DNA from: Deltaproteobacteria bacterium
Lineage (GTDB): Bacteria > Desulfobacterota > Desulfuromonadia > Geobacterales > Pseudopelobacteraceae
Length of the DNA: 64,000 bases
Direction of reading: 5' to 3'
NCBI GenBank assembly: GCA_019162745.1
Contig: JAFLLC010000029.1
Span: forward strand, 1-64,000
Shown here: piece by piece, positions 1 through 64,000 of the stretch
How positions within the stretch are numbered: the stretch's first letter is position 1
Layout of the letters: each line of letters starts with the position of its first letter
Position numbers and translations under genes: made by a program
Notes under the pieces: model-generated
Seen by the model: the letters and a program-made list of their open reading frames with translations, nothing else
The model's database searches: none
Told to the model about the DNA's origin: nothing

Positions 1-345
1 AGAAACCCACTCCTAAAATCGATGCTGTTTCGATTTAGGTGGCGGGTAGTTCATATATGAAACGTTGTCGCAGGGTCGTACAGGTGAAGAAATGAACTTG
101 ACTCCTTTACGTGTAAATAGTAGCGTTTAAAAAACGTAACACACCGCCTTGGGGGGATTTATAGCATCATTGGGGGCATCAAACAGGCACTGGAAGCATC
201 TCAGCGCTGATCGGCTCTTTTTTTTTTGTATGTATGGGCAATCCTTGTGGTTTCCCATTATTTTGTGTAGTATCGCCCGAAAATGGCATAACGATTATAC
301 CTATTAGAAATCGGAATTATATTCCGGTCAGAGGAGTTGTTCATA
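1..345 (+). other. Non-coding leader region, possible 3' part of a structured RNA
   Basis: No credible ORF starts before queD. The first 45 bases can fold into a strong hairpin: CCTAAaATCGA at about 11-21 pairs with TCGATTTAGG at about 29-38, extended by flanking ACCC/GGGT. Ten consecutive T at 218-227 follow the palindrome TCAGCGCTGA (201-210), which resembles a weak intrinsic terminator for a transcript entering from outside the window. I could not match the stretch to tmRNA, RNase P RNA, SRP RNA or a preQ1 riboswitch. A 6S-like RNA is conceivable from length only. A small inverted repeat CGGAAT-TAT-ATTCCG (312-326) lies just before the queD ribosome binding site. Confidence 0.3.
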
Positions 346-714
346 ATGTATGTTCTTACGATCCGCACAAGTTTTGCTGCTGCACATAACCTGATGAATT
401 ATCAAGGTGATTGTGAAAATCTTCACGGGCACAATTGGAAAGTCGAGGTTGCTGTTACGGCCAGGGAACTGGATAAGGCGGGGCTGGGTATAGATTTCAA
501 GGTTCTGAAGCGTGAAGCGGGAGCGATCATCAACGAACTTGACCATAAATACCTTAATGATAATCCTGCCTTCCGTGATATTTCCCCATCATCGGAACAT
601 ATTTCTAAATATCTGTATCAGCGTATTTCAGAGAGGATGAATAACGACAACATCAAGGTGGATTCAATCACTGTCTGGGAGTCTGACAACGCATCTGCCC
701 GTTATTATGAGTGA
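346..714 (+). CDS. queD: 6-carboxy-5,6,7,8-tetrahydropterin synthase QueD
   Basis: QueD converts 7,8-dihydroneopterin triphosphate to 6-carboxytetrahydropterin, the second step from GTP to preQ0 and queuosine. The 122-residue product has the family's zinc histidines (His14, and His27 and His29 in LHGHNW), the catalytic Cys23 four residues before His27, the Asp66-His67 pair in ELDHKYLN and the substrate-binding Glu112 in VWESDNA. An in-frame TTG nine bases upstream is possible, but the ATG is preferred because GAGGAG ends nine bases before it. The stop overlaps the start of queE by eight bases, so the two are translationally coupled. Assignment is firm. Confidence 0.95.
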   Translation: MYVLTIRTSFAAAHNLMNYQGDCENLHGHNWKVEVAVTARELDKAGLGIDFKVLKREAGAIINELDHKYLNDNPAFRDISPSSEHISKYLYQRISERMNNDNIKVDSITVWESDNASARYYE

Positions 715-1456
715 TCCGGTATATATCAGTGAAATATTTTCGTCCATTCAGGGCGAAGGGATGCTGGCCGGTTATCGACAGATTTTTGTCCGTTTGATGG
801 AATGCAATCTTGACTGCAGCTACTGTGACACCGACTTCAAAAAGTCGGATAGTGGCCGTCTGGAATCGAAGCCGGGTTCAGGTCTCTTTATTGATCTGCC
901 GCAGCCCGTGCCGCTGCATAGATTATCCGCCATTTTTGACGATTGGAAATTGCAACTGCCGGGGGCGCACCACTCGGTAAGTTTTACAGGTGGGGAGCCG
1001 CTTCTTTATGCGGATACCCTTGCGGAATGGTTTCCTGAAATCAGAAAAAACCTCCTGATTCACCTTGAAACAAACGGCACCATGCACCTGGCTCTCCGGC
1101 GGGTAAAACAGCATGTGGATTATATCAGCATGGATATGAAACTTCCTTCTACAGCCGGCTGTGCAGTGTCTTTATGGGATTTGCATGCTCTTTTCCTGCG
1201 CGAGGCGCAGGGAAGTAACGTCTCCGTAAAAGCTGTGGTCGGTGAGTTGACATCCGCCGGTGAAATCGGGCAGTTGTGCGATGTGATTTCTTCTGTTAAT
1301 GTGTCCACGCCGCTCTTCCTGCAACCGTTGTCGCTGCCGGATGGAAGTATCGGCATCACCGCGGCACACATTCTCCGTCTTCAGGAACTGGCATCATCCC
1401 GTCTGCCTGATGTACGGGTAATCCCCCAGATGCACAAGTTACTGGGGGCGCTTTGA
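707..1456 (+). CDS. queE: 7-carboxy-7-deazaguanine synthase QueE (radical SAM)
   Basis: QueE is a radical SAM enzyme that contracts the ring of 6-carboxytetrahydropterin to 7-carboxy-7-deazaguanine, the step after QueD. The 249-residue protein opens with the family signature ISEIFSSIQGEG, then carries the cluster ligands Cys33, Cys37 and Cys40 in ECNLDCSYC, and a SAM-binding SFTGGEPLL. The gene overlaps queD at its start, and its stop overlaps the next gene's ATG. The later pathway genes queC and queF are not in the window, so the pathway is split. Assignment is firm from the motif and the pairing with queD. Confidence 0.93.
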   Translation: MSDPVYISEIFSSIQGEGMLAGYRQIFVRLMECNLDCSYCDTDFKKSDSGRLESKPGSGLFIDLPQPVPLHRLSAIFDDWKLQLPGAHHSVSFTGGEPLLYADTLAEWFPEIRKNLLIHLETNGTMHLALRRVKQHVDYISMDMKLPSTAGCAVSLWDLHALFLREAQGSNVSVKAVVGELTSAGEIGQLCDVISSVNVSTPLFLQPLSLPDGSIGITAAHILRLQELASSRLPDVRVIPQMHKLLGAL

Positions 1457-1833
1457 TGGTTGAAACTATTACGCTCGATTCAGCTCTCCATATTACGCTG
1501 GAGGATCAAACCCGGCACTATTTTGGCGGCTACTTTCATGTTAAAGTGCTTGCCTGGTGTGATATCCCGCTGCAGCTGGGTTATTTTGAAAACGATGCCG
1601 AATACAGCTGTGCCGTTATAAAAATGGGGATGTCTGTAAGATTCGAACGGATCCTTGAAAAAATGGCCGTTCCCGAATCCGGATTAGAATCAGTACGCAG
1701 CCAGTTGATACAGGCCTTTCGCGAAACGGCCAGAGTTTATCTGTCAAACGCAGATTTTGCTCCCCGCTTTGTCCGAAGCGAGTTTCAGAAGCATGTAAAA
1801 AAGCCCTCTCAAATTCGAAACCCAAGAGCGTAA
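1456..1833 (+). CDS. Conserved-looking hypothetical protein, queDE operon
   Basis: I do not recognise this 125-residue protein. It has no signal peptide or membrane segment. The N-terminal half looks like alternating beta strands (LHITLEDQTRHYFGGYFHVK, then VLAWCDIPLQLGYF), and the C-terminal half is amphipathic helix with a basic tail. Start choice: the ATG overlaps the queE stop as TGATG; an in-frame TTG one codon earlier is less likely. The overlap with queE, and the next gene two bases downstream, indicate one operon. Position alone suggests a link to queuosine or RNA modification, which is only inference. Confidence 0.7.
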   Translation: MVETITLDSALHITLEDQTRHYFGGYFHVKVLAWCDIPLQLGYFENDAEYSCAVIKMGMSVRFERILEKMAVPESGLESVRSQLIQAFRETARVYLSNADFAPRFVRSEFQKHVKKPSQIRNPRA

Positions 1834-1834
1834 T

Positions 1835-3148
1835 GTGTCATTACCAGTTGCAATTATTGATAAACTTGCCTTTGGTGGCAATGGTGTCTGCCGGATCGAC
1901 GGTAAAGTCTGTTTTGTACCCTTCAGTTGTCCTGGTGATGAACTCTCTCTCCGGATAACAGCCGATAAAAAATCGTACTGCACGGCTTCAATCGCCGGGG
2001 TTATTACCCCTTCTCCCTCGAGAACCGTTCCTGAATGTTCAATCTTTGGCGTATGTGGAGGCTGCAGTTGGCAACATATCAGCTATCCCGTCCAGCTTCA
2101 GCAGAAACGGCAAATTTTGGCAGAAACGCTCTGGAGGGGTGCTCGCGTTCCGGCTGATCTGATCGATGATGTTGTCCCCGCGTCGAATCAGTACGGCTAC
2201 CGGAATCGCCTTCAGTTCAAGGTCTCTGTCCGTAATGGGAAACTTCGAATCGGCTTTTACCGACAGGGTTCACACCAGGTAGAGGATGCAGTCTGCGGCT
2301 GTTCAGTAGCCGCTCCCGTAATCAATCAGGTGCTGGGTTGTTGCAGAGACGTACTCCGGTCATATCCTGATGCTCAGTCGGTCTCTCAGCTCAGTATTGA
2401 TGCCGGTGACAGTGGAGTGGTAGTCGTCATACGCCAGAGCGGAGTCGTTACTTCGAAGAACAGAAAATATTTTATTGATCGCTCCGGCGATTTCGGACCA
2501 TGCACGGGACTTTTTCTTAAAACCGATAATCATTCGGACTGTGAAAAGCTGTGGGGCAGCGCTCGCATATCCTATCGCATGAACCGGGCTACCCCCGGCC
2601 AAATGCCGCTGGAGCTGGCCTATCCCCCCGGCGGGTTTGCTCAGGTACATCAACTGCAGAATATTTCCATGCTGTCCGTTATCAGGCAGCTTGGTGCGTT
2701 TACATCGGTTGAAAATATCCTCGATCTGTACTGCGGGAACGGGAACTTTTCGCTCCCTCTGGCAGCTGAAGTTGCCTCTGTACTCGGAATCGAAGGAAAT
2801 GCTGATTCTATACTGGCTGCGGAGAATAACCGGGAACTAAACAATGTTGCAAATGCCGGATTTATTTGTGATGATGTCACCTCCGGCGTACTTCGTATTG
2901 CAGACGAAGGGATGAAATTTGACACCGTGCTGCTTGACCCGCCACGCTCCGGCGCTGGAGAGGCCATATCCGGTATTGTTCGTCTGCAGCCGAATAAAAT
3001 TATCTATGTTTCGTGTGACCCGAGTACACTTGCGCGGGATTGCGGATTGCTGACCGGTTGCGGCTACACTGTTGTCAAGACTGTTCCGATTGATATGTTT
3101 CCTCAGACCTACCACCTTGAAAGTGTAACATTGCTACTCAGATCATAA
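1835..3148 (+). CDS. rlmD: 23S rRNA (uracil-5-)-methyltransferase, RlmD/RumA family
   Basis: The enzyme belongs to the SAM-dependent m5U methyltransferases. The 437-residue product starts with a TRAM-like beta domain, followed by iron-sulfur ligands Cys68, Cys74 and Cys77 (CSIFGVCGGC) and a further Cys at about 154. The C-terminal Rossmann fold shows LDLYCGNGNFS, the DPPRSG motif and the nucleophile in YVSCDPSTLARD. The start is GTG, one base after the upstream stop, with a poor Shine-Dalgarno sequence that suggests coupling. Among 5-methyluridine enzymes the cluster points to the RumA/RlmD/RlmC class, but which uridine is modified cannot be read from sequence. Confidence 0.88.
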   Translation: MSLPVAIIDKLAFGGNGVCRIDGKVCFVPFSCPGDELSLRITADKKSYCTASIAGVITPSPSRTVPECSIFGVCGGCSWQHISYPVQLQQKRQILAETLWRGARVPADLIDDVVPASNQYGYRNRLQFKVSVRNGKLRIGFYRQGSHQVEDAVCGCSVAAPVINQVLGCCRDVLRSYPDAQSVSQLSIDAGDSGVVVVIRQSGVVTSKNRKYFIDRSGDFGPCTGLFLKTDNHSDCEKLWGSARISYRMNRATPGQMPLELAYPPGGFAQVHQLQNISMLSVIRQLGAFTSVENILDLYCGNGNFSLPLAAEVASVLGIEGNADSILAAENNRELNNVANAGFICDDVTSGVLRIADEGMKFDTVLLDPPRSGAGEAISGIVRLQPNKIIYVSCDPSTLARDCGLLTGCGYTVVKTVPIDMFPQTYHLESVTLLLRS

Positions 3149-3161
3149 AAAAGGCATTGAT

Positions 3162-4184
3162 GTGAATTTTATTAGCCGGTTGTTTTCAAAGTCTCCGCCA
3201 GATTTATTGGCCAAGGGTGACAGGTATATGGCATCAGACTGTTTTTTTGATGCGAGAACCTGCTACGAGGATGGTTTAAAGCTCTGTTCGTGCGAAGAGA
3301 GTAGCGAATCACTTAAGCCGGTTTTTTCAGAGCGGATTGATGCCGCCAACCGGAGTCTGGCCGAGTGCAATCTTCATGAAGCGGAGTTTGCGCATTCACG
3401 TGGCGATGTCGTCAGAGCGATTGATCATCTTGAACTTGTAAAAACACTTACCAATGATCCGGCGTTACTGGAAAAGGCGGAAAGGTTGCTTCTCGATTTT
3501 TCGCATCCAGATAGTGATCATGATGAACAGATAAACATCTCATCATGTTCATCTTGTTCCGGTTCTTCAGGGAGTGAATGTACTGACAACTCTCGTTCCG
3601 ATGACTCCCTGCCGCCGCTTGAATATTATGACCTGCTTATTCAGCAATTGCCTGTAGATCAGTATCAGCGCTATGCTGTCCTGGGCGATGATTTTGCGTA
3701 CGCTTACATCGCCGCCAGTCGTGACGAGCATAACGAAGCGTTAGCAGGTTTTGAAAATTGTTTTGAAACCCTGCCGCCAGACATCTACTGGTATGAAAAA
3801 GGGAAAGTACTGCATCGGCTTGGAAATGATAGTGAGGCAGAACAGTATCTGCGCAAGGCGATTCAGTTGAACAGCACCAATCCGCTTGCCTGGCTTACTC
3901 TGGCTCTTGTACTGCGGGAGAGTCATCTTTTTCAGGATGCCCTGACCGCCATCGAGACGATGGTTGCAGAGCGGATAATGCCCGAACAGGCTTTATTGCT
4001 GCGTGCCGATATACTTGAGGCGACCGGAGATAATGAAGGTGCGGTGAATCAGTATGTCGAGCTGCTGCAGACACCGTATGCACGAGCAGCTGCCGAAAAG
4101 CTGTATGGACTTCTTATAGAAAATGGTCGCCATGGTGATGCAGCAGCCATTCTAAAAAAATACTTGAATAAATCCTGTCATTAA
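3162..4184 (+). CDS. TPR-repeat protein with Ser/Cys-rich linker
   Basis: This 340-residue cytoplasmic protein has tetratricopeptide-like helical pairs in both halves. One is near residues 15-95 (the LAKGDRYMASDCFFDARTCY stretch), and the clearer set is at about 200-335 (for example YWYEKGKVLHRLGNDSEAEQ). Between them, around 122-150, lies a low-complexity linker rich in Ser, Cys and Asp. TPR arrays mediate protein contacts; no partner or pathway can be named. Start is GTG, 13 bases after rlmD, with AAAAAAGG upstream. The gene is probably the last of the queD operon, as a 59-base gap precedes the IHF gene. Confidence 0.75.
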   Translation: MNFISRLFSKSPPDLLAKGDRYMASDCFFDARTCYEDGLKLCSCEESSESLKPVFSERIDAANRSLAECNLHEAEFAHSRGDVVRAIDHLELVKTLTNDPALLEKAERLLLDFSHPDSDHDEQINISSCSSCSGSSGSECTDNSRSDDSLPPLEYYDLLIQQLPVDQYQRYAVLGDDFAYAYIAASRDEHNEALAGFENCFETLPPDIYWYEKGKVLHRLGNDSEAEQYLRKAIQLNSTNPLAWLTLALVLRESHLFQDALTAIETMVAERIMPEQALLLRADILEATGDNEGAVNQYVELLQTPYARAAAEKLYGLLIENGRHGDAAAILKKYLNKSCH

Positions 4185-4243
4185 GGTTATCCATAGGTTT
4201 GTTTTCAGGCGGTACGCGGTACATCTGCAATTATGGGGGGGAT

Positions 4244-4519
4244 ATGAATAAATCAGAGCTTATTGAGCAGTTGGCAGTGAAAAAAGATTTGCCGATCAAG
4301 CGGGCGGAAGAGCTTGTCAATCTTGTTTTCTCTTCTATGGGCGAAGCAATGGTGCAGGGTGAACGTATTGAAATTCGTGGCCTTGGCAGTTTTGTTATCA
4401 AGGAGTACGGGACGTATACCGGCCGGAATCCAAAAACAGGTGAGCCGATCAAGGTAAGTCCCAAAAAACTCCCTTTTTTCAAGGTAGGCAAAGAATTAAA
4501 AGAGATGGTGCTTGGGTAA
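4244..4519 (+). CDS. ihfB: HU/IHF-family DNA-bending protein, IHF-beta-like
   Basis: The 91-residue protein is a member of the HU/IHF family of dimeric DNA-bending proteins. The beta-arm motif GRNPKTGEPIKV, with the intercalating proline, and the core GERIEIRGLGSF are both present. The opening NKSELIEQLA resembles IHF beta more than HU, and the closing VGKELKEM fits. The start is the ATG preceded by GGGGGG; an in-frame reading 15 codons longer lacks conservation. IHF would bend promoters such as those of sigma-54 activators, and one such activator is in this window. The partner subunit is not here. Confidence 0.88.
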   Translation: MNKSELIEQLAVKKDLPIKRAEELVNLVFSSMGEAMVQGERIEIRGLGSFVIKEYGTYTGRNPKTGEPIKVSPKKLPFFKVGKELKEMVLG

Positions 4520-4546
4520 TCGGTCGCTGCGATCAGGGAAGCATTG

Positions 4547-5458
4547 ATGAATGATTATTGTGCCGCCATTGATTTCGGGACAAATACTGCCCGTTTGCTT
4601 ATTGCCGTCCGTTCTGCCTCCGGAATTGTTCCTGTCCGCGTAGAGCGTGAGATCGTCCGTCTCGGTGGCGGTTTTACCGACCGGTACGGCTTGTCTGCTG
4701 AAGCCCGTGAACGGGGTTTGGCCTGCCTGCATAGATTCTCGGACATCATTTCCGAATACGGGGTGGGCCAAGTTCTGGCCTCTGCAACAAGTGCAGTGCG
4801 AGATGCCGTCAACGGGCGAGCGTTCGTTGATGAAGTTTTTGCGGTTACCGGTATCAATCTTGTCGTCATTGATGGAGACGCGGAAGCGCGTTTAACGCTC
4901 AAGGGCGTACTGTCAGGGCTGGATATCGAGCCTGATAAGCTTGTAGTTCTTGATGTCGGGGGGGGAAGTACCGAGTTTACGGTATCATCCCACGGTTCTC
5001 CTTTTTTTATTAAAAGCATGCCGATCGGCGTAGTGCGGCTGACAGAAGGTTTCCGGACGCATACCGCAATGATTGAACGTGTAAGGTCTGTCATTGATCA
5101 GCTTGGAAATGATCTCTCCACAGCGGGAATCCTGGTATCAGGAGATTCCGAGCTGGTAGGGACAGCCGGCACCGCGACAACCATTGCCGCAATCAAGCTG
5201 GAAATGGTTGATTACGACTATCGCAAGGTTAATAATTTTAACGTCAGCAGGGGAGATATCGCTGAAATCTTTCAACGCTTGTCACCGCTGCCCCCCCAGG
5301 AACGGCTGGCAATTAAAGGGGTTGAAAAAGGACGTGAAGATTTAATAATTGCCGGTCTGGTAATCATTACTACCGTTATGGAACGGTTCGGCTTCGAATA
5401 TCTGAAGGTCAGCGACTTCGGACTGCTGGAAGGATTGGCGCTTTCAGACCGTGAATGA
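4547..5458 (+). CDS. Ppx/GppA-family phosphatase
   Basis: The 303-residue protein is a single-module member of the ASKHA-fold exopolyphosphatase / pppGpp phosphohydrolase family. It shows AAIDFGTNTARLLIA (phosphate 1), SATSAVRDAVNG, VVLDVGGGSTEF (phosphate 2) and ELVGTAGTATTIAAI. It lacks the C-terminal HD-like region of long E. coli Ppx and GppA, so it corresponds to the short actinobacterial/Geobacter type. Whether the substrate is polyphosphate or guanosine pentaphosphate is not decidable. The ATG follows CAGGGA; an in-frame TTG one codon upstream is ignored. It is 27 bases downstream of the IHF gene and may be cotranscribed with it. Confidence 0.87.
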   Translation: MNDYCAAIDFGTNTARLLIAVRSASGIVPVRVEREIVRLGGGFTDRYGLSAEARERGLACLHRFSDIISEYGVGQVLASATSAVRDAVNGRAFVDEVFAVTGINLVVIDGDAEARLTLKGVLSGLDIEPDKLVVLDVGGGSTEFTVSSHGSPFFIKSMPIGVVRLTEGFRTHTAMIERVRSVIDQLGNDLSTAGILVSGDSELVGTAGTATTIAAIKLEMVDYDYRKVNNFNVSRGDIAEIFQRLSPLPPQERLAIKGVEKGREDLIIAGLVIITTVMERFGFEYLKVSDFGLLEGLALSDRE

Positions 5459-5518
5459 AGCCGGTGCCAGGTACTTTTAGTCTTGCTTTTAAATAAATAC
5501 ACGTACATCGGGGGCAAG

Positions 5519-7015
5519 ATGCTGGACAAACGTGGCTGTGGTGTTCTGTTGCATCCCACCTCATTACCCGGACCTGGCGGTATCGGTTCAATGGGCAAGG
5601 ATGCCCGCAGTTTTATTGATCTGCTGGCGGAGATGGGGATGTCATATTGGCAGGTTCTTCCGCTCACGCCGCCGGCGTGCGGCAACTCTCCCTATTCAGC
5701 TTTTTCAGCTCTTGCAGGAAACCCGCTGTTGATTAATCTGGATCAGCTGGTCGTTGATGGTGATCTAGCTGCGATACGCTATGTAGAAAGTCCGGATCAT
5801 ACCTGTGTCGACTTTGAAGCCGTTTCCGAAAAGAAAATGAAGCTGCTGCGGAAAGCCGGCGCCAGCTTCTTAGCGAATGATGCTGCTCCGTATAAACAGG
5901 AATTCTGGGATTTTTGCAACAGGACCACCTGGCTTCATAATTATGCACTTTTTATGGCGCTGAAGCGGAAATACAAGGGGAAGTCCTGGGAAAAATGGCC
6001 GGCCGATCTGGCTCTCCTGACACCTGAACAGTTCGAAAAAGTTTCCGTGGAACTGGGCCCTGATATAGGTATTCAGAAATATATCCAGTGGCAGTTTTTC
6101 AGACAGTGGAGCGGCATGAGAGCTTATGCCGCTGACAAAGGAATCGCCATTATTGGCGATATACCGATTTTTGTCGGCTACGATTCCGTAGATGTATGGA
6201 GTCATCGTGAGCTGTTTCTTCTCGACTCGAAGGGGAAGCCGACCGTTGTGGCTGGGGTTCCTCCCGATTATTTCAGCACAACAGGGCAGCTGTGGGGCAA
6301 CCCTCTGTATAACTGGGAAACGATGGGGGACCAGAAGTACGCGTGGTGGATAGAGCGGTTTCAGTCGATGTTTGAGCTCTTTGATATCATCCGGGTCGAT
6401 CATTTCCGCGGCTTTGAAGCTGCCTGGCAGGTGCCGGTCGGAGAGAAAACAGCGGTCAATGGCAGTTGGGTAAAGGCCCCGGGGGCAGCTCTGTTTGATA
6501 CAATATTCGGCTCCCTCGGAAAATTACCGATCATTGCTGAGGATCTTGGCGTTATTACGCCTGAGGTTGAAGATCTGCGTGATCGCTATGACTTTCCCGG
6601 TATGAAAATAGTGCAGTTTGCCTTTGATTCAGGGCCGGAGAATCCTTACCTGCCGCACAATCATCAAAAAAAAGCTGTGGTCTACACCGGAACCCATGAC
6701 AATGACACCACCGCCGGATGGTATGGTTCTCTTTCTGATCTCCAACGCAGTCGGGTTTGTTATTATGTAGGTGGGCGTGGGGATGACACAGTCGACTGCA
6801 TACTGCGCACGGTACTTATGTCGGTTGCAGATACAGCCATTATCCCGCTTCAGGATTTGATCCGGTCTGGAAGTGAGGCACGTATGAATACCCCCGGCAC
6901 TGCGTTTGGCAATTGGGGATGGCGTTTTACCTGGGACATGATTTCACGTGAACTTGCCGGTCAGGTTAGGGCTCAAATAGAATGCTATGGCAGGTGTAAT
7001 CCGAAGTGCCAGTAA
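5519..7015 (+). CDS. malQ: 4-alpha-glucanotransferase (amylomaltase), GH77
   Basis: MalQ transfers 1,4-alpha-glucan chains and acts in glycogen or maltodextrin metabolism. The 498-residue product has the GH77 landmarks: RGCGVLLHPTSLPGPGGIG at the N-terminus, GDIPIFVGYDSVDVW, the nucleophile Asp in IIRVDHFRGFEA, the acid/base Glu in IIAEDLG and the third carboxylate in YTGTHDNDT. The start chosen is the ATG after GGGGGC; an in-frame TTG 12 codons earlier is not supported. The gene is flanked by ppx and the fatty-acid operon promoter; no other glycogen genes are in view. Length is normal for bacterial amylomaltase. Confidence 0.93.
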   Translation: MLDKRGCGVLLHPTSLPGPGGIGSMGKDARSFIDLLAEMGMSYWQVLPLTPPACGNSPYSAFSALAGNPLLINLDQLVVDGDLAAIRYVESPDHTCVDFEAVSEKKMKLLRKAGASFLANDAAPYKQEFWDFCNRTTWLHNYALFMALKRKYKGKSWEKWPADLALLTPEQFEKVSVELGPDIGIQKYIQWQFFRQWSGMRAYAADKGIAIIGDIPIFVGYDSVDVWSHRELFLLDSKGKPTVVAGVPPDYFSTTGQLWGNPLYNWETMGDQKYAWWIERFQSMFELFDIIRVDHFRGFEAAWQVPVGEKTAVNGSWVKAPGAALFDTIFGSLGKLPIIAEDLGVITPEVEDLRDRYDFPGMKIVQFAFDSGPENPYLPHNHQKKAVVYTGTHDNDTTAGWYGSLSDLQRSRVCYYVGGRGDDTVDCILRTVLMSVADTAIIPLQDLIRSGSEARMNTPGTAFGNWGWRFTWDMISRELAGQVRAQIECYGRCNPKCQ

Positions 7016-7020
7016 ATATC

Positions 7021-7048
7021 TTGACAATCCAGGCATATTCTCTATACT
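7021..7048 (+). promoter_or_regulatory. Sigma-70-type promoter of the yceD-rpmF-plsX-fab operon
   Basis: TTGACA at 7021-7026 and TATACT at 7043-7048 are separated by 16 bases. The pair lies just after the malQ stop and about 40 bases before yceD. The -35 is perfect and the -10 matches five of six, which makes this one of the best promoter matches in the window. Confidence 0.7.
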
Positions 7049-7084
7049 GACTTGCTTTAAATTTATTGTCGCTCTGATCTGCGG

Positions 7085-7645
7085 ATGGTGCATGTGAAAC
7101 TCATTGTAGACCAAATAAAAGATACGCCTGTTGCAATACATTTTGACAAGCCTGTTGCTGATTTCCCTCTTCTGTCAGGCATGCAGAATGACACCGGCTG
7201 CCGCATTAGCGGTAATATTCAAGGGGACATAACTGTTACCCGTGAATTTGACAACATACGCGTCACGGGAAGGGTAACAGCACCCCTGGCCCTTTCCTGC
7301 TCCCGTTGTCTTGCTGATTTTACATCTTTTGTAGACACCAGCTTCACAATATTTTTTCGGAAAGCGAACGCAGCCGCAACCTCTGCCTCAGCCGAAGACG
7401 AGCTTGAGCTTGGCGAAATGGATCTGCTTTCTTCTACATACTCCGGCGACGAAATTGATTTGATTCATGAAATTGAAGAGCAGGTTGCGATGGAGATTCC
7501 GTTAAAGCCTCTCTGTGATGACGCCTGCAAGGGGCTGTGTCACCAGTGCGGCACCGATTTGAATACCTCAAACTGTTCATGCAGTAAAGAACCTGTCAGT
7601 CTTAAGTTCGGTGCACTGAAGGATTTTAAAGTAACCAGAAAATAG
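7085..7645 (+). CDS. YceD/DUF177-family protein
   Basis: This 186-residue protein is a member of the YceD (DUF177) family, which typically sits directly upstream of rpmF and is linked to 23S rRNA or ribosome maturation. An N-terminal beta-rich half precedes the conserved LALSCSRCLADF, and a second cysteine group (CDDACKGLCHQCGTD, ending NCSC) probably binds zinc. ATG at 7085 is taken as start; GTG at 7094 is an alternative because neither has a strong ribosome binding site. It is the first gene after the promoter at 7021-7048 and precedes rpmF as in many bacteria. Confidence 0.85.
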   Translation: MVHVKLIVDQIKDTPVAIHFDKPVADFPLLSGMQNDTGCRISGNIQGDITVTREFDNIRVTGRVTAPLALSCSRCLADFTSFVDTSFTIFFRKANAAATSASAEDELELGEMDLLSSTYSGDEIDLIHEIEEQVAMEIPLKPLCDDACKGLCHQCGTDLNTSNCSCSKEPVSLKFGALKDFKVTRK

Positions 7646-7690
7646 AGCGGTGGCACGAGAACGTGTATCACCAGAAAAAGGAGAAACACC

Positions 7691-7879
7691 ATGGCTGTAC
7701 CCAAAAAGAAAACATCGAAATCGCGCAAGAATATGAGAAGGGCCCATGACTTTTTAACTACCCCTTCATTGTCCATCTGTCCTCAATGCAAAGCCGCAAA
7801 ACTGCCGCATCGCACATGTCTTGCCTGTGGAACTTACAAGGGCAAAGAGGTTATCGCCGTTTCCTCCGCACAAGCCTAG
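7691..7879 (+). CDS. rpmF: 50S ribosomal protein L32
   Basis: L32 is a small zinc-ribbon protein of the large ribosomal subunit. The 62-residue product opens with the invariant [20 protein letters not shown] and holds both cysteine pairs (CPQC and CLAC), so it is the zinc-binding form. AAAAGGAG lies eight bases before the ATG. The yceD-rpmF-plsX-fab order is a widely conserved arrangement coupling ribosome and membrane synthesis. Confidence 0.98.
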
Positions 7880-7891
7880 AGAACTGATCCT

Positions 7892-8947
7892 GTGCCGCTT
7901 CCGAAACTGATGAGAGTAGCCGTAGACGCAATGGGTGGTGACAATGCGCCTGTTATCGAAGTTGAAGGCGCTGTCGCTGCCTGTCGTGAATTCGGTCTCT
8001 CGGTGACGCTTGTCGGTGATCGCCAGCGTTTGGTGTCCGAACTCGCCAAACACAATATCAGCGGGCTTGATATCGATGTTTTTCAAGCGAGTGAAGTCGT
8101 TGGCATGCATGATTCTGCCTCTGATGCGGTACGGAAGAAGCCTGACTCTTCCGTGCGTCGCGCATTCGAGTTAGTCAAGGATGGCAAGGCGTGTGCTGCT
8201 GTCAGTGCCGGAAACTCCGGTGCGACCATGGCATGCGGCATGTTTGTTCTTAAGCGAATCAAAGGAATAGAACGTCCGGCTATTGCCCAGTTGTTCCCGA
8301 CGCTTAAAGGGCAGACGCTTGTTTTGGATATAGGTGGTAATGTCGATTGCAAGCCGCTCCATCTTGTCCAGTTTGCCATTATGGGTGAGGTTTACGCTCG
8401 CTATGCTATGGGAGTGCCCTCGCCGAAAGTCGGCCTTCTCTCAAATGGCGAAGAGGATTCAAAAGGGAATGAACTGACCAGGGAAACCAATACCATCCTG
8501 CGCAAGACATCGCTTAATTATTGCGGATACATAGAGGGTCGGGATATTTTTGCCGGTGCTGTTGATGTAGTTGTCTGCGATGGCTTTGTAGGAAATATTG
8601 TACTGAAACTTTCCGAAGGGTTGTCGGATGCCGCAGCCAAGATGCTGAAAAGGGAGATTGTCAAGAGCTGGGTCTCCAAGGTAGGTTATCTGTTTGTACG
8701 TGGCGCTTTCGGACGTTTCAAGAAGATTGTTGACTATGCGGAGTACGGCGGTGCACCACTATTAGGAATCAACGGTGTCGGCATGATCTGCCATGGCGGC
8801 TCCAACGTAAAGGCGGTCAAAAACGCGATACGCTTTGCCCATGAGTATGCAAAAAACGGTGTGTCGGAGCATGTAGCCGAAAAATTATCTGAAAATCATT
8901 CTGTCTTGATACGAAGTGATACCCTGCCTCCCACACCTGTAGAGTAA
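7892..8947 (+). CDS. plsX: Phosphate acyltransferase PlsX
   Basis: PlsX makes acyl-phosphate from acyl-ACP for PlsY, feeding phosphatidic acid synthesis at the membrane. The 351-residue protein shows [12 protein letters not shown] at the start, the [10 protein letters not shown] loop and a conserved [17 protein letters not shown] motif near the C-terminus. The GTG start is 12 bases after rpmF; the ATG six codons later ([10 protein letters not shown]) is a real alternative because the family often starts there. It lies between rpmF and fabH, its normal context. No sequence oddities were seen. Confidence 0.95.
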
Positions 8948-8960
8948 TGGAGATTCAATC

Positions 8961-9944
8961 GTGAATGTCAGAATTACCGGAACCGGCTCTGCTTTGCCCG
9001 GCAAAATTCTCACCAATGCCGAACTTGAAAAGTCGGTTGATACCACTGATGAATGGATTACGACTAGAACCGGCATTAAAGAGCGGCGTATTGCGGCTGA
9101 CGGAGAATATACGTCAACCTTTGCCGCCGAGGCCAGCCGTCGTGCTCTGGCAATGGCCGGAGTCCCGCCTGAAGAAATTGATCTGATTATTATTGGTACT
9201 GTTACTCCGGATTTCCCCTTCCCCTCAACCGCCTGTATTGTCCAGGATCTTCTGGGTGCCACGAATGCAACCGCCTTTGACCTTTCTGCTGCCTGTTCCG
9301 GTTTTCTCTACGGTTTATCTATCGCAGAAAAATATATCCGCTCCGGCGCTGCGCGGAAGATTCTTGTGGTAGGGGCTGAGATATTGTCGCGCATCGTTGA
9401 CTGGCAGGATCGCAACACCTGCGTTCTGTTTGGTGACGGTGCCGGTGCCGTTGTTCTCGAAGCTTCTGAAGAGGCTGATCATTCCCTGCTTTCAACCCAT
9501 ACGTTCAGTAACGGAGCACACTGGAATCTTCTCTTTCAGCAGGGGAGCGGCAGTCGTAATCCGGCGACAGCCAGCCGTACAATCGATGAACGGCTGATTT
9601 ATTTGAATATGGAAGGAAATGATGTTTTCAAGCATGCTGTCCGCGGCATGGAGGAAGCGGCCGTAAGAGCCCTAAATGCCAACGGTCTCTCCCCAGCAGA
9701 TATTTCACTCCTGATTCCTCATCAGGCCAATCGCCGTATAATCGATGCGACTGCAAAACGGCTCGGAATCGGTTCAGAGCGTCTGTTTATCAACCTCCAT
9801 CGATATGGGAATACATCGTCAGCATCAATTCCCATCGCACTGGATGAGGCGAACCATCTAGGGATTCTCAAACCTGACAGCAAACTTCTGCTGGTGGCAT
9901 TCGGGGGCGGTTTTACTTACGCTTCTGCGCTGATAAAGTGGTAG
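8961..9944 (+). CDS. fabH: Beta-ketoacyl-ACP synthase III FabH
   Basis: FabH condenses acetyl-CoA with malonyl-ACP to start fatty acid elongation. The 327-residue thiolase-fold protein carries the Cys-His-Asn triad: Cys in LSAACSGFLYG, His in LLIPHQANRRI and Asn in RYGNTSSASIP. The N-terminal DEWITTRTGIKERR is typical of KAS III. It starts with GTG behind GGAGAT. Cotranscribed with plsX and fabD. Confidence 0.96.
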   Translation: MNVRITGTGSALPGKILTNAELEKSVDTTDEWITTRTGIKERRIAADGEYTSTFAAEASRRALAMAGVPPEEIDLIIIGTVTPDFPFPSTACIVQDLLGATNATAFDLSAACSGFLYGLSIAEKYIRSGAARKILVVGAEILSRIVDWQDRNTCVLFGDGAGAVVLEASEEADHSLLSTHTFSNGAHWNLLFQQGSGSRNPATASRTIDERLIYLNMEGNDVFKHAVRGMEEAAVRALNANGLSPADISLLIPHQANRRIIDATAKRLGIGSERLFINLHRYGNTSSASIPIALDEANHLGILKPDSKLLLVAFGGGFTYASALIKW

Positions 9945-9980
9945 CGAGACGAGGCAATATTATGAAACAAGGATATTTAT

Positions 9981-10907
9981 ATGTCTAAAACGGCTTTTAT
10001 TTTTCCGGGACAAGGTTCTCAGTATCCTGGAATGGGAAAGGAGTTGGCAGATACGTTTGCTGTTGCTCGGCATCTTTTTGAAGAAGCTGACGATGCTCTT
10101 GGATTTAAATTGTCTGCACTCTGTTTCGCAGGGAGTGATGCCGACCTCAAGCTGACCGCCAACACACAGCCGGCGATTTTGACAGCAAGCATTGCAGCCT
10201 TGAAAGTAGCCCAGCAGGAAACAGGCCTGATGGCCGATTTTGTGGCCGGTCATTCGCTTGGCGAATATTCGGCTCTGGTCTGTGCAGGAACGCTCTCTTT
10301 TGCTGATGCGGTCAGAACGGTGCGATCCCGTGGTACATTCATGCAGGAAGCGGTTCCGGTCGGTACGGGGACAATGGCTGCCATGCTTGGCGTTGAGCGT
10401 GAGGTTCTTGAAGAAATCTGCCGTGAAGCCGCTGAAGGGGAGGTCGTCTCACCGGCCAACTTTAATTCTCCCGGCCAGATTGTTATCGCCGGTTCGGTTG
10501 CGGCTGTTGCTCGTGCGATTGAGATTGCCAAGGGACGCGGTTTCCGGAAATCCATGCTGCTGCCGGTCAGTGCCCCGTTTCATTGTGCATTGATGAAACC
10601 GGCCGCAGATCGACTTGCCGCAGTCCTGGACGTTATTAGCTACGGTGATATGAACCATCCGGTCATCAGCAATGTTGAAGCGACAGCCAACTGCGACAAG
10701 GGCAGGGTCCGTAACCTGCTTGTCTCTCAGGTGTGCGCCCCGGTACTGTGGGAACAGTCCGTTACTGCCATGACGTCTCTTGGGGTCACAAGATTTGTTG
10801 AAATAGGCCCCGGCAAGGTTTTGTCCGGACTTGTAAAACGTATTACAAAGGAAGTGATAACCGTAAATGTGGAGGACATTGCTACTTTGAAACAGCTGAC
10901 GACCTGA
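9981..10907 (+). CDS. fabD: Malonyl-CoA:ACP transacylase FabD
   Basis: FabD loads malonyl groups onto acyl carrier protein. The 308-residue product has [14 protein letters not shown] at the N-terminus, the nucleophile Ser in [10 protein letters not shown], the catalytic His in SAPFHCALM, and a closing [16 protein letters not shown] lies ahead of the ATG. It follows fabH by 36 bases in the fatty acid operon. No anomalies. Confidence 0.96.
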
Positions 10908-10953
10908 TTCCGCCTTTATTGTTGCTGATTATTTTTGCCAAGGGGAACTGATT

Positions 10954-11391
10954 ATGCTCGACATCAATGAAATAATGAAAATTTTGCCGCATCGTTATCC
11001 TTTTCTGTTGGTTGACAAGATCCTCGAAATTGAACTCGGTAAAAGCATTGTTGGTATAAAAAACGTCAGCATCAATGAGCCATTCTTTCAGGGCCATTTC
11101 CCTGATCACCCAGTTATGCCAGGGGTATTGGTCATCGAAGCTATGGCACAGGTAGCCGCAATCCTGGCCTATTCCTCTGATGAAAGTATTCGTTCCAAGA
11201 TCACATATTTTGTCGGCATCGATAATGCCCGTTTTCGCAAGCCGGTCATGCCTGGAGATCAACTCCGCTTCGAAATTGAGGCGACCGGATGTAAACGTGG
11301 TATCTGGATCTTTAATGCCAAGGCGCTTGTTGACGGAAAGCTGGTCACAGAAGCCGAACTGAAGGCGACCTTTGCTGATAAAAACAAATAA
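10954..11391 (+). CDS. fabZ: 3-hydroxyacyl-ACP dehydratase FabZ
   Basis: FabZ dehydrates beta-hydroxyacyl-ACP in each elongation round. The 145-residue hotdog-fold protein shows [12 protein letters not shown] and the active-site stretch [16 protein letters not shown], containing the catalytic His, followed by the helix with the catalytic Glu (IEAMAQ). In many Gram-negatives fabZ lies in the lipid A cluster with lpxD and lpxA; here it sits between fabD and fabG, as in Firmicutes. A second fabZ in an lpx cluster elsewhere is possible. AAGGGGAA is the ribosome binding site. Confidence 0.95.
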
Positions 11392-11419
11392 CATTCAGTT
11401 ATTACGAAAGGATTAAATC

Positions 11420-12157
11420 ATGCCTAAAGAGAAAGTAGCTGTCATCACAGGAGCATCACGCGGAATCGGCAGAAGTATTGCGCTGGCGCTGGCAGCCCAA
11501 GGGGCGACCATTGTGGCTGTAGATATGGATCAGGCTTCTACCGAGGCGGTTGTCGCTGAATTGCAGGCGATCGGTGGCAAGGCGCTGGCAGTGGTTGGAA
11601 ATGTGACCGTGTCAGCAGACGTAGAGCGGATGATTGATGCGGCCATTGAGGCATTCGGCCGTGTGGATATTCTGGTCAACAATGCCGGCATTACCCGTGA
11701 TGGTCTGCTGATGCGCATGAAGGAGGAGGATTGGGACGCCGTTCTGAATGTAAATCTTAAAGGTGCCTTTCTCTGCACCAGGGCAGCCTTCAAAGTCATG
11801 AGCAAACAGCGCTACGGCCGCATCATCAATATTGCGTCTGTCGTAGGGCAGATGGGCAATGCGGGCCAAGCTAATTACTGCGCCAGTAAAGCCGGATTGA
11901 TCGGTCTCACCAAGTCCAATGCACGGGAAATGGCAAAAAGAAGCATTACCGTCAACGCCGTTGCTCCCGGTTTTATTGCAACTGCCATGACCGATGCACT
12001 TTCGGACAAGGTACGCGCCGAGTTGACGGCGCAGATACCACTTGAGCGTCTTGGAAGTGCCGATGACATTGCCAATGCAGTTGTTTTTCTGGCTTCTGAA
12101 GCGGCCGGATACATCACTGGTCATGTTTTGTCGGTAAATGGGGGGATGTACATGTAG
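11420..12157 (+). CDS. fabG: 3-oxoacyl-ACP reductase FabG
   Basis: FabG reduces 3-ketoacyl-ACP with NADPH. The 245-residue short-chain dehydrogenase has the nucleotide-binding TGASRGIGRSIA, the NNAG motif (LVNNAGITRDG), the catalytic Ser (IASVVG) and the YCASK Tyr-Lys pair. The ending ITGHVLSVNGGMYM is typical of FabG. It follows fabZ with AAAGGATTAA upstream. Confidence 0.95.
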   Translation: MPKEKVAVITGASRGIGRSIALALAAQGATIVAVDMDQASTEAVVAELQAIGGKALAVVGNVTVSADVERMIDAAIEAFGRVDILVNNAGITRDGLLMRMKEEDWDAVLNVNLKGAFLCTRAAFKVMSKQRYGRIINIASVVGQMGNAGQANYCASKAGLIGLTKSNAREMAKRSITVNAVAPGFIATAMTDALSDKVRAELTAQIPLERLGSADDIANAVVFLASEAAGYITGHVLSVNGGMYM

Positions 12158-12190
12158 TCCCTGCTGTTGTCAAAAAAGTATAAATATCGA

Positions 12191-12235
12191 TTGACATTTA
12201 AAGATTTCATGCTTAATTAAGCACACAAGTATAAT
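12191..12235 (+). promoter_or_regulatory. Putative internal promoter/operator region upstream of acpP
   Basis: The 120-base gap between fabG and acpP is AT-rich. It contains TTGACA (12191-12196), a perfect 12-base palindrome GCTTAATTAAGC (12211-12222) and TATAAT (12230-12235). The two hexamers are 33 bases apart, too far to act together, so either a weak partner box is used or the palindrome is an operator beside a TATAAT-driven promoter. An extra promoter for the highly expressed acpP would be expected. Confidence 0.4.
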
Positions 12236-12277
12236 ACACGAAACCTGCAAAGGTTTAAAATCAAACGGAGGTGGAAG

Positions 12278-12511
12278 ATGTCTGATATTGCAAAACGGGT
12301 AAAAGAAATTGTTGCAGAGCAGTTAGGGGTCGAAGAAGCTCAGGTTTTAACCGAGTCTTCTTTTATGGATGATCTTGGAGCCGATTCTCTTGACACAGTA
12401 GAACTGGTTATGGCTCTTGAAGAAGAGTTCGATATAGAAATTCCTGATGAAGATGCCGAAAAAATCCAGACGGTGAATGATGCCATCGAGTATATCACCG
12501 AGCATAGCTGA
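12278..12511 (+). CDS. acpP: Acyl carrier protein
   Basis: The 77-residue acidic protein is the carrier of acyl chains during fatty acid synthesis. The phosphopantetheine attachment serine lies in the canonical [27 protein letters not shown] precedes the ATG. It lies between fabG and fabF, and a strong terminator follows directly. Confidence 0.98.
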
Positions 12512-12523
12512 TATCGCATAACC

Positions 12524-12552
12524 GAGGGGGGTGACAAGCCCCTCTTTTTTTA
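12524..12552 (+). terminator. Intrinsic terminator after acpP
   Basis: GAGGGG (12524-12529) pairs with CCCCTC (12539-12544) over a nine-base loop and is followed by a T run. It lies between acpP and fabF, so it may uncouple high acpP expression from fabF. Confidence 0.75.
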
Positions 12553-12594
12553 TTCTGACATAACTGAAGTAACTGTTATATGGAGTTATTTACT

Positions 12595-13827
12595 ATGAGA
12601 AGAGTTGTAATTACTGGTGTTGGAGTCGTTTCACCACTCGGGAGCGGGAATGTCAAAAACTGGGATGCTCTCACTGCAGGGAAGTCCGGAGTAGGCCTGA
12701 TTACCCGTTTTGACGCAAGCGATATGCCGGTCAGGATCGCAGGTGAAGTCACTGATTTTAATGCAGAAGAGTATATTGATAAAAAAGAAATCAAAAAGAT
12801 GGATCTGTTTATCCAGTACGGTCTTGCCGCAGCTCATTATGCTATGCAGGACTCCGGACTTGTGATCAACGATGAAAATTCTGAACGGGTTGGGGTTCTT
12901 GTTGGTGCCGGTCTTGGTGGTTTGCCATCGATCGAACGGTATCACACGCTGCTGAACGAAGGTGGTTTCAAAAAAATATCTCCATTCTTTATCCCGATGC
13001 TGATCATCAATCTTGCTCCAGGCCACATCTCCATCAAATATGGGGCCAAAGGGCCCAATCTTTCCTCAGTCTCTGCGTGCGCGACCGGTACTCATTCGAT
13101 TGGTGATGCATACCATATTATTGCCCGTGGAGATGCTGATGCAATGATAGCCGGTGGTACCGAGTCAACGGTCACTCCGCTTGGAATCGGCGGTTTTGCT
13201 GCCATGAAGGCTTTGTCTGACAACAACGATTTCCCGGAAAAAGCATCACGGCCCTTTGATAAGGGGCGCGACGGCTTTGTCCTGGCCGAAGGAGCCGGTA
13301 TCGTTGTTATGGAGGAATATGAATCAGCCAGAAAACGCGGTGCTAAAATATATGCGGAAATAGTCGGCTATGGTCTTACCTGCGACGCCTATCATATGAC
13401 TGCTCCCGCACCCGGTGGAGAAGGCGCCGCGCGCTGCATGAAAATGGCTTTGAAAAATGCCGGTGTTTCTCCAGAGCAGGTGACATATATCAACGCTCAT
13501 GGAACTTCAACGTATTTTAACGACCTGAATGAATCCCTGGCTATCAAATCTGTTTTTGGTGACCATGCCAACAAGCTGATGGTTTCTTCTACAAAATCAA
13601 TGACAGGCCATCTCCTTGGTGCAGCCGGCGGTGTTGAGGCAGTCTTTACCTGTATGGCGATGGAAAAAAGTGTGGTTCCACCCACAATTAACTATGAAAA
13701 TTCCGATCCTGAATGTGATCTGGATTATGTGCCGAATACGGCTCGTGACGCTAAGATTGAGTATGCAATGAGTAATTCACTTGGTTTTGGCGGAACGAAT
13801 GCAACTCTTCTTTTCAAGAAGCTGTAG
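12595..13827 (+). CDS. fabF: Beta-ketoacyl-ACP synthase II FabF
   Basis: FabF extends acyl-ACP with malonyl-ACP. The 410-residue thiolase-fold enzyme has Cys in [15 protein letters not shown], the two active-site histidines in [11 protein letters not shown] and [15 protein letters not shown], and the ending [15 protein letters not shown]. The start is [10 protein letters not shown] because GGAG lies eight bases before this ATG; the ATG five codons earlier would place that Shine-Dalgarno inside the gene. It follows the acpP terminator. Confidence 0.95.
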
Positions 13828-13842
13828 GCGAGGACGGAAAAA

Positions 13843-14289
13843 ATGATCATTATCGGAAGTGACCATGGAGGATTAAACCTCAAAACTGCCCTGATCAGTT
13901 ATCTGAAGCGCAGAAATATTGAAGTAACCGATGCGGGTACCAACGGTGATGCTTCGGTTGATTATCCTGATTTCGGCCGTAATGTCGCTGAAACCGTAGC
14001 TGCGGGTAGGGCAGAGTTGGGGATTTTGATCTGCGGTACCGGAATCGGAATGTCGATCACCGCCAACAAAATACCCGGTATTCGCGCCGCGCTGGTGACG
14101 GATGTCTTTATGGCCCGTATGGCAAAAGAGCATAATAATGCCAATGTGCTGGTTCTTGGCGGCCGCGTCCTTGATGAACAGAAAGCCTGCGATCTTGTCG
14201 GTGCCTGGCTTGAAAGTACCTTTGAAGCTGGCCGCCATCAGGGGCGACTGGACAAGATAACGGCACTTGAACAGAAATATTCCCGGTAA
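13843..14289 (+). CDS. rpiB: Ribose-5-phosphate isomerase B
   Basis: RpiB interconverts ribose-5-phosphate and ribulose-5-phosphate. The 148-residue product begins IIIGSDHGGLNLK, carries the catalytic Cys in LICGTGIGMSI and the phosphate-binding HNNANVLVLGGR. The related LacA/LacB subunits differ in context; here it lies between fabF and glyA, a common arrangement. It ends just before a terminator. Confidence 0.93.
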   Translation: MIIIGSDHGGLNLKTALISYLKRRNIEVTDAGTNGDASVDYPDFGRNVAETVAAGRAELGILICGTGIGMSITANKIPGIRAALVTDVFMARMAKEHNNANVLVLGGRVLDEQKACDLVGAWLESTFEAGRHQGRLDKITALEQKYSR

Positions 14290-14315
14290 TATCAATATGG
14301 ATCTAATACCCAAAG

Positions 14316-14350
14316 ACGGGACCTGCTGCGGCATGCGTCCCGTTTCTTTT
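14316..14350 (+). terminator. Intrinsic terminator after rpiB
   Basis: ACGGGAC (14316-14322) pairs with GTCCCGT (14337-14343), followed by TTTCTTTTTTT. It separates the fab/rpiB transcript from glyA. Confidence 0.75.
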
Positions 14351-14382
14351 TTTATGACTATGTAAACTAAAGGAGTAAGTAT

Positions 14383-15630
14383 ATGTCAGTCCTTTCCCAA
14401 TTTGATCCCCAGGTAGCTGATGCCATTCGGCATGAAACAGAGCGAGAGGAATATAATCTGGAGCTGATTGCCTCCGAAAACTTTGTTTCTGAGGCTGTTT
14501 TAGAGGCACAATGTTCAGTCCTGACCAACAAATATGCCGAGGGTTATCCTGGAAAGCGATATTATGGCGGCTGCGAGCATGTTGACGTTGTCGAGCAGCT
14601 TGCCATTGATCGGGCCAGGGAGCTTTTTGGCGCTGATCATGCCAATGTCCAGCCGCACTCCGGATCCCAGGCCAACATGGCGGTCTATTTTGCCGCATGT
14701 AAACCTGGAGATACTATTCTCGGAATGAATCTTGCCCATGGCGGTCATCTCACCCATGGCAGTCCGGTTAATTTTTCCGGTCGTCTCTTTACCGTTGTTC
14801 CCTATGGAGTGACAGCTGAAAGCGAAACAATCGATTACGCCGAGGTTGAACGCCTGGCCGTCGAGCATAAGCCGAAACTGATTGTCGTCGGCGCAAGCGC
14901 ATATCCACGAACCATCGATTTTCCTGCTTTTCGGGAAATAGCCGATAAAGTCGGGGCGAAGGTCATGGTTGACATGGCTCATATTGCCGGACTGGTTGCC
15001 GCCGGCGTTCACCCGAGTCCGATTCCGTATGCCGAGTTTGTTACTACAACGACCCACAAGACGCTGCGTGGCCCTCGCGGAGGCATGATTCTCTGCCGTG
15101 AAGAATTTGCTAAAGCGCTAAATTCCCAGATTTTCCCCGGTATTCAGGGTGGACCACTTATGCACGTCATCGCCGCCAAAGCGGTGGCGTTTAAAGAAGC
15201 GCTGCAGCCGGAGTTTAAAACCTATCAGCAGCAGGTCATTAAAAATGCCAAGGCGCTTTCAGAGGCACTGGTAAAGCGCGGTTTTAAACTGACAAGCGGC
15301 GGCACCGATAACCACCTCATGCTGATAAACTTTTCGGGAACAGAGATAACCGGCAAGGCTGCAGAAGAGGCCTTGGACAAGGCCGGCATTACAGTCAACA
15401 AGAATACCGTGCCTTTTGAGACCCGTTCTCCGTTCGTTACTTCCGGTATCAGGATCGGAACGCCGGCCTGTACTACCCATGGCCTCAAAGAGGCCGAAAT
15501 GGATCAGGTTGCCGGTTACATTGCCGACGTGCTGGCACATAGCGGCGATGACCGGAAACTCGAGGCGGTAAAGGATCAGGTAAACAACCTGATGAAGAAA
15601 TTTCCTCTATACGCCCACAGGCTTGCCTAA
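14383..15630 (+). CDS. glyA: Serine hydroxymethyltransferase
   Basis: GlyA is a PLP enzyme that converts serine and tetrahydrofolate to glycine and methylene-tetrahydrofolate. The 415-residue protein has [27 protein letters not shown] and the PLP lysine in [21 protein letters not shown] lies ahead of the ATG. It is bounded by terminators on both sides, so it is probably monocistronic. No glycine riboswitch is visible in the 93-base leader. Confidence 0.97.
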
Positions 15631-15653
15631 TTTCTAAATATCAAGTAGTTATG

Positions 15654-15688
15654 AGACCCTCTGGACACGTTCCGGCGGGTCTTTTTTA
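15654..15688 (+). terminator. Intrinsic terminator after glyA
   Basis: AGACCC (15654-15659) pairs with GGGTCT (15677-15682) over a 17-base loop, followed by TTTTTT. Confidence 0.6.
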
Positions 15689-15725
15689 TACTGATAAAAT
15701 AACCGATCAGCAGGGGAAGTAACGT

Positions 15726-17090
15726 ATGTCTGGAACCAGCTCCATAACCACCGAACAATTGCGCCAGTGGGACAAGCGCCACGTCTGGCACCCGTTTACC
15801 CAGATGCAGGAATGGGAACGCGACGAACAGGTTATTATCGTAAAAGGGGAGGGGTGCTGGCTGATTGATACTGACGGCAGGCGTTATCTTGATGGTGTCG
15901 CCTCCATGTGGACTAACGTTCATGGTCACTGCCGCCGGGAGTTGAACGACGCCCTGAAGGAACAGGTTGATCGTCTTGAACATTCTACCCTTTTAGGACT
16001 CGCCAGTGAGCAGAGCATTATTCTGGCGGCACGACTGGCCGAAATTACTCCTCCCGGGCTTGATCGTTTCTTCTATTCGGATAACGGTTCAACCGCCATG
16101 GAAGTCGCTGTCAAGATGGCTTATCAATATCAGGTTCACGGGGGGCATCCGGAACGGAGCCGCTTTATAACCTTCAGGAATGCTTATCATGGTGATACAC
16201 TCGGCGCAGTGAGTGTCGGCGGGATTGGTATTTATCACACGACCTTCAAGCCGCTCATGTTTGAGACGGTTCAGGCTCCAGCTCCTTACTGCTACCGTTG
16301 TGAGCTTGACTGTAACAAAAACTCCTGCAGTATGGAGTGTGCAGATGCACTAGAAGGCCTGATGAAAGTCAATACCGGCAAGGTAGCCGGACTTGTAATT
16401 GAACCGCTTCTTCAAGGTGCCGGAGGAATGATCGTGCAGCCGGCAGGGTTTTTAAAAAGGGTTCGGGAGTTGTGCGACCGCTATGATATATTGATGATTG
16501 CTGATGAAGTTGCCACCGGTTTTGGCAGAACCGGAGCTATGTTTGCCTGCAACCACGAGAATGTGGTTCCTGATATAATGGCAATTTCAAAGGGAATTGC
16601 CGCAGGGTATCTTCCTTTGGCCGCAACGGTGACGTGTGATAAGGTTTACTCAGCCTTTTTAGGTTCTTATTCGGAGTTGAAGACCTTTTTCCATGGCCAT
16701 ACGTTTACCGGGAATCCGTTAGCCTGTGCTGTTGCTCTGAAAAGCCTGCAGCTCTTTGAACAGGACAATCTGCTGGCAGAGCTGCAACCGAAAATAGCCC
16801 GGCTGAAGCAGCATCTGGATAAAATAGAGTCACTGCCGCACGTTGGCGACGTACGGCAGTGCGGTCTGGCTGCAGGGATTGAGTTGGTCGAGAATAAGGA
16901 GACCGGCACACCGTATCCGTGGGAACAGCAGATCGGGATCAGTGTGTGTCTTGAAGCGCGCAAGCGGGGGGTCTTCACCCGTCCATTGGGAAATACAGTC
17001 GTCATATTTCCACCGCTGGTTATTTCAAACAGTGAGCTGGATATGCTGCTGGATGTGCTGCAGGAATCAATACGGTTTGTAACTGAATAA
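15726..17090 (+). CDS. bioA: Adenosylmethionine-8-amino-7-oxononanoate aminotransferase BioA
   Basis: BioA makes 7,8-diaminopelargonate in biotin synthesis. The 454-residue class III aminotransferase has HVWHPFTQMQEW at the N-terminus, LDGVASMWTNVHGH and FRNAYHGDTLGAVSVGG. The ADEVATGFGRTG motif and the PLP lysine in ISKGIAAGYLP follow. A short insertion at about residues 193-209 packs five cysteines (PYCYRCELDCNKNSCSMEC); similar insertions are known to me in some BioA proteins, and a metal site is a guess. No other bio gene is adjacent. GGGGAAG precedes the ATG. Confidence 0.93.
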   Translation: MSGTSSITTEQLRQWDKRHVWHPFTQMQEWERDEQVIIVKGEGCWLIDTDGRRYLDGVASMWTNVHGHCRRELNDALKEQVDRLEHSTLLGLASEQSIILAARLAEITPPGLDRFFYSDNGSTAMEVAVKMAYQYQVHGGHPERSRFITFRNAYHGDTLGAVSVGGIGIYHTTFKPLMFETVQAPAPYCYRCELDCNKNSCSMECADALEGLMKVNTGKVAGLVIEPLLQGAGGMIVQPAGFLKRVRELCDRYDILMIADEVATGFGRTGAMFACNHENVVPDIMAISKGIAAGYLPLAATVTCDKVYSAFLGSYSELKTFFHGHTFTGNPLACAVALKSLQLFEQDNLLAELQPKIARLKQHLDKIESLPHVGDVRQCGLAAGIELVENKETGTPYPWEQQIGISVCLEARKRGVFTRPLGNTVVIFPPLVISNSELDMLLDVLQESIRFVTE

Positions 17091-17116
17091 GTGGATCAGC
17101 CGTTCGAGGCTCCCTC

Positions 17117-18496
17117 ATGGATGATATAATCAAAATTCTGGTGATTGATGATGATGACACTGGCCGTGAAGCTCTGACCATGTTGCTGAGGTCGGCCGGG
17201 TATGAAGTCACTTCTGCAGCAACGGCTGAATGTGCGCTGAATTTTATAAACCGTGAGCAGTATCAGGTCATTGTTTCCGACCTGTTTCTCCCCGATAAGA
17301 GCGGCCTCGATATCCTGCCCGAGGTACACAGGGTTTCACCAGCCACCGAGGTTATCGTTGTTACCGGATATGCTTCAGCTCAAACCGCCGTCAGGGCCAT
17401 GAAAGAGGGGGCCTTCGACTATATTACCAAGCCGATTGATTTTGATGAGCTTAAAATGGTTGTTGCGAAGGCGCTGGAAAAACAGAAGCTTCTCTCGGAA
17501 AATATCTATCTTCGCAGGCAGCTCCAGGGGCGTTTTGAATTCAGCAATATTATCGGCAGCTCTCCTGCGATGAATCTCGTATTTGAACGTATGAATCGCA
17601 TTGTAAAAACGGACTCGACAGTTCTTGTCACCGGTGAATCAGGGACAGGCAAAGAATTGGTCGCCAGGGCGCTGCATTATAACGGTACGCGTCGGGATCG
17701 ACCTTTTGTTGCGGTAAACTGCAGCGCAATTCCGGAGATGCTGCTGGAAAGCGAGCTATTCGGTCATGTCAGGGGGGCCTTTACCGGGGCTATCAAGGAT
17801 AAACCCGGCAAATTCGAGGCCGCCAATCATGGCACTATTTTTCTTGATGAAATCGGATCCCTGCCGCTTCATCTGCAGGCAAAAATGTTGCGGGTTCTTC
17901 AAGAACATGAAGTGGAGAGAGTTGGTTCCAACAAAACGGTGAAGCTTCATGTCAGAGTGATTTCAGCAACCAACTCTGATCTTGAAAATATGGTGAAACA
18001 GGGTGGATTTCGGGAAGATCTTTACTACCGTCTGAACGTTATCCCGTTGCGCCTTCCTCCTCTGCGCGAACGTCAGCAGGATATAATGTACCTGACAACT
18101 TTTTTTCTGGAGAAACAGTGCCGCCTGATGGGGCGTCCACCGTGCAGTATCAGCAAGGAGGCGCTTGAAGTCTTGGAACAGTATTCCTGGCCCGGTAACG
18201 TGCGTGAGCTGGAAAATCTGATTGAAAGAATGGTGGCTCTGACAGATGCGGCCGTTATAACGCTGGAAGACGTCCCTGCCAAGATCATTGGTGGAAAGCC
18301 TGATAGAGAAGGGTTTGATGTTGAAATGCCGGCTCAGGGGATAGACCTGGTCGCTACAATCTCCCGAATTGAACACTCTTTAATTTTACAGGCACTGAAA
18401 TCTGCAGGCGGGGTCAAGGCAAAGGCTGCTACTTTAATGGGGATAAATCGGACAACACTGGTTGAAAAGATAAAAAGACTGAAAATAGAAAAATGA
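17117..18496 (+). CDS. Sigma-54-dependent response regulator (NtrC family)
   Basis: The 459-residue protein has three domains. A receiver (about 1-120) shows the acidic cluster IDDDD, the phospho-acceptor in IVSDLFLP and the Lys in ITKPIDF. The AAA+ domain (about 140-370) has Walker A GESGTGKE, the sigma-54 contact GAFTGA and Walker B IFLDEIG. A Fis-type helix-turn-helix (KAKAATLMGINRTTL) closes it. It should activate sigma-54 promoters when phosphorylated. No kinase gene is next to it, so it is an orphan; the kinase at 55445-57943 is too far away to assume pairing. Target genes are unknown. Confidence 0.93.
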   Translation: MDDIIKILVIDDDDTGREALTMLLRSAGYEVTSAATAECALNFINREQYQVIVSDLFLPDKSGLDILPEVHRVSPATEVIVVTGYASAQTAVRAMKEGAFDYITKPIDFDELKMVVAKALEKQKLLSENIYLRRQLQGRFEFSNIIGSSPAMNLVFERMNRIVKTDSTVLVTGESGTGKELVARALHYNGTRRDRPFVAVNCSAIPEMLLESELFGHVRGAFTGAIKDKPGKFEAANHGTIFLDEIGSLPLHLQAKMLRVLQEHEVERVGSNKTVKLHVRVISATNSDLENMVKQGGFREDLYYRLNVIPLRLPPLRERQQDIMYLTTFFLEKQCRLMGRPPCSISKEALEVLEQYSWPGNVRELENLIERMVALTDAAVITLEDVPAKIIGGKPDREGFDVEMPAQGIDLVATISRIEHSLILQALKSAGGVKAKAATLMGINRTTLVEKIKRLKIEK

Positions 18497-18532
18497 ATTA
18501 AGCTGACTGCCCCAACTAGCAAGGAGGTTAAG

Positions 18533-18985
18533 GTGGATCCGGAAACGGGCGCCGCTGCCCAAAAAGAATTCAATCGGGCGCAGCATGAACTTGATCAGGG
18601 TAATGTCCTGGCTGCTCTCGCCTGTCTTGAACGGGCACTCAGTATCTGGGATGATCCCCTCTGGCGTTCACGTTTCGGCTACTGTCTCGCCAAACAGCGT
18701 GGTCAGGTCACCCGGGCATTAGAGCTCTGCAGCAGTGCAATTGAATACGATCCTGAAAATCCACTCCACTACCTTTACCTTGGTAAAGTGTATCTTGCCG
18801 CAGGAAATACATTTGAAGCACTTCAAGCCTTCAGGCAGGGGATGACCTTTGGTGGAAGTCCGGAGCTTGAGCGGGTGCTCAATGACATTGGTGTCAGAAA
18901 ATCTCCGGTGATATCAGTGCTTTCACGTGATAACCTGCTGAATAAAGTTCTGGGGATTATTCTTGGTCGTTTTGGTTTACGATAG
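18533..18985 (+). CDS. Small TPR-type protein
   Basis: The 150-residue protein contains two to three tetratricopeptide-like helix pairs between about 10 and 115, for example YLYLGKVYLAAGNTFEALQA. It has no signal peptide or membrane segment. It starts with GTG after a perfect AAGGAGG. The gene follows the sigma-54 regulator by 36 bases and probably shares its transcript; role unknown. A bidirectional terminator lies about 80 bases downstream. Confidence 0.75.
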   Translation: MDPETGAAAQKEFNRAQHELDQGNVLAALACLERALSIWDDPLWRSRFGYCLAKQRGQVTRALELCSSAIEYDPENPLHYLYLGKVYLAAGNTFEALQAFRQGMTFGGSPELERVLNDIGVRKSPVISVLSRDNLLNKVLGIILGRFGLR

Positions 18986-19064
18986 GGGGGAGCTCACTCG
19001 GAGCGGCCGCAGCATTGTATAGACAACACGAGACTGGTTTTGCATACAGCAGCAGTAGAAAAAC

Positions 19065-19096
19065 AAAAAAGGTGCCATTAAAAGGCACCTTTTTTT
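19065..19096. terminator. Bidirectional terminator between TPR gene and tRNA-Asp
   Basis: AAAAAAGGTGCC (19065-19076) pairs with GGCACCTTTTTTT (19084-19096). With A and T runs on either side it can serve both the plus-strand TPR gene and the minus-strand tRNA. Confidence 0.8.
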
Positions 19097-19103
19097 GTTT
19101 TTA

Positions 19104-19180
19104 TGGCGGGGTTGACGGGGCTCGAACCCGCGACTTCCAGCGTGACAGGCTGGCACTCTAACCAACTGAGCTACAACCCC
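19104..19180 (-). tRNA. tRNA-Asp(GTC)
   Basis: On the minus strand the 77-base gene has acceptor arms GGGGTTG/CAACCCC, D arm AGCTCAGTTGG, the anticodon loop CTGTCAC with anticodon GTC, T loop GTTCGAG, discriminator G and an encoded CCA. All stems pair. Confidence 0.97.
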
Positions 19181-19207
19181 GTAACAAGTAGTCAGTTTAA
19201 CTTGACG

Positions 19208-19237
19208 TTTATGTCACAAAAGGAAGCAGCTTGTCAA
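19208..19237 (-). promoter_or_regulatory. Putative promoter of tRNA-Asp
   Basis: Read on the minus strand, TTGACA (complement of 19232-19237) is followed after 18 bases by CATAAA (complement of 19208-19213), about 28 bases before the tRNA 5' end. A separate promoter lets the tRNA be transcribed without selB. Confidence 0.5.
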
Positions 19238-19285
19238 GCGGCTTGTAGTAACATTGTGAAAAAAGATTGCAAAAATAAATGACTG

Positions 19286-21199
19286 CTACAGGCGTTTCCG
19301 CAAAACTCTTCTGTCTCCTACCCGGATGGTAATCTTCTCGCTGTCGAAATGTTCCAGGAGCGGAATCAGAAATTTGCGTGACAGCCCGGTCAGTTCACGA
19401 TATTCAGACGGAGTTATCTCTTCCTTTTCTCGAAGATGGAGTATCAATTTTTCCCGCAGGCCGTTCAGGACCTCACTGGCGTAGAACAGATCACTGGATA
19501 TACGTACCGCATCGCCATTTCTGATCAGTATGGCGATATTATCGCGGGCTGACTTCTCGTCGCAATGAAAACGTTCCATGATCTCTTTTATGGTGGGAGG
19601 TTCAAGTGCTTTTTCCCGTAAAAATGCACTGAAGTCCGCTGTCCTTTCCTCTATCGAAGCCGTTAATCGCACGGCCTGACCTGCCAGTGTGACGATATCA
19701 CGCTCGGGGATCAATAATCCATCCCGTTCCAGAGCCGAGAGAAGCGGAGTGAAAAACCGCTGGTCACTTCGCTTGGGCATGCGGGTTTTAAGTTCTTCCT
19801 TTCCAATCCCAAGTTTGAGAGGGTTATCCGCCAAAAAGGCACTTACTTCGTCCGTCAGTCCACTCTTGAGCGATTCAAAGGACTCCCTGGCCAGAAAGAT
19901 GCGTGGTTCGCGAGTCATTTGAAGTATGTCGCCGGTACCCAGGAGTATTGCAAGTGTCGCCTCTGCTGCTTTGCGTGAGATACCGGAACGGAGGAGAATA
20001 TCCTCGAATGAAATTCCGGACAGCTTGCTCTGGCCAATGATAAGGACGCAGACTCGCTGGTGTTCCTGACTTTCAAGTGACTCCAGCAGCATTACAGCCT
20101 CTTCGCTCCGACGCCTGCGGCGCGGAGGAAACGGGTCGAGGACCACGCCACCGCCAATCGTAGTGGCGGGTGAGGCTACTCTCAAAATGTAGCTGTCACC
20201 GGAAATGAGCAGCACCGGTTCGCTTAGTCGTAACTGCACGTAGGCGCTTTCTCCCGGCTGGATTGTATTACGGTCAAGCAGGACAACCTGTGCTTGAACC
20301 TCATAGGTAGCTGAATGAAGGTTTACTTTGGCGCGGTGTTTCAATTCGCGAGGAGCCGTGGAAAGATGGTCGAGGCGGACATCCACAGCGCGGGTTATCT
20401 GGAAAATATTACGCGGTACAACAACGTCTCCCCGGTGTACCTCGTCCAGGTCTACCCCCTGTAAGTTTACCGCCAGGCGCTGCCCTGCCAATCCCTTCTC
20501 AACTTTGCTCCCGTGGGCCTGAATACCGCGCACCCTGCCCATTCTGCCCGACGGAAGCAGTTCCAGGTCATCTCCCACGGTGATCTCGCCAGAGAGAAGA
20601 GTTCCTGTTACCACCGTTCCAAAACCGGTCATGGTAAAGACCCGGTCCACCGGCAGACGAAAGTGCCCCTCACGGCGCTTTTCGTCAACCTCGCTTGCCA
20701 GGCGGTAAAGAACATCTCTCAACAGATCAAGGCCTTCTCCTGTTCGTGACGAAACCGGCACGATAGGGGCGTTTTCAAGAAAGCTGCCGGACACATATTC
20801 ACGCACCTCCTCGGTGACCAGATCCAGCCATTCCCGCTCTACCAAGTCACACTTGGTCAAGGCTACCAGACCTTTTTTGACTCCGAGCAACCGCAGTATA
20901 TCCATATGTTCCCGCGTCTGCGGCATGATCCCTTCGTCAGCAGCGATTACCAGCATAACAATATCCATGCCGCCCACGCCGGCCACCATTGACCGCACAA
21001 ATTTTTCATGCCCGGGAACATCAATTATTCCGAATCGGATCCCTCCGGGAAGTTCCAGATGCGCAAAACCAAGTTCAATGGTGATTCCCCGCGCCTTTTC
21101 TTCTTTTAATCTGTCTGTGTCGATGCCGGTAAGGGCCATTACGAGTGAGGTTTTACCGTGGTCGATATGCCCGGCTGTGCCTAAAATGAGATTTTTCAT
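19286..21199 (-). CDS. selB: Selenocysteine-specific elongation factor SelB
   Basis: SelB delivers Sec-tRNA to UGA codons marked by a SECIS hairpin. The 637-residue protein has an EF-Tu-like GTPase domain: [11 protein letters not shown] for G1, GITIELGF for switch I, DVPGHEKF for G3 and the TKCD of G4. Beta-barrel domains come next. The C-terminal part from about residue 380 consists of winged-helix units that bind SECIS RNA (for example [20 protein letters not shown]). Full length indicates a working protein. The tRNA-Sec gene lies 146 bases upstream on the same strand. selA and selD are not in the window. Confidence 0.97.
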
Positions 21200-21345
21200 G
21201 ATTGGAGTGCTTTGGAAGTGCTGCTACTGGCACGGGGGTGATGTCTGTGCTGTTTTGGAGGGATTTCACGTTTGTAACAAATTTGCACGCCCGGCTCCAT
21301 GCCGATTTCAGGCCGCTATCCGGAAGGCCGATAACAGGTTTGAAA

Positions 21346-21443
21346 TGGCGGAAGCACATGGGAATCGAACCCACCGGGGAGATTTCTCATCCCCCCCACC
21401 GGTTTTGAAGACCGGGCCGCCCACCAGCGACGGACGTGCTTCC
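21346..21443 (-). tRNA. selC: tRNA-Sec (selC)
   Basis: The 98-base minus-strand gene has the long acceptor stem GGAAGCACG pairing with CATGTGCTTCC-type sequence. The anticodon loop is GGTCTTCAAAACC with anticodon TCA. The variable arm is very long (GGGGGGATGAGAAATCTCCCC), the T loop is GTTCGAT, and the gene ends GCCA. These are the hallmarks of bacterial selenocysteine tRNA. Neighbouring selB confirms the call. Confidence 0.97.
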
Positions 21444-21475
21444 AAAGTTGAATGCTGTCAAATATACTCGCACTG

Positions 21476-21481
21476 ATTATA
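21476..21481 (-). promoter_or_regulatory. Possible -10 element of selC
   Basis: The minus strand reads TATAAT here, about 33 bases before the selC 5' end. No good -35 box lies at the right distance, so confidence is low; readthrough from nrdJ is the alternative. Confidence 0.3.
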
Positions 21482-21591
21482 TAACAACAGTATTTTCAGA
21501 GGTGTTGAAAAGTAACTCCAAGTTAACGGCCTGGCAGACGTGGTGATTCATTGTATTGAAAATTAATAAACTACATGAAACTTTCCAGCTG

Positions 21592-23829
21592 TTATGCACA
21601 TTCAGAATAACCACAGGCATGGCAGACGGAACAGCCACCTTCATGTTCAACTATTCCGCCGCACTCCGGGCAGGCACCGCGTTCATGTCGGGTAGATTCG
21701 TTTTCACTATCATATCCGCTGTCGATCAGGTGGTCCTGGATCGCTTTTGCAACTGCATCAGCGCAGGAAAGCACGCGGTTATCGCCGAAGCCGGACGGAC
21801 AGTGGCAGGATATACCCTGCAGCTGTTTTACTACCTGACGTGCCTGAATGCCGCTGCGCCATGCCAGTGATACCAGGCGGCCGATCGCCTCACTCTGGGA
21901 AGCGGCGCATCCGCCGGCTTTGCCCATCGTGGTAAAAAGCTCAAATAAGCCGTTTTTGTCTTCGTTGATAGTGATGTAAAGCGGGCCGCAACCGGTCTGC
22001 ATCTGGTGAGTAGATCCTTTCAGTGCTTTTGGACGTTCGCGTTTGACGGCTTTCTTTTCCTCTTCGACCGGTGTGGCGGCAACTGCTGCCTGCTCTTCTC
22101 TTTTGCCGGTCGACAGTACCTGTTCGTCTCTGGAGCCGTCCCGATAAATGGTGACACCCTTGCAACCGGTCTCGTAGGCGAGCATGTAAACTTTTTCAAC
22201 ATCTTCGATAGTGGCGGAATTTGTAAAATTCACCGTTTTTGACACGGCATTATCGGTGTAAAGCTGGAAGGCAGATTGCATCTGAATGTGGTATTCGGGA
22301 GATATCTCGTGAGAGGTCACGAATACGTTGCGGATATCCAGCGGGATTTCGGTTATGTCATGGACGGTACCGTGCTCTGCTATCTTCTGCATGAGCGCTT
22401 CCGAGTAGAAACCACGCTCCTTTGCAATTCTCTCGAAAATAGGGTTGACCTCCACCAGAACGTTTTTATCCATGACGGTGCGGATGTAGGAAACGGCAAA
22501 GAGCGGTTCAACACCGGATGATGCATTGGCGATGATCGAGATGGTGCCGGTCGGAGCAATGGTTGTGACGGTTGCGTTTCTCTGCGGAGGCGCTCCCTTT
22601 TTGTCAAATATCGAGCCTTTAAAGTTGGGGAACGAGCCCCGCTTTTTGCCCAGTTCCTGCGATGTCAGGTGCCCTTCGTCATTTATGAATTTCATCACCT
22701 TCTTGCCGAGTTTTACCGCCTCGTCGGAACAGTATGGAATTTCGAGCATAATCAGCATGTCGGCCCATCCCATGACTCCCAGTCCTATTTTGCGGTTGGC
22801 GTGAGTCATGTCATGAATCTGCTGCAGCGGGTAGTTGTTGGCCTCGATTACGTTATCTAAAAAGTGGACAGCGTTGTGAATGGTCTCACTCAGTTTTTTC
22901 CAGTCTACTGCGCCATCCTTGACAAAGGTGCCCAGGTTGATAGAACCGAGGTTGCATGATTCATATGGCAGTAGAGGCTGTTCACCGCAGGGATTGGTGG
23001 ATTCGATCTCCCCCACCAGAGGCGTCGGGTTGTCGCGGTTCAAGCGGTCAAGAAAAACAATTCCGGGTTCGCCGTTTTCCCAAGCCTGCTTGACTATACG
23101 CTGGAATACCTTGCGGGCGTTGAGGGAGCCGCAGACTTTTTTGTCACGGGGATTAATCAGATTATATTCTTCATCCCGCTCCACAGCCTGCATGAATTTT
23201 TCGGTAAGGCCGACAGATATATTAAAATTATTGAGCTGTTTCTGATCGGCTTTGCACATGATAAAATCCATCACGTTGGGGTGATCAACCCTCAAAATAG
23301 CCATATTTGCGCCGCGCCTTGTCCCCCCCTGTTTTATGGTTTCTGTAGCGACATCAAACACACGCATGAATGAGAGCGGGCCGCTCGATATGCCGGTGGT
23401 TGTACTGACGACGTCATTGGCCGGTCTCAGGCGGGAAAACGAGAAGCCGGTGCCGCCGCCGGATTTGTGAATCAGGGCTGTATATTTGACAGCGTCAAAG
23501 ATTTCCTCCATTGAGTCCCCCACCGGCAGGACAAAGCAGGCCGAAAGCTGTCCCAGTGGGCGTCCGGCATTCATGAGGGTAGGGGAGTTGGGAAGAAATT
23601 CGAAGCTTGTCATCATGCGATAAAAGGTATCCGATAAACCCTTTACATCAGCTTTTTTGTCAAAAATATTATCGGCTGACGCTATTGTGTCAGCCACTCG
23701 CCGAAACATGTCGGCCGGCGTCTCAAGAACCTTGCCGGTTTCGTCACGGCGCAGATAACGTTTTTCCAGTACGGTGGCGGCATTTTTTGTCAGGCCGGGG
23801 ATGGTATCGGAGGAGAGATTTTTTTTCAT
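21592..23829 (-). CDS. nrdJ: Adenosylcobalamin-dependent ribonucleoside-diphosphate reductase (class II)
   Basis: NrdJ reduces ribonucleotides to deoxyribonucleotides using vitamin B12. The 745-residue product shows the core motifs SPTLMNAGRP, STNPCGEQPLLPYESCNLGS with catalytic Cys, and RNATVTTIAPTGTISIIA. A C-terminal cysteine-rich tail (CPECGG and CSVCHACGYSEC) binds zinc and re-reduces the enzyme. The ATG at 23829 is preferred because AAGGAG lies eight bases upstream; a 62-codon extension upstream would run over the promoter. The upstream region holds two NrdR boxes. No class I genes are near. Confidence 0.95.
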   Translation of the reverse strand: MKKNLSSDTIPGLTKNAATVLEKRYLRRDETGKVLETPADMFRRVADTIASADNIFDKKADVKGLSDTFYRMMTSFEFLPNSPTLMNAGRPLGQLSACFVLPVGDSMEEIFDAVKYTALIHKSGGGTGFSFSRLRPANDVVSTTTGISSGPLSFMRVFDVATETIKQGGTRRGANMAILRVDHPNVMDFIMCKADQKQLNNFNISVGLTEKFMQAVERDEEYNLINPRDKKVCGSLNARKVFQRIVKQAWENGEPGIVFLDRLNRDNPTPLVGEIESTNPCGEQPLLPYESCNLGSINLGTFVKDGAVDWKKLSETIHNAVHFLDNVIEANNYPLQQIHDMTHANRKIGLGVMGWADMLIMLEIPYCSDEAVKLGKKVMKFINDEGHLTSQELGKKRGSFPNFKGSIFDKKGAPPQRNATVTTIAPTGTISIIANASSGVEPLFAVSYIRTVMDKNVLVEVNPIFERIAKERGFYSEALMQKIAEHGTVHDITEIPLDIRNVFVTSHEISPEYHIQMQSAFQLYTDNAVSKTVNFTNSATIEDVEKVYMLAYETGCKGVTIYRDGSRDEQVLSTGKREEQAAVAATPVEEEKKAVKRERPKALKGSTHQMQTGCGPLYITINEDKNGLFELFTTMGKAGGCAASQSEAIGRLVSLAWRSGIQARQVVKQLQGISCHCPSGFGDNRVLSCADAVAKAIQDHLIDSGYDSENESTRHERGACPECGGIVEHEGGCSVCHACGYSECA

Positions 23830-23902
23830 AATGGAACTCCTTGTTTTATAAGTAAACTGATGAATATGGAATATGTCGATATAGTGTACCAGGAAAACAA
23901 AA

Positions 23903-23918
23903 CCACAATATTTTGTGG
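23903..23918 (-). promoter_or_regulatory. NrdR box 1 upstream of nrdJ
   Basis: CCACAATATTTTGTGG matches the NrdR consensus acaCwAtATaTwGtgt at every strongly conserved position and is near-palindromic. It lies downstream of the -10 element on the minus strand. NrdR is the ATP/dATP-sensing repressor of nrd genes. Confidence 0.75.
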
Positions 23919-23928
23919 CTGGAGGGGA

Positions 23929-23957
23929 AATAAACCACAACATGTATGCAGTGTCAA
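23929..23957 (-). promoter_or_regulatory. nrdJ promoter
   Basis: On the minus strand TTGACA (complement of 23952-23957) and TTTATT (complement of 23929-23934) are separated by exactly 17 bases, 100 bases before the nrdJ ATG. Box 2 lies in the spacer, so NrdR binding would block polymerase. Confidence 0.65.
23935..23950 (-). promoter_or_regulatory. NrdR box 2 upstream of nrdJ
   Basis: CCACAACATGTATGCA is a weaker NrdR match whose start is exactly 32 bases from box 1, about three DNA turns, the usual tandem spacing. It fills the spacer of the promoter at 23929-23957. Confidence 0.6.
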
Positions 23958-24112
23958 CAAATTTATTTTTTAAAAATATAACATCCTGAAAGGACTGGAA
24001 AAGCTTGATGTCCACATACTATGATACTAATTTTAATTAGAATATAACATTAAATTTACAGTTCGAGTGAATCGTGATAGTTATCCACCCTTATATATTA
24101 AGGAGCTCCCTG

Positions 24113-25195
24113 GTGAATTTTATTTTTACAGTCTTTGTTTTTTTATGCCTGATAACGATCCCATCTGCAGCCGCGCACGCCACAGCCACACCGGTTCATG
24201 ATGGGGCGGTGCTGACTGAAGATGCGACCTGGCGTGGTTCGATAGTTGTCCGTGGCTCCATTGTTGTGGCTCCTCATGCGACCTTGCGTATAGAACCGGG
24301 AACGGTGGTGCGTTTTGCTGCATCAGCCGGTCAGCAACGTCCAAGTCTCGTTGTTCAAGGCCGACTTCACGTCGCAGGAACCTCCGTACGGCCGATCGTA
24401 CTGACATCTGACCATCCCGTGCCGACACGTGGATCCTGGGGCGGCATCGTCTTTCTCTCGACTGAGAAAAACAATCTGCTCGAAAGTTGCCGCATTGAGT
24501 ATGCCGAGACCGGAATCGATATACGATTTTCCACCGTTACCTTGAAGTCTGTTTCGATTCTGCATGCGCAGACCGCTTTGCTGTCGCATGACGGAATTGT
24601 ACAGATGACCGGCAGTACTGTTTCGGATTCCGCAACTGGCATCGAGATCTATGACAGCGAATTTGACGGCAACGATGTGACGGTAGGCTCCTGCCAGCGG
24701 GGCTGCCTGTTGAATAAATCTTCTGTTGTGATGGTACTTCCTAAAATTTTGAATAATCTGCAAACCGGACTTGAAGCTGATGAATGTCGGATCAAGATAA
24801 CCGGTGGAGAATTTTCAGCAAATGCGCTTGGAGTACGCATAAAAGGCGGAGAAGGGGAAATTTCTATGACCCGTTTCCTGCGGAACAGGCAGACAGCACT
24901 GCATCTTTCCGGCTCCCGGCTCAAAATTCAGCGCTGCCGGTTTGCTGAAAACCTTCAGGACGCGCTGCGGATTGAAGACGGCCGGGCGCTTCTTATGAAT
25001 AATGCCTTTAGCTCGAACGGTGGTTTTAATCTTTTTAACGCCGGGAGTGAGGTTGTCGATGCCCGGCTGAACTGGTGGGGGGGAGTTGAACCGTTGCTGG
25101 TCCGGCAAAAGATTCATGATGCGCCTCAAGGCAAGAATACCGGTCCTGTCAAAATTTCTCCCTGGCTGAACAAAATGCCGCTGTTAATGCCGTAA
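24113..25195 (+). CDS. Secreted right-handed parallel beta-helix protein
   Basis: The 360-residue protein starts with a signal peptide (MNFIFTVFVFLCLITIPSAAA). The rest is made of short beta-helix rungs such as GSIVVRGSIVVAPHATLRI and ADECRIKITGGEFSANALG, resembling NosD/pectate-lyase-like proteins. No catalytic motif is clear. GTG is chosen because AAGGAG lies eight bases before it; the earlier in-frame start 13 codons upstream would spoil the signal sequence. The protein is likely periplasmic or surface-bound and may bind polysaccharide. The region upstream (23958-24112) holds a small AT-rich palindrome CTAATT-TT-AATTAG and no clear promoter. Confidence 0.75.
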   Translation: MNFIFTVFVFLCLITIPSAAAHATATPVHDGAVLTEDATWRGSIVVRGSIVVAPHATLRIEPGTVVRFAASAGQQRPSLVVQGRLHVAGTSVRPIVLTSDHPVPTRGSWGGIVFLSTEKNNLLESCRIEYAETGIDIRFSTVTLKSVSILHAQTALLSHDGIVQMTGSTVSDSATGIEIYDSEFDGNDVTVGSCQRGCLLNKSSVVMVLPKILNNLQTGLEADECRIKITGGEFSANALGVRIKGGEGEISMTRFLRNRQTALHLSGSRLKIQRCRFAENLQDALRIEDGRALLMNNAFSSNGGFNLFNAGSEVVDARLNWWGGVEPLLVRQKIHDAPQGKNTGPVKISPWLNKMPLLMP

Positions 25196-25208
25196 AAGAG
25201 GAATATCA

Positions 25209-26360
25209 ATGTATCTTGACAACGCCGCTACATCATTTCCCAAACCCGAAAAAGTTTATGAAGCAGTTATGCATGCGATGCGTGATGTAGGCGCTTCTCC
25301 TGGACGGGGCGGATATCGCCGCTCTCTGGAGGCAGCGCGTATCCTGTTCCAGGCACGTGAAGCTGCCGCCAGACTTTTTTCTATTTCCGATTCAGAGCAG
25401 ATCATCTTTACACAGAATGCCACCGGAGCGCTCAATCTGGCGCTGCAGGGCACCCTGGTCTCTGGTGACCATGTTATTACAACCTCCATGGATCACAATT
25501 CCATGCTCAGGCCGCTCTATGCGCTGCGAAACAGGGGTGTCGAGCTATCGATCGTATCGACCGGACATGACGGAGTGGTTTCTGTAGAAGATATTCGTCG
25601 TGCTGTGCGGAAGAATACAAAAATAATAGCTGTCAGTCATGTCTCCAATGTCTGCGGCGCTATCCAGCCGATAAAGCAACTGGCGGAACTCTGCCACGAA
25701 GCCGGCGCACTTTTTCTGCTTGATGCGGCGCAGTCAGCCGGCTATTTGCCGATTGACGTTGGACACTACGCTATCGACCTGTTAGCGGTTCCCGGACATA
25801 AAGGGTTGCTGGGGCCGAGTGGGACCGGTCTGCTGTATGTGGCGCCGCAGGTAAATATTAGATCTGTTATTCAGGGGGGAACCGGCAGTCATTCAACTGC
25901 TGAGGAGCAGCCGCTCGTCATGCCGGACGGTTTTGAGGCCGGTACCTGTAATCTCCCCGGTATAGCCGGATTGCAGGCCGGAATAGAGTTTGTACTTGAA
26001 CGGGGTCTTTCAGCGGTCTATCTGCATGAGAGCGCCCTGCTCAATCAGATGGAGCAGTCGCTGAGAGATATTCCCGGGGTGACGATCTACGGCCCGGCCG
26101 ATCCGTCCGGACGGTGCGCGGTGCTCTCTTTTACCGCTTCCGGCGTTGATTCGGCGCTGCTGGCTGCAGAGCTTGATCACGGCTTTGATATTGCCGTTCG
26201 GGCCGGGCTGCATTGTGCTCCAATGGCTCACCGCACGCTGGGAACGTTTCCTGGCGGTACGGTGCGTGTGAGTCCCGGCTGGTCGACGACAAGTGAAGAG
26301 ATTGCTTTCTTTTCTGATGCCGTTGTACAATGTATCGCTAAAATAAGGAAATCAGTATAA
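25209..26360 (+). CDS. Class V aminotransferase, cysteine desulfurase-like
   Basis: This 383-residue PLP enzyme belongs to the SufS/IscS-like class V group. It shows LDNAATSFPKPEKV, FTQNATGALNL, LLDAAQSAG and the PLP lysine in VPGHKGLLGPSGTG. The catalytic Cys lies in VRAGLHCAPMAHRTLG, a group II motif. Members take sulfur from cysteine, and some act on selenocysteine. The selB-selC pair is a few kilobases away on the other strand, so a selenium-delivery role is conceivable but unproven; no iscU, sufU or selD is adjacent. AGAGGA precedes the ATG, 13 bases after the beta-helix gene. Confidence 0.85.
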   Translation: MYLDNAATSFPKPEKVYEAVMHAMRDVGASPGRGGYRRSLEAARILFQAREAAARLFSISDSEQIIFTQNATGALNLALQGTLVSGDHVITTSMDHNSMLRPLYALRNRGVELSIVSTGHDGVVSVEDIRRAVRKNTKIIAVSHVSNVCGAIQPIKQLAELCHEAGALFLLDAAQSAGYLPIDVGHYAIDLLAVPGHKGLLGPSGTGLLYVAPQVNIRSVIQGGTGSHSTAEEQPLVMPDGFEAGTCNLPGIAGLQAGIEFVLERGLSAVYLHESALLNQMEQSLRDIPGVTIYGPADPSGRCAVLSFTASGVDSALLAAELDHGFDIAVRAGLHCAPMAHRTLGTFPGGTVRVSPGWSTTSEEIAFFSDAVVQCIAKIRKSV

Positions 26361-26426
26361 AAACAGGCAAAAATATTTTTGCTCCGGCGCTCTGCCGATA
26401 TCCGCTGCATCTATAGAAAGGGAATC

Positions 26427-27743
26427 ATGAAGAACTTTATCCTCGATACAAACGTATTGCTCCACGATCCTCAGTCACTGTTCAAATTTCAGGACAACAA
26501 CATTATTATACCGATTACCGTTATCGAAGAGATTGACCGCTTCAAAAAGGATATGAACGAAACCGGTAGAAATGCCCGGATGGTGTCACGAATTCTTGAT
26601 TCAATGCGTGAAAAAGGCTCTCTTGCGGCCGGTGTTGCAATGCCCGGTGGCGGAACGCTGCGGATCGAGATGTTTAGTGAAAAACATTTCAAGAATCTGC
26701 CGGTTGATCTGCGGGTGGATAATGGCGATAACCGGATAATAGCTGTTGCTCTGGATGCCCGCGATCGCTTTCCTGACGCAGTGACCATTTTTGTAACTAA
26801 AGATTCCAATCTGCGCATCAAGGCTGATGCTATCGGGCTGACAGCGGAAGACTACGAGTCTGATAAAGTCGATATTCAGGACCTCTATTCCGGGACCCGA
26901 ACGATTGAGGTACCGCCGGATGCAGTAGATCGGTTCTATGGCCAGGGGTGGCTTGAGACCCCGGCTGTTCTGGCTCCCAATGAGTTTATCACAATTGTCG
27001 ACAGTGCAAACCCGAATCATTCTGCCATCTGTCGCAACGATCCTGATAACAGCCGAATTGTCCCTGTTCGCAAAGTGCCGAAAGAGGGAATCTGGAGTCT
27101 CTTTCCGCGCAACAGGGAGCAGTCCTTTGCCCTTGATGTCCTGATGGATGACAGTATCAAACTGGTGACGCTGGTAGGCAAGGCAGGAACCGGCAAGACG
27201 CTGCTTGCGATTGCTGCCGGCCTTCACAAGACTGCTGAGGAAAATATCTATAATCGGCTGCTGGTTTCGCGCCCGGTTTTTCCGATGGGCAAAGACCTCG
27301 GTTTTCTGCCGGGTGACATAGAAGAAAAATTGACACCATGGATGCAGCCGATCTTTGATAATGTCGAATTGCTGATTTCCGGGCATGAATCTGAAAAACG
27401 GCATAGCAAAGGGTACAAGGAGCTGATGGCGATGGGACTCCTCGATATCGAACCGTTGACATATATCCGTGGCCGCTCGATCCCGAATCAGTATCTGATA
27501 GTTGATGAAGCCCAGAACCTGTCTCCACACGAAATCAAGACGATTGTCACCAGGGTCGGTGAAGGGACCAAAATCGTCCTGACCGGCGATCCGTACCAAA
27601 TCGATAATCCGTATGTCGATTCATCCAGCAACGGCCTGACCTACCTTGTCGAAAAATTCAAGGGTGAGCGGATCGCGGCCCATGTGACGCTGACCAAGGG
27701 TGAGCGTTCAGAATTGGCCGAACTGGCCGCCAATCTGCTGTAA
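26427..27743 (+). CDS. PhoH-family ATPase with N-terminal PIN domain
   Basis: The 438-residue protein joins a PIN nuclease-like domain (about 1-150, starting ILDTNVLLHDP, with DNGDNRIIAVALD) to a PhoH helicase-like ATPase (Walker A VGKAGTGKTLLA, Walker B YLIVDEAQNLSP). This PIN-PhoH (PhoH2-type) architecture has been linked to RNA unwinding and cleavage. The ATG follows AGAAAGGGA; a 16-codon extension is ignored. It is 66 bases after the desulfurase gene. Confidence 0.9.
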   Translation: MKNFILDTNVLLHDPQSLFKFQDNNIIIPITVIEEIDRFKKDMNETGRNARMVSRILDSMREKGSLAAGVAMPGGGTLRIEMFSEKHFKNLPVDLRVDNGDNRIIAVALDARDRFPDAVTIFVTKDSNLRIKADAIGLTAEDYESDKVDIQDLYSGTRTIEVPPDAVDRFYGQGWLETPAVLAPNEFITIVDSANPNHSAICRNDPDNSRIVPVRKVPKEGIWSLFPRNREQSFALDVLMDDSIKLVTLVGKAGTGKTLLAIAAGLHKTAEENIYNRLLVSRPVFPMGKDLGFLPGDIEEKLTPWMQPIFDNVELLISGHESEKRHSKGYKELMAMGLLDIEPLTYIRGRSIPNQYLIVDEAQNLSPHEIKTIVTRVGEGTKIVLTGDPYQIDNPYVDSSSNGLTYLVEKFKGERIAAHVTLTKGERSELAELAANLL

Positions 27744-27752
27744 AAACAGACC

Positions 27753-27803
27753 TAACCCAGATAAACTGGATAAGTGCGTTAACGAAATAATTTCTAACTT
27801 ACT
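27753..27803 (+). repeat. 51-nt intergenic dispersed repeat, copy 1
   Basis: The reverse complement of this 51-base stretch (starting TAACCCAGATAAACTGG and ending TTTCTAACTTACT) is present without mismatch at 39247-39325, split by a 28-base insertion. The copy ends 17 bases before the tsaD start codon. Its centre GAAATAATTTC is nearly self-complementary. No ORF of note covers it. Confidence 0.9.
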
Positions 27804-27820
27804 AAAGGCATCATGACGTA

Positions 27821-28843
27821 ATGATTTTACTCGCTATTGAAACATCTTGTGATGAAACGGCCGCCGCTGTTGTGCAGGGCGGCCGTGAAATTCTTTCCTC
27901 AGTCGTTTCGTCCCAGATTGCTATCCATGCGGCGTACGGCGGCGTTGTGCCGGAAATCGCTTCACGTGCCCATCTGCAATCCATCGCTCCGGTTATCAGC
28001 CAGGCGCTCCAGGACGCCGGTATCGGCATGGAAGCATTAGAAGGTGTCGCCGTTACGCGTGGCCCCGGTTTGTCAGGGGCTCTTCTCGTTGGTTTTTCGG
28101 CGGCCAAGGCTATTGCTTCTGCTCGTAAAATCCCCTTTATCGGTGTGCATCATATAGAAGGCCATCTCTTTGCACCATTTCTGGAACGGCCGATAGATTT
28201 TCCTTTCCTGGCGCTGGTCGTATCAGGCGGTCATACTCATCTGTACCATGTCGAAGGTTTTGGTATATACACGACCCTTGGCAGAACTATCGATGATGCT
28301 GCCGGTGAGGCGTATGACAAATGTGCCAAAATTATGGGCATGCCGTATCCAGGCGGAGTATTGATCGACCGGATGGCCCAGAGCGGCAATCCGGATGCGA
28401 TCCGTTTGCCCAGGCCCCTGCTTCGTGACGGTACGCTCAACTTCAGCTTCAGTGGTTTGAAAACGGCGGTGCTGCAGCAGACCATGAAGAATCCAGTTAC
28501 AATTCCGAGTCAGGCCGCAGATGACCTGTGTGCTTCATTCCAGGAGGCGGTCTGCCATGTCCTTGCGGCAAAAACTGAAGCTGCCATCCGTCAGACCGGT
28601 GCTGTCCGTCTGGTAGTTGCGGGAGGGGTCGCCTGTAACAGCGGACTGCGCCTTCGAATGGCTTCACTCTGCAAAAAACTGGGGGTTGAACTTTCCATCC
28701 CGCACCCCTCACTGTGCGGCGACAATGCGGCCATGCTGGCGGTTCCCGGAGATTATTATCTCTCACATGGTCTTGTTTCGCCCCTGTCGCTTGATGTCAC
28801 CGCTACCTGGAATATGGACAGTATAAAGGAATCAATGAAATGA
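27821..28843 (+). CDS. tsaD: tRNA N6-adenosine threonylcarbamoyltransferase TsaD
   Basis: TsaD transfers threonylcarbamoyl to A37 of ANN-decoding tRNAs. The 340-residue ASKHA-fold protein opens with LAIETSCDETAAAVV and has the metal-binding HHIEGHL, SGGHTHLYH and GEAYDKCAKI. C-terminal SLCGDNAAMLA is also present. The partner enzyme TsaC is encoded three genes on. The stop overlaps the rsmA start. The intergenic repeat lies in its leader, so part of it may be transcribed with the gene. Confidence 0.96.
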   Translation: MILLAIETSCDETAAAVVQGGREILSSVVSSQIAIHAAYGGVVPEIASRAHLQSIAPVISQALQDAGIGMEALEGVAVTRGPGLSGALLVGFSAAKAIASARKIPFIGVHHIEGHLFAPFLERPIDFPFLALVVSGGHTHLYHVEGFGIYTTLGRTIDDAAGEAYDKCAKIMGMPYPGGVLIDRMAQSGNPDAIRLPRPLLRDGTLNFSFSGLKTAVLQQTMKNPVTIPSQAADDLCASFQEAVCHVLAAKTEAAIRQTGAVRLVVAGGVACNSGLRLRMASLCKKLGVELSIPHPSLCGDNAAMLAVPGDYYLSHGLVSPLSLDVTATWNMDSIKESMK

Positions 28844-29685
28844 GTACAACTCGCCGCCCTCTGAAGTCACTTGGTCAGAACTTTCTGGTTGACCAGAATA
28901 TCATCGCCAGAATCATTCAGGCGGCTGATATCCAACCCGGCCAGTCGGTACTTGAAATTGGCCCCGGGCGCGGCGCACTGACAGGTCCTCTGGCCGGGCG
29001 TGCCGGACGGCTCGTACTGATTGAATTTGATCATGCACTGGCAGCATGGCATCGCGATCAAAATAAAGATAATGGGCATGTTACCGTCATTGACGCCGAT
29101 GTGTTGAAGGTTGATCTTGATGCGCTGCTCTCGGAGAGTCCTGAAAAATGGAATGTGGTTGCTAATCTTCCCTATAACATTTCGACCGAGGTGCTGTTCC
29201 GCCTGTACGCTGTCCATGACAGACTGGCACGCATGACACTTATGCTGCAAAAAGAGGTCGGAGATCGCCTCGCCGCGCCGCCTGACTGCTCCGCGTATGG
29301 TGTCACTACCGTGCTGCTTGGACTTTGGTTTGATATTATCAGGGCTTTTGTGGTGCATCCAGGTTCTTTTCATCCCAGCCCGAAAGTAGATTCGGTCGTA
29401 CTGAATTTCATTCCCCTTGCAGAGGCTCGGGCTGACGTTGGTGATGAGGAGGTATTCCGTGCCGTCGTGAAAAGCTCCTTTGCAATGCGCCGCAAGACAT
29501 TGATAAACTGCCTCAAATCTGCCGAGTTCGCCAAGCAACTCGATTGTGGTGAGTTGTTGGAGGCGTGTGCGATTGATGGTCGCAGAAGGGGGGAAACGCT
29601 TTCGCTGGAAGAGTTTGCGGCGCTGTCGCGGTGGGTGACGGAACAGTTACGAACGGCATCCGAAAAAGCTGATATAAATGGCTGA
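28840..29685 (+). CDS. rsmA: 16S rRNA dimethyladenosine transferase RsmA (KsgA)
   Basis: RsmA dimethylates two adjacent adenosines near the 3' end of 16S rRNA. The 281-residue enzyme has KSLGQNFLVDQNI, the SAM motif VLEIGPGRGALT, the active-site NLPYNIST and SFHPSPKVDS. It overlaps tsaD by four bases and is overlapped by rmuC by eight. Normal length. Confidence 0.96.
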   Translation: MSTTRRPLKSLGQNFLVDQNIIARIIQAADIQPGQSVLEIGPGRGALTGPLAGRAGRLVLIEFDHALAAWHRDQNKDNGHVTVIDADVLKVDLDALLSESPEKWNVVANLPYNISTEVLFRLYAVHDRLARMTLMLQKEVGDRLAAPPDCSAYGVTTVLLGLWFDIIRAFVVHPGSFHPSPKVDSVVLNFIPLAEARADVGDEEVFRAVVKSSFAMRRKTLINCLKSAEFAKQLDCGELLEACAIDGRRRGETLSLEEFAALSRWVTEQLRTASEKADING

Positions 29686-31069
29686 TATAATTGCATATAG
29701 TACCGTCCTACTCCTCCTGACCTGTCTGGGATTATTGTTGGCTCTGCTCATGAGGGGGAAACGCGGAGACGTTGAAAATACCGACCTGCATAACAAAATT
29801 GAGGGTATTGAAAAACTGCTCGAACGTCATGAGCGGACCCTTCGCGAGGAGCTTGCGCGGAGTCGCGAGGAGGCTCACGCAGAGTCTCGCCGCTCGCGGG
29901 AAGAGATGACCGGCGGCATAACCGTGCTGGGTGATTCATTGTCTAAGCGGATGAGTGAAATTGCCGGTCTGCAGAAAAACCAGCTGGAGTTGTTCGCTGC
30001 CCAATTGAAGGAACTTACTTCGAGCAACGAAGGTCGGCTTGATAAACTGCGGGAAGGGGTCGATGCCCGTTTGCGGCTGATTCAGGAAGATAATGCCCGC
30101 AAGCTGGAACAGATGCGGGCTACCGTCGATGAAAAGCTGCATGATACTCTTGAAAAGCGGCTGGGGGAGTCATTCAAGCTGGTCAGTGAACGCCTTGAAC
30201 TCGTCCAGCGCGGTCTGGGCGAAATGCAGTCCCTTGCCAGCGGCGTCGGGGATCTGAAAAAGGTGCTGACAAACGTCAAGACACGCGGTACTTTTGGTGA
30301 AATACAGCTGGCGAGCCTGTTAGAGCAGATCCTGGCTCCAGGGCAGTATGAATCAAACGTTGAAACCAGAAGCGGGAGCGGCCAGCGGGTCGAATTTGCC
30401 CTGAAACTGCCGGGGCGTGACGGCACGCCGGAAGGGATGGTCTGGCTTCCTCTGGATGCAAAATTTCCTCAGGAAGATTACCTGCGACTGGTGGATGCGC
30501 AGGAAGCCGCTGATCTTGCCGCTGCGACTGATGCAAGAAAACAGCTTGACCGCTCGGTGCGGGAGATGGCGAGAATGATTCGCGACAAATATCTGGACCC
30601 GCCTCACACAACCGATTTCGGGGTCATGTTTCTGCCGACCGAGGGGCTGTATGCCGAAGTGCTTCGCTTGCCGGGCCTTTTTGAAGCTCTGCAGCGCGAT
30701 TTCAAGGTTATGGTTGCCGGTCCGACAACGCTGGCAGCGCTGCTGAACAGTCTGCAGATGGGGTTCAGGACACTCGCCATCGAAAAGCGTTCCGCCGAAG
30801 TCTGGAATCTGCTGGGGGCGGTGCGTACAGAATTCTCAAAATTCGGTATAATTCTTGAGAAAACGCGCAAAAAACTTGTGGAAGCGGGAAACCATATTGA
30901 TCAGGCTGCTATCAGAACCAGGGCCATTGAACGAAAATTGCGCGATGTACAGGACATCCCGCAGCACGGATCAGACGCTCTGCCGGATGATGTTTTTGAG
31001 CTGGAAGAGATTTCTGAGACTTTGGATGAAACTCTAGATGAGAACCAATCGCAGGGGATGCTGCCATGA
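29678..31069 (+). CDS. rmuC: RmuC-family protein
   Basis: RmuC proteins limit DNA inversions at short repeats. The 463-residue product has an N-terminal membrane segment (VLLLLTCLGLLLALLM) and a long coiled coil at about 30-170. The RmuC core covers about 200-420, with SGSGQRVEFALKLPGRDG, LDAKFPQEDYLRL and MGFRTLAIEKRS. It is anchored in the inner membrane facing the cytoplasm. The end overlaps the next gene's start (ATGA). Confidence 0.9.
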   Translation: MADIIAYSTVLLLLTCLGLLLALLMRGKRGDVENTDLHNKIEGIEKLLERHERTLREELARSREEAHAESRRSREEMTGGITVLGDSLSKRMSEIAGLQKNQLELFAAQLKELTSSNEGRLDKLREGVDARLRLIQEDNARKLEQMRATVDEKLHDTLEKRLGESFKLVSERLELVQRGLGEMQSLASGVGDLKKVLTNVKTRGTFGEIQLASLLEQILAPGQYESNVETRSGSGQRVEFALKLPGRDGTPEGMVWLPLDAKFPQEDYLRLVDAQEAADLAAATDARKQLDRSVREMARMIRDKYLDPPHTTDFGVMFLPTEGLYAEVLRLPGLFEALQRDFKVMVAGPTTLAALLNSLQMGFRTLAIEKRSAEVWNLLGAVRTEFSKFGIILEKTRKKLVEAGNHIDQAAIRTRAIERKLRDVQDIPQHGSDALPDDVFELEEISETLDETLDENQSQGMLP

Positions 31070-31677
31070 TACTGGAAATTAACCCCGATTATCCGCAACC
31101 GCACCAGATCTCACGGGTCGCTGAAAGCCTCAGGGATGGCCGGGTAATCGCTTATCCGACCGATACGACTTATGGCATCGGCTGTTCGATCTTCTGTAAA
31201 AAAAGCATCGAACGAATCTATCAGATGAAACAGCGCGACCGGCGTAAGCCGTTCTCGGTCATCTGCTCATCTCTGTCGGAAATTTCCCGGTATGCCCGGG
31301 TCAGCAACTCTGCTTTCAAGATAATTAAACGGTATCTTCCAGGGCCATACACATTTGTCTTCGAAGCGACGCGTGAAGTTCCCGATCTTCTTTTGACCCG
31401 CCAGAAAACGGTCGGGATCCGTATTCCTGATAACAGAATCTGCTGCGATCTTGTCTCCGCACTCGGTAATCCGATTATAACAACCAGCGCCAATCTTTCC
31501 GGTGAAGAGCCGGAAGGAGACCCGCGCAGAATTGCCGAAACATTTGGAAACCAGCTCGATTTTGTCATTGACGGTGGTATTCTGACAACGGACGTCAGCT
31601 CTGTAGTAAGTCTGATCAGTGAGGTTCCGGAGGTCTTACGGGCAGGGCTTGGCGATATTTCATGGTGCGGAAAGTGA
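31066..31677 (+). CDS. YrdC/Sua5-family L-threonylcarbamoyladenylate synthase
   Basis: The 203-residue protein is a single YrdC domain. It has YPTDTTYGIGC, the KQRDRRKPFSVIC loop and TTSANLSGE, all typical of TsaC/YciO proteins that make threonylcarbamoyl-AMP for the tRNA modification completed by TsaD. The nearby tsaD supports that role. YciO-type proteins of the same family have weaker activity, so TsaC is likely but not certain. Confidence 0.85.
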   Translation: MILEINPDYPQPHQISRVAESLRDGRVIAYPTDTTYGIGCSIFCKKSIERIYQMKQRDRRKPFSVICSSLSEISRYARVSNSAFKIIKRYLPGPYTFVFEATREVPDLLLTRQKTVGIRIPDNRICCDLVSALGNPIITTSANLSGEEPEGDPRRIAETFGNQLDFVIDGGILTTDVSSVVSLISEVPEVLRAGLGDISWCGK

Positions 31678-32058
31678 GTGTGGGGGCAGGGTGTGCGTAA
31701 ACGTACCGTCAGAAATGGCATGCGCCTTGTCATGGCGGCTCTGATTCTGATTGTTCTGGCCAGCTTTTATCACGGCCAGATCTCTGACCTGTTTTCATTG
31801 TCATCAGCGGCAGAGAACCGAATCTATCGCCTCGGCATGTTCTGGGCGGCGGCGATTGGTGGCTATGGCGTTGTGGTGACGGCCCTGGGTTTTGCACTTT
31901 CTCCACTCAAAAATGATGTTAAGATCGGTCTCATACCAATTTTTCTTGCTATCTCTGCCATGATCTTTCTTTTCTTTTATCTGCTCTCCTCTTCGGTCAA
32001 TGCTCCACCCGGAGAGGAACAGAGGCGTCTGCGTCCCGGAGAGACTATTACCATTTGA
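31678..32058 (+). CDS. Small integral membrane protein, unknown
   Basis: The 126-residue protein has three predicted hydrophobic segments (about 16-32, 51-71 and 84-104) and a short charged tail. I recognise no family. The start is uncertain: GTG directly after the tsaC-like stop (31678) is used, with GGAAA upstream, but GTG at 31693 is possible. It lies between a translation gene and a YihY membrane protein. Confidence 0.6.
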   Translation: MWGQGVRKRTVRNGMRLVMAALILIVLASFYHGQISDLFSLSSAAENRIYRLGMFWAAAIGGYGVVVTALGFALSPLKNDVKIGLIPIFLAISAMIFLFFYLLSSSVNAPPGEEQRRLRPGETITI

Positions 32059-32094
32059 AAATTTCTGTTACGGAAACTGAAGCGAGGCGCATCC

Positions 32095-33390
32095 ATGCAG
32101 AATTTTAAATATCCCGGTCTGCTGCATACTGATTCCCCAGAGGAATGGCATGGCCTGAAAGGGCGTTTTTTTTCAGTTCTCCAGTCCATTTATTCTATTT
32201 TAATCAGTTTTGATACCCACCAGGGTCTGCTTCGCGCCGCTGCACTCACCTATACCACCCTTCTTTCGCTTGTTCCGTTTCTGGCGATCGCTTTTTCTGT
32301 ACTCAAGGGGCTCGGTGCGCAAAACGCTCTCGAACCAATTCTGCAGCAGTTTGCCGGCGATTCCGAGGAAACCATCTCCCGCATTATTGACTATGTCAAT
32401 AACACCAATGTGAAGTCACTGGGGGCTATTGGCCTCGTGTTTCTGATTCTGGCGGTAATCTCCCTGATGGGAAACATCGAGGAGGCGTTCAATGCCGTAT
32501 GGGGAGTGAGTGAAACCCGCTCGGTTCAGAGACGCTTCAGCGATTACCTGAGTGTTGTTGTCGTAGGACCTGTCCTGCTGCTGGCGGCGACCACGATGAC
32601 CACTTCTTTGCAGAGCCAGTGGATGCTGCAGTGGCTAATCCAAAATACCTATCTTGGTGGCGCAATCCTGCTGCTGTTTCAGTTTCTGCCGTATCTCAGC
32701 GTGTCTATTGCCATGGTTTTTCTGTATATTTTTATTCCCAATACCCGTGTCAGTTTTGCCTCTGCCGTGGCAGGAGGGGTTGTAGCCGGTACCGCCTGGG
32801 AACTGGCACAGTGGGGCTACTTTCACTTTCAGGTCGGGGTCGCCAAATACAACGCTATCTATGGGACTCTGGCGGCTCTCCCTATTTTTCTGGTCTGGAT
32901 CTATACGAGCTGGCTGATTGTGCTTTTCGGACTTGAAATAGTCTTTGCCCATCAACATCGCGGGCGTAGTCTGCCCGGAAGCAGCGCTTTCAGTTTGAGC
33001 GTAACAGCCCGTGAAGAGTTGGCTGTAGCGCTGCTGCTGCAGGTGAACCTTCATTTTATAAAAGGTGGAATCCCGCCATCTCCCCATCTTCTGGCTGATG
33101 AGCTGAATGTGCCGCTGCTGCCGCTTGAGACACTTTTTGATCAGCTGGAACGGCTCGGGTTTCTGGTCGCAACCTCGGGAAGCCGGTCCGGATGGTTGCC
33201 GGCGCGTGACCCGTCTGAACTCCAGGTGAGTGATGTTATCAGGGCTTTGCGTGGTGTTTCGGAGTTACAGACGGTAACCCCGGTCCTTCAGCTTGCCGAA
33301 GAAGTCATACAAAAGGGATGGGACGGCAGCAGAGCCAGTCTCGAAGGGGTTACGGTGCGGGAACTGCTGCTGAAGATGGAAAAACAATAG
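32095..33390 (+). CDS. YihY/BrkB-family membrane protein with C-terminal wing domain
   Basis: The 431-residue protein has about six membrane segments in the first 290 residues and conserved family motifs (LTYTTLLSLVPFLAIAF, WELAQWGYFHF, YGTLAALPIFLVWIY). Family members were once wrongly called ribonuclease BN; their function is unknown, with transport proposed. The last 130 residues are a soluble winged-helix-like domain (ADELNVPLLPLETLFDQLER), present in many longer members. Together with the preceding membrane gene it could form an envelope pair. Confidence 0.85.
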   Translation: MQNFKYPGLLHTDSPEEWHGLKGRFFSVLQSIYSILISFDTHQGLLRAAALTYTTLLSLVPFLAIAFSVLKGLGAQNALEPILQQFAGDSEETISRIIDYVNNTNVKSLGAIGLVFLILAVISLMGNIEEAFNAVWGVSETRSVQRRFSDYLSVVVVGPVLLLAATTMTTSLQSQWMLQWLIQNTYLGGAILLLFQFLPYLSVSIAMVFLYIFIPNTRVSFASAVAGGVVAGTAWELAQWGYFHFQVGVAKYNAIYGTLAALPIFLVWIYTSWLIVLFGLEIVFAHQHRGRSLPGSSAFSLSVTAREELAVALLLQVNLHFIKGGIPPSPHLLADELNVPLLPLETLFDQLERLGFLVATSGSRSGWLPARDPSELQVSDVIRALRGVSELQTVTPVLQLAEEVIQKGWDGSRASLEGVTVRELLLKMEKQ

Positions 33391-33481
33391 CGGAGACAGT
33401 TGTCAGTGACAGCTTTAATAGTGACACCTGCGGCTGCCTTTGAGGATCAGGTATCTAATCTGCGATAACGGGGATGCAAAA

Positions 33482-36175
33482 ATGGATGGAAGTTTTTTGG
33501 CCGCCATGTCGGGAGAATATATTGATGCGCTTTATAAACAGTGGCAGCGTTCAGCCGATTCTGTGCCGGAAGAATGGCGCCTCTTCTTCACCGGTTTTGA
33601 ATTCGGATCGGATCGTACAAACTGCGATGATAACAATTTTGACGAAAAGGCGGCGCTGAAACTTTCGGGCGTTCAGTCGCTCCTCTACCGCTACCGCTCT
33701 CTAGGACATCTGCTGGCGTGTACCGATCCACTCTCCCCCTGCAAGCTTTTCCACCCTCTGCTGGATCTCTCCTCCTTCGGACTCGATGAAAAGGATCTTG
33801 ATACGTCCTTTGTCTGTCGTAGGTTTCTAAAACCTCGTGCAACGTTGCGAGAGGTATTAGAAACCATGCGTGAAACTTATTGCCGAGAAACAGGCGTTGA
33901 ATTCATGCATATTCAGGAACCGGATGAACGGCAGTGGCTGATTGACCGCATGGAGTCCTGTCGAAACCATCCCGGCTCTTCTACTGCTGAAAAACTGCAT
34001 ATTCTGGAAAAACTCCATCAAGCCGCACTATTTGAACTGTTTTTGCATCGTAGGTTTGTCGGGCAGAAGCGTTTTTCCCTTGAGGGAGGTGAAATTCTGA
34101 TTCCTGTTCTGGACAGGATTATTTGCGGTTGTCCGGAGTCCGGCATCAGCGATGTTGTGATGGGGATGTCGCACCGCGGAAGATTGAATGTGCTGGCCCA
34201 TATTTTACGCAAGCCGTATGAGACACTTTTTGCAGAGTTTAAAGAGAGCGTTTCTCCCGGCTTTATGGGCGATGGTGATGTGAAATATCACAAGGGATAT
34301 TCGTGTGATATTGATCTTGGCGGTCATCAGGTACATGTAACAATCGCTGCAAACCCGAGCCACCTTGAAGCGGTGAATGCTGTAGTTGAGGGAAAATGTC
34401 GTGCCAGACAGGACCGTTATGGAGCTGATGGCACCGGGCGGGTGCTCCCGGTTCTGATCCATGGCGATGCCGCTTTTGCAGGGCAGGGGAGCGTCATGGA
34501 GGTCCTGAATATGTCGCAGCTGGCAGGCTATGGAACCGGCGGGACGATTCATGTTGTGCTTAACAATCAGATCGGCTTCACGACGACTCCCAAGGACTCC
34601 CGTTCTACCTGCTATGCCACAGATGTTGCCAAGATGCTCTCCTGCCCTGTTTTTCATGTTCAGGGGGAATCTCCGGAAGCTGCCGTTCATGTTGTTGATC
34701 TTGCCATGGAATATCGCCGGGCCTTTCGTCGCGATGTTGTGATCGAGCTCATCTGCTATCGCCGTCACGGTCATAACGAAGGTGATGAACCGGCGTTCAC
34801 CCAACCAGAGATGTATCAGCAGATTGCCGTCCGTCCACCAGTAAACCGCATTTATGCGGCTGGTCTGGCGGAAGAGGACGGGATCTCTCCTGATACGTTG
34901 GAAATGGTTGAACGGTGTGTCAGCGAGGCTCTGGAATCTTCTTTCAAAAAAGCCCACGTTGAGCGGCCGGTCGGTTTTTCCGACCGATGGAGTGCCCACA
35001 GCTCCGGATACAATGCCACACCTGTTGAAACGGCGGTATCAGCAGAAAAACTGCTGACCCTTGCGAGAAGGTTGGCTCTCCTCCCTTCCGATTTCATGCC
35101 GCACGTAAAAATAGGTACTCTGATTCAGAAACGTTTTGAGGCAGTGCTTAAAGGGGAGGGAATCGACTGGGGAAATGCCGAAACGCTCGCGTATGCAACG
35201 CTGCTTGACCAGGGGCATTCCGTCCGCATCTCCGGGCAGGATTCACAGCGCGGTACCTTTAATCATCGCCATTGTGTTGTGTTCGACAGCAACGGCGGAC
35301 GCAGTTATACGCCGCTGGAAACTGTTGTTCGCGATGGGGCCGGTTTTCAGGTGTGGAACAGCCTGCTTTCTGAATTCGGCGTGCTTGGTTTCGAATACGG
35401 TTTTTCCTTGGAAGCGCCTGGTTGCCTTACCATCTGGGAAGCCCAGTTTGGCGATTTTGCCAATGGAGCCCAGGTTGTCATCGATCAGTTTATCGCCAGT
35501 GGTGAAACCAAATGGAATCGCGCCAGCGGTCTTGTTCTGCTCCTCCCCCACGGTTATGAAGGGCAGGGCGCCGAACATTCCAGCGCCCGTATTGAACGCT
35601 TTCTGCAGCTTTGCGCGGCAGAAAACATGATCGTGACCTCACCGTCAACACCTGCACAGATGTTCCACCTGCTCCGGCGGCAGATGCTGCAGTCATTTCG
35701 AAAGCCTCTTGTTGTGTTTACTCCGAAAAGTCTGCTGCGTCATCCTGGTTGCACTTCGACCGTCGCGCAATTATCAGCGGGCACTTTCCGAACCTGTGTT
35801 GTTCCCCCTGGTGATATTGCTGATGCCCGGCAAGTCCTTTTCTGCAGCGGTAAAATATACTATGAACTGGAAGAAGAGCGGCTAAGACTGGGCAGGAGTG
35901 ATACTGTAATCGTCAGGATCGAGCAGCTATATCCGCTGGATCAAGATGCCGTAAAGATGGTAGTCGATCTCTGTATTTCTGACTGCCGACTGTGTTGGGT
36001 TCAGGAGGAGCCAGAAAATATGGGCGCCTGGTATTATATGGAACGATATTTCAGGAATATATCTGCTTCTCTCTTATATATCGGTCGTCCGGCAGACTCA
36101 TGTCCGGCAGTCGGGTCTCACCATATCCATGCAGAGCAGCAGGCGGAAATTCTGCGGGCAGCCTTTTCCCAATAA
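33482..36175 (+). CDS. sucA: 2-oxoglutarate dehydrogenase E1 component
   Basis: SucA is the thiamine-diphosphate E1 subunit of the 2-oxoglutarate dehydrogenase complex. The 897-residue protein has the N-terminal EYIDALYKQWQRSADSVPEEW-type segment, VVMGMSHRGRLNVL, the ThDP motif HGDAAFAGQG through LNNQIGFTT, and RRHGHNEGDEPAFTQP. The C-terminal transketolase-like half contains LPHGYEGQGAEHSSARIERF. The ATG at 33482 is preferred because it follows GGGGAT; a reading 14 codons longer is not. sucB and lpd are not adjacent, so the partner subunits must be elsewhere. Confidence 0.94.
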   Translation: MDGSFLAAMSGEYIDALYKQWQRSADSVPEEWRLFFTGFEFGSDRTNCDDNNFDEKAALKLSGVQSLLYRYRSLGHLLACTDPLSPCKLFHPLLDLSSFGLDEKDLDTSFVCRRFLKPRATLREVLETMRETYCRETGVEFMHIQEPDERQWLIDRMESCRNHPGSSTAEKLHILEKLHQAALFELFLHRRFVGQKRFSLEGGEILIPVLDRIICGCPESGISDVVMGMSHRGRLNVLAHILRKPYETLFAEFKESVSPGFMGDGDVKYHKGYSCDIDLGGHQVHVTIAANPSHLEAVNAVVEGKCRARQDRYGADGTGRVLPVLIHGDAAFAGQGSVMEVLNMSQLAGYGTGGTIHVVLNNQIGFTTTPKDSRSTCYATDVAKMLSCPVFHVQGESPEAAVHVVDLAMEYRRAFRRDVVIELICYRRHGHNEGDEPAFTQPEMYQQIAVRPPVNRIYAAGLAEEDGISPDTLEMVERCVSEALESSFKKAHVERPVGFSDRWSAHSSGYNATPVETAVSAEKLLTLARRLALLPSDFMPHVKIGTLIQKRFEAVLKGEGIDWGNAETLAYATLLDQGHSVRISGQDSQRGTFNHRHCVVFDSNGGRSYTPLETVVRDGAGFQVWNSLLSEFGVLGFEYGFSLEAPGCLTIWEAQFGDFANGAQVVIDQFIASGETKWNRASGLVLLLPHGYEGQGAEHSSARIERFLQLCAAENMIVTSPSTPAQMFHLLRRQMLQSFRKPLVVFTPKSLLRHPGCTSTVAQLSAGTFRTCVVPPGDIADARQVLFCSGKIYYELEEERLRLGRSDTVIVRIEQLYPLDQDAVKMVVDLCISDCRLCWVQEEPENMGAWYYMERYFRNISASLLYIGRPADSCPAVGSHHIHAEQQAEILRAAFSQ

Positions 36176-36218
36176 AGATGCGGTGGCGCAATTTTACTGA
36201 ATCTGCTTGCCATTGCTG

Positions 36219-36247
36219 TTGACAATTAAAGTTGGTCCGTGTACATA
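36219..36247 (+). promoter_or_regulatory. Putative promoter upstream of the receiver-TM gene
   Basis: TTGACA (36219-36224) and TACATA (36242-36247) are 17 bases apart, 30 bases before the ATG. The -35 is perfect; the -10 is weak. Confidence 0.45.
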
Positions 36248-36276
36248 ACCCAGACATTTTAATTTAAAGGGCATTC

Positions 36277-37518
36277 ATGCTTAATCTGCTTTTCATTTCA
36301 GACAACCCAAAAGCTGAATACATCAAAAGTTCACTGCAGCCTCTTCTCAAGGTCATTATCGATGTCGTAGCCGACTTCGATCACGGCTTGAAAGAGGTCT
36401 TTGAAAAACGTCCTACGACCGTCTGTATTCAGGACCAGATTGGCGGCGTTACCGGAGAGAGTGTTGCCCGCCACATCCAGATGCTGCTTGGGAACAGTGC
36501 GCCGACGTTTATTCTCCTCCATAATGGAGACGGCAAGGCGAAGGCTGTCAAGGGGGTGTATGAACATCTCATTGATTTAAGCCAGCCAAATGAGGCGGTG
36601 ATAGAGAGTATTAAAAATACGCTCAAATTGCTGCTCGGTGATCAGTGGGAAAGGATTTATATTTCCACCGGACGGACATCGGCTTCAGTCAGTTTACCAT
36701 TAGCTGCTTCTGAAGGATCGCGTGAAGATATTATCGGGACCGTTAATTCTGACAGGGCGCAAGCTACCAACGAAGATCTGGCGGAGCTGCTTCTTGTTGA
36801 GAGGGACCGGAAAGAGACAAAGAGTATTTCAGCACCGGTCACTGCACCTCCAACTCTACCTGCAGCTGAATTTCGTATCAATCAAAATATCCACCTGGAT
36901 GAAGAGCAGATTCCTGAAGACCTTCTTCTGGGATTTGAAGAAAACTACCGATCGGAGTCCCTGCTTTTTCGGCGAACTTTTGTAATTGCACTCGTTTGTG
37001 CCTTTTGCGCAGTCGGCGGCTGGTATCTCGTCAAGCAAAAACCGCAACTTATTAGCTCGCTGAAACAGCAGTTCGTCTCACCATCAGAGCCAAGACGGGC
37101 GGCGGTACCAACTCCGGCTGCTGCCCCCATACAAAAGCCGGTTCCGTCACCTGTTCCGCAGCCGCTAAAGAACCCGCCGCTGCCGGCTTTTATTCCTAAA
37201 GAGGGTCATGACAGCTCTTTCGCGCTGAAAAATCCCGGTTGGGAGCGCTATGTCGGTAAACGCAACGAATTCCGGGTATTCAGCATTTCCGGTCATATAC
37301 AAGCGTTACAGGTGCTGGCAGTTAAAGATGCCTCTATTTCAGAGTCATGGTTAAAATCCGTTCTGCAGGAATTTGCCGGAAGCCGGAAATACCAGATAAT
37401 CTCCCGAAGCACGAAAGCCGGAGTGCGTGTCGAAAGCGGTAGAATTGGTAATACGGGTGAAATTATGATCTACAGGAAAAACGGAGAGGTGAAAGCCTTC
37501 GTCGTCTCAATTAAGTAG
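36277..37518 (+). CDS. Membrane-anchored degenerate receiver-domain protein
   Basis: The 413-residue protein has a response-regulator-like fold at 1-120 (LNLLFISDNP, then TTVCIQDQIGG with Asp53 at the phospho-acceptor position). The usual Lys is absent (EHLIDLSQP). A linker follows, then one membrane segment at about 234-252 (TFVIALVCAFCAVGGWYLV), a Pro-rich stretch at 278-305 and a C-terminal domain of about 100 residues. By topology the receiver is cytoplasmic and the C-terminus periplasmic, an unusual arrangement. No family name is known to me. A 101-base gap leads to the LysM gene. Confidence 0.75.
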   Translation: MLNLLFISDNPKAEYIKSSLQPLLKVIIDVVADFDHGLKEVFEKRPTTVCIQDQIGGVTGESVARHIQMLLGNSAPTFILLHNGDGKAKAVKGVYEHLIDLSQPNEAVIESIKNTLKLLLGDQWERIYISTGRTSASVSLPLAASEGSREDIIGTVNSDRAQATNEDLAELLLVERDRKETKSISAPVTAPPTLPAAEFRINQNIHLDEEQIPEDLLLGFEENYRSESLLFRRTFVIALVCAFCAVGGWYLVKQKPQLISSLKQQFVSPSEPRRAAVPTPAAAPIQKPVPSPVPQPLKNPPLPAFIPKEGHDSSFALKNPGWERYVGKRNEFRVFSISGHIQALQVLAVKDASISESWLKSVLQEFAGSRKYQIISRSTKAGVRVESGRIGNTGEIMIYRKNGEVKAFVVSIK

Positions 37519-37619
37519 TGGCGATCTGGAAACCAGCTGATTTGATTTGATCCGGTGAGCGCTGGATCATGCTTGTATTTGACCGGTTCATAGTTATATT
37601 TAACCTGTATGGAGAAAAA

Positions 37620-39176
37620 ATGCCCCTCTTTTTAAAGACCCGCGTACCGTTTGTTACGGCCTTTTGCCTCATCACACTGCTCAGAGTGGCTGATGCGCAT
37701 GCCGTCATGGATTCGCGTTTCGAGCTGGATCCGGAGGCCTTGGCTGGCTTGAAGAGTACTGCAGCAAAACCTGCAAAGCCTCAGCAAGTCAGAGAGAAAC
37801 GTTCATACCGCAGACATGTTAATAAATCGCCCTCAACGGCTGCCAAAGGGAGCCTCTACACCGTAAAAGCCGGTGACCATCTTTTTAAAATTTTAATGCG
37901 TGATTATGGCCTGAGCAACAATGAGGCTGAGTTATTTATTGAGGAAATCAAGCGCGAAAACAATATTTACGATATTAAACGTCTCAAGATCGGTCAGAAA
38001 ATCATTATCCCTCCGGTTCGGCGCTATTCTGATGGATCACTAAAACTACTTCAGGGAGTTCGGGTTGACAACGTTCCGGATTCCGGTTCATGTACCGTTC
38101 CGAGGCAGTCATTAAAGATTGAATCTTCGCTTCCGGTGTTTTCAGAGCAGGAAACCGTTGCCATGGTTCATAATATGTGGGACCGGATTATACCTTCGCA
38201 AAAAGAGCTGCAGAAACCGCTGGCATTTCAGACGACAAACTTTTCGTTAACCCTTGATCCGGACCGCTATCCTATGTTTGCCCGGTTGGATGGCGGGCGC
38301 ATCGTGCTGGACCAAAATGGCACTATTCCTCCGCTCGTAAAATCATTAATTGAAGATAAAGACGCCTCGATACGAATTATTAGCGGGGCACCGGTCGGAA
38401 CGAACCGTTTTATGGCATCTCTGCTTGAAGCGGCCGGATTTTACTCGGTTGAAGAAAACTTCAGTATGGAATTTGGCATAGATCCCAATCTAACAGTTAA
38501 AACAGATTTTAAGGTTGAAAAAACAGCAGAAAGTCTCATCAAACAGGATGTTACGCTCGTAAACAGCGGGCGCACATCACTTCCTCCTTCCATCGGAGAG
38601 TTCCTGAAAAAAGAAGGTTTTTCGCTTTATGAGCCGTTTGCTACACTCAAGTCGTTTGCGCAGTGTGACTCACGCACTATTTATTCAGTATCATCAAAAA
38701 AACAGCCGGATACGCTAGATGCCATTCTCTCTGCATTTTCAGTTTCGCCGGTCCTGGATCGCAGCGTGGATGTCTTTGCGGCCGACAATAACGGCATTAC
38801 CCTTTCAGTCAAGGCTGAACGTTATTTTGAACGGGGAGGACAACGCTATGTCGTCACCAGTTTTGATGGTGATCCGATAAATTATACCCTGTTCAGGATT
38901 CTTGAGACAAAGGGGTACAACGTAGTCATTATTGAAGCCCGTGATGATTTTCGCAAGATTGCTGAAAAACTGATTTCCCGAATGAAGATGAAAGGAACGT
39001 TCGACCAGCATACTCTGCTGCGAGATGGTTCAGCTGGATATTCATTGAAGATATCGGGCTTTAAACTTGATGATCCGCTCCTTCCCGGAGGAGGCATCTT
39101 CCTGACTGATCGCACTATGGATCATATTGTCAGGGACCTTTTTACAGAAAACGGATTTAACATCAACAGCCGGTGA
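37620..39176 (+). CDS. Secreted LysM-domain protein
   Basis: The 518-residue protein has a signal peptide (about 1-28, VTAFCLITLLRVADAHA), a basic linker and a LysM domain at 80-131 (YTVKAGDHLFKILMRDYG, RLKIGQKIIIPP) that would bind peptidoglycan. The remaining 380 residues are not recognised; a segment near 440-480 looks like a periplasmic repeat fold. The ATG follows GGAG by five bases; a longer reading from 37569 is rejected. An intrinsic terminator follows, so it is probably transcribed with the receiver gene. Confidence 0.8.
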   Translation: MPLFLKTRVPFVTAFCLITLLRVADAHAVMDSRFELDPEALAGLKSTAAKPAKPQQVREKRSYRRHVNKSPSTAAKGSLYTVKAGDHLFKILMRDYGLSNNEAELFIEEIKRENNIYDIKRLKIGQKIIIPPVRRYSDGSLKLLQGVRVDNVPDSGSCTVPRQSLKIESSLPVFSEQETVAMVHNMWDRIIPSQKELQKPLAFQTTNFSLTLDPDRYPMFARLDGGRIVLDQNGTIPPLVKSLIEDKDASIRIISGAPVGTNRFMASLLEAAGFYSVEENFSMEFGIDPNLTVKTDFKVEKTAESLIKQDVTLVNSGRTSLPPSIGEFLKKEGFSLYEPFATLKSFAQCDSRTIYSVSSKKQPDTLDAILSAFSVSPVLDRSVDVFAADNNGITLSVKAERYFERGGQRYVVTSFDGDPINYTLFRILETKGYNVVIIEARDDFRKIAEKLISRMKMKGTFDQHTLLRDGSAGYSLKISGFKLDDPLLPGGGIFLTDRTMDHIVRDLFTENGFNINSR

Positions 39177-39207
39177 AACCGTTTTGTTTTGCTGATTGAT
39201 CTGCTAT

Positions 39208-39245
39208 AACACTCGTACCGTATCAAAAGGGCGAGTGTTTTTTTT
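39208..39245 (+). terminator. Intrinsic terminator after the LysM gene
   Basis: AACACTCG (39208-39215) pairs with CGAGTGTT (39232-39239), followed by a T run to 39245. The dispersed repeat starts two bases later. Confidence 0.75.
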
Positions 39246-39246
39246 A

Positions 39247-39325
39247 AGTAAGTTAGAAATTATTTCTTGTGCTTTTTGGCAAGAAAATAATTTCGTTAAC
39301 GCACTTATCCAGTTTATCTGGGTTA
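39247..39325 (-). repeat. Dispersed intergenic repeat, copy 2 (with hairpin insert)
   Basis: This copy is the reverse complement of 27753-27803. Its first 20 bases (39247-39266) and last 31 (39295-39325) match without mismatch. Between them lie 28 extra bases (39267-39294) that, with the preceding arm, form a stem: GAAATTATTTCTTG against CAAGAAAATAATTTC. It ends eight bases before the first possible gspE-like ATG. Confidence 0.9.
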
Positions 39326-39332
39326 TAGGGGT

Positions 39333-41279
39333 ATGCAGGATATGAATATTAGAAAAGTTGGCGAACTGCTTGTTGAACAAAAACTGATTTCAGAGGAGAA
39401 TCTGCTTGAAGCGCTTGAACTTCAGAAGATTTTTCCAAATCAGCCTGTTGGACAGCTGCTTTGCAAGCTCGGATTTATAAAAGAAAGTGATCTTAGTAAT
39501 TTACTTGACCAGAAAGACAAGCGGCGCAAGCTGACCGATATTCTGGTTGCGGGTGGGTTCGTGGACCAGCAGCAGATTTCTCATGCCCGAGAAGTCGGCA
39601 AGCAGAATGCAATATCTCTTGAAAAAGCGCTCCTTAAGTTGAATTATGTTGACGAAGAGAGCCTGTCTAAAGCTATTGCGAGCCAGTATGACATGCCGTA
39701 TGTTCACATCAATACTCAGAATCTTGACCTTACACTTTCCGGTTTCATAAGTGCGGTCTACGCTCAAAAACAGCGCATCGCTCCAATTTCTAAAATCGGC
39801 AACACGCTGACGCTGGCGATGGCCCAGCCGCTCAAATCGCATGATATTCGTGAATTGGAAGACAGTATCCGACTCAAGATTATTTCTGCCATTGCCACAG
39901 AGACGAGCATCTCCAAGTCTATCAAGCGGTTATATAATATTGATACGGCAAGCAGTACAACCGCTATGGATGAGGTAAATCTTGACCTGGTACCGGACAG
40001 TATTGTTGATCTTTTAAGTAAAAACTCGTCTGGTGATGAGCCGGAGGTTGAGGAAGAAACCAAGAAAGTTACTGAAAAAGACAGCGTTATTGTCAAGCTC
40101 GTCAATAAGATCATTTATGATGCCTATATGAATAAAGCCTCCGATATCCACATAGAACCGTATCCCGGGAAAAAAGATGTCATAGTTCGTACCAGGGTGG
40201 ACGGTCAGTGTTCTATTTATCAAAGGATTCCGTATAAATATAAGTTTGCTCTACCGTCTCGCATCAAAATCATGGGTGATCTGGATATTGCCGAACGGAG
40301 AAGACCTCAGGACGGGAAAATAGAGTTTAAAAAATTCGGCCCGCTCGATATTGAACTTCGAGTCGCAACCATGCCGACGGTTGGAGGACTTGAGGATGTC
40401 GTTATCCGTGTTTTAGCAAGCGGCGATCCAATTGGTTTTAGCGATCTTGGCCTGACAGAACGAAACCTGCGTATTTTCAAGCAATCGCTGTCGCGTCCAC
40501 ATGGGCTGATTCTGGTTGTCGGTCCGACCGGTTCAGGTAAAACAACAACTCTTCATTCCGGGTTAGCCCAGATAAATCAGACTAATCGCAAGATATGGAC
40601 GGCAGAGGATCCGGTTGAAATCACTCAGCCAGGTCTCCGCCAGGTACAGGTTAATCCGCGTATCGGGTTTACTTTTGCGGCGGCCCTTCGCTCCTTTCTC
40701 CGTCTCGACCCGGATGTCATAATGGTTGGAGAAATGCGTGATGAGGAAACAGCTACTATTGCGGTTGAGGCATCACTTACCGGGCATCTTGTATTTTCAA
40801 CGCTACATACTAACTCGGCTCCGGAAACGGTTACGCGTCTGCTCGAAATGGGTCTTGACCCTTACAGCTTCTCTGATTCTCTGGTCTGCATTCTGGGTCA
40901 ACGACTTGCGCGTCGACTCTGTATGGATTGTAAGGAGAGCTTTCAACCGTCAGCGGCTGAATTTGAGGAACTGGTTGATGAATACGGCAGGATTGAATTC
41001 AATAATACCGGTCTGGGACTGGAGGATGTAGTTATGTTCAGGACGGTCGGGTGTGATCAGTGCGGGCATAGCGGTTATCGCGGCCGTCTCGGTCTCCATG
41101 AAGTGCTTGAATGTACGGATGCTATTAAAGGTCTTATCAAGAAGCGCAGCGCAGATACGGAAAATGTTCGGGAACAGGCCGCAAGTGATGGAATGACCAC
41201 GCTTAAGCAAGATGGCATTCTCAAGGTACTTCGCGGTCTTACTGATATTCACGAAGTACGTCGAGTCTGCATAAAATAA
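39333..41279 (+). CDS. GspE/PilB-family ATPase with MshEN-type N-terminus
   Basis: This 648-residue ATPase drives type II secretion or type IV pilus assembly. Two N-terminal modules (about 4-50 and 60-125, RKVGELLVEQKLISEENLLE and LTDILVAGGFVDQQQ) resemble MshEN, which binds c-di-GMP in MshE. The first lacks the typical Gly after LLV. The ATPase has Walker A VVGPTGSGKTTTLHS (about 395), Walker B DVIMVGEMRDEE (about 460), the HTNSAPETVTRLLEMG stretch and a four-Cys zinc site (CMDC and CDQC). No secretin or pilin gene is near. The ATG at 39342 is an alternative start. The leader consists of the dispersed repeat. Confidence 0.9.
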   Translation: MQDMNIRKVGELLVEQKLISEENLLEALELQKIFPNQPVGQLLCKLGFIKESDLSNLLDQKDKRRKLTDILVAGGFVDQQQISHAREVGKQNAISLEKALLKLNYVDEESLSKAIASQYDMPYVHINTQNLDLTLSGFISAVYAQKQRIAPISKIGNTLTLAMAQPLKSHDIRELEDSIRLKIISAIATETSISKSIKRLYNIDTASSTTAMDEVNLDLVPDSIVDLLSKNSSGDEPEVEEETKKVTEKDSVIVKLVNKIIYDAYMNKASDIHIEPYPGKKDVIVRTRVDGQCSIYQRIPYKYKFALPSRIKIMGDLDIAERRRPQDGKIEFKKFGPLDIELRVATMPTVGGLEDVVIRVLASGDPIGFSDLGLTERNLRIFKQSLSRPHGLILVVGPTGSGKTTTLHSGLAQINQTNRKIWTAEDPVEITQPGLRQVQVNPRIGFTFAAALRSFLRLDPDVIMVGEMRDEETATIAVEASLTGHLVFSTLHTNSAPETVTRLLEMGLDPYSFSDSLVCILGQRLARRLCMDCKESFQPSAAEFEELVDEYGRIEFNNTGLGLEDVVMFRTVGCDQCGHSGYRGRLGLHEVLECTDAIKGLIKKRSADTENVREQAASDGMTTLKQDGILKVLRGLTDIHEVRRVCIK

Positions 41280-41354
41280 CCGTTTGCAGTAAAAATATGC
41301 TTGCATTACTTTCGTCAGCATGGTAGGTAAAAGAACAATTTATGTTCACTCAGT

Positions 41355-41384
41355 AAGTGAGCTCGCAAGGCTCACTTTTTTTTG
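41355..41384 (+). terminator. Intrinsic terminator between the ATPase gene and rimP
   Basis: AAGTGAGC (41355-41362) pairs with GCTCACTT (41370-41377) over a seven-base loop, followed by a long T run. It insulates the translation operon, or acts as its leader attenuator. Confidence 0.75.
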
Positions 41385-41402
41385 TCTAATCGGGTAAGGT
41401 TC

Positions 41403-41888
41403 ATGGCAACTCAAAAAGAAGACACATGTACTGTCGTCAGTAAAATCGCTCAGCCGATACTCCAATCCATGGGGCTTGAACTGGTTGATATTGAATTTGG
41501 AAGAGTCGGTCCTGATGCGGTACTGCGTCTGTTTATTGATAAAGAAGGTGGCGTGCTGCTTGACGATTGTGCCGGGCTCAGCCGGGAATTGTCAATGATC
41601 CTTGACGTGGAAGATGTCATCGCCTGCAACTATATCCTGGAGGTCTCGTCACCCGGTCTTGACCGCCCGCTTAAAAAGCAGGCTGATTACGACCGTTTTG
41701 TCGGTCGCACCATCAAAGTCCGTACTTATCAACCTTTTCTTGATGATAGCGGTAACAAACGCAAGACGTTTCTTGGAAAACTTGAAGGACTTGTGGGAGG
41801 CGTTGTCAAGATGACGCTCCAGGAAGGGCAGACTGCTTCCATTCCGCTTGAGCGAATTGCCAAGGCCAATCTTGAATTTGAACTCTGA
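41403..41888 (+). CDS. rimP: Ribosome maturation factor RimP
   Basis: RimP helps assemble the 30S subunit. The 161-residue protein has the family features GLELVDIEFGR, LRLFIDKEGGVLLDDCAGLS and YILEVSSPGLDRPL. The ATG after AAGG is used, not the seven-codon longer reading. It heads the rimP-nusA-infB operon, as in most bacteria. Confidence 0.94.
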   Translation: MATQKEDTCTVVSKIAQPILQSMGLELVDIEFGRVGPDAVLRLFIDKEGGVLLDDCAGLSRELSMILDVEDVIACNYILEVSSPGLDRPLKKQADYDRFVGRTIKVRTYQPFLDDSGNKRKTFLGKLEGLVGGVVKMTLQEGQTASIPLERIAKANLEFEL

Positions 41889-41926
41889 TCTGAAATACCT
41901 ATATATGCCAGCAAGGAGAAGTAATC

Positions 41927-43156
41927 GTGGATACAACTGTTAATCTCAAGCACGCAATCGACCAACTTGTAAAAGAGAAGGGCATTGACCGCCAGGTTGT
42001 TCTGGAAGCTATGGAACAGGCGGTTTTGACGGCTGCTAATAAAAAATATCGCAATACCCGCGAGCTCGAGGCTCATTACAATCATGAAACGGGAGAAGTT
42101 GAGCTTTTCGAGTTTGTCACGGTTGTGGAAGATGTTGAGGATTCTTATAAGGAAATCGGTCTGGATGAAGCTCACGAGATAGATCCTGAAGCCGAAATTG
42201 GCGATTCACTGGGTGAAAAACTTGATTCCAGCGGATTCAGCCGGATTGCCGCTCAAACAGCAAAACAGGTCATCATTCAGAAAGTGCGCGATGCCGAGCG
42301 TGAAACAATCTATAACGAATACAGCGATCGTATCTGGGAAGTTATTACCGGTATGGTGCGTCGTTTTGAAAAAGGTGAGCTGCTGATAGATCTGGGACGT
42401 GCAGAGGCCGTTTTACCGGCCAAGGAGCAGATGCCGCGTGAGGTATATCGTCCCGGAGATCGTATCCGTGCCATTATTACCGATATTCGCATGACCACCA
42501 AGGGGCCGCAGATAATGCTTTCCCGGACTCATCCGAGTATGCTTGCCAAGCTGTTTGAGGCTGAAGTGCCGGAGATTGCTGAAGGTATAGTTGAAATTAA
42601 TGCTATTGTGCGTGATGCCGGCAGCCGTGCTAAAATTGCGGTTTCGTCAAATGATCGTGATGTTGACCCGGTCGGTGCTTGCGTCGGTATGCGTGGTGCT
42701 CGTGTGCAGAATGTAGTTTCCGAACTGCGTGGAGAAAAAATTGATATCATTCCATGGTCGGAAGATATCGCCCGCTTTGCCTGCAATGCACTTTCTCCCG
42801 CGCAGGTTTCTAAAGTATTTGTAGACGAGGAAAAACGCGCCCTTGAAATCATTGTGGCAGATGACCAGCTCTCGCTTGCTATCGGCAAGCGTGGTCAGAA
42901 TGTCAGCTTGGCTGCTCGTCTGACCGGATGCCGGATTGATATCAAGAGTGAATCTAAAGTTGCTGAATCTGAAAGACAGGAGTTTTCATCTTTTGATGGA
43001 ACTGATGCTGATGAAGAACTAGCTGCAACCGATGAAGCGCCCGTTCAGGAACAGGATGCTGTCGCACTTGATAATGCCGCTGTAGAGGAACAGGATGCCG
43101 CTGCCGAGGAACAGGAGACTGCCGCCGATAAAAGTACCGACGCAGTCTCCGAGTAA
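41927..43156 (+). CDS. nusA: Transcription termination/antitermination protein NusA
   Basis: NusA binds RNA polymerase and nascent RNA, controlling pausing and termination. The 409-residue protein has an N-terminal polymerase-binding domain (about 1-125), an S1 domain (about 135-200) and two KH domains (VGMRGARVQNVVSELRGE and IGKRGQNVSLAARLTG). An acidic, Gln/Ala-rich tail from about 350 (EEQDAAAEEQ) replaces the acidic-repeat region of E. coli NusA. It starts with GTG after AAGGAG. Confidence 0.95.
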   Translation: MDTTVNLKHAIDQLVKEKGIDRQVVLEAMEQAVLTAANKKYRNTRELEAHYNHETGEVELFEFVTVVEDVEDSYKEIGLDEAHEIDPEAEIGDSLGEKLDSSGFSRIAAQTAKQVIIQKVRDAERETIYNEYSDRIWEVITGMVRRFEKGELLIDLGRAEAVLPAKEQMPREVYRPGDRIRAIITDIRMTTKGPQIMLSRTHPSMLAKLFEAEVPEIAEGIVEINAIVRDAGSRAKIAVSSNDRDVDPVGACVGMRGARVQNVVSELRGEKIDIIPWSEDIARFACNALSPAQVSKVFVDEEKRALEIIVADDQLSLAIGKRGQNVSLAARLTGCRIDIKSESKVAESERQEFSSFDGTDADEELAATDEAPVQEQDAVALDNAAVEEQDAAAEEQETAADKSTDAVSE

Positions 43157-43164
43157 TACGGAAT

Positions 43165-43767
43165 ATGGCCCTTAAAGGGAATACAGAAGCTCCGCAGCGA
43201 AGTTGTCTCGGCTGCAGAACAAGCAAAGACAAGAACCTTCTGATCCGTTTCGTCCAGACACCAGAAATGGAAATTATGCCGGATCTGGATAGTCGGCTTC
43301 CCGGTAGAGGCGCGTATACCTGCATCAGTAAGCGCTGCGTGGCCGCAGCAATTGAACAGCGGCAGTTTAAGCGATCTTTCAAGCACGACGTGTCTGTTAT
43401 GCCGTCGGAACAGCTTATTGAACATATTCGGCAGCAATTACATGACCGGATTATCGGCCTGATCGGACTGGCCAACAAAGCAGGACTGGTTACCTCTGGC
43501 GGTTCCATGGTACTTGATGCGCTTAGAGGCAAGGCAAAACCGGGTCTCATCATCGTTGCAACGGATGTTTCCGAGGCGATCGGCGGTAAAATCATATATG
43601 CTGCGGCAGCACATCATGTGCCGCATAGAATAGGCGTAACAAAAGATGATTTCGGGGCGATATTAGGCAAGGCGCCTAGAAGCGCAATTGCCGTAGCATC
43701 AGGCGGCTTTGTTGCGCAACTGGTGAAAGCTATTGACAGATACAAAAACTTCCTGGGGGAGGTATAA
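43165..43767 (+). CDS. Fused RnpM/YlxR - YlxQ (L7Ae-like) RNA-binding protein
   Basis: The 200-residue protein joins a YlxR/DUF448 domain (about 8-90, [19 protein letters not shown] and [12 protein letters not shown]) to a ribosomal L7Ae/L30e-like domain (about 98-195, [31 protein letters not shown]). In Firmicutes these are the separate genes ylxR (rnpM, linked to RNase P) and ylxQ, located at the same place between nusA and infB. The fusion keeps both together. ATG follows ACGGAAT. Confidence 0.9.
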
Positions 43768-43772
43768 GAAAT

Positions 43773-46634
43773 ATGGGTAAAATTAGTGTGGGTAGTTTGG
43801 CAAAAACGTTGGGTGTGGAGCCCAGGGAAGCTATTGCCAGACTCAAGGAAATCGGTGTTGACGCAAAAACGGCCACATCGCAGGTTGATGAGGATGTTGT
43901 TGCGCGCTTGACAGCCCCCCAGCCAAAAGATACCGGTACCAATGAAGTCAGGGTAGCGTCAAATATCATTCGGCGTCGCGCCAAGGTAGTTACTGCAGAC
44001 GAAGTTGCTGAAACAGCGGCACTCGACCAAGCGTCGCCTGTCCAGCCAGTCGTCACTCCGCCACCGACGGCGGTATCTTCAGCCGGGCCGCCTGTTGCAG
44101 CCGTTATCCGTCCTGAGATGGAGCACAAAGTGTCCGCTGTTGCTGTCGCGGCTCCCGAACAAACGGTGGAAGCGGTAAAAGTGGTAGAACCGGTGAAAGC
44201 GCCGGAATCAATAAAAGCCGCAGAACCGGTAAAAGTGCCGGAACCGGTAAAAATCGCAGAACCGGTGAAAATCGCAGAACCGGTGAAAATCGCAGAACCG
44301 GTGAAAGCACCGGAATCTGTGAAAGCGGGGCCAAACCAGGCCAGAATTCTCGGTATGATGGAAATCCCGGGTGTGACAAATCGTCCGACTCGTGTTGTCA
44401 CCAAAGACACACCCGTTACGCCGCGGACCGCTCCTCAGCGTCCTGGACAAGATTCGGCACAACCGAGAAGACCTGCGCCTGCTGCCGGAGAGCAGAGAAG
44501 ACCCGCAACGGGAACAGGAACCGACACAAAACGTCCTTCGCCTGGTTACGATCAGAAACGCCCTGCGACTGTAACACCTTCAGCTCCAGCAACTGAGCTT
44601 GATCGTTCACGCATGAAGCAGGTACAGCTTGCTCCGGCGGCGCTTCCGGGTGGTGACAACCGCCGTGGCGGTAAAAAAGAGGGTCCCGGTTATGGAGACG
44701 CCGGCAAAGGTACCAAGAAGGGTGCCCCACCGGTCAAGAAAAAGGAGCAGCCGCGCAAGAATGAAGTTATAGAAAAACGTGAACGTGCGTTTGATCCTGT
44801 CTATAGGGGTTCAAAGAAGCGGGGCGCAAGAGAACAGCGGTATACTGATACCAAAAAAACGGAAATTACCGTACCGAAGGCGATAAAGCGTATCATCAAA
44901 ATTTCGGAAAGCATTTCAGTCGGGGAACTTGCCAAGCGTCTCGGCATCAAGGCAAACGATCTCATCAAATCGCTGATGAAGATGGGGATGATGGTTAATA
45001 TCAATCACCAGCTTGATTACGACACTTCTGTTATTCTTGCATCAGAGTATGATTATGAAGTTGAAAATGTGGCGGTGGATCTTGATGAAATTCTTGAATC
45101 CACTATTGATGCACCTGAATCCCTCGTAAAAAGGCCTCCGGTTGTGACAATCATGGGTCATGTTGACCATGGCAAGACTTCCCTGCTTGATGCAATTCGT
45201 GAAGCAAACGTTATCGCCGGCGAGGCCGGAGGAATCACTCAGCATATCGGGGCTTACGACGTAGAGTTGAACGGGCGGAAGATCACCTTCCTCGATACTC
45301 CGGGACATGAAGCGTTTACCGCAATGCGTGCCCGTGGCGCCAAGGTCACTGACATCGTAATTCTTGTAGTTGCTGCTGATGACGGTGTTATGCCGCAGAC
45401 CAAAGAAGCTATCAATCACTCCAAAGCTGCCGGAGTGCCTATTATCGTCGCTATCAACAAAATTGACAAACCTGGTGCAAAACCGGAAAAAGTCAAGCAG
45501 GAATTGACAGAGCAGGGCATTGTTTCCTCGGAATGGGGTGGCGATGTCACGATGGTGGAAGTTTCAGCCAAGCAGCGTATTAATCTGGATGGTTTGCTTG
45601 AAATGGTTCTTCTGCAGGCGGACCTGATGGAGTTGACGGCTAATCCGAACAAACTGGCTAAAGGGACCATTGTCGAAGGAAAACTCGACAAGGGGCGTGG
45701 TCCAATTGCCACCGTACTTGTCCAGGAAGGAACGGTTAAAACCGGTGACTATTGCGTCGTTGGCGTTCATTCCGGACGTGTCAGGGCGATGCAGAATGAT
45801 CGCGGTGAAAAAGTTACCGAAGCCGGTCCTTCTATGCCTGTTGAGCTGGTTGGGTTATCCGGCGTCCCGGATGCGGGTGATGTCTTCGTGGCTATGAAAG
45901 ATGAAAAGCAGGCCAAGGAAATCGCTACGTTGCGTCAGATCAAACAGCGCGAAGTCGAGTTTGCCAAACATACCAAGCTTTCGCTTGATGATCTCTATAA
46001 GCGGATTCAGAGCGGCGAAGTCAAAGATCTCAATGTCGTTGTCAAAGGCGATGTTCAGGGTTCTGTCGAGGCTGTCAGTGAAACACTGCGTAAATTATCG
46101 ACTGATGCGGTCCGCCTGAATGTTATACACTCTGCAGTTGGAGCGGTTACCGAGACGGACGTCAATCTGGCTGCAGCTTCGAATGCTGTCATTATCGGCT
46201 TTAATGTCCGCCCTGAAGTTAAGGCACAGGGGCACGCAGAGCGAGAAGGTGTTGATATCCGACTCTACAGCATTATCTATGACGCAGTTGAAGATGTCAA
46301 AAAGGCGATGGAAGGTCTGTTGGAACCAACCTACAAAGAGAAATTTCTCGGTCGTGTTGAAATCAGGGACGTATTCAGTGTACCGAAAATTGGTAATGTT
46401 GCCGGTTGTTACGTTACCGACGGCAAGATGGTTCGTAATGCTCAAGTCCGCCTGTTGCGGGATAACGTGGTTATGTACCAAGGTAAAATGTCATCGTTGC
46501 GTCGCTTTAAAGATGATGTCAAGGACGTTTCCTCCGGTTATGAGTGCGGCATCGGACTTGAAAACTACAATGACATCAAAGCCGGCGATATTATCGAAGC
46601 ATTTGAAATGGAAAAAATTGCCACCAAGCTGTAA
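43773..46634 (+). CDS. infB: Translation initiation factor IF-2
   Basis: IF-2 is the GTPase that places initiator tRNA on the ribosome. The 953-residue product starts with an IF2-N helix module (about 1-50), followed by a long low-complexity linker with an EPVK repeat (139-186) and a second N module near 380. The G domain starts near 458 with [17 protein letters not shown], then [26 protein letters not shown] and INKIDKP. Domains II-IV end with [22 protein letters not shown] precedes the ATG. Confidence 0.97.
44187..44330 (+). repeat. 18-bp tandem repeat in infB linker
   Basis: Eight consecutive 18-base units, the clearest being GAACCGGTGAAAATCGCA, encode EPVKIA-type hexapeptides. The three central units are nearly identical, so length variation between strains is likely. 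It accounts for the open antisense frames seen here. Confidence 0.85.
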
Positions 46635-46637
46635 AAT

Positions 46638-46681
46638 GTGAAGAGTGATTTTAACAAGCTTTATTCAATTTCACTCTTCAC
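46638..46681 (+). other. Perfect 11-bp inverted repeat between infB and rbfA
   Basis: GTGAAGAGTGA (46638-46648) and TCACTCTTCAC (46671-46681) are perfect complements over a 22-base AT-rich loop. No T run follows, so it is not a standard terminator; an RNase III processing site or an mRNA stabiliser is possible. Confidence 0.6.
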
Positions 46682-46701
46682 TGATTTTAAGAGGGTAAAA
46701 T

Positions 46702-47073
46702 ATGCAGCACAAGCGTTCAGACAAAGTAGCAGAAACCATACATGAAATTATCTGTTCCATCCTTTCCCGGGGTCTTAACGACCCCCGGATCGGTTTTGTC
46801 ACGATTACCGGAGTTGAGGTGACAGACGACTTGAGTCTTGCCCGTATCTATTTCACCGTTATTGGTGACGAAACGGTCAAGAAAGATACGGAAGCCGGTC
46901 TGAACAGCGCCAAAGGGTTTATTCGCCGGGATATCGGCAAAAAACTGACTATTCGCCACACACCGGAACTTGTTTTTAAATACGATAAATCTCTTGATTA
47001 CGGCAGTCGCATAGAATCTCTTCTTAAGGAGATACACACTGAGCATGACGGAAACAATTCAGCAGATCATTGA
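46702..47073 (+). CDS. rbfA: Ribosome-binding factor A
   Basis: RbfA is a cold-shock 30S assembly factor. The 123-residue protein has the KH-like motif LNDPRIGFVTITGVEVTDDL and LTIRHTPELVFKYDKSLDYG. It overlaps the next gene by 29 bases, which suggests translational coupling. The inverted repeat at 46638-46681 is just upstream. Confidence 0.94.
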   Translation: MQHKRSDKVAETIHEIICSILSRGLNDPRIGFVTITGVEVTDDLSLARIYFTVIGDETVKKDTEAGLNSAKGFIRRDIGKKLTIRHTPELVFKYDKSLDYGSRIESLLKEIHTEHDGNNSADH

Positions 47074-48004
47074 GGTTATTCGTTCCAACTCATCTTTTCT
47101 TCTCACATCTCATGAAGGGCCTGACGGAGATGCCGTCGGCTCGTCGCTTGCACTCGCTTCCTTTCTGCGCAAGATAGGTAAGGAGGTTACCGTACATTAC
47201 CAGGATCCTGTCCCTGACCTGTATGCCTTTCTTCCTGCAGCAGATTTAGTTCTCCCGCATATTCCCGACCGTCATTACGACGTTGCATTTGTTCTTGATA
47301 TCGGCGAACGGAAGCGGGCCGGAGCTGAATTCTGTGATTTTTTACGTGTCACCACGACGGTCAACCTTGACCATCATCTCTCCTGCGATAATTTCGCTGA
47401 CTATAACCTCATTGACCCACAGGCTGCGTCAACCGGTATCCTTGTATACCGGATTGCCAAGGCCTTTGGTTATTCCTTTGACCGTGAAACGGCACTCTGT
47501 ATCTATGTTGCAACAATTACCGATACCGGTTCGTTCCGCTACTCCAATGCCAATCGCGAGGCCTTTTCTGTTGCCGGTGAAATGATAGAATGCGGTGTCA
47601 ATGCCTGGGATGTAGCAGAGAAACTCTATGAAAATCAGCCGCAAAGACGTCTTGAACTCTTGGCAAAGTGCCTTCCTACTCTGGAGGTTTTTAAAGACGG
47701 ACAGGCGGCCTCAGTTACGGTGACGCTTGACATGTATGTCGCCTGCGGGGCGGATGCCGAGTTGACTGACGGTTTTGTCAATTATCCCCGTTCTATTCGG
47801 GGTGTCGAAGTTGCAATCTTTTTCCGCCAGCTGGAAGACAATAAATACAAGGTCGGTTTCCGTTCAAAGGGAAAGGTAAATGTTGCCGCATTTTCAGCAG
47901 CGCTTGGCGGCGGCGGCCACCATAACGCCGCCGGATGTACCGTAGATGGTACGCTGGATGACGTCAAGGCGGCTGTATATAAAATTGTGGAAGAGTCTCT
48001 TTGA
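47045..48004 (+). CDS. nrnA: DHH/DHHA1 phosphoesterase NrnA
   Basis: NrnA degrades nanoRNA and in some bacteria dephosphorylates pAp. The 319-residue protein carries TSHEGPDGDAVGSSLAL, VLDIGERKR, the DHH motif in TVNLDHHLSCDNF and the DHHA1 motif GGGGHHNAAG. It starts inside rbfA and its stop overlaps truB's TTG start, so the three genes are tightly coupled. This rbfA-nrnA-truB order is widespread. Confidence 0.93.
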   Translation: MTETIQQIIEVIRSNSSFLLTSHEGPDGDAVGSSLALASFLRKIGKEVTVHYQDPVPDLYAFLPAADLVLPHIPDRHYDVAFVLDIGERKRAGAEFCDFLRVTTTVNLDHHLSCDNFADYNLIDPQAASTGILVYRIAKAFGYSFDRETALCIYVATITDTGSFRYSNANREAFSVAGEMIECGVNAWDVAEKLYENQPQRRLELLAKCLPTLEVFKDGQAASVTVTLDMYVACGADAELTDGFVNYPRSIRGVEVAIFFRQLEDNKYKVGFRSKGKVNVAAFSAALGGGGHHNAAGCTVDGTLDDVKAAVYKIVEESL

Positions 48005-48912
48005 TTAACGGCTTTGTGGTCATCGACAAACCGGCAGGAATTACCTCCCATGATGTCGTCAGTCGTGTCCGCCGTATTCTGGGGACACGAAAAGTTGGTC
48101 ACACCGGCACGCTGGATCCTTTTGCCACTGGAGTTCTACCGGTTGCTGTGAATGACGGCACCAAGGCCATCCCGTTCCTTGACGAAGGGATTAAATGCTA
48201 TGAAGCGCTGATGCAGCTCGGGGTTGTAACAGACACCCTTGATATGACCGGAAAAGTATTGCGAAAAAGCGACTATTCATCTGTTTCAGAACAGCAACTG
48301 CGGGATATATTTTCTCGCTTCACCGGTCCAATTCTTCAGATTCCTCCGATGTATTCTGCAATCAAGCAAGGTGGCCAGCCTCTTTATAAATTAGCCCGTA
48401 TGGGACAGGAGGTTGAGCGTGCTGCCCGCCAGGTCGAAATCCACTCAATTGAACTTCTTGCTTTTGCCCCCCCATTTGTATCAATCAGAGTCACCTGCTC
48501 ACGGGGGACCTACGTGCGCACTTTGGCTGACGATATAGGTGCCGTGGCTGACTGCGGCGCCTCTCTGAAGGAGTTGCGCAGGACAGCCAGCGGCCCTTTT
48601 GAAATATCAGCTGCCCATACCCTGGAAGCTCTGGAAAGTGCGGCACGTGAGGGGTCTCTGCTGTCCCTCTGTATCTCTCCTTACAACTCTTTGGCACATC
48701 TGCAGGATATTCCGCTCACTGATGCCGGCTTGGCAAAAGTGTCCTTCGGCCGTTCGCCGCTCTGGGATGAGACAACCGTTCAGGGTGGCGTGAAACATGA
48801 TGAAACAACATTCGTGCGACTTTCGCATCACGGAATCCTCGTTGCCGTCGCCCGGTTGGCTGAGGGTGGCGATCTCTTTCCGGCCATTGTTTTGAAGCGT
48901 GTTTTTATGTAA
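48001..48912 (+). CDS. truB: tRNA pseudouridine(55) synthase TruB
   Basis: TruB makes pseudouridine 55 in the T loop of tRNAs. The 303-residue enzyme has [20 protein letters not shown], the catalytic Asp in [14 protein letters not shown], and [14 protein letters not shown]. It starts with TTG overlapping the nrnA stop; the next in-frame candidates would remove conserved residues. Confidence 0.95.
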
Positions 48913-48920
48913 GTTAGTAC

Positions 48921-48955
48921 TTTACAAACCTGTAGTCACTATGATAGTTATCATA
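48921..48955 (+). promoter_or_regulatory. Possible rpsO promoter with palindrome over -10
   Basis: TTTACA (48921-48926) and GATAGT (48943-48948) are 16 bases apart. A palindrome TATGATA-GT-TATCATA (48940-48955) covers the -10. It may be an operator or an RNA hairpin in the leader. Confidence 0.35.
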
Positions 48956-49030
48956 ACTCAGTTTCATACGTTTCGGGGTTCCCCCCCTGATTTCGTAATC
49001 TTATCAATCAGTTTTACGGAGGAGTTTACA

Positions 49031-49297
49031 GTGCTGGTAACCGAAAAAAAGCAGGAAATCATCAATGAATTCAAGCAGCATGAGAGCGATACAGGTTCAC
49101 CGGAAGTTCAGATCGCAATTCTGACCGCGCGGATCACCTATCTGACCGAACATTTCAAAACTCACAAGAAAGATCACCATAGCCGCCGTGGTCTTCTCAA
49201 ACTTGTCGGCCAGAGAAGGCGCCTGCTTGATTATCTGAAAGGTAAAGAAGTAGCCAGATACAAAACAGTTATCGAAAGACTCGGCATACGTAGATAG
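49031..49297 (+). CDS. rpsO: 30S ribosomal protein S15
   Basis: S15 binds 16S rRNA early in 30S assembly. The 88-residue product has [20 protein letters not shown], the [18 protein letters not shown] signature and the C-terminal [12 protein letters not shown]. The start is GTG behind GGAGGAG; the longer in-frame reading from 48899 overlaps truB and is not conserved. Precedes pnp as usual. Confidence 0.96.
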
Positions 49298-49301
49298 TGG
49301 T

Positions 49302-49335
49302 CGGCGGCATACCTGCCAATTAAGGTATGCCGCCG
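49302..49335 (+). terminator. Strong hairpin after rpsO (terminator or RNase III site)
   Basis: CGGCGGCATACC (49302-49313) and GGTATGCCGCCG (49324-49335) are perfect 12-base complements over a 10-base loop. The following CTTTGTTTG is a weak T tract. In E. coli the rpsO-pnp gap has a terminator and an RNase III hairpin; this may be the equivalent. Confidence 0.65.
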
Positions 49336-49362
49336 CTTTGTTTGTGATATGCTCATTTAAGG

Positions 49363-49385
49363 AAAGGGCTTTCAAGGCCCTTTTT
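49363..49385 (+). terminator. Second hairpin with T run in rpsO-pnp gap
   Basis: AAAGGGC (49363-49369) pairs with GCCCTTT (49377-49383), loop TTTCAAG, T run to 49385. A likely intrinsic terminator before pnp. Confidence 0.7.
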
Positions 49386-49478
49386 ATATTTGTTGGGGAC
49401 GTGGTTGGAACTCCTGTGGCTGATCTGCCGCAGAGGTTGTAGCGACGGCCCCAACGCAACCGAAGAGGAGAATGGAAT

Positions 49479-51584
49479 ATGGAACAAAATGTTCAGGTTG
49501 AATTTGGGGGGAGAACGATTACGCTCTCTACCGGAAAGATGGCAAAGCAGGCCAGTGGCGCAGTTGTCGTCAGCTGTGGCGATACGGTAGTACTTGTCAC
49601 GGTTGTTGCGGCAAAAGAAGCAAAAGGAGGGCAGGACTTTTTCCCGCTGACTGTCAATTACACGGAGAAGGCTTACGCAGGCGGCAAGATTCCGGGAAGT
49701 TTTTTTAAACGTGAAGGTCGTCCTTCCGACCCCGAAACGCTAACCTGTCGTTTGATCGACCGTCCTATCCGCCCGCTTTTCCCGGCAACGTTTTTAAATG
49801 ATACCCAGATTATAGCGACAGTTATATCAGCTGATCAGGACAATGATCCCGCGATCCTGTCAATGCTGGGGGCTTCTGCGGCGCTGATGATATCCGACAT
49901 CCCTTTTGAAGGTCCGATTGCCGGTGCCAAGGTGGCTCGCGTTGATGGTAAATTTGTCTGTAACCCTTCTGCCGAAGAGCTTGAAAAAAGTGATCTTGAA
50001 ATAGTCGTTGCCGCCAGTCGCGACGCTGTGATCATGGTCGAAGGTGAAGCTAAATTTGTTTCCGAGGCAGATCTGCTTGAAGCGGTTTTTTTCGCTCAGG
50101 AAGCGATGCGCCCGTTAATTGCGGCGCAGGAAGAGCTACAGAAAAAAGCGGGAGTGACAAAGCGCGTTGTAGAGCCTGTCGTTGTCGATGAAGCACTGCT
50201 GGCACGGGTGAAGGAACTGGCCTATGACCGGATTGGTGAGGCGGTTAAACTCAAGGCTAAAAATGAGCGCCATGACCAGCTTAGCCTAATCAAGACAGAA
50301 ACAATCGAAGCACTCAAGGAAGAATTTGACGGCTCCGATAAACAGATTAAAGTGTTTTTAGGTGATTTTGAATATGAGCGCGTACGTGCCGATATCCTCG
50401 ATACCGGTATCCGTATCGATGGCCGTACAACCAACACCATTCGCCCTATCAGCACTGAAACCGGTCTGCTCCCGCGCGCTCACGGTTCAGCCCTTTTTAC
50501 CCGTGGTGAAACACAGGCGCTGGTTGCCGCTACACTCGGTACCTCCAGCGATGAACAGCGTATTGACACACTGTACGGCGGCGCTCGTAAGCGTTTTTTG
50601 CTGCATTACAACTTTCCTCCGTTCTCAGTCGGCGAAACCAGCTTCCGTCTGGGACCTGGTCGCCGCGAGATAGGTCACGGCATGTTGGCGGAACGCGCTC
50701 TCTCGGCTGTTCTGCCGGCTCATGATGATTTTCCGTACACGATCAGGATTGTTTCCGAAACGCTCGAAAGTAATGGCTCTTCCTCCATGGCTGCCGTCTG
50801 CGGCGGCTGCATGTCGATGATGGATGCCGGTATTCCGGTAACTGCACCGGTAGCCGGCATCGCCATGGGACTGATCAAAGAGGGTGACAAGTTCGCTATT
50901 CTCTCCGATATTCTGGGTGATGAAGATCATCTGGGTGACATGGACTTTAAAGTTGCCGGAACGGCCGAAGGTGTTACCGCTCTGCAGATGGACATCAAAA
51001 TAGGCGGCGTAACCAAGGAGATCATGGAGCAGGCTCTGAAGCAGGCTCGTGAAGGTCGCCTGCACATCCTCGGCAAAATGGCTGAAACTCTTGCCGCACC
51101 ACGGGCCGAGATGTCATCCTTTGCACCGCGTATTACTACAATCTACGTTAAGACTGATCGTATCCGCGACGTCATCGGTACCGGCGGTAAAAATATCCGT
51201 AATATCACCGAGACAACCGGCGTGACGATTGATATCGATGATACCGGCCGTATCAACATCGCCAGTACCAGCAAGGAAGCTTGCGACCTGGCGATTCAGA
51301 TGATCCGTGGTCTGACCGATGAGGCTGAAGAGGGCAAACTGTATATGGGTACTGTCCGCAAGATCATGGATTTCGGCGCTTTTGTCGAAATCATGCCCGG
51401 TACTGACGGTCTGGTTCATATTTCCGAACTCGACACGGCACGGGTAAAAACCGTCACGGAAATTCTGAACGAAGGTGACACAGTGCTGGTAAAATGTATC
51501 GGTGTCGATAAAAACGGCAAGATCAAGCTCTCCCGCAAGGAAGCGCTTGGATACAATCTTGACGGTTCCAAGGTTGCTGCGTAG
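49479..51584 (+). CDS. pnp: Polyribonucleotide nucleotidyltransferase (PNPase)
   Basis: PNPase is a phosphorolytic 3'-5' exoribonuclease. The 701-residue protein has two RNase PH-like domains (1-210 and 300-540, with [19 protein letters not shown] and [17 protein letters not shown]). A KH domain near 555-610 ([12 protein letters not shown]) and an S1 domain near 618-690 ([15 protein letters not shown]) follow. GAGGAG precedes the ATG by eight bases. The two upstream hairpins may autoregulate it. Confidence 0.96.
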
Positions 51585-51617
51585 TTTCAGCGTTCGCTGA
51601 TGTATGATGGTGTAAAT

Positions 51618-51647
51618 AAGGGCGGAGTCGGTAACGGCTGCGCCCTT
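51618..51647. terminator. Convergent hairpin between pnp and dut
   Basis: AAGGGCG (51618-51624) pairs with CGCCCTT (51641-51647), with further pairing inside. T runs are short on both sides, so terminator activity is likely but not certain. Confidence 0.5.
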
Positions 51648-51678
51648 GTCTTTGGCGGTGATTAAACCTAGTGTTTCT

Positions 51679-52143
51679 TCAATGACTTCCGGTGGAACCA
51701 AACCCGCCCGTTCCCCGCTCGCTTTCCATGCGGAATTCCGTCACCACACTCAGCTCGGCCTGCAGTACCGGCACAAACAGCATCTGGCAGATCCTCTCCC
51801 CCGGTTCGATCGTGTAGGGGAGGGTGCCACGATTGACGATACCTATTCCAATCTCTCCCTGATAGTCCGAATCAATAACGCCAACCGTATTTGCCAGTAC
51901 GATGCCATGCTTGATGCCGAGGCCAGAGCGTGGCACCAGCAGTGCCACCAGGCCGGGATCGTGGATGCTGATGGCGATGCCGCTCGGAATCAATACAGTC
52001 TCACCAGGTTGCACTGTTTCAGGAACTTCCAGGCAAGCCCGCAAGTCTATGGCAGCGGCGCCGCTTGTCGCGTACGACGGTAGCGGAATGGTCGTGCCGA
52101 TCAGCGGATTCATGATTTTGGTTTCAATTTCAGGTCGCTTCAT
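51679..52143 (-). CDS. dut: dUTP pyrophosphatase
   Basis: Dut hydrolyses dUTP to dUMP and keeps uracil out of DNA. The 154-residue protein of the trimeric all-beta family contains AAAIDLRA (motif 1), VPRSGLGIKHG (motif 2), GVIDSDYQGEI (motif 3), PGERICQMLFVP (motif 4) and the C-terminal RGTGGFGSTG (motif 5). All five are intact. AAAGGGAAA precedes the ATG on the minus strand. It is convergent with pnp and divergent from trpS. Confidence 0.95.
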   Translation of the reverse strand: MKRPEIETKIMNPLIGTTIPLPSYATSGAAAIDLRACLEVPETVQPGETVLIPSGIAISIHDPGLVALLVPRSGLGIKHGIVLANTVGVIDSDYQGEIGIGIVNRGTLPYTIEPGERICQMLFVPVLQAELSVVTEFRMESERGTGGFGSTGSH

Positions 52144-52223
52144 GTAAATTTCCCTTTTTGATTTGAGTTTTTAACGGCTCATTTTAACAGAATCGACTTA
52201 CGGTATACAAGGAGCGTTTTACC

Positions 52224-53204
52224 ATGAAGCAACGGGTTGTCAGTGGCATGAGGCCGAGCGGCAGACTGCATATTGGTCATTATCACGGGGTACTGGAAAA
52301 CTGGGTGAAAATGCAGGATTCCTACGACTGTTTCTTTTTTGTGGCCGACTGGCACTCGCTGACGACGGAGTACGCCGATACCTCCGCAATTGCCCAGAGC
52401 ATCCGCGATATGGTACTGGACTGGGTTGCCTTCGGGCTTGATCCTGACAAGTGCGTCATCTTCCGCCAGAGCCTGGTTCCGCATCACTCCGAGCTGAATC
52501 TGATTCTGTCAATGGTTACGCCGGTATCCTGGCTGGAGCGGAACCCGACCTACAAGGAGATGCTGGAAAATATAGAGCAGCGCGATCTGACGACCTTCGG
52601 CTTTCTTGGCTACCCGGTGCTGATGGCGGCCGATATTATCCTGTACAAGGCCACACGCGTACCGGTTGGGCAGGATCAGTTGCCGCATCTGGAAATTACC
52701 CGTGAGATTGCCCGCCGCTTCAACCACCTTTACGGCGCGGTATTTCCAGAACCAGAAGCTCTCTTGACCGAGACCCCCAAGCTGCCGGGTCTGGATGGGC
52801 GCAAGATGAGCAAGTCCTATAATAATTCAATCTATCTCTCAGACAATGCTGAAGCAACCGCTAAAATGGTCATGTCGATGGTGACCGATACCAATCGTGT
52901 TCGCCGCGCCGATCCGGGCGATCCGGATGTCTGCGTCGCCTTTAATCTGCACCGCCTGTATGTCCCTCAGGAAAAGTTGGATGAGATCGTGCCTGCCTGT
53001 CGCGGAGCGCAGATCGGTTGTGTCGATTGTAAAAAAATCCTGGCCGCCTGTATCAACGAGCGTTTGGCACCGTTCCGTGCCAAACGTGAAGAGTTGGCCG
53101 CCAATCCCGGTTTTGTCGATGATCTGTTGCAGGAAGGGAGCCGCAAGGCGTCCCTTGTCTCGGATGCGGTAATGACTGAAGTCCGTACTGCGCTTAAATT
53201 TTAA
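52224..53204 (+). CDS. trpS: Tryptophanyl-tRNA synthetase
   Basis: TrpS charges tRNA-Trp. The 326-residue class I synthetase has the HIGH motif in RPSGRLHIGHYHGVL and KMSKS in GRKMSKSYNN (about 193-198). AAGGAG lies 14 bases before the ATG. No T-box leader is visible in the 80 bases shared with dut. It is followed after one base by scpA. Confidence 0.95.
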   Translation: MKQRVVSGMRPSGRLHIGHYHGVLENWVKMQDSYDCFFFVADWHSLTTEYADTSAIAQSIRDMVLDWVAFGLDPDKCVIFRQSLVPHHSELNLILSMVTPVSWLERNPTYKEMLENIEQRDLTTFGFLGYPVLMAADIILYKATRVPVGQDQLPHLEITREIARRFNHLYGAVFPEPEALLTETPKLPGLDGRKMSKSYNNSIYLSDNAEATAKMVMSMVTDTNRVRRADPGDPDVCVAFNLHRLYVPQEKLDEIVPACRGAQIGCVDCKKILAACINERLAPFRAKREELAANPGFVDDLLQEGSRKASLVSDAVMTEVRTALKF

Positions 53205-53205
53205 T

Positions 53206-54015
53206 ATGTCTGCCGGAGCACAGTGTCATCATGAGGAACATCTGCCGCTGCTGGACGGCTTTCACGAACAGTACAGCGTCCATCTCGATAAATTTGATGG
53301 ACCGATGGATCTGCTGCTTCATCTGATAAAGAAAAATGAGCTGGACATCTGTGATATCTCGATTGCGGTCATCACCCGCCAGTATCTTGATTTTATCAAG
53401 TTGATGAAAGATCTTAACCTGGAAGTGGCGGGTGATTTTCTGGTTATGGCGGCGACCCTGCTGCAGATAAAATCCCGCCAACTGCTTCCGCAGGGTGAGC
53501 CGGAAGAGCCGGAAATCGAGGAGATAGACCCGCGTGGCGAACTGGTGCGCCGGTTGCTGGAGTATCAGCAGTATAAGGAAGCCGGTATGCTGATCGGTGC
53601 GCGGGCGCTGCTGGGACGTGAAGTATTTTCCCGGGAAGCCTCAGAGCCGTTTCTGGCTGCAGCGCAGAGTGTTGAAGGGCCGCTGGAAGTGTCCCTGTTT
53701 GAACTGGTGGATGCCTTTCGTGCTCTACTGCAACGGATTCCTGCCGAAAGTTTCCATGATGTTGCCCCCGGCGACTCGCTCAGCATTGCCGACTGTATCA
53801 ATGAAATCCTATCCTTGCTTCAGGAAAGGGATATCGTCCAGTTTGATGACCTGACCCGGGATGAATATACCAGAGAACGGGTGATCGTCACCTTGCTGGC
53901 GGTTCTGGAGCTCTGCCGTCTCAAGCTGATTCGTATTTTTCAGGGTTGCGGGGATGGACCGATATGGTTTGTTCCTGCTGTGACGGCAGATCCTGCAGAT
54001 ACCTCCGAGGTTTGA
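53206..54015 (+). CDS. scpA: Segregation and condensation protein A
   Basis: ScpA is the kleisin that bridges SMC and ScpB. The 269-residue protein has the N-terminal LDKFDGPMDLLLHLIKKNELDI signature shortened here (residues about 25-48), VITRQYLDFIK and MAATLLQIKSRQLLP. The C-terminal winged helix (about 220-250) touches the SMC head. It ends six bases before scpB. Confidence 0.93.
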   Translation: MSAGAQCHHEEHLPLLDGFHEQYSVHLDKFDGPMDLLLHLIKKNELDICDISIAVITRQYLDFIKLMKDLNLEVAGDFLVMAATLLQIKSRQLLPQGEPEEPEIEEIDPRGELVRRLLEYQQYKEAGMLIGARALLGREVFSREASEPFLAAAQSVEGPLEVSLFELVDAFRALLQRIPAESFHDVAPGDSLSIADCINEILSLLQERDIVQFDDLTRDEYTRERVIVTLLAVLELCRLKLIRIFQGCGDGPIWFVPAVTADPADTSEV

Positions 54016-54021
54016 TCTCCC

Positions 54022-54627
54022 ATGAATTCTGAATTATCATCCATCATAGAGAGTCTCATCTTTACCGCAGAATCACCGCTTTCAACAGATCGAATCTGCG
54101 AGCTGCTGGACGAATTTGAGCGGGATCAGATAAAATCAGCGCTGGCTGAGACGGTTACCCATTATCAGGGGCGGGGAGGGGGTTTTGAGCTGGTCGAGGT
54201 TGCCGGAGGCTGGCAATTCAGAACCCGTCCTGCGCTTCACAGCTACGTCACCCGTCACATCAAAACCAGAACATCAAAATTTTCCCAATCAGCCCTTGAG
54301 ACCCTGGCAATCGTTGCCTACCGTCAACCGATTACCCGGGCCGAAGTCGAACATCTGCGCGGCGTTGATTGCGGTGGTGTTCTTAAGTCGCTGCTTGAAA
54401 AACATATGGTACGTATTCTGGGCAAAAAAGATATTCCAGGGCGTCCCCTGATATACGGCACATCAAAAGAATTTCTTGAAATATTCGGGCTTAAAGATTT
54501 AAAATCGTTACCAACACTCCGAGAAATTCAGGCGCTGGACGAACAGCCGCAGTATGAGCGTCAGGAGGAGTTACAACTTGAACCGGAAAGGTCTTTTCCT
54601 CTGGAGAACGTGTTGCCGTTTGAATAG
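54022..54627 (+). CDS. scpB: Segregation and condensation protein B
   Basis: ScpB dimerises on ScpA in the SMC condensin. The 201-residue protein consists of two winged helices, with SIIESLIFTAESPL near the start, the LETLAIVAYRQPITRAEVE core and DIPGRPLIYGTSKEFLE. It lies directly behind scpA; smc itself is not in the window. Confidence 0.93.
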   Translation: MNSELSSIIESLIFTAESPLSTDRICELLDEFERDQIKSALAETVTHYQGRGGGFELVEVAGGWQFRTRPALHSYVTRHIKTRTSKFSQSALETLAIVAYRQPITRAEVEHLRGVDCGGVLKSLLEKHMVRILGKKDIPGRPLIYGTSKEFLEIFGLKDLKSLPTLREIQALDEQPQYERQEELQLEPERSFPLENVLPFE

Positions 54628-54644
54628 CGGCAGGGAGGTGAATC

Positions 54645-55448
54645 ATGCAGCGACAGCCAGCCGTAGCAGGCCAATTCTACCCGGGGAGTGAAAACAAACT
54701 TCGTACAGAACTATCCCGGCTGATACCTGAGAATGAATATCCGAAACGGGTAAAGGGTATCATTTCACCTCACGCCGGGTACGTCTATTCCGGTGCGATT
54801 GCCGGCAGGGTGTTTTCACAGATTACCATACCAGAGACGGTTCTGATCATCGGGCCAAATCATCACGGAACCGGTGCCGCCGCCGCACTGTACCCCGATG
54901 GTGAATGGCTGACCCCGCTCGGCACCGTATCAATCAACTCCCGTCTCAATTCCCTTTTGCTCCGGCATACCCCCTATCTTCAGTCAGACAGCATCGCTCA
55001 TCAGAATGAACACTCCCTTGAAGTTCAGCTCCCTTTCATCCAGTATCTCCGTCCCGATGTCACGATCTCGGCGCTCTGTATTGGTCATGGCGACTATGCT
55101 CCGTTGCGCGATATCGGTGCGGGAATCGCCACTGCTATCAGGGAATATGGTGAAGATGTGCTGATCGTGGCCAGTTCGGACATGACCCATTATGAATCGG
55201 CCGCTTCGGCCCGCCATAAGGATGAAATGGCGCTTGAACGGGCGCTGGCGTTAGACGGCAAAGGACTGCTGCACGTCTGCCGCAGCCAGGGAATAACGAT
55301 GTGCGGAGTCGTGCCGGCCACTGTCATGATCGAGGCGGCTCTCCAGTTGGGTGCAACAAAAGCGGAGCTGGTGGCGTACGGCACCAGCGGCGATGTGACC
55401 GGAGACAACGATCAGGTGGTCGGTTATGCGGCAGTGATGGTATTTTAA
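54645..55448 (+). CDS. MEMO1-family protein (AmmeMemoRadiSam system B)
   Basis: The 267-residue protein has the MEMO signatures PAVAGQFYPGS, SPHAGYVYSGAIAG, IGPNHHGTG, EHSLEVQLPF and SSDMTHYES; the conserved His and Asp residues could bind a metal. In bacteria this gene is often found with an AMMECR1-domain and a radical SAM gene, but neither is here. Its function is unknown. Its stop codon overlaps the stop of the convergent sensor kinase gene. Confidence 0.87.
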   Translation: MQRQPAVAGQFYPGSENKLRTELSRLIPENEYPKRVKGIISPHAGYVYSGAIAGRVFSQITIPETVLIIGPNHHGTGAAAALYPDGEWLTPLGTVSINSRLNSLLLRHTPYLQSDSIAHQNEHSLEVQLPFIQYLRPDVTISALCIGHGDYAPLRDIGAGIATAIREYGEDVLIVASSDMTHYESAASARHKDEMALERALALDGKGLLHVCRSQGITMCGVVPATVMIEAALQLGATKAELVAYGTSGDVTGDNDQVVGYAAVMVF

Positions 55449-57943
55449 TGCTGGTTGCCAAGCGGCAGCGCAATACGGAAGGTGGTGCCGTTTGAACCTT
55501 CGCTTTCGACGGTCAGGGTTCCGTGATGCTCTTCGATAATACGCTGGGTAATTGATAACCCGAGTCCGGTACCGGCACCTTTACGGGTAAAAAAAGGCTC
55601 GAAGATCAGCGGCAGATCCTGCGATGATATCCCGGGGCCGTTATCATGGATTGTAATGCATACGACGGTATCACTGTACCCGGTTGTAACCGTGATGATT
55701 CCGCCGGATTCAAGCACCTCCAGCGCATTTTTCAGGATGTTGATCAGCGCCTGGCGGATTTTTTCGGGGTCGAATCTGAACTGCGGCAGCTCGGCGTAAG
55801 AAACATTCAGGACAACCCCCTGCTTCTCCGCCTGTCTGCGCATCAGCAGTAGAATGTCTTTTAAAATCTGCGTCAGATCAGCCTCCCTGAAAGACGTGCG
55901 TACCGGTGAAGAGTAGTTTAGCAGTGCGCTGATAAGACGCTCGACCCTCTCAATCTCCGCCAAAGCCTTGGAAAGCATCCCCCTGTCTTCCGCGTTAAAA
56001 CCCGGTTTATCGTGCAGATCATCAAGCAGCAACGAAATGCCGGTCAGGGGGTTGCGGACTTCGTGAGCGATACCGGCCGAAAGTTTGCCTAGTGACGCCA
56101 GGCGATCCAGGCGCACAGTTTCCTCGCGCAGTCGTTCCCGCTCCGTTTCATTGCGCAGCGTTACGGTCAATCCCATTTCGGCATCGGTACCAATCGGAAA
56201 CAGACCTATATCGTAATAAGCCATCTCACCATCTATCTGCCTGCTCAACGGTTCCCGCCCGTACCCGTTTTCCCCCTTCAATACAGCTGCTATCCGAGCA
56301 CAGACATCAGGCCATGCGGCAAACGCCTCATGATACTTCCTGCCAAGGCACTCAGTATCGGAAAGGAGTTCCAGTCCGACGCCGTTGACCGAGGTCAGGA
56401 TTCCGGCTGGGGAAATCGTAATAATCGCGCTGGAAATACTTTCCAGAATACTGGTCTTGAAATTGCGCTCGTCGAGGATATCGATCTGTGAGCGCTGCAG
56501 CTGGTCAAGTGTTGCCAGAAGGTTGTTTTTGCGGGTTTCCAGTTCATCTGCCATAAAGTTGAACGTTCGGCCAAGTTCGCCAATCTCGTCGGCAGAGGTG
56601 ACTGCCACACGGCTGTGGATGTCACCACCTGCAAGTCTGTGGGCACCTTCGGTCAATTGCAGGAGCGGACGGGTAATGTTGCGCGACAATCCCCAGGCTG
56701 AAAAGCCGGCCAGCAGTGCGGTGATCAGAAGAATTACTGCGCTTCTTGTCCGGTGTTGTCCCAACTGCTGGTTGATCAGGCGGCTCCCCTTGCGGGCGGC
56801 ATCCTGAAACTGGTTGAGCTGGAAGCCGATGGTGATACCGCCGAAAACGCCATGACGTGCGTAATCGCCGCTATCGTACATGATCGGTGCGAAAGCCATG
56901 ATTTTTTTTGCGCCGCCGACATTGGTGGTATCTACGAAACCGGCTTTTTGTTTTCTAACCTGGTCCGCAACCCGTGGGTAGTTGGGGTGGATAAAACCGG
57001 CGTGGTCAAGATTAAATGGTATCCGCCCGCTGTTTATGTCGGATTCGGTGGATGATTCAGAATACGGCGGGATCAGCTTTCCACCTGTATCAAGCCCCCT
57101 GATATCCCAATATTTCGGATGGGTTATGATCCATCCCTCATCATCGAACATGAAGGCATAATTGCCGCTTTTGTAGGAAGGAAACAGCGTGGAAAAGTTG
57201 TGACCCGGATCGATATGCTGGGTAAACTCCATCAGGTGACGATGGTCGAGCGAAACAACAACTACGCCGTTAAAAGTACCTCTTGCGTCAAACAGGGGGG
57301 CCGCAAAGCGGATAATACCCTGATATAATTTACCGTCAAAGGCGTGTTCCGGTTCGTCAGCGCCGTTCAGCTGATCCTGCTTCGAAACGTGGAAGCCGGT
57401 GAGGTGAGAAACATAAATTTTACCAGGTTGCGTGCGAACCCTGTTGAAATAATCTTCCGTCAGAAATTCTGTCCGGACAGGATCAGAAACATTTTTCAGT
57501 TCTGATGCGGGAACGACAAGACCATCCTTGATTACCACCTTTTCTTGGCCATCTTTATCAATTATGGCAATACTGCGGTAGAGCGGCACCAGTTCGCGTG
57601 TTTCGAGCGGAGCTGATGCGCTCCCGGTCCGGTACCAGATTTCACCCCGTCTGCTGGCATAAAAATTGAGCAGTGTTGCTTGATCCAGCTGTGAGCGGGA
57701 CAGAAAAATAAGGTCACTCTCACATTGACGCAGGAAATCAGCTGCGTTTTCAGCTATTTGAGAAGCCCGCATCTGAAGCGATTCTGACGCCTGGATATCT
57801 GCCGTTCCTCCGATTTCAGAGGTAAGGCGTGCGCTGGTTTTTTCCAGATTGAAAAACAGGATCAGCGAGGATGCTATCAATGGGAGCAATGACAGCAGCA
57901 GTGTGATAACAAGGATTTTTTTAAAGAGTGTAAGGCGTGGCAT
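55445..57943 (-). CDS. Sensor histidine kinase (dCACHE-HAMP-PAS-HisKA-HATPase)
   Basis: The 832-residue protein has a first membrane segment (about 10-31), a large periplasmic dCACHE-like region (35-395) and a second segment (401-419). HAMP (420-475), PAS (about 490-600), HisKA with phospho-accepting His627 in AGIAHEVRNPL, and a HATPase domain (NILKNALEV, DNGPGIS, GTGLGLSI) follow. The ligand is unknown. No response regulator is adjacent; a sigma-54 regulator such as the one at 17117-18496 would fit its NtrB-like catalytic part, but pairing is speculation. Confidence 0.92.
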   Translation of the reverse strand: MPRLTLFKKILVITLLLSLLPLIASSLILFFNLEKTSARLTSEIGGTADIQASESLQMRASQIAENAADFLRQCESDLIFLSRSQLDQATLLNFYASRRGEIWYRTGSASAPLETRELVPLYRSIAIIDKDGQEKVVIKDGLVVPASELKNVSDPVRTEFLTEDYFNRVRTQPGKIYVSHLTGFHVSKQDQLNGADEPEHAFDGKLYQGIIRFAAPLFDARGTFNGVVVVSLDHRHLMEFTQHIDPGHNFSTLFPSYKSGNYAFMFDDEGWIITHPKYWDIRGLDTGGKLIPPYSESSTESDINSGRIPFNLDHAGFIHPNYPRVADQVRKQKAGFVDTTNVGGAKKIMAFAPIMYDSGDYARHGVFGGITIGFQLNQFQDAARKGSRLINQQLGQHRTRSAVILLITALLAGFSAWGLSRNITRPLLQLTEGAHRLAGGDIHSRVAVTSADEIGELGRTFNFMADELETRKNNLLATLDQLQRSQIDILDERNFKTSILESISSAIITISPAGILTSVNGVGLELLSDTECLGRKYHEAFAAWPDVCARIAAVLKGENGYGREPLSRQIDGEMAYYDIGLFPIGTDAEMGLTVTLRNETERERLREETVRLDRLASLGKLSAGIAHEVRNPLTGISLLLDDLHDKPGFNAEDRGMLSKALAEIERVERLISALLNYSSPVRTSFREADLTQILKDILLLMRRQAEKQGVVLNVSYAELPQFRFDPEKIRQALINILKNALEVLESGGIITVTTGYSDTVVCITIHDNGPGISSQDLPLIFEPFFTRKGAGTGLGLSITQRIIEEHHGTLTVESEGSNGTTFRIALPLGNQH

Positions 57944-57982
57944 TCCTGCTCCAGCTGGTGCAATCCGGATTGTAATTCGACA

Positions 57983-58010
57983 ATTATAATGATACGTTGC
58001 ACGGGGTCAA
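57983..58010 (-). promoter_or_regulatory. Promoter of the sensor kinase gene
   Basis: Minus-strand TTGACC (complement of 58005-58010) and TATAAT (complement of 57983-57988) are 16 bases apart, 40 bases before the ATG. A strong sigma-70 match. Confidence 0.65.
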
Positions 58011-58101
58011 GATATCTTTCACAGACTGGATTGATACGGTTTGTGTGTCGATTTGATTCTGCCAATGATATGTGTGGAAATTCTCTGGGTGGTCACTTTC
58101 T

Positions 58102-59943
58102 ATGGGATATAAAAATCTGCAGGAATGTGTGGTTGATCTTCAGCGGCGGGGAATGCTGATCCGGATAGATGTGCCGCTTGATCCCCATCTGGAGGTCGGT
58201 GCGCTGCAGCGGCGCGTGTATCAGGCCGGGGGGCCGGCGCTGCTCTTCACAAATGCGCTCGGCTGCAGCTTTCCGCTGCTGGGCAACCTGTTCGGAACGC
58301 TGGAGCGGACCCGTTTCATCTTCCGCGATACGCTGGATGATATCCGCCGACTTGTAGAGCTCAAGATCAATCCTTTTTCCATCCTCAAAAATCCGCTAAA
58401 TATCGTCAAAGCACCCGGAGCTGCCTATCACCTCCTGCCGGATGTCACGTCAAAAGCTCCGGTACTGGAATGTTCAACGACCCTCTCGGGCCTGCCGCAG
58501 ATTGTATCATGGCCCCGGGACGGCGGTGCGTTTCTGACCCTGCCGCAGGTGTACAGTGAAAGCCCGGCAAAGCCAGGTTTTGCCAAGTCCAATCTCGGGA
58601 TGTACCGGATCCAAATTTCCGGTAACAGCTATCAAGCGGACAGACAGGTTGGACTCCACTATCAGATTCATCGCGGCATCGGCGCCCATCATGCTGAAGC
58701 TATTGTGCGGGGTGATCTTCTCCGGGTCAACACTTTTCTGGGTGGGGCACCGGCCATGACGGTCGCGGCGGTTATGCCGCTGCCGGAAGGGATGCCGGAG
58801 ATCTCGTTTGCCGGTCTGCTGGCCGGACATCGCATTCCGATGACCAGGGTTCAGGGGCATCTACCGGTATACTCCGAAGCTGATTTTTGCATCAGCGGCG
58901 TTGTTCATACCTCCAAAACCATGCCTGAAGGCCCTTTCGGCGACCACCTCGGCTATTACAGTCTGACTCACGAATTTCCTTTTATCGAGGTTGATGCGGT
59001 CTATCACCGCCGGGACGCCATCTTTCCTTTTACGACCGTCGGCCGCCCGCCGCAGGAAGATACCAGTTTCGGCGCATTCATTCACGAACTGACCGGTCCG
59101 CTGATTCCGACCGTTGTCGCCGGGGTGAAAGAGGTTCATGCCGTGGACGCCGCCGGTGTCCATCCACTCCTGCTGGCAATTGCCGCTGAACGATACGTTC
59201 CATATGCAGCCGTCCGTCAGCCGCAGGAGTTGTTGACCGTCGCCAACGCCATTCTCGGCCAGGGGCAGCTCTCGCTTGCCAAATACCTGCTGATCGCAGC
59301 ACAGGAGGACGCGCCATCCCTGCACACTCACGACATCGCCGCGTTTCTGGGGCACATCCTCGAGCGTGCCGACTGGCGCAGTTGTCTCCATTTTCAGACC
59401 GCTACCACGATCGATACCCTCGATTATAGCGGCGCCGCTCTTAACGAAGGTTCCAAAGTCGTGATCGCCTCCGCCGGTCCGGTGCGACAGGTGCTGGCAA
59501 CGGAGCTTCCCGCAGGTCTTGAACTGCCGACCGGGTTCGGACCTGCATCCGTCTGCCTGCCCGGTATTCTCGCCATTGGGGGGCCTCCTTCAGCGCAGAG
59601 GAGGGGAGAGAACGATCCGCTCCTTGATGAATTCTGCCGTTTCTACTTCGACCGTGACGTCTTTGCCGGATTCCCGCTGATCGTGATCTGCGATGACAGC
59701 TCTTTCACCGCCGCTACGCTCAACAACTTCCTCTGGACGACCTTCACCCGTTCCAATCCGGCGACCGATATCTATGGTATTCGTCCCGAAATACACGGTC
59801 GGCACTGGGGGTGCAGCGGTGCGTTGGTGATCGATGCCCGGATCAAGTCGTTCCATGCCCCGCCGCTTGTCGATGATCCTGCTGTGGAGCGCAAGCTTGA
59901 CGCGCTTGCCGCCCCTGGCGGACCGCTCCATGGAATTATCTGA
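58102..59943 (+). CDS. UbiD-family decarboxylase
   Basis: UbiD-family enzymes use prenylated FMN to decarboxylate aromatic or unsaturated acids. The 613-residue protein begins YKNLQECVVDLQRRGMLIRI and contains HYQIHRGIGAHHAE, PEGPFGDHLGYYS with the conserved catalytic Glu region, and TTVGRPPQED. It is longer than E. coli UbiD, with an extended C-terminus. The usual partner ubiX is not next to it. It could serve quinone synthesis or aromatic degradation. ATG at 58102 is chosen by similarity to family starts. Confidence 0.88.
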   Translation: MGYKNLQECVVDLQRRGMLIRIDVPLDPHLEVGALQRRVYQAGGPALLFTNALGCSFPLLGNLFGTLERTRFIFRDTLDDIRRLVELKINPFSILKNPLNIVKAPGAAYHLLPDVTSKAPVLECSTTLSGLPQIVSWPRDGGAFLTLPQVYSESPAKPGFAKSNLGMYRIQISGNSYQADRQVGLHYQIHRGIGAHHAEAIVRGDLLRVNTFLGGAPAMTVAAVMPLPEGMPEISFAGLLAGHRIPMTRVQGHLPVYSEADFCISGVVHTSKTMPEGPFGDHLGYYSLTHEFPFIEVDAVYHRRDAIFPFTTVGRPPQEDTSFGAFIHELTGPLIPTVVAGVKEVHAVDAAGVHPLLLAIAAERYVPYAAVRQPQELLTVANAILGQGQLSLAKYLLIAAQEDAPSLHTHDIAAFLGHILERADWRSCLHFQTATTIDTLDYSGAALNEGSKVVIASAGPVRQVLATELPAGLELPTGFGPASVCLPGILAIGGPPSAQRRGENDPLLDEFCRFYFDRDVFAGFPLIVICDDSSFTAATLNNFLWTTFTRSNPATDIYGIRPEIHGRHWGCSGALVIDARIKSFHAPPLVDDPAVERKLDALAAPGGPLHGII

Positions 59944-59944
59944 C

Positions 59945-60877
59945 ATGCCGACCGCTTCAATAATCACCCGCTCCCTTGCCAAATCATATGGCCAGCTTAC
60001 CGCGCTCGACTCGTTCGACCTTGAGGTGGAGCGTGGGTCCATTTTTGGTCTTCTTGGCCCGAACGGCGCCGGAAAGACCACCCTGATCCGCATTCTGACG
60101 ACTCTGATGCGCCAGAGCCGCGGTGACGCTTCCATCGAAGGATTGAATATCCTGACTTCCGGACGAGAAATTCGCTCCATGATCGGTGTGGTCTCACAGG
60201 AGAACAGCCTTGACCGCTACCTGACCGCCCGTGAAAACCTGGAACTGCATGCCCGTCTGCATGGTATGGACAAGCGGCTGTACAAGCACCGGATCGATGA
60301 GCTGCTTGAGCTTATGGGTTTGGCGGGGCGACAGAAGGATTTTCCTGACACCTTTTCTGGGGGGATGCAGCGCCGCCTCGTCATTGCCCGTGCTCTTGTG
60401 CATCAGCCGCGGGTACTGTTTCTCGATGAACCGACCACCGGTCTCGACCCGCAGTCGCGCCGGGCGGTATGGGAATATGTCCGTTCTCTTGCCGGCAGCA
60501 TGACAATATTCCTGACGACTCACTATCTGGAAGAGGCTGAGCAGCTCTGTGACCGTATCGCCATCATGGATCATGGGCGCTTGATCGCCATCGGTAGTAC
60601 CCAGGAGCTGAAGGATCGCCTGAGCGGGGCTACCGTCTACGAAATTGATTTTGTCGGGGAGGTTGCTGACCGTTATGCAGCGCTGCTCGGCTCAATGCCA
60701 TGTGTCATGGATATCAAACAGATAGAAAATAAAGTTATAGTAACACTTGAATGCTGGGAGTGTCTCTCCGAGATTGTCACCGCTCTGAACGGAGCTGCAA
60801 TCCGCCGCATATCGCTCAAGGAGAGGACGCTGGAAGAGGTCTTTATTTCGTTAACCGGCGAGAAGGTGAGGGAATGA
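59945..60877 (+). CDS. ABC transporter ATP-binding protein
   Basis: The 310-residue protein is a drug/daunorubicin-type ABC ATPase, with Walker A GLLGPNGAGKTTLIR, Q-loop VVSQENSLD, signature SGGMQRRLVIARAL, Walker B RVLFLDEPTTGLDP and the H-loop TTHYLEEAE. A C-terminal accessory domain follows. It starts one base after the UbiD gene and overlaps the permease gene by four bases, so all three form an operon. ATG at 59930 is an alternative start. Its substrate is unknown. Confidence 0.92.
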   Translation: MPTASIITRSLAKSYGQLTALDSFDLEVERGSIFGLLGPNGAGKTTLIRILTTLMRQSRGDASIEGLNILTSGREIRSMIGVVSQENSLDRYLTARENLELHARLHGMDKRLYKHRIDELLELMGLAGRQKDFPDTFSGGMQRRLVIARALVHQPRVLFLDEPTTGLDPQSRRAVWEYVRSLAGSMTIFLTTHYLEEAEQLCDRIAIMDHGRLIAIGSTQELKDRLSGATVYEIDFVGEVADRYAALLGSMPCVMDIKQIENKVIVTLECWECLSEIVTALNGAAIRRISLKERTLEEVFISLTGEKVRE

Positions 60878-61632
60878 TGTTACGAGGTTCTCTGGCAATC
60901 TGGCAGCGCGACATGCAGGTTCTACGCCGCAGCATCATCTCTGAACTGGTGGCGGTGGTTGCCTATCCGCTGACTATCTATCTGGCCTTCGGCATCGGTA
61001 TGCAGAGTTATATCGGCCTGGTGGATGGGGCGCCCTACAGCCTGTTTATCGCGCCGGGGCTGATCACGATGACCGCCGTCAACGCCGCCTATAATGAAAG
61101 CGTCTGGAGTCTCTGGTTTCATCGGAGGGTTCAGTTTACTATCGAATCGTATCGCGTCACCCCGGTTTCGATATCCGAAATTGTCATTGCCAAAATCTTC
61201 ACCGGTTTTACCCATGGCCTCATCAAGGGATGTGTCGTCGGAATAGTAATTTTTGCGATTACTCCGTTCCGTTTTCCGCTGGAGCATTTATTACAGTATC
61301 TGCTGTTTCTGATACCTGGTTCGGCGCTTTTCTCCTGCGCCGGGATCATCAGCGGCACGGTTATGGACAAGCCGGAGACCATCGGCAAGGTTGAGGCGGT
61401 GCTGGTCATGCCGTTGATCTTCATGTCCGGGCTGTTCTTCCCGCTCTCTTCCTATCCGCCGTCACTCATCTCCTGGGTGCGCGCATTGCCGACCACCGCT
61501 CTTTTTGAGGGTGCCCGCCGCGCTTTGATTGCCGGAGAGGTGTTGCCGCTATTTGCGCTGCAGGTTTCACTGTCGGCGCTGCTGGCGTTTGTCGCCGCGG
61601 TTTTTATATTCCGCTACAAGATGGCGGAGTGA
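60874..61632 (+). CDS. ABC-2 type permease
   Basis: The 252-residue membrane protein has six hydrophobic segments typical of ABC-2 export permeases (for example VVAYPLTIYLAFGIGMQSYI). The family loop at VEAVLVMPLIFMSGLFFPLS is present. It pairs with the ATPase upstream and has an ATGATG start; 60877 is equally possible. The pair should form an exporter of homodimer type, similar to NodIJ or multidrug exporters. Confidence 0.9.
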   Translation: MMLRGSLAIWQRDMQVLRRSIISELVAVVAYPLTIYLAFGIGMQSYIGLVDGAPYSLFIAPGLITMTAVNAAYNESVWSLWFHRRVQFTIESYRVTPVSISEIVIAKIFTGFTHGLIKGCVVGIVIFAITPFRFPLEHLLQYLLFLIPGSALFSCAGIISGTVMDKPETIGKVEAVLVMPLIFMSGLFFPLSSYPPSLISWVRALPTTALFEGARRALIAGEVLPLFALQVSLSALLAFVAAVFIFRYKMAE

Positions 61633-61689
61633 CGGCATCTGAACCTCACCCGCCATGCGTCTTTTTCACTTTTTTATCATGTCTCTGAT

Positions 61690-63078
61690 CTACAACCCCT
61701 CGATTTTCCAGGTTTTATAGAAGCGCCCTTTTATCTTGTTGCAGCGCAGGCAGGCCAGTGCCCGGTCGGCACTTGCCCTGAATATCGCCACGTAGGCGTT
61801 GCAATCCAGTACGTCGATCTTGCCGACCTCGCTTCCGGCAATTCCCCCCTCGCCGGTCAGGGCGCCGAGGATGTCGCCGGGGCGCAGCTTGTTTTTGCGG
61901 CCGCCGTCGATGCAGACCGTCACCATGAGGGGCGCCGGCGGGGGGCCGTTTGCCTCCGTCAGTGATGCCAGATCCCCACGGTTCATGCTGCAGCCGAGAG
62001 CGCTTTCGATCGCCTCCACCCGCCGGTTTTCGTGCGCCGTCATCAGACTCAGCGCCAACCCCTGCTCTCCGGCGCGCCCTGTACGGCCGATGCGGTGGGT
62101 ATGAATCTCCGGGTTGCGCGGCAGCTCATAGTTTATAACCGCCGTGAGCTCCTTGATGTCGAGACCGCGCGCGGCGACATCTGTGGCCACCAGCACCGAC
62201 GTACTCTTGTTGGCAAAGCGCACCAGCACCTGATCGCGCTCCCGCTGTTCCAGGTCGCCATGGATAGCCAGCGCCGCGAAGCCGACCTTGGCCAGAGCGG
62301 CGGCCACCTCCTGACACTCCACTTTGGTATTGCAGAAGACCAGGGTCGATTCGGGGCGATAATGCCTGAGAAGCCGCACTACCACTGTTGTCCGTTCATC
62401 CGGAGCCACCTCGTAGAGAACCTGCTCGATCGCGTTTTCGTCATGGGTTTCATCGACACTGACCTCGACCGGTTCGTGCTGGAGGTTCGCGCTTAACTCA
62501 GTAATCGCCGCAGGGTAGGTGGCGGAGAAGAGCAGCGTCTGTTTTTTTGGCGGGGTGGCGGCGATAATCGCGCCGATCTCTTCCTGGAAACCCATGTCGA
62601 GCATGCGGTCGGCCTCATCGAGGACGAGCGTCTGCAGGGATTCGAGATGGAGAGTCCCGCGGCGCAGGTGGTCGAGGAGGCGGCCGGGGGTGCCGACCAC
62701 CACATGGGCGCCATGTTCCAGCGAGCCGAGCTGCGGAGCAAAAGGGACGCCGCCGCAGAGGGTCAGGATCTTGATGTTGTCGGTAAAGCGGGCCAGGCGG
62801 CGTAGCTCTTTGCCGACCTGATCGGCCAGTTCGCGGGTCGGGCAGAGTACCAGCGCCTGCACGTTCGAGGAGGTTACCTCCAGGTTCGTCAGCAGGCCGA
62901 TACCGAAGGCGGCGGTCTTGCCGCTGCCGGTCTTTGCCTTGGCGATCACGTCCTTGCCGGCGAGAATCAGCGGTAGAGCGTGGGCCTGAATGGGTGTCAT
63001 CTCAGTATAACCGAGTGAAACCAGGTTTTTGAGCATGGTTGGTTTAAGGTGGAGCGCGGAAAATGCTTTTATGGTCAT
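61690..63078 (-). CDS. dbpA: DEAD-box ATP-dependent RNA helicase DbpA
   Basis: The 462-residue helicase has the Q motif GYTEMTPIQ, Walker A AKTGSGKTAA, PTRELADQV, VVGTPGRLLDH, DEAD in LVLDEADRMLD, SATYP and the HRIGRTGRAG of motif VI. The C-terminal 75 residues (KLRPGDILGALTGEGGI, VLDCNAYVAI) form the RNA-binding domain that directs DbpA to hairpin 92 of 23S rRNA. It is convergent with the ABC permease gene. Confidence 0.93.
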   Translation of the reverse strand: MTIKAFSALHLKPTMLKNLVSLGYTEMTPIQAHALPLILAGKDVIAKAKTGSGKTAAFGIGLLTNLEVTSSNVQALVLCPTRELADQVGKELRRLARFTDNIKILTLCGGVPFAPQLGSLEHGAHVVVGTPGRLLDHLRRGTLHLESLQTLVLDEADRMLDMGFQEEIGAIIAATPPKKQTLLFSATYPAAITELSANLQHEPVEVSVDETHDENAIEQVLYEVAPDERTTVVVRLLRHYRPESTLVFCNTKVECQEVAAALAKVGFAALAIHGDLEQRERDQVLVRFANKSTSVLVATDVAARGLDIKELTAVINYELPRNPEIHTHRIGRTGRAGEQGLALSLMTAHENRRVEAIESALGCSMNRGDLASLTEANGPPPAPLMVTVCIDGGRKNKLRPGDILGALTGEGGIAGSEVGKIDVLDCNAYVAIFRASADRALACLRCNKIKGRFYKTWKIEGL

Positions 63079-63582
63079 GGGGGCTCTCTTTTTGGCTGAT
63101 TCATTTATTTATTGGTTCAACGGTGCGGGAGAGGCAGTATGTCGTTATTTGAAAGGCCGGTCCAGTAAAATTGCTTGTATCGGCTTGTAAACCTGATTTA
63201 TGAAGGCTACAAAGAGAATATACGAATCAAAGGCTTTAACGCAAAGACGCTAGGCCGCGAAGACGCCAGGAGCGGCGAAAAGCTTTAAAGGGGTAAACCA
63301 AAAAAATGATTCTGGCCTTGCCTTTGATTCTCCCTTGCGTCTTCGCGCCTTGGCGCCTTGGCGTCCTTGTTTGATGCGTTGAAGAATCTGACACCATTGC
63401 ATACTGGCGCCGATTGAACAGATAAATCTGCTTGAGGTTTTGTCTGCGGAGGGGAGTAGCCGTTTATTATGTAGTAACTTTTAAAACGGCTGACCATGTT
63501 GCACCCATAGTTTTTTCCTCGACATCGGTGCAGATGGTATGGCAAAGTCCGAAAAAGAATAAAACCTTCAGGGGTGATTAAT
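63079..63582. other. Repeat-containing intergenic region
   Basis: This 504-base gap has no credible gene. It contains the GC-rich inverted repeat at 63239-63376 and an eight-base stem AGCCGTTT (about 63457-63464) / AAACGGCT (about 63484-63491), followed by the leader of the coiled-coil gene. It is the largest non-coding stretch in the window. Confidence 0.6.
63239..63376. repeat. Inverted GCGAAGACGC-type repeat
   Basis: AACGCAAAGACGC and CGCGAAGACGC (63256-63266) on the left are mirrored by GCGTCTTCGCG (63337-63347) and GGCGCCTTGGCGTCC on the right. The 11-base core is a perfect inverted repeat, with a loop of about 70 bases. Sequences of this style recur in intergenic DNA of several bacteria, as I recall. 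Confidence 0.6.
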
Positions 63583-64000
63583 ATGGAAAAACAACATTTT
63601 GAGATTTTGCTGGAAAATATGGAACTCAATATTAAAATGATGCATGAAGGCTTTGCAGGCCTGAGTGATACGATTAAAGCCGAATCTGCTGAACGTAAAG
63701 CGGAAAACAAACTTTTGGATGAAAAAATTTCAGCATTGAGCAATCGGATTGGTTCCGTTGAAACTAATCTGAATGCCAAAATTGATTCTGTTGAAACTAA
63801 TCTGAACCTTAGGATTGATTCTGTTGAAGCCAATCTGGGAGCCAGAATTGATTCTGTTGAAGCCAATCTGGGAGCCAGGATTGATTCTGTTGAAGCCAAT
63901 CTGGGAGCCAGGATTGATTCTGTTGAAGCCAATCTGGGAGCCAGGATTGACGCCGTGCATTCCGATTTAATTGACCATCGCAATAATTCTGAAATGCACA
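63583..64000 (+). CDS. Coiled-coil protein with 11-residue tandem repeats (partial)
   Basis: The gene runs off the right edge; 139 codons are visible. ATG follows GGGGTGA. The protein begins MEKQHFEILLENMELNIKMM and becomes an uninterrupted coiled coil made of 11-residue units IDSVEANLGAR (six full copies at 63748-63945). The four central units are almost identical at DNA level. Hendecad repeats of this kind form long right-handed or straight coiled coils. The minus-strand open frames here are shadows of this repeat. Function unknown. Confidence 0.8.
   Translation, partial: MEKQHFEILLENMELNIKMMHEGFAGLSDTIKAESAERKAENKLLDEKISALSNRIGSVETNLNAKIDSVETNLNLRIDSVEANLGARIDSVEANLGARIDSVEANLGARIDSVEANLGARIDAVHSDLIDHRNNSEMH
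63748..63945 (+). repeat. 33-bp tandem repeat inside the coiled-coil gene
   Basis: Six consecutive 33-base units start at 63748, 63781, 63814, 63847, 63880 and 63913. The last four differ by one base at most. A diverged seventh follows. The near identity implies recent expansion by slippage or recombination. Confidence 0.92.

Follow-up and report, generated by a model that had tools for sequence, protein, structure and literature searches.

The window, by which we mean the whole 64-kb stretch of DNA that was analysed, contains two inverted copies of a short folded repeat which belongs to a multi-copy family and is nearly certainly mobile. We favour, at a probability of about 60%, a non-autonomous element of ~78 bp which is recognized by its structure and works like a REP or an IS200/IS605-type element. 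Fixed ends, a choice of target and paired hairpins together point to a folded single strand recognized by a trans-acting enzyme, and the mechanism which our analyses favour, as a hypothesis, is a single-strand, HUH-like one. Under this hypothesis a trans-acting transposase would recognize the hairpins in single-stranded DNA and cut at CT(AA) sequences on both sides, so that the unit would move in a manner similar to that of IS200/IS605-type elements and REPs. As none of the HUH enzymes tested (Y1, Y2, MobA) tracks copy number, we describe the element as working like these systems and not as a member of them.

The two window copies and their family

A repeat search of the window revealed an inverted repeat with arms 11.4-11.5 kb apart (Table 1), as the preliminary description had reported. 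Its claim of an exact 51-nt reverse complement was overstated, as the match consists of a 41-nt and a 23-nt block of 98% and 96% identity and copy 2 has 28 extra nt. Both copies do lie within 17 bases of a start codon as it had stated, copy 1 ending at 27805 with the tsaD frame starting at 27821, and copy 2 ending at 39322 with the frame of a GspE-like gene (Pfam T2SSE, MshEN) starting at 39333. On the other side copy 1 is bordered by a PhoH-family gene and copy 2 by a LysM-domain gene. A covariance-model search scored copy 1 at 63.6 bits (27754-27805) and copy 2 at 87.6 bits (39245-39324). The 28 nt which copy 1 lacks form the tip of the long hairpin and are present in the middle of copy 2; in full copies they are bounded by a short direct repeat, GAAAT, which suggests slippage across the hairpin, and judging from the sequence copy 1 probably lost its hairpin tip by replication slippage after insertion. 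Single-strand DNA folding gave z = -5.56 for copy 2, z = -6.73 for a copy at another locus (L079) and z = -1.80 for the shortened copy 1, which 9 of 200 shuffles equalled. A 16-base core matched the window twice, both times exactly, against a shuffle mean of 0.52 at up to three mismatches, a loose setting at which 8 of 100 shuffles also reached two matches. The window further contains a selenocysteine tRNA gene (21350-21443, Rfam match), a repeat array with an 18-nt period (44146-44326) and a repeat with a 33-nt period in five overlapping copies (63748-63978).

Table 1. Positions of the repeat arms and of the parts of both element copies in the window.
Feature	Position	Strand or orientation	Basis
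Repeat arm pair A	27753-27793 / 39285-39325	inverted	41 nt, 98% identity
Repeat arm pair B	27784-27806 / 39244-39266	inverted	23 nt, 96% identity
Target tetranucleotide CTAA, left edge of copy 1	27752..27755	+	uninterrupted site of relative G041
Copy 1, shortened element, 50 bp	27756..27805	+	model match, full-copy comparison, relatives' uninterrupted sites
Short hairpin 1 of copy 1, CCAG-ATAAA-CTGG	27757..27769	+	fold; compensatory changes across copies
Copy 2, full-length element, 78 bp	39245..39322	-	model match, DNA fold, relatives' uninterrupted sites
Short hairpin 1 of copy 2	39309..39321	-	fold
Long hairpin 2 of copy 2	39245..39307	-	fold, covariation, model match

In the whole own genome the 20-base core GGATAAGTGCGTTAACGAAA had 25 matches at up to three mismatches, whereas its reversed control had 2. 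With a covariance model made from 67 copies we obtained 27 matches in this genome at E <= 0.001, one of them an opposite-strand shadow, leaving 26 distinct places. The preliminary description had proposed that copies be counted in this genome and its relatives, and had regarded a total of just two, with both sites empty in relatives, as making a chance duplication more likely; the count obtained supports an element family instead. The model was then applied to 58 genomes (own, 36 of the same genus and 21 from other genera of the order), of which 32 had a match at E <= 0.001, namely the own genome, 28/36 of the same genus and 3/21 of the other genera. The other genomes of the genus ranged from 0 matches (eight genomes) up to 76, counts which may hold a few shadows. 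Across the phylum at least 12 of 297 genomes, own included, matched at E <= 1e-6 (11/198 genera, six families), a lower bound as strict filters were used.

An exact scan of GTDB contigs found at least 114 stretches with the element. Titles among the matches listed were Geobacter/Geobacteraceae, Desulfuromonadales or Desulfuromonadaceae, Syntrophaceae, Smithella/Smithellaceae, Syntrophobacterales, Desulfobacterales, Pelobacter, Pelotalea and 'Deltaproteobacteria', with three just 'Proteobacteria'; the hosts are a group of sediment bacteria. No plasmid or phage record matched an 82-base consensus, even with E values of up to 1 allowed, and a lone viral-contig match (L190), which had neither hairpin 1 nor the right half, was taken as chance. 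Rfam gave no match for the element at gathering scores in the window, and in seven loci with copies searched at E up to 1 the sole matches fell elsewhere in those loci. The core letters ATAAGTGCGTTAAC did not occur in the main text of the openly readable papers searched.

Folded structure and the search for a transposase

The consensus reads C-CC[T/C/A]G-ATAAA-C[A/G/T]GG-ATA-AGTGCGTTA-AC-GAA[G/A]TTATTTTCTGC-loop-GCAGAAAATAA[C/T]TTC-TAAC-T-TACTAA, a unit of ~78 bp with one short hairpin and one long bulged hairpin. Hairpin 1 consists of four pairs and abuts the left edge, so that it lacks a separate 5' guide of the kind described for IS200/IS605. In hairpin 2 a foot containing a C-T mismatch is followed by a bulge of 2 nt and then by a long upper stem. 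In copy 2 this hairpin runs from the foot stem through an AC bulge of 2 nt, the upper stem and the loop to the right end CTTA (consensus CTAA). Within the 67-copy set 94.0% of cells were paired and 10 of the 27 pairs had changed on both sides; 8/500 shuffles scored as high on the both-side-change measure and 0/500 on the other four. As these copies were picked by the 5' core and 3' end, the conservation of these two parts is built into the set. We also aligned 80 matches, which gave 77 distinct rows, to the model, a procedure that leans towards the structure, and a few of the rows are opposite-strand shadows. Here 91.5% of cells were paired, both partners had changed in 20/27 pairs, and none of 500 shuffles scored as high on any measure; pairing fell to 39-50% when the partners were slid. 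A divergent subfamily of the own genome (L206, L213) has the foot re-paired as AGTGCCTTA/TAAGGCACT.

GGATA precedes hairpin 2 on its 5' side in nearly all of the 67 copies of the alignment, partly by construction in this core-picked set, and GGAT at this place is a candidate guide tetranucleotide. Neither GTAG nor GTGG was found at the 5' hairpin foot in these 67 copies. Terminal inverted repeats were likewise absent from the aligned copies, in which the termini differ and pairing is internal to each hairpin. At L090, L120 and L182 the loop holds a further palindrome of the CCCCTTGAGGGG type with ~25 extra nt, possibly another small repeat nested there, and the second of the copies at L166 (1980-2086) equals these in total length. 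At L108, L152 and L155 the loop of one copy contains a further copy of the family. Tandem copies have one common junction, CTAG in L133, L156 and L170 and other letters in L174 and L097.

Many of these features would be expected of a REP proper, whose RAYT/TnpA_REP in these bacteria escaped detection, disappeared once the repeats had multiplied or is encoded in DNA missing from the assemblies. The size of the element, its position between genes, the bulge in its hairpin, the CT at either edge and the tandem and nested copies all agree with it, the own genome has 11 Y1 matches and the genomes are drafts. However, the GTAG/GTGG foot is missing, and the Y1 genes themselves offered no partner. We collected 68 Y1-transposase loci from 17 genomes (11 own, 57 in 16 relatives), with flanks of up to 1.5 kb at 41 loci and of ~0.6 kb at the other 27, or shorter where a contig ended. 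None of the 68 contained a model match (best E 0.31 in the eight which were re-searched at full sensitivity) or an autonomous copy with the same ends. Y1 genes were present in all 16 genomes tested, whether rich in copies (10) or without them (6), and hence do not track the element. In a tree of 59 of the 68 proteins, nine having been dropped where the match was not covered by an open frame of 110 aa, no clade followed copy number (20 label changes compared to 18.8 in shuffles).

At 13 of the 26 Y1 loci inspected, both flanks had in common a sequence of at least 14 bases which is distinct from the element. At one of these loci, L259, the flanking repeats begin GTAGCCCTGACCCC and have nine bases, TAGCCCTGA, in common with some element left ends. 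This likeness was rejected, as loose left-end matches at the 68 Y1 loci need at least seven mismatches in 22, as in shuffled patterns. On these grounds we regard a REP proper as a doubtful reading. The Y1 genes at L259, L261, L264, L276 and L277 have inverted repeats of their own on both flanks (e.g. GATAACAACGTCCC, TATGTAGCCCTGACCCC), which from their sequences look like separate REPtron-type families.

IS91-like Y2 genes were found in 6/14 rich and 4/8 empty genomes and thus did not track the element either. A search for separated ends (~2.9 Mb, both strands, overlaps included, L310-L349 left out) gave nine left-half and three right-half places, which were considered as a possible autonomous version and interpreted as copies that are truncated or have diverged, or as chance matches. 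As right-half-only copies are not in excess (3 vs 9), RNA copying by target-primed reverse transcription is unlikely. Integron attC and Xer/dif sites seem unlikely, the element having many scattered sites, a variable middle and no matching core. We would put forward only tentatively that a family of structure-recognized repeats present in several Desulfobacterota families, with its core kept across distant hosts, is moved by an enzyme or process outside the known Y1/Y2 HUH transposases.

Insertion sites, ends and gene context

For 18 own copies the two flanks were joined and used as queries against 39 genomes from the genus. For at least 14 of the 18 sites, both window copies included, a relative matched across the junction with the element absent; for L197, L206, L212 and L213 there was no junction match among the matches listed. 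When 40 stretches of relatives over the 14 sites were aligned, the element was in none of them (at L200 the alignment was poor near the junction). The relative G041 has flanks of 82-96% identity over most sites and lacks both window copies, which are most simply insertions in the own lineage after its split from G041. At the tsaD site this relative (L311) reads ..CCTAAAGGCA.. uninterrupted, and the window reads ..CCTAA/CCCAG...TTA/CTAAAGGCA.. with slashes at the element edges; in other words, G041 has GATCCTAAAGGCA before tsaD where the window has GACCTAA-element-CTAAAGGCA. The target of copy 2 is less clear, the element lying against the A/T tract of a hairpin which by eye resembles the terminator of the upstream gene and which was not flagged by a simple terminator scan.

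The right end was CTAA (the four bases after ...CTTA) in 126/153 copies. The left four bases of the same copies were CTAA in 26, CTAG in 20 and TTAA in 13, the rest being scattered; the wider left edge was loosely CCTAR-like and CT was common at both edges. At L208, L198, L195, L202 and L191 the relative's site has CTA(A) once and the element has CTA(A)/CTRR on both sides, the pattern expected of a classical MITE moved by cut-and-paste with a DDE transposase and a 4-bp YTAR/CTAA target duplication. However, the edge tetranucleotides are not copies of each other, the right being near-constant and the left variable, and at L201, L204, L193 and L209 CTAA is missing at the element end from the sites of relatives (1 to 4 per locus, some of them divergent). 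The right CTAA is therefore better read, on the sequence, as the element's own and the left CCTAR as target. In IS200/IS605 elements a target tetranucleotide flanks the left end, an equivalent final tetranucleotide lies in the right end, and the transposases use hairpins and tetranucleotides (PMC6006769, PMC8266576). The arrangement of left target and right own tetranucleotide would be better read as this layout than as a target duplication, and with termini which are not inverted repeats of each other a classical MITE is unlikely. The mobile element of MITE-like or REP-like kind which had been suggested from the window alone is supported by the multi-copy family, the uninterrupted sites in relatives at both window loci, the target preference and the fixed ends. 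As strict class labels neither term fits well, with no terminal inverted repeats or consistent target duplication for a classical MITE and no Y1 partner found or GTAG foot for a REP.

One copy, at ~1489-1579 of L211 (own contig C102), lengthens a response-regulator-like gene at its start by 78 nt, or 26 in-frame codons, and this N-terminal extension is absent in two relatives. When 170 copies were placed with a crude ORF caller, the flanking genes both ran opposite to the element in 51 cases and both in its direction in 35, and a further 23 copies had divergent and 20 convergent neighbours. Another 19 fell within called ORFs, of which some are probably spurious, and 22 were at the edge of a contig; 129 of the 148 copies with both neighbours called or in an ORF lay between called genes. 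Adjacent copies agreed in orientation in 26/48 pairs, with no orientation bias seen, and GC skew on the element strand was positive/negative in 53/65 (p 0.10) and 30/27 (p 0.36) copies in two sets (t-test). IS200/IS605 elements have an orientation bias to the lagging-strand template. In 114 loci of named records, ten clusters of neighbour genes occurred in at least four loci; by eye these were signalling, transport and metabolic genes, and no recurrent recombinase was recognized among them.

A structured regulatory RNA (leader, attenuator or mRNA stabiliser) kept for its function would also account for strong covariation and for mostly intergenic copies often a few bases from genes. It is nevertheless improbable, as gene arrangements are unselective, relatives have no element at the same sites, matches range from 0 to 76 inside one genus and Rfam has no match. 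Copies in all arrangements, together with relatives which do without the element at the same places, also argue against placement of a promoter or terminator type. The regulatory cassette which the preliminary description had offered as a further option fares no better, the element being absent before tsaD and before the GspE-like gene in the relatives' stretches (5/5 each) and every gene arrangement being occupied. The element need not have a function for the adjacent gene. A chance or one-off 51-nt duplication in the own chromosome, in favour of which both window copies fall into the same close subfamily, that with the CCAG/CTGG hairpin, is refuted by copy number, with dozens more copies in own and other genomes having the same ends and structure.

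Comparison with known systems

The palindrome-associated elements derived from IS200/IS605 (PATEs) resemble the element in having a hairpin near each end, a target tetranucleotide at left, their own tetranucleotide at right and no clear duplication. Unlike them, hairpin 1 of the element abuts the edge without a guide, no IS with matching ends was found and no orientation bias was seen. MobA relaxase was tested because of a likeness to oriT: MOB_Q plasmid oriT (e.g. RSF1010) has a hairpin followed by TAAGTGCG, resembling the element. However, the element does not end at that nick site, MobA_MobL genes were found in 1/23 genomes and there was no plasmid match.

REP/BIME sequences with TnpA_REP (RAYT) are likewise short, multi-copy, mostly intergenic, bulged imperfect palindromes with CT edges and tandem copies. 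The element differs from them in its two unequal hairpins within a 78-bp unit, with no GTAG foot and no Y1 gene found. In E. coli TnpA_REP cuts at CT beside the bulged REP and the bulge is needed (PMC6006769, PMC8266576). REPs are described as species-specific (PMC6006769), whereas the 20-base core of the element is common to several families of the phylum.

Among related bacteria, Geobacter uraniireducens has the Chunjie MITE of 178-235 bp with terminal inverted and direct repeats, also a miniature and mostly intergenic element and once found inside an operon (PMC10969869). Our element differs in being shorter (~78 bp) and in having neither terminal inverted repeats nor direct repeats. Geobacter genomes have palindromic multicopy intergenic families, one of which inserted in genes without frameshift (PMC2700814, PMC2996986). 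These families were compared by description only, and the element may already be listed among them.

Compared to these systems, the many insertions with sharp ends and uninterrupted counterpart sites in relatives make the element a natural system for the study of short-repeat mobility. The 78-nt unit equals 26 codons and has once been accommodated in frame, and a single genus spans 0 to 76 matches. A caution also follows for annotation, in that such intergenic hairpins are not to be taken as regulators of tsaD or of secretion/pilus genes. The enzyme, if found by contrasting rich and empty genomes, would tell how repeats with two hairpins spread.
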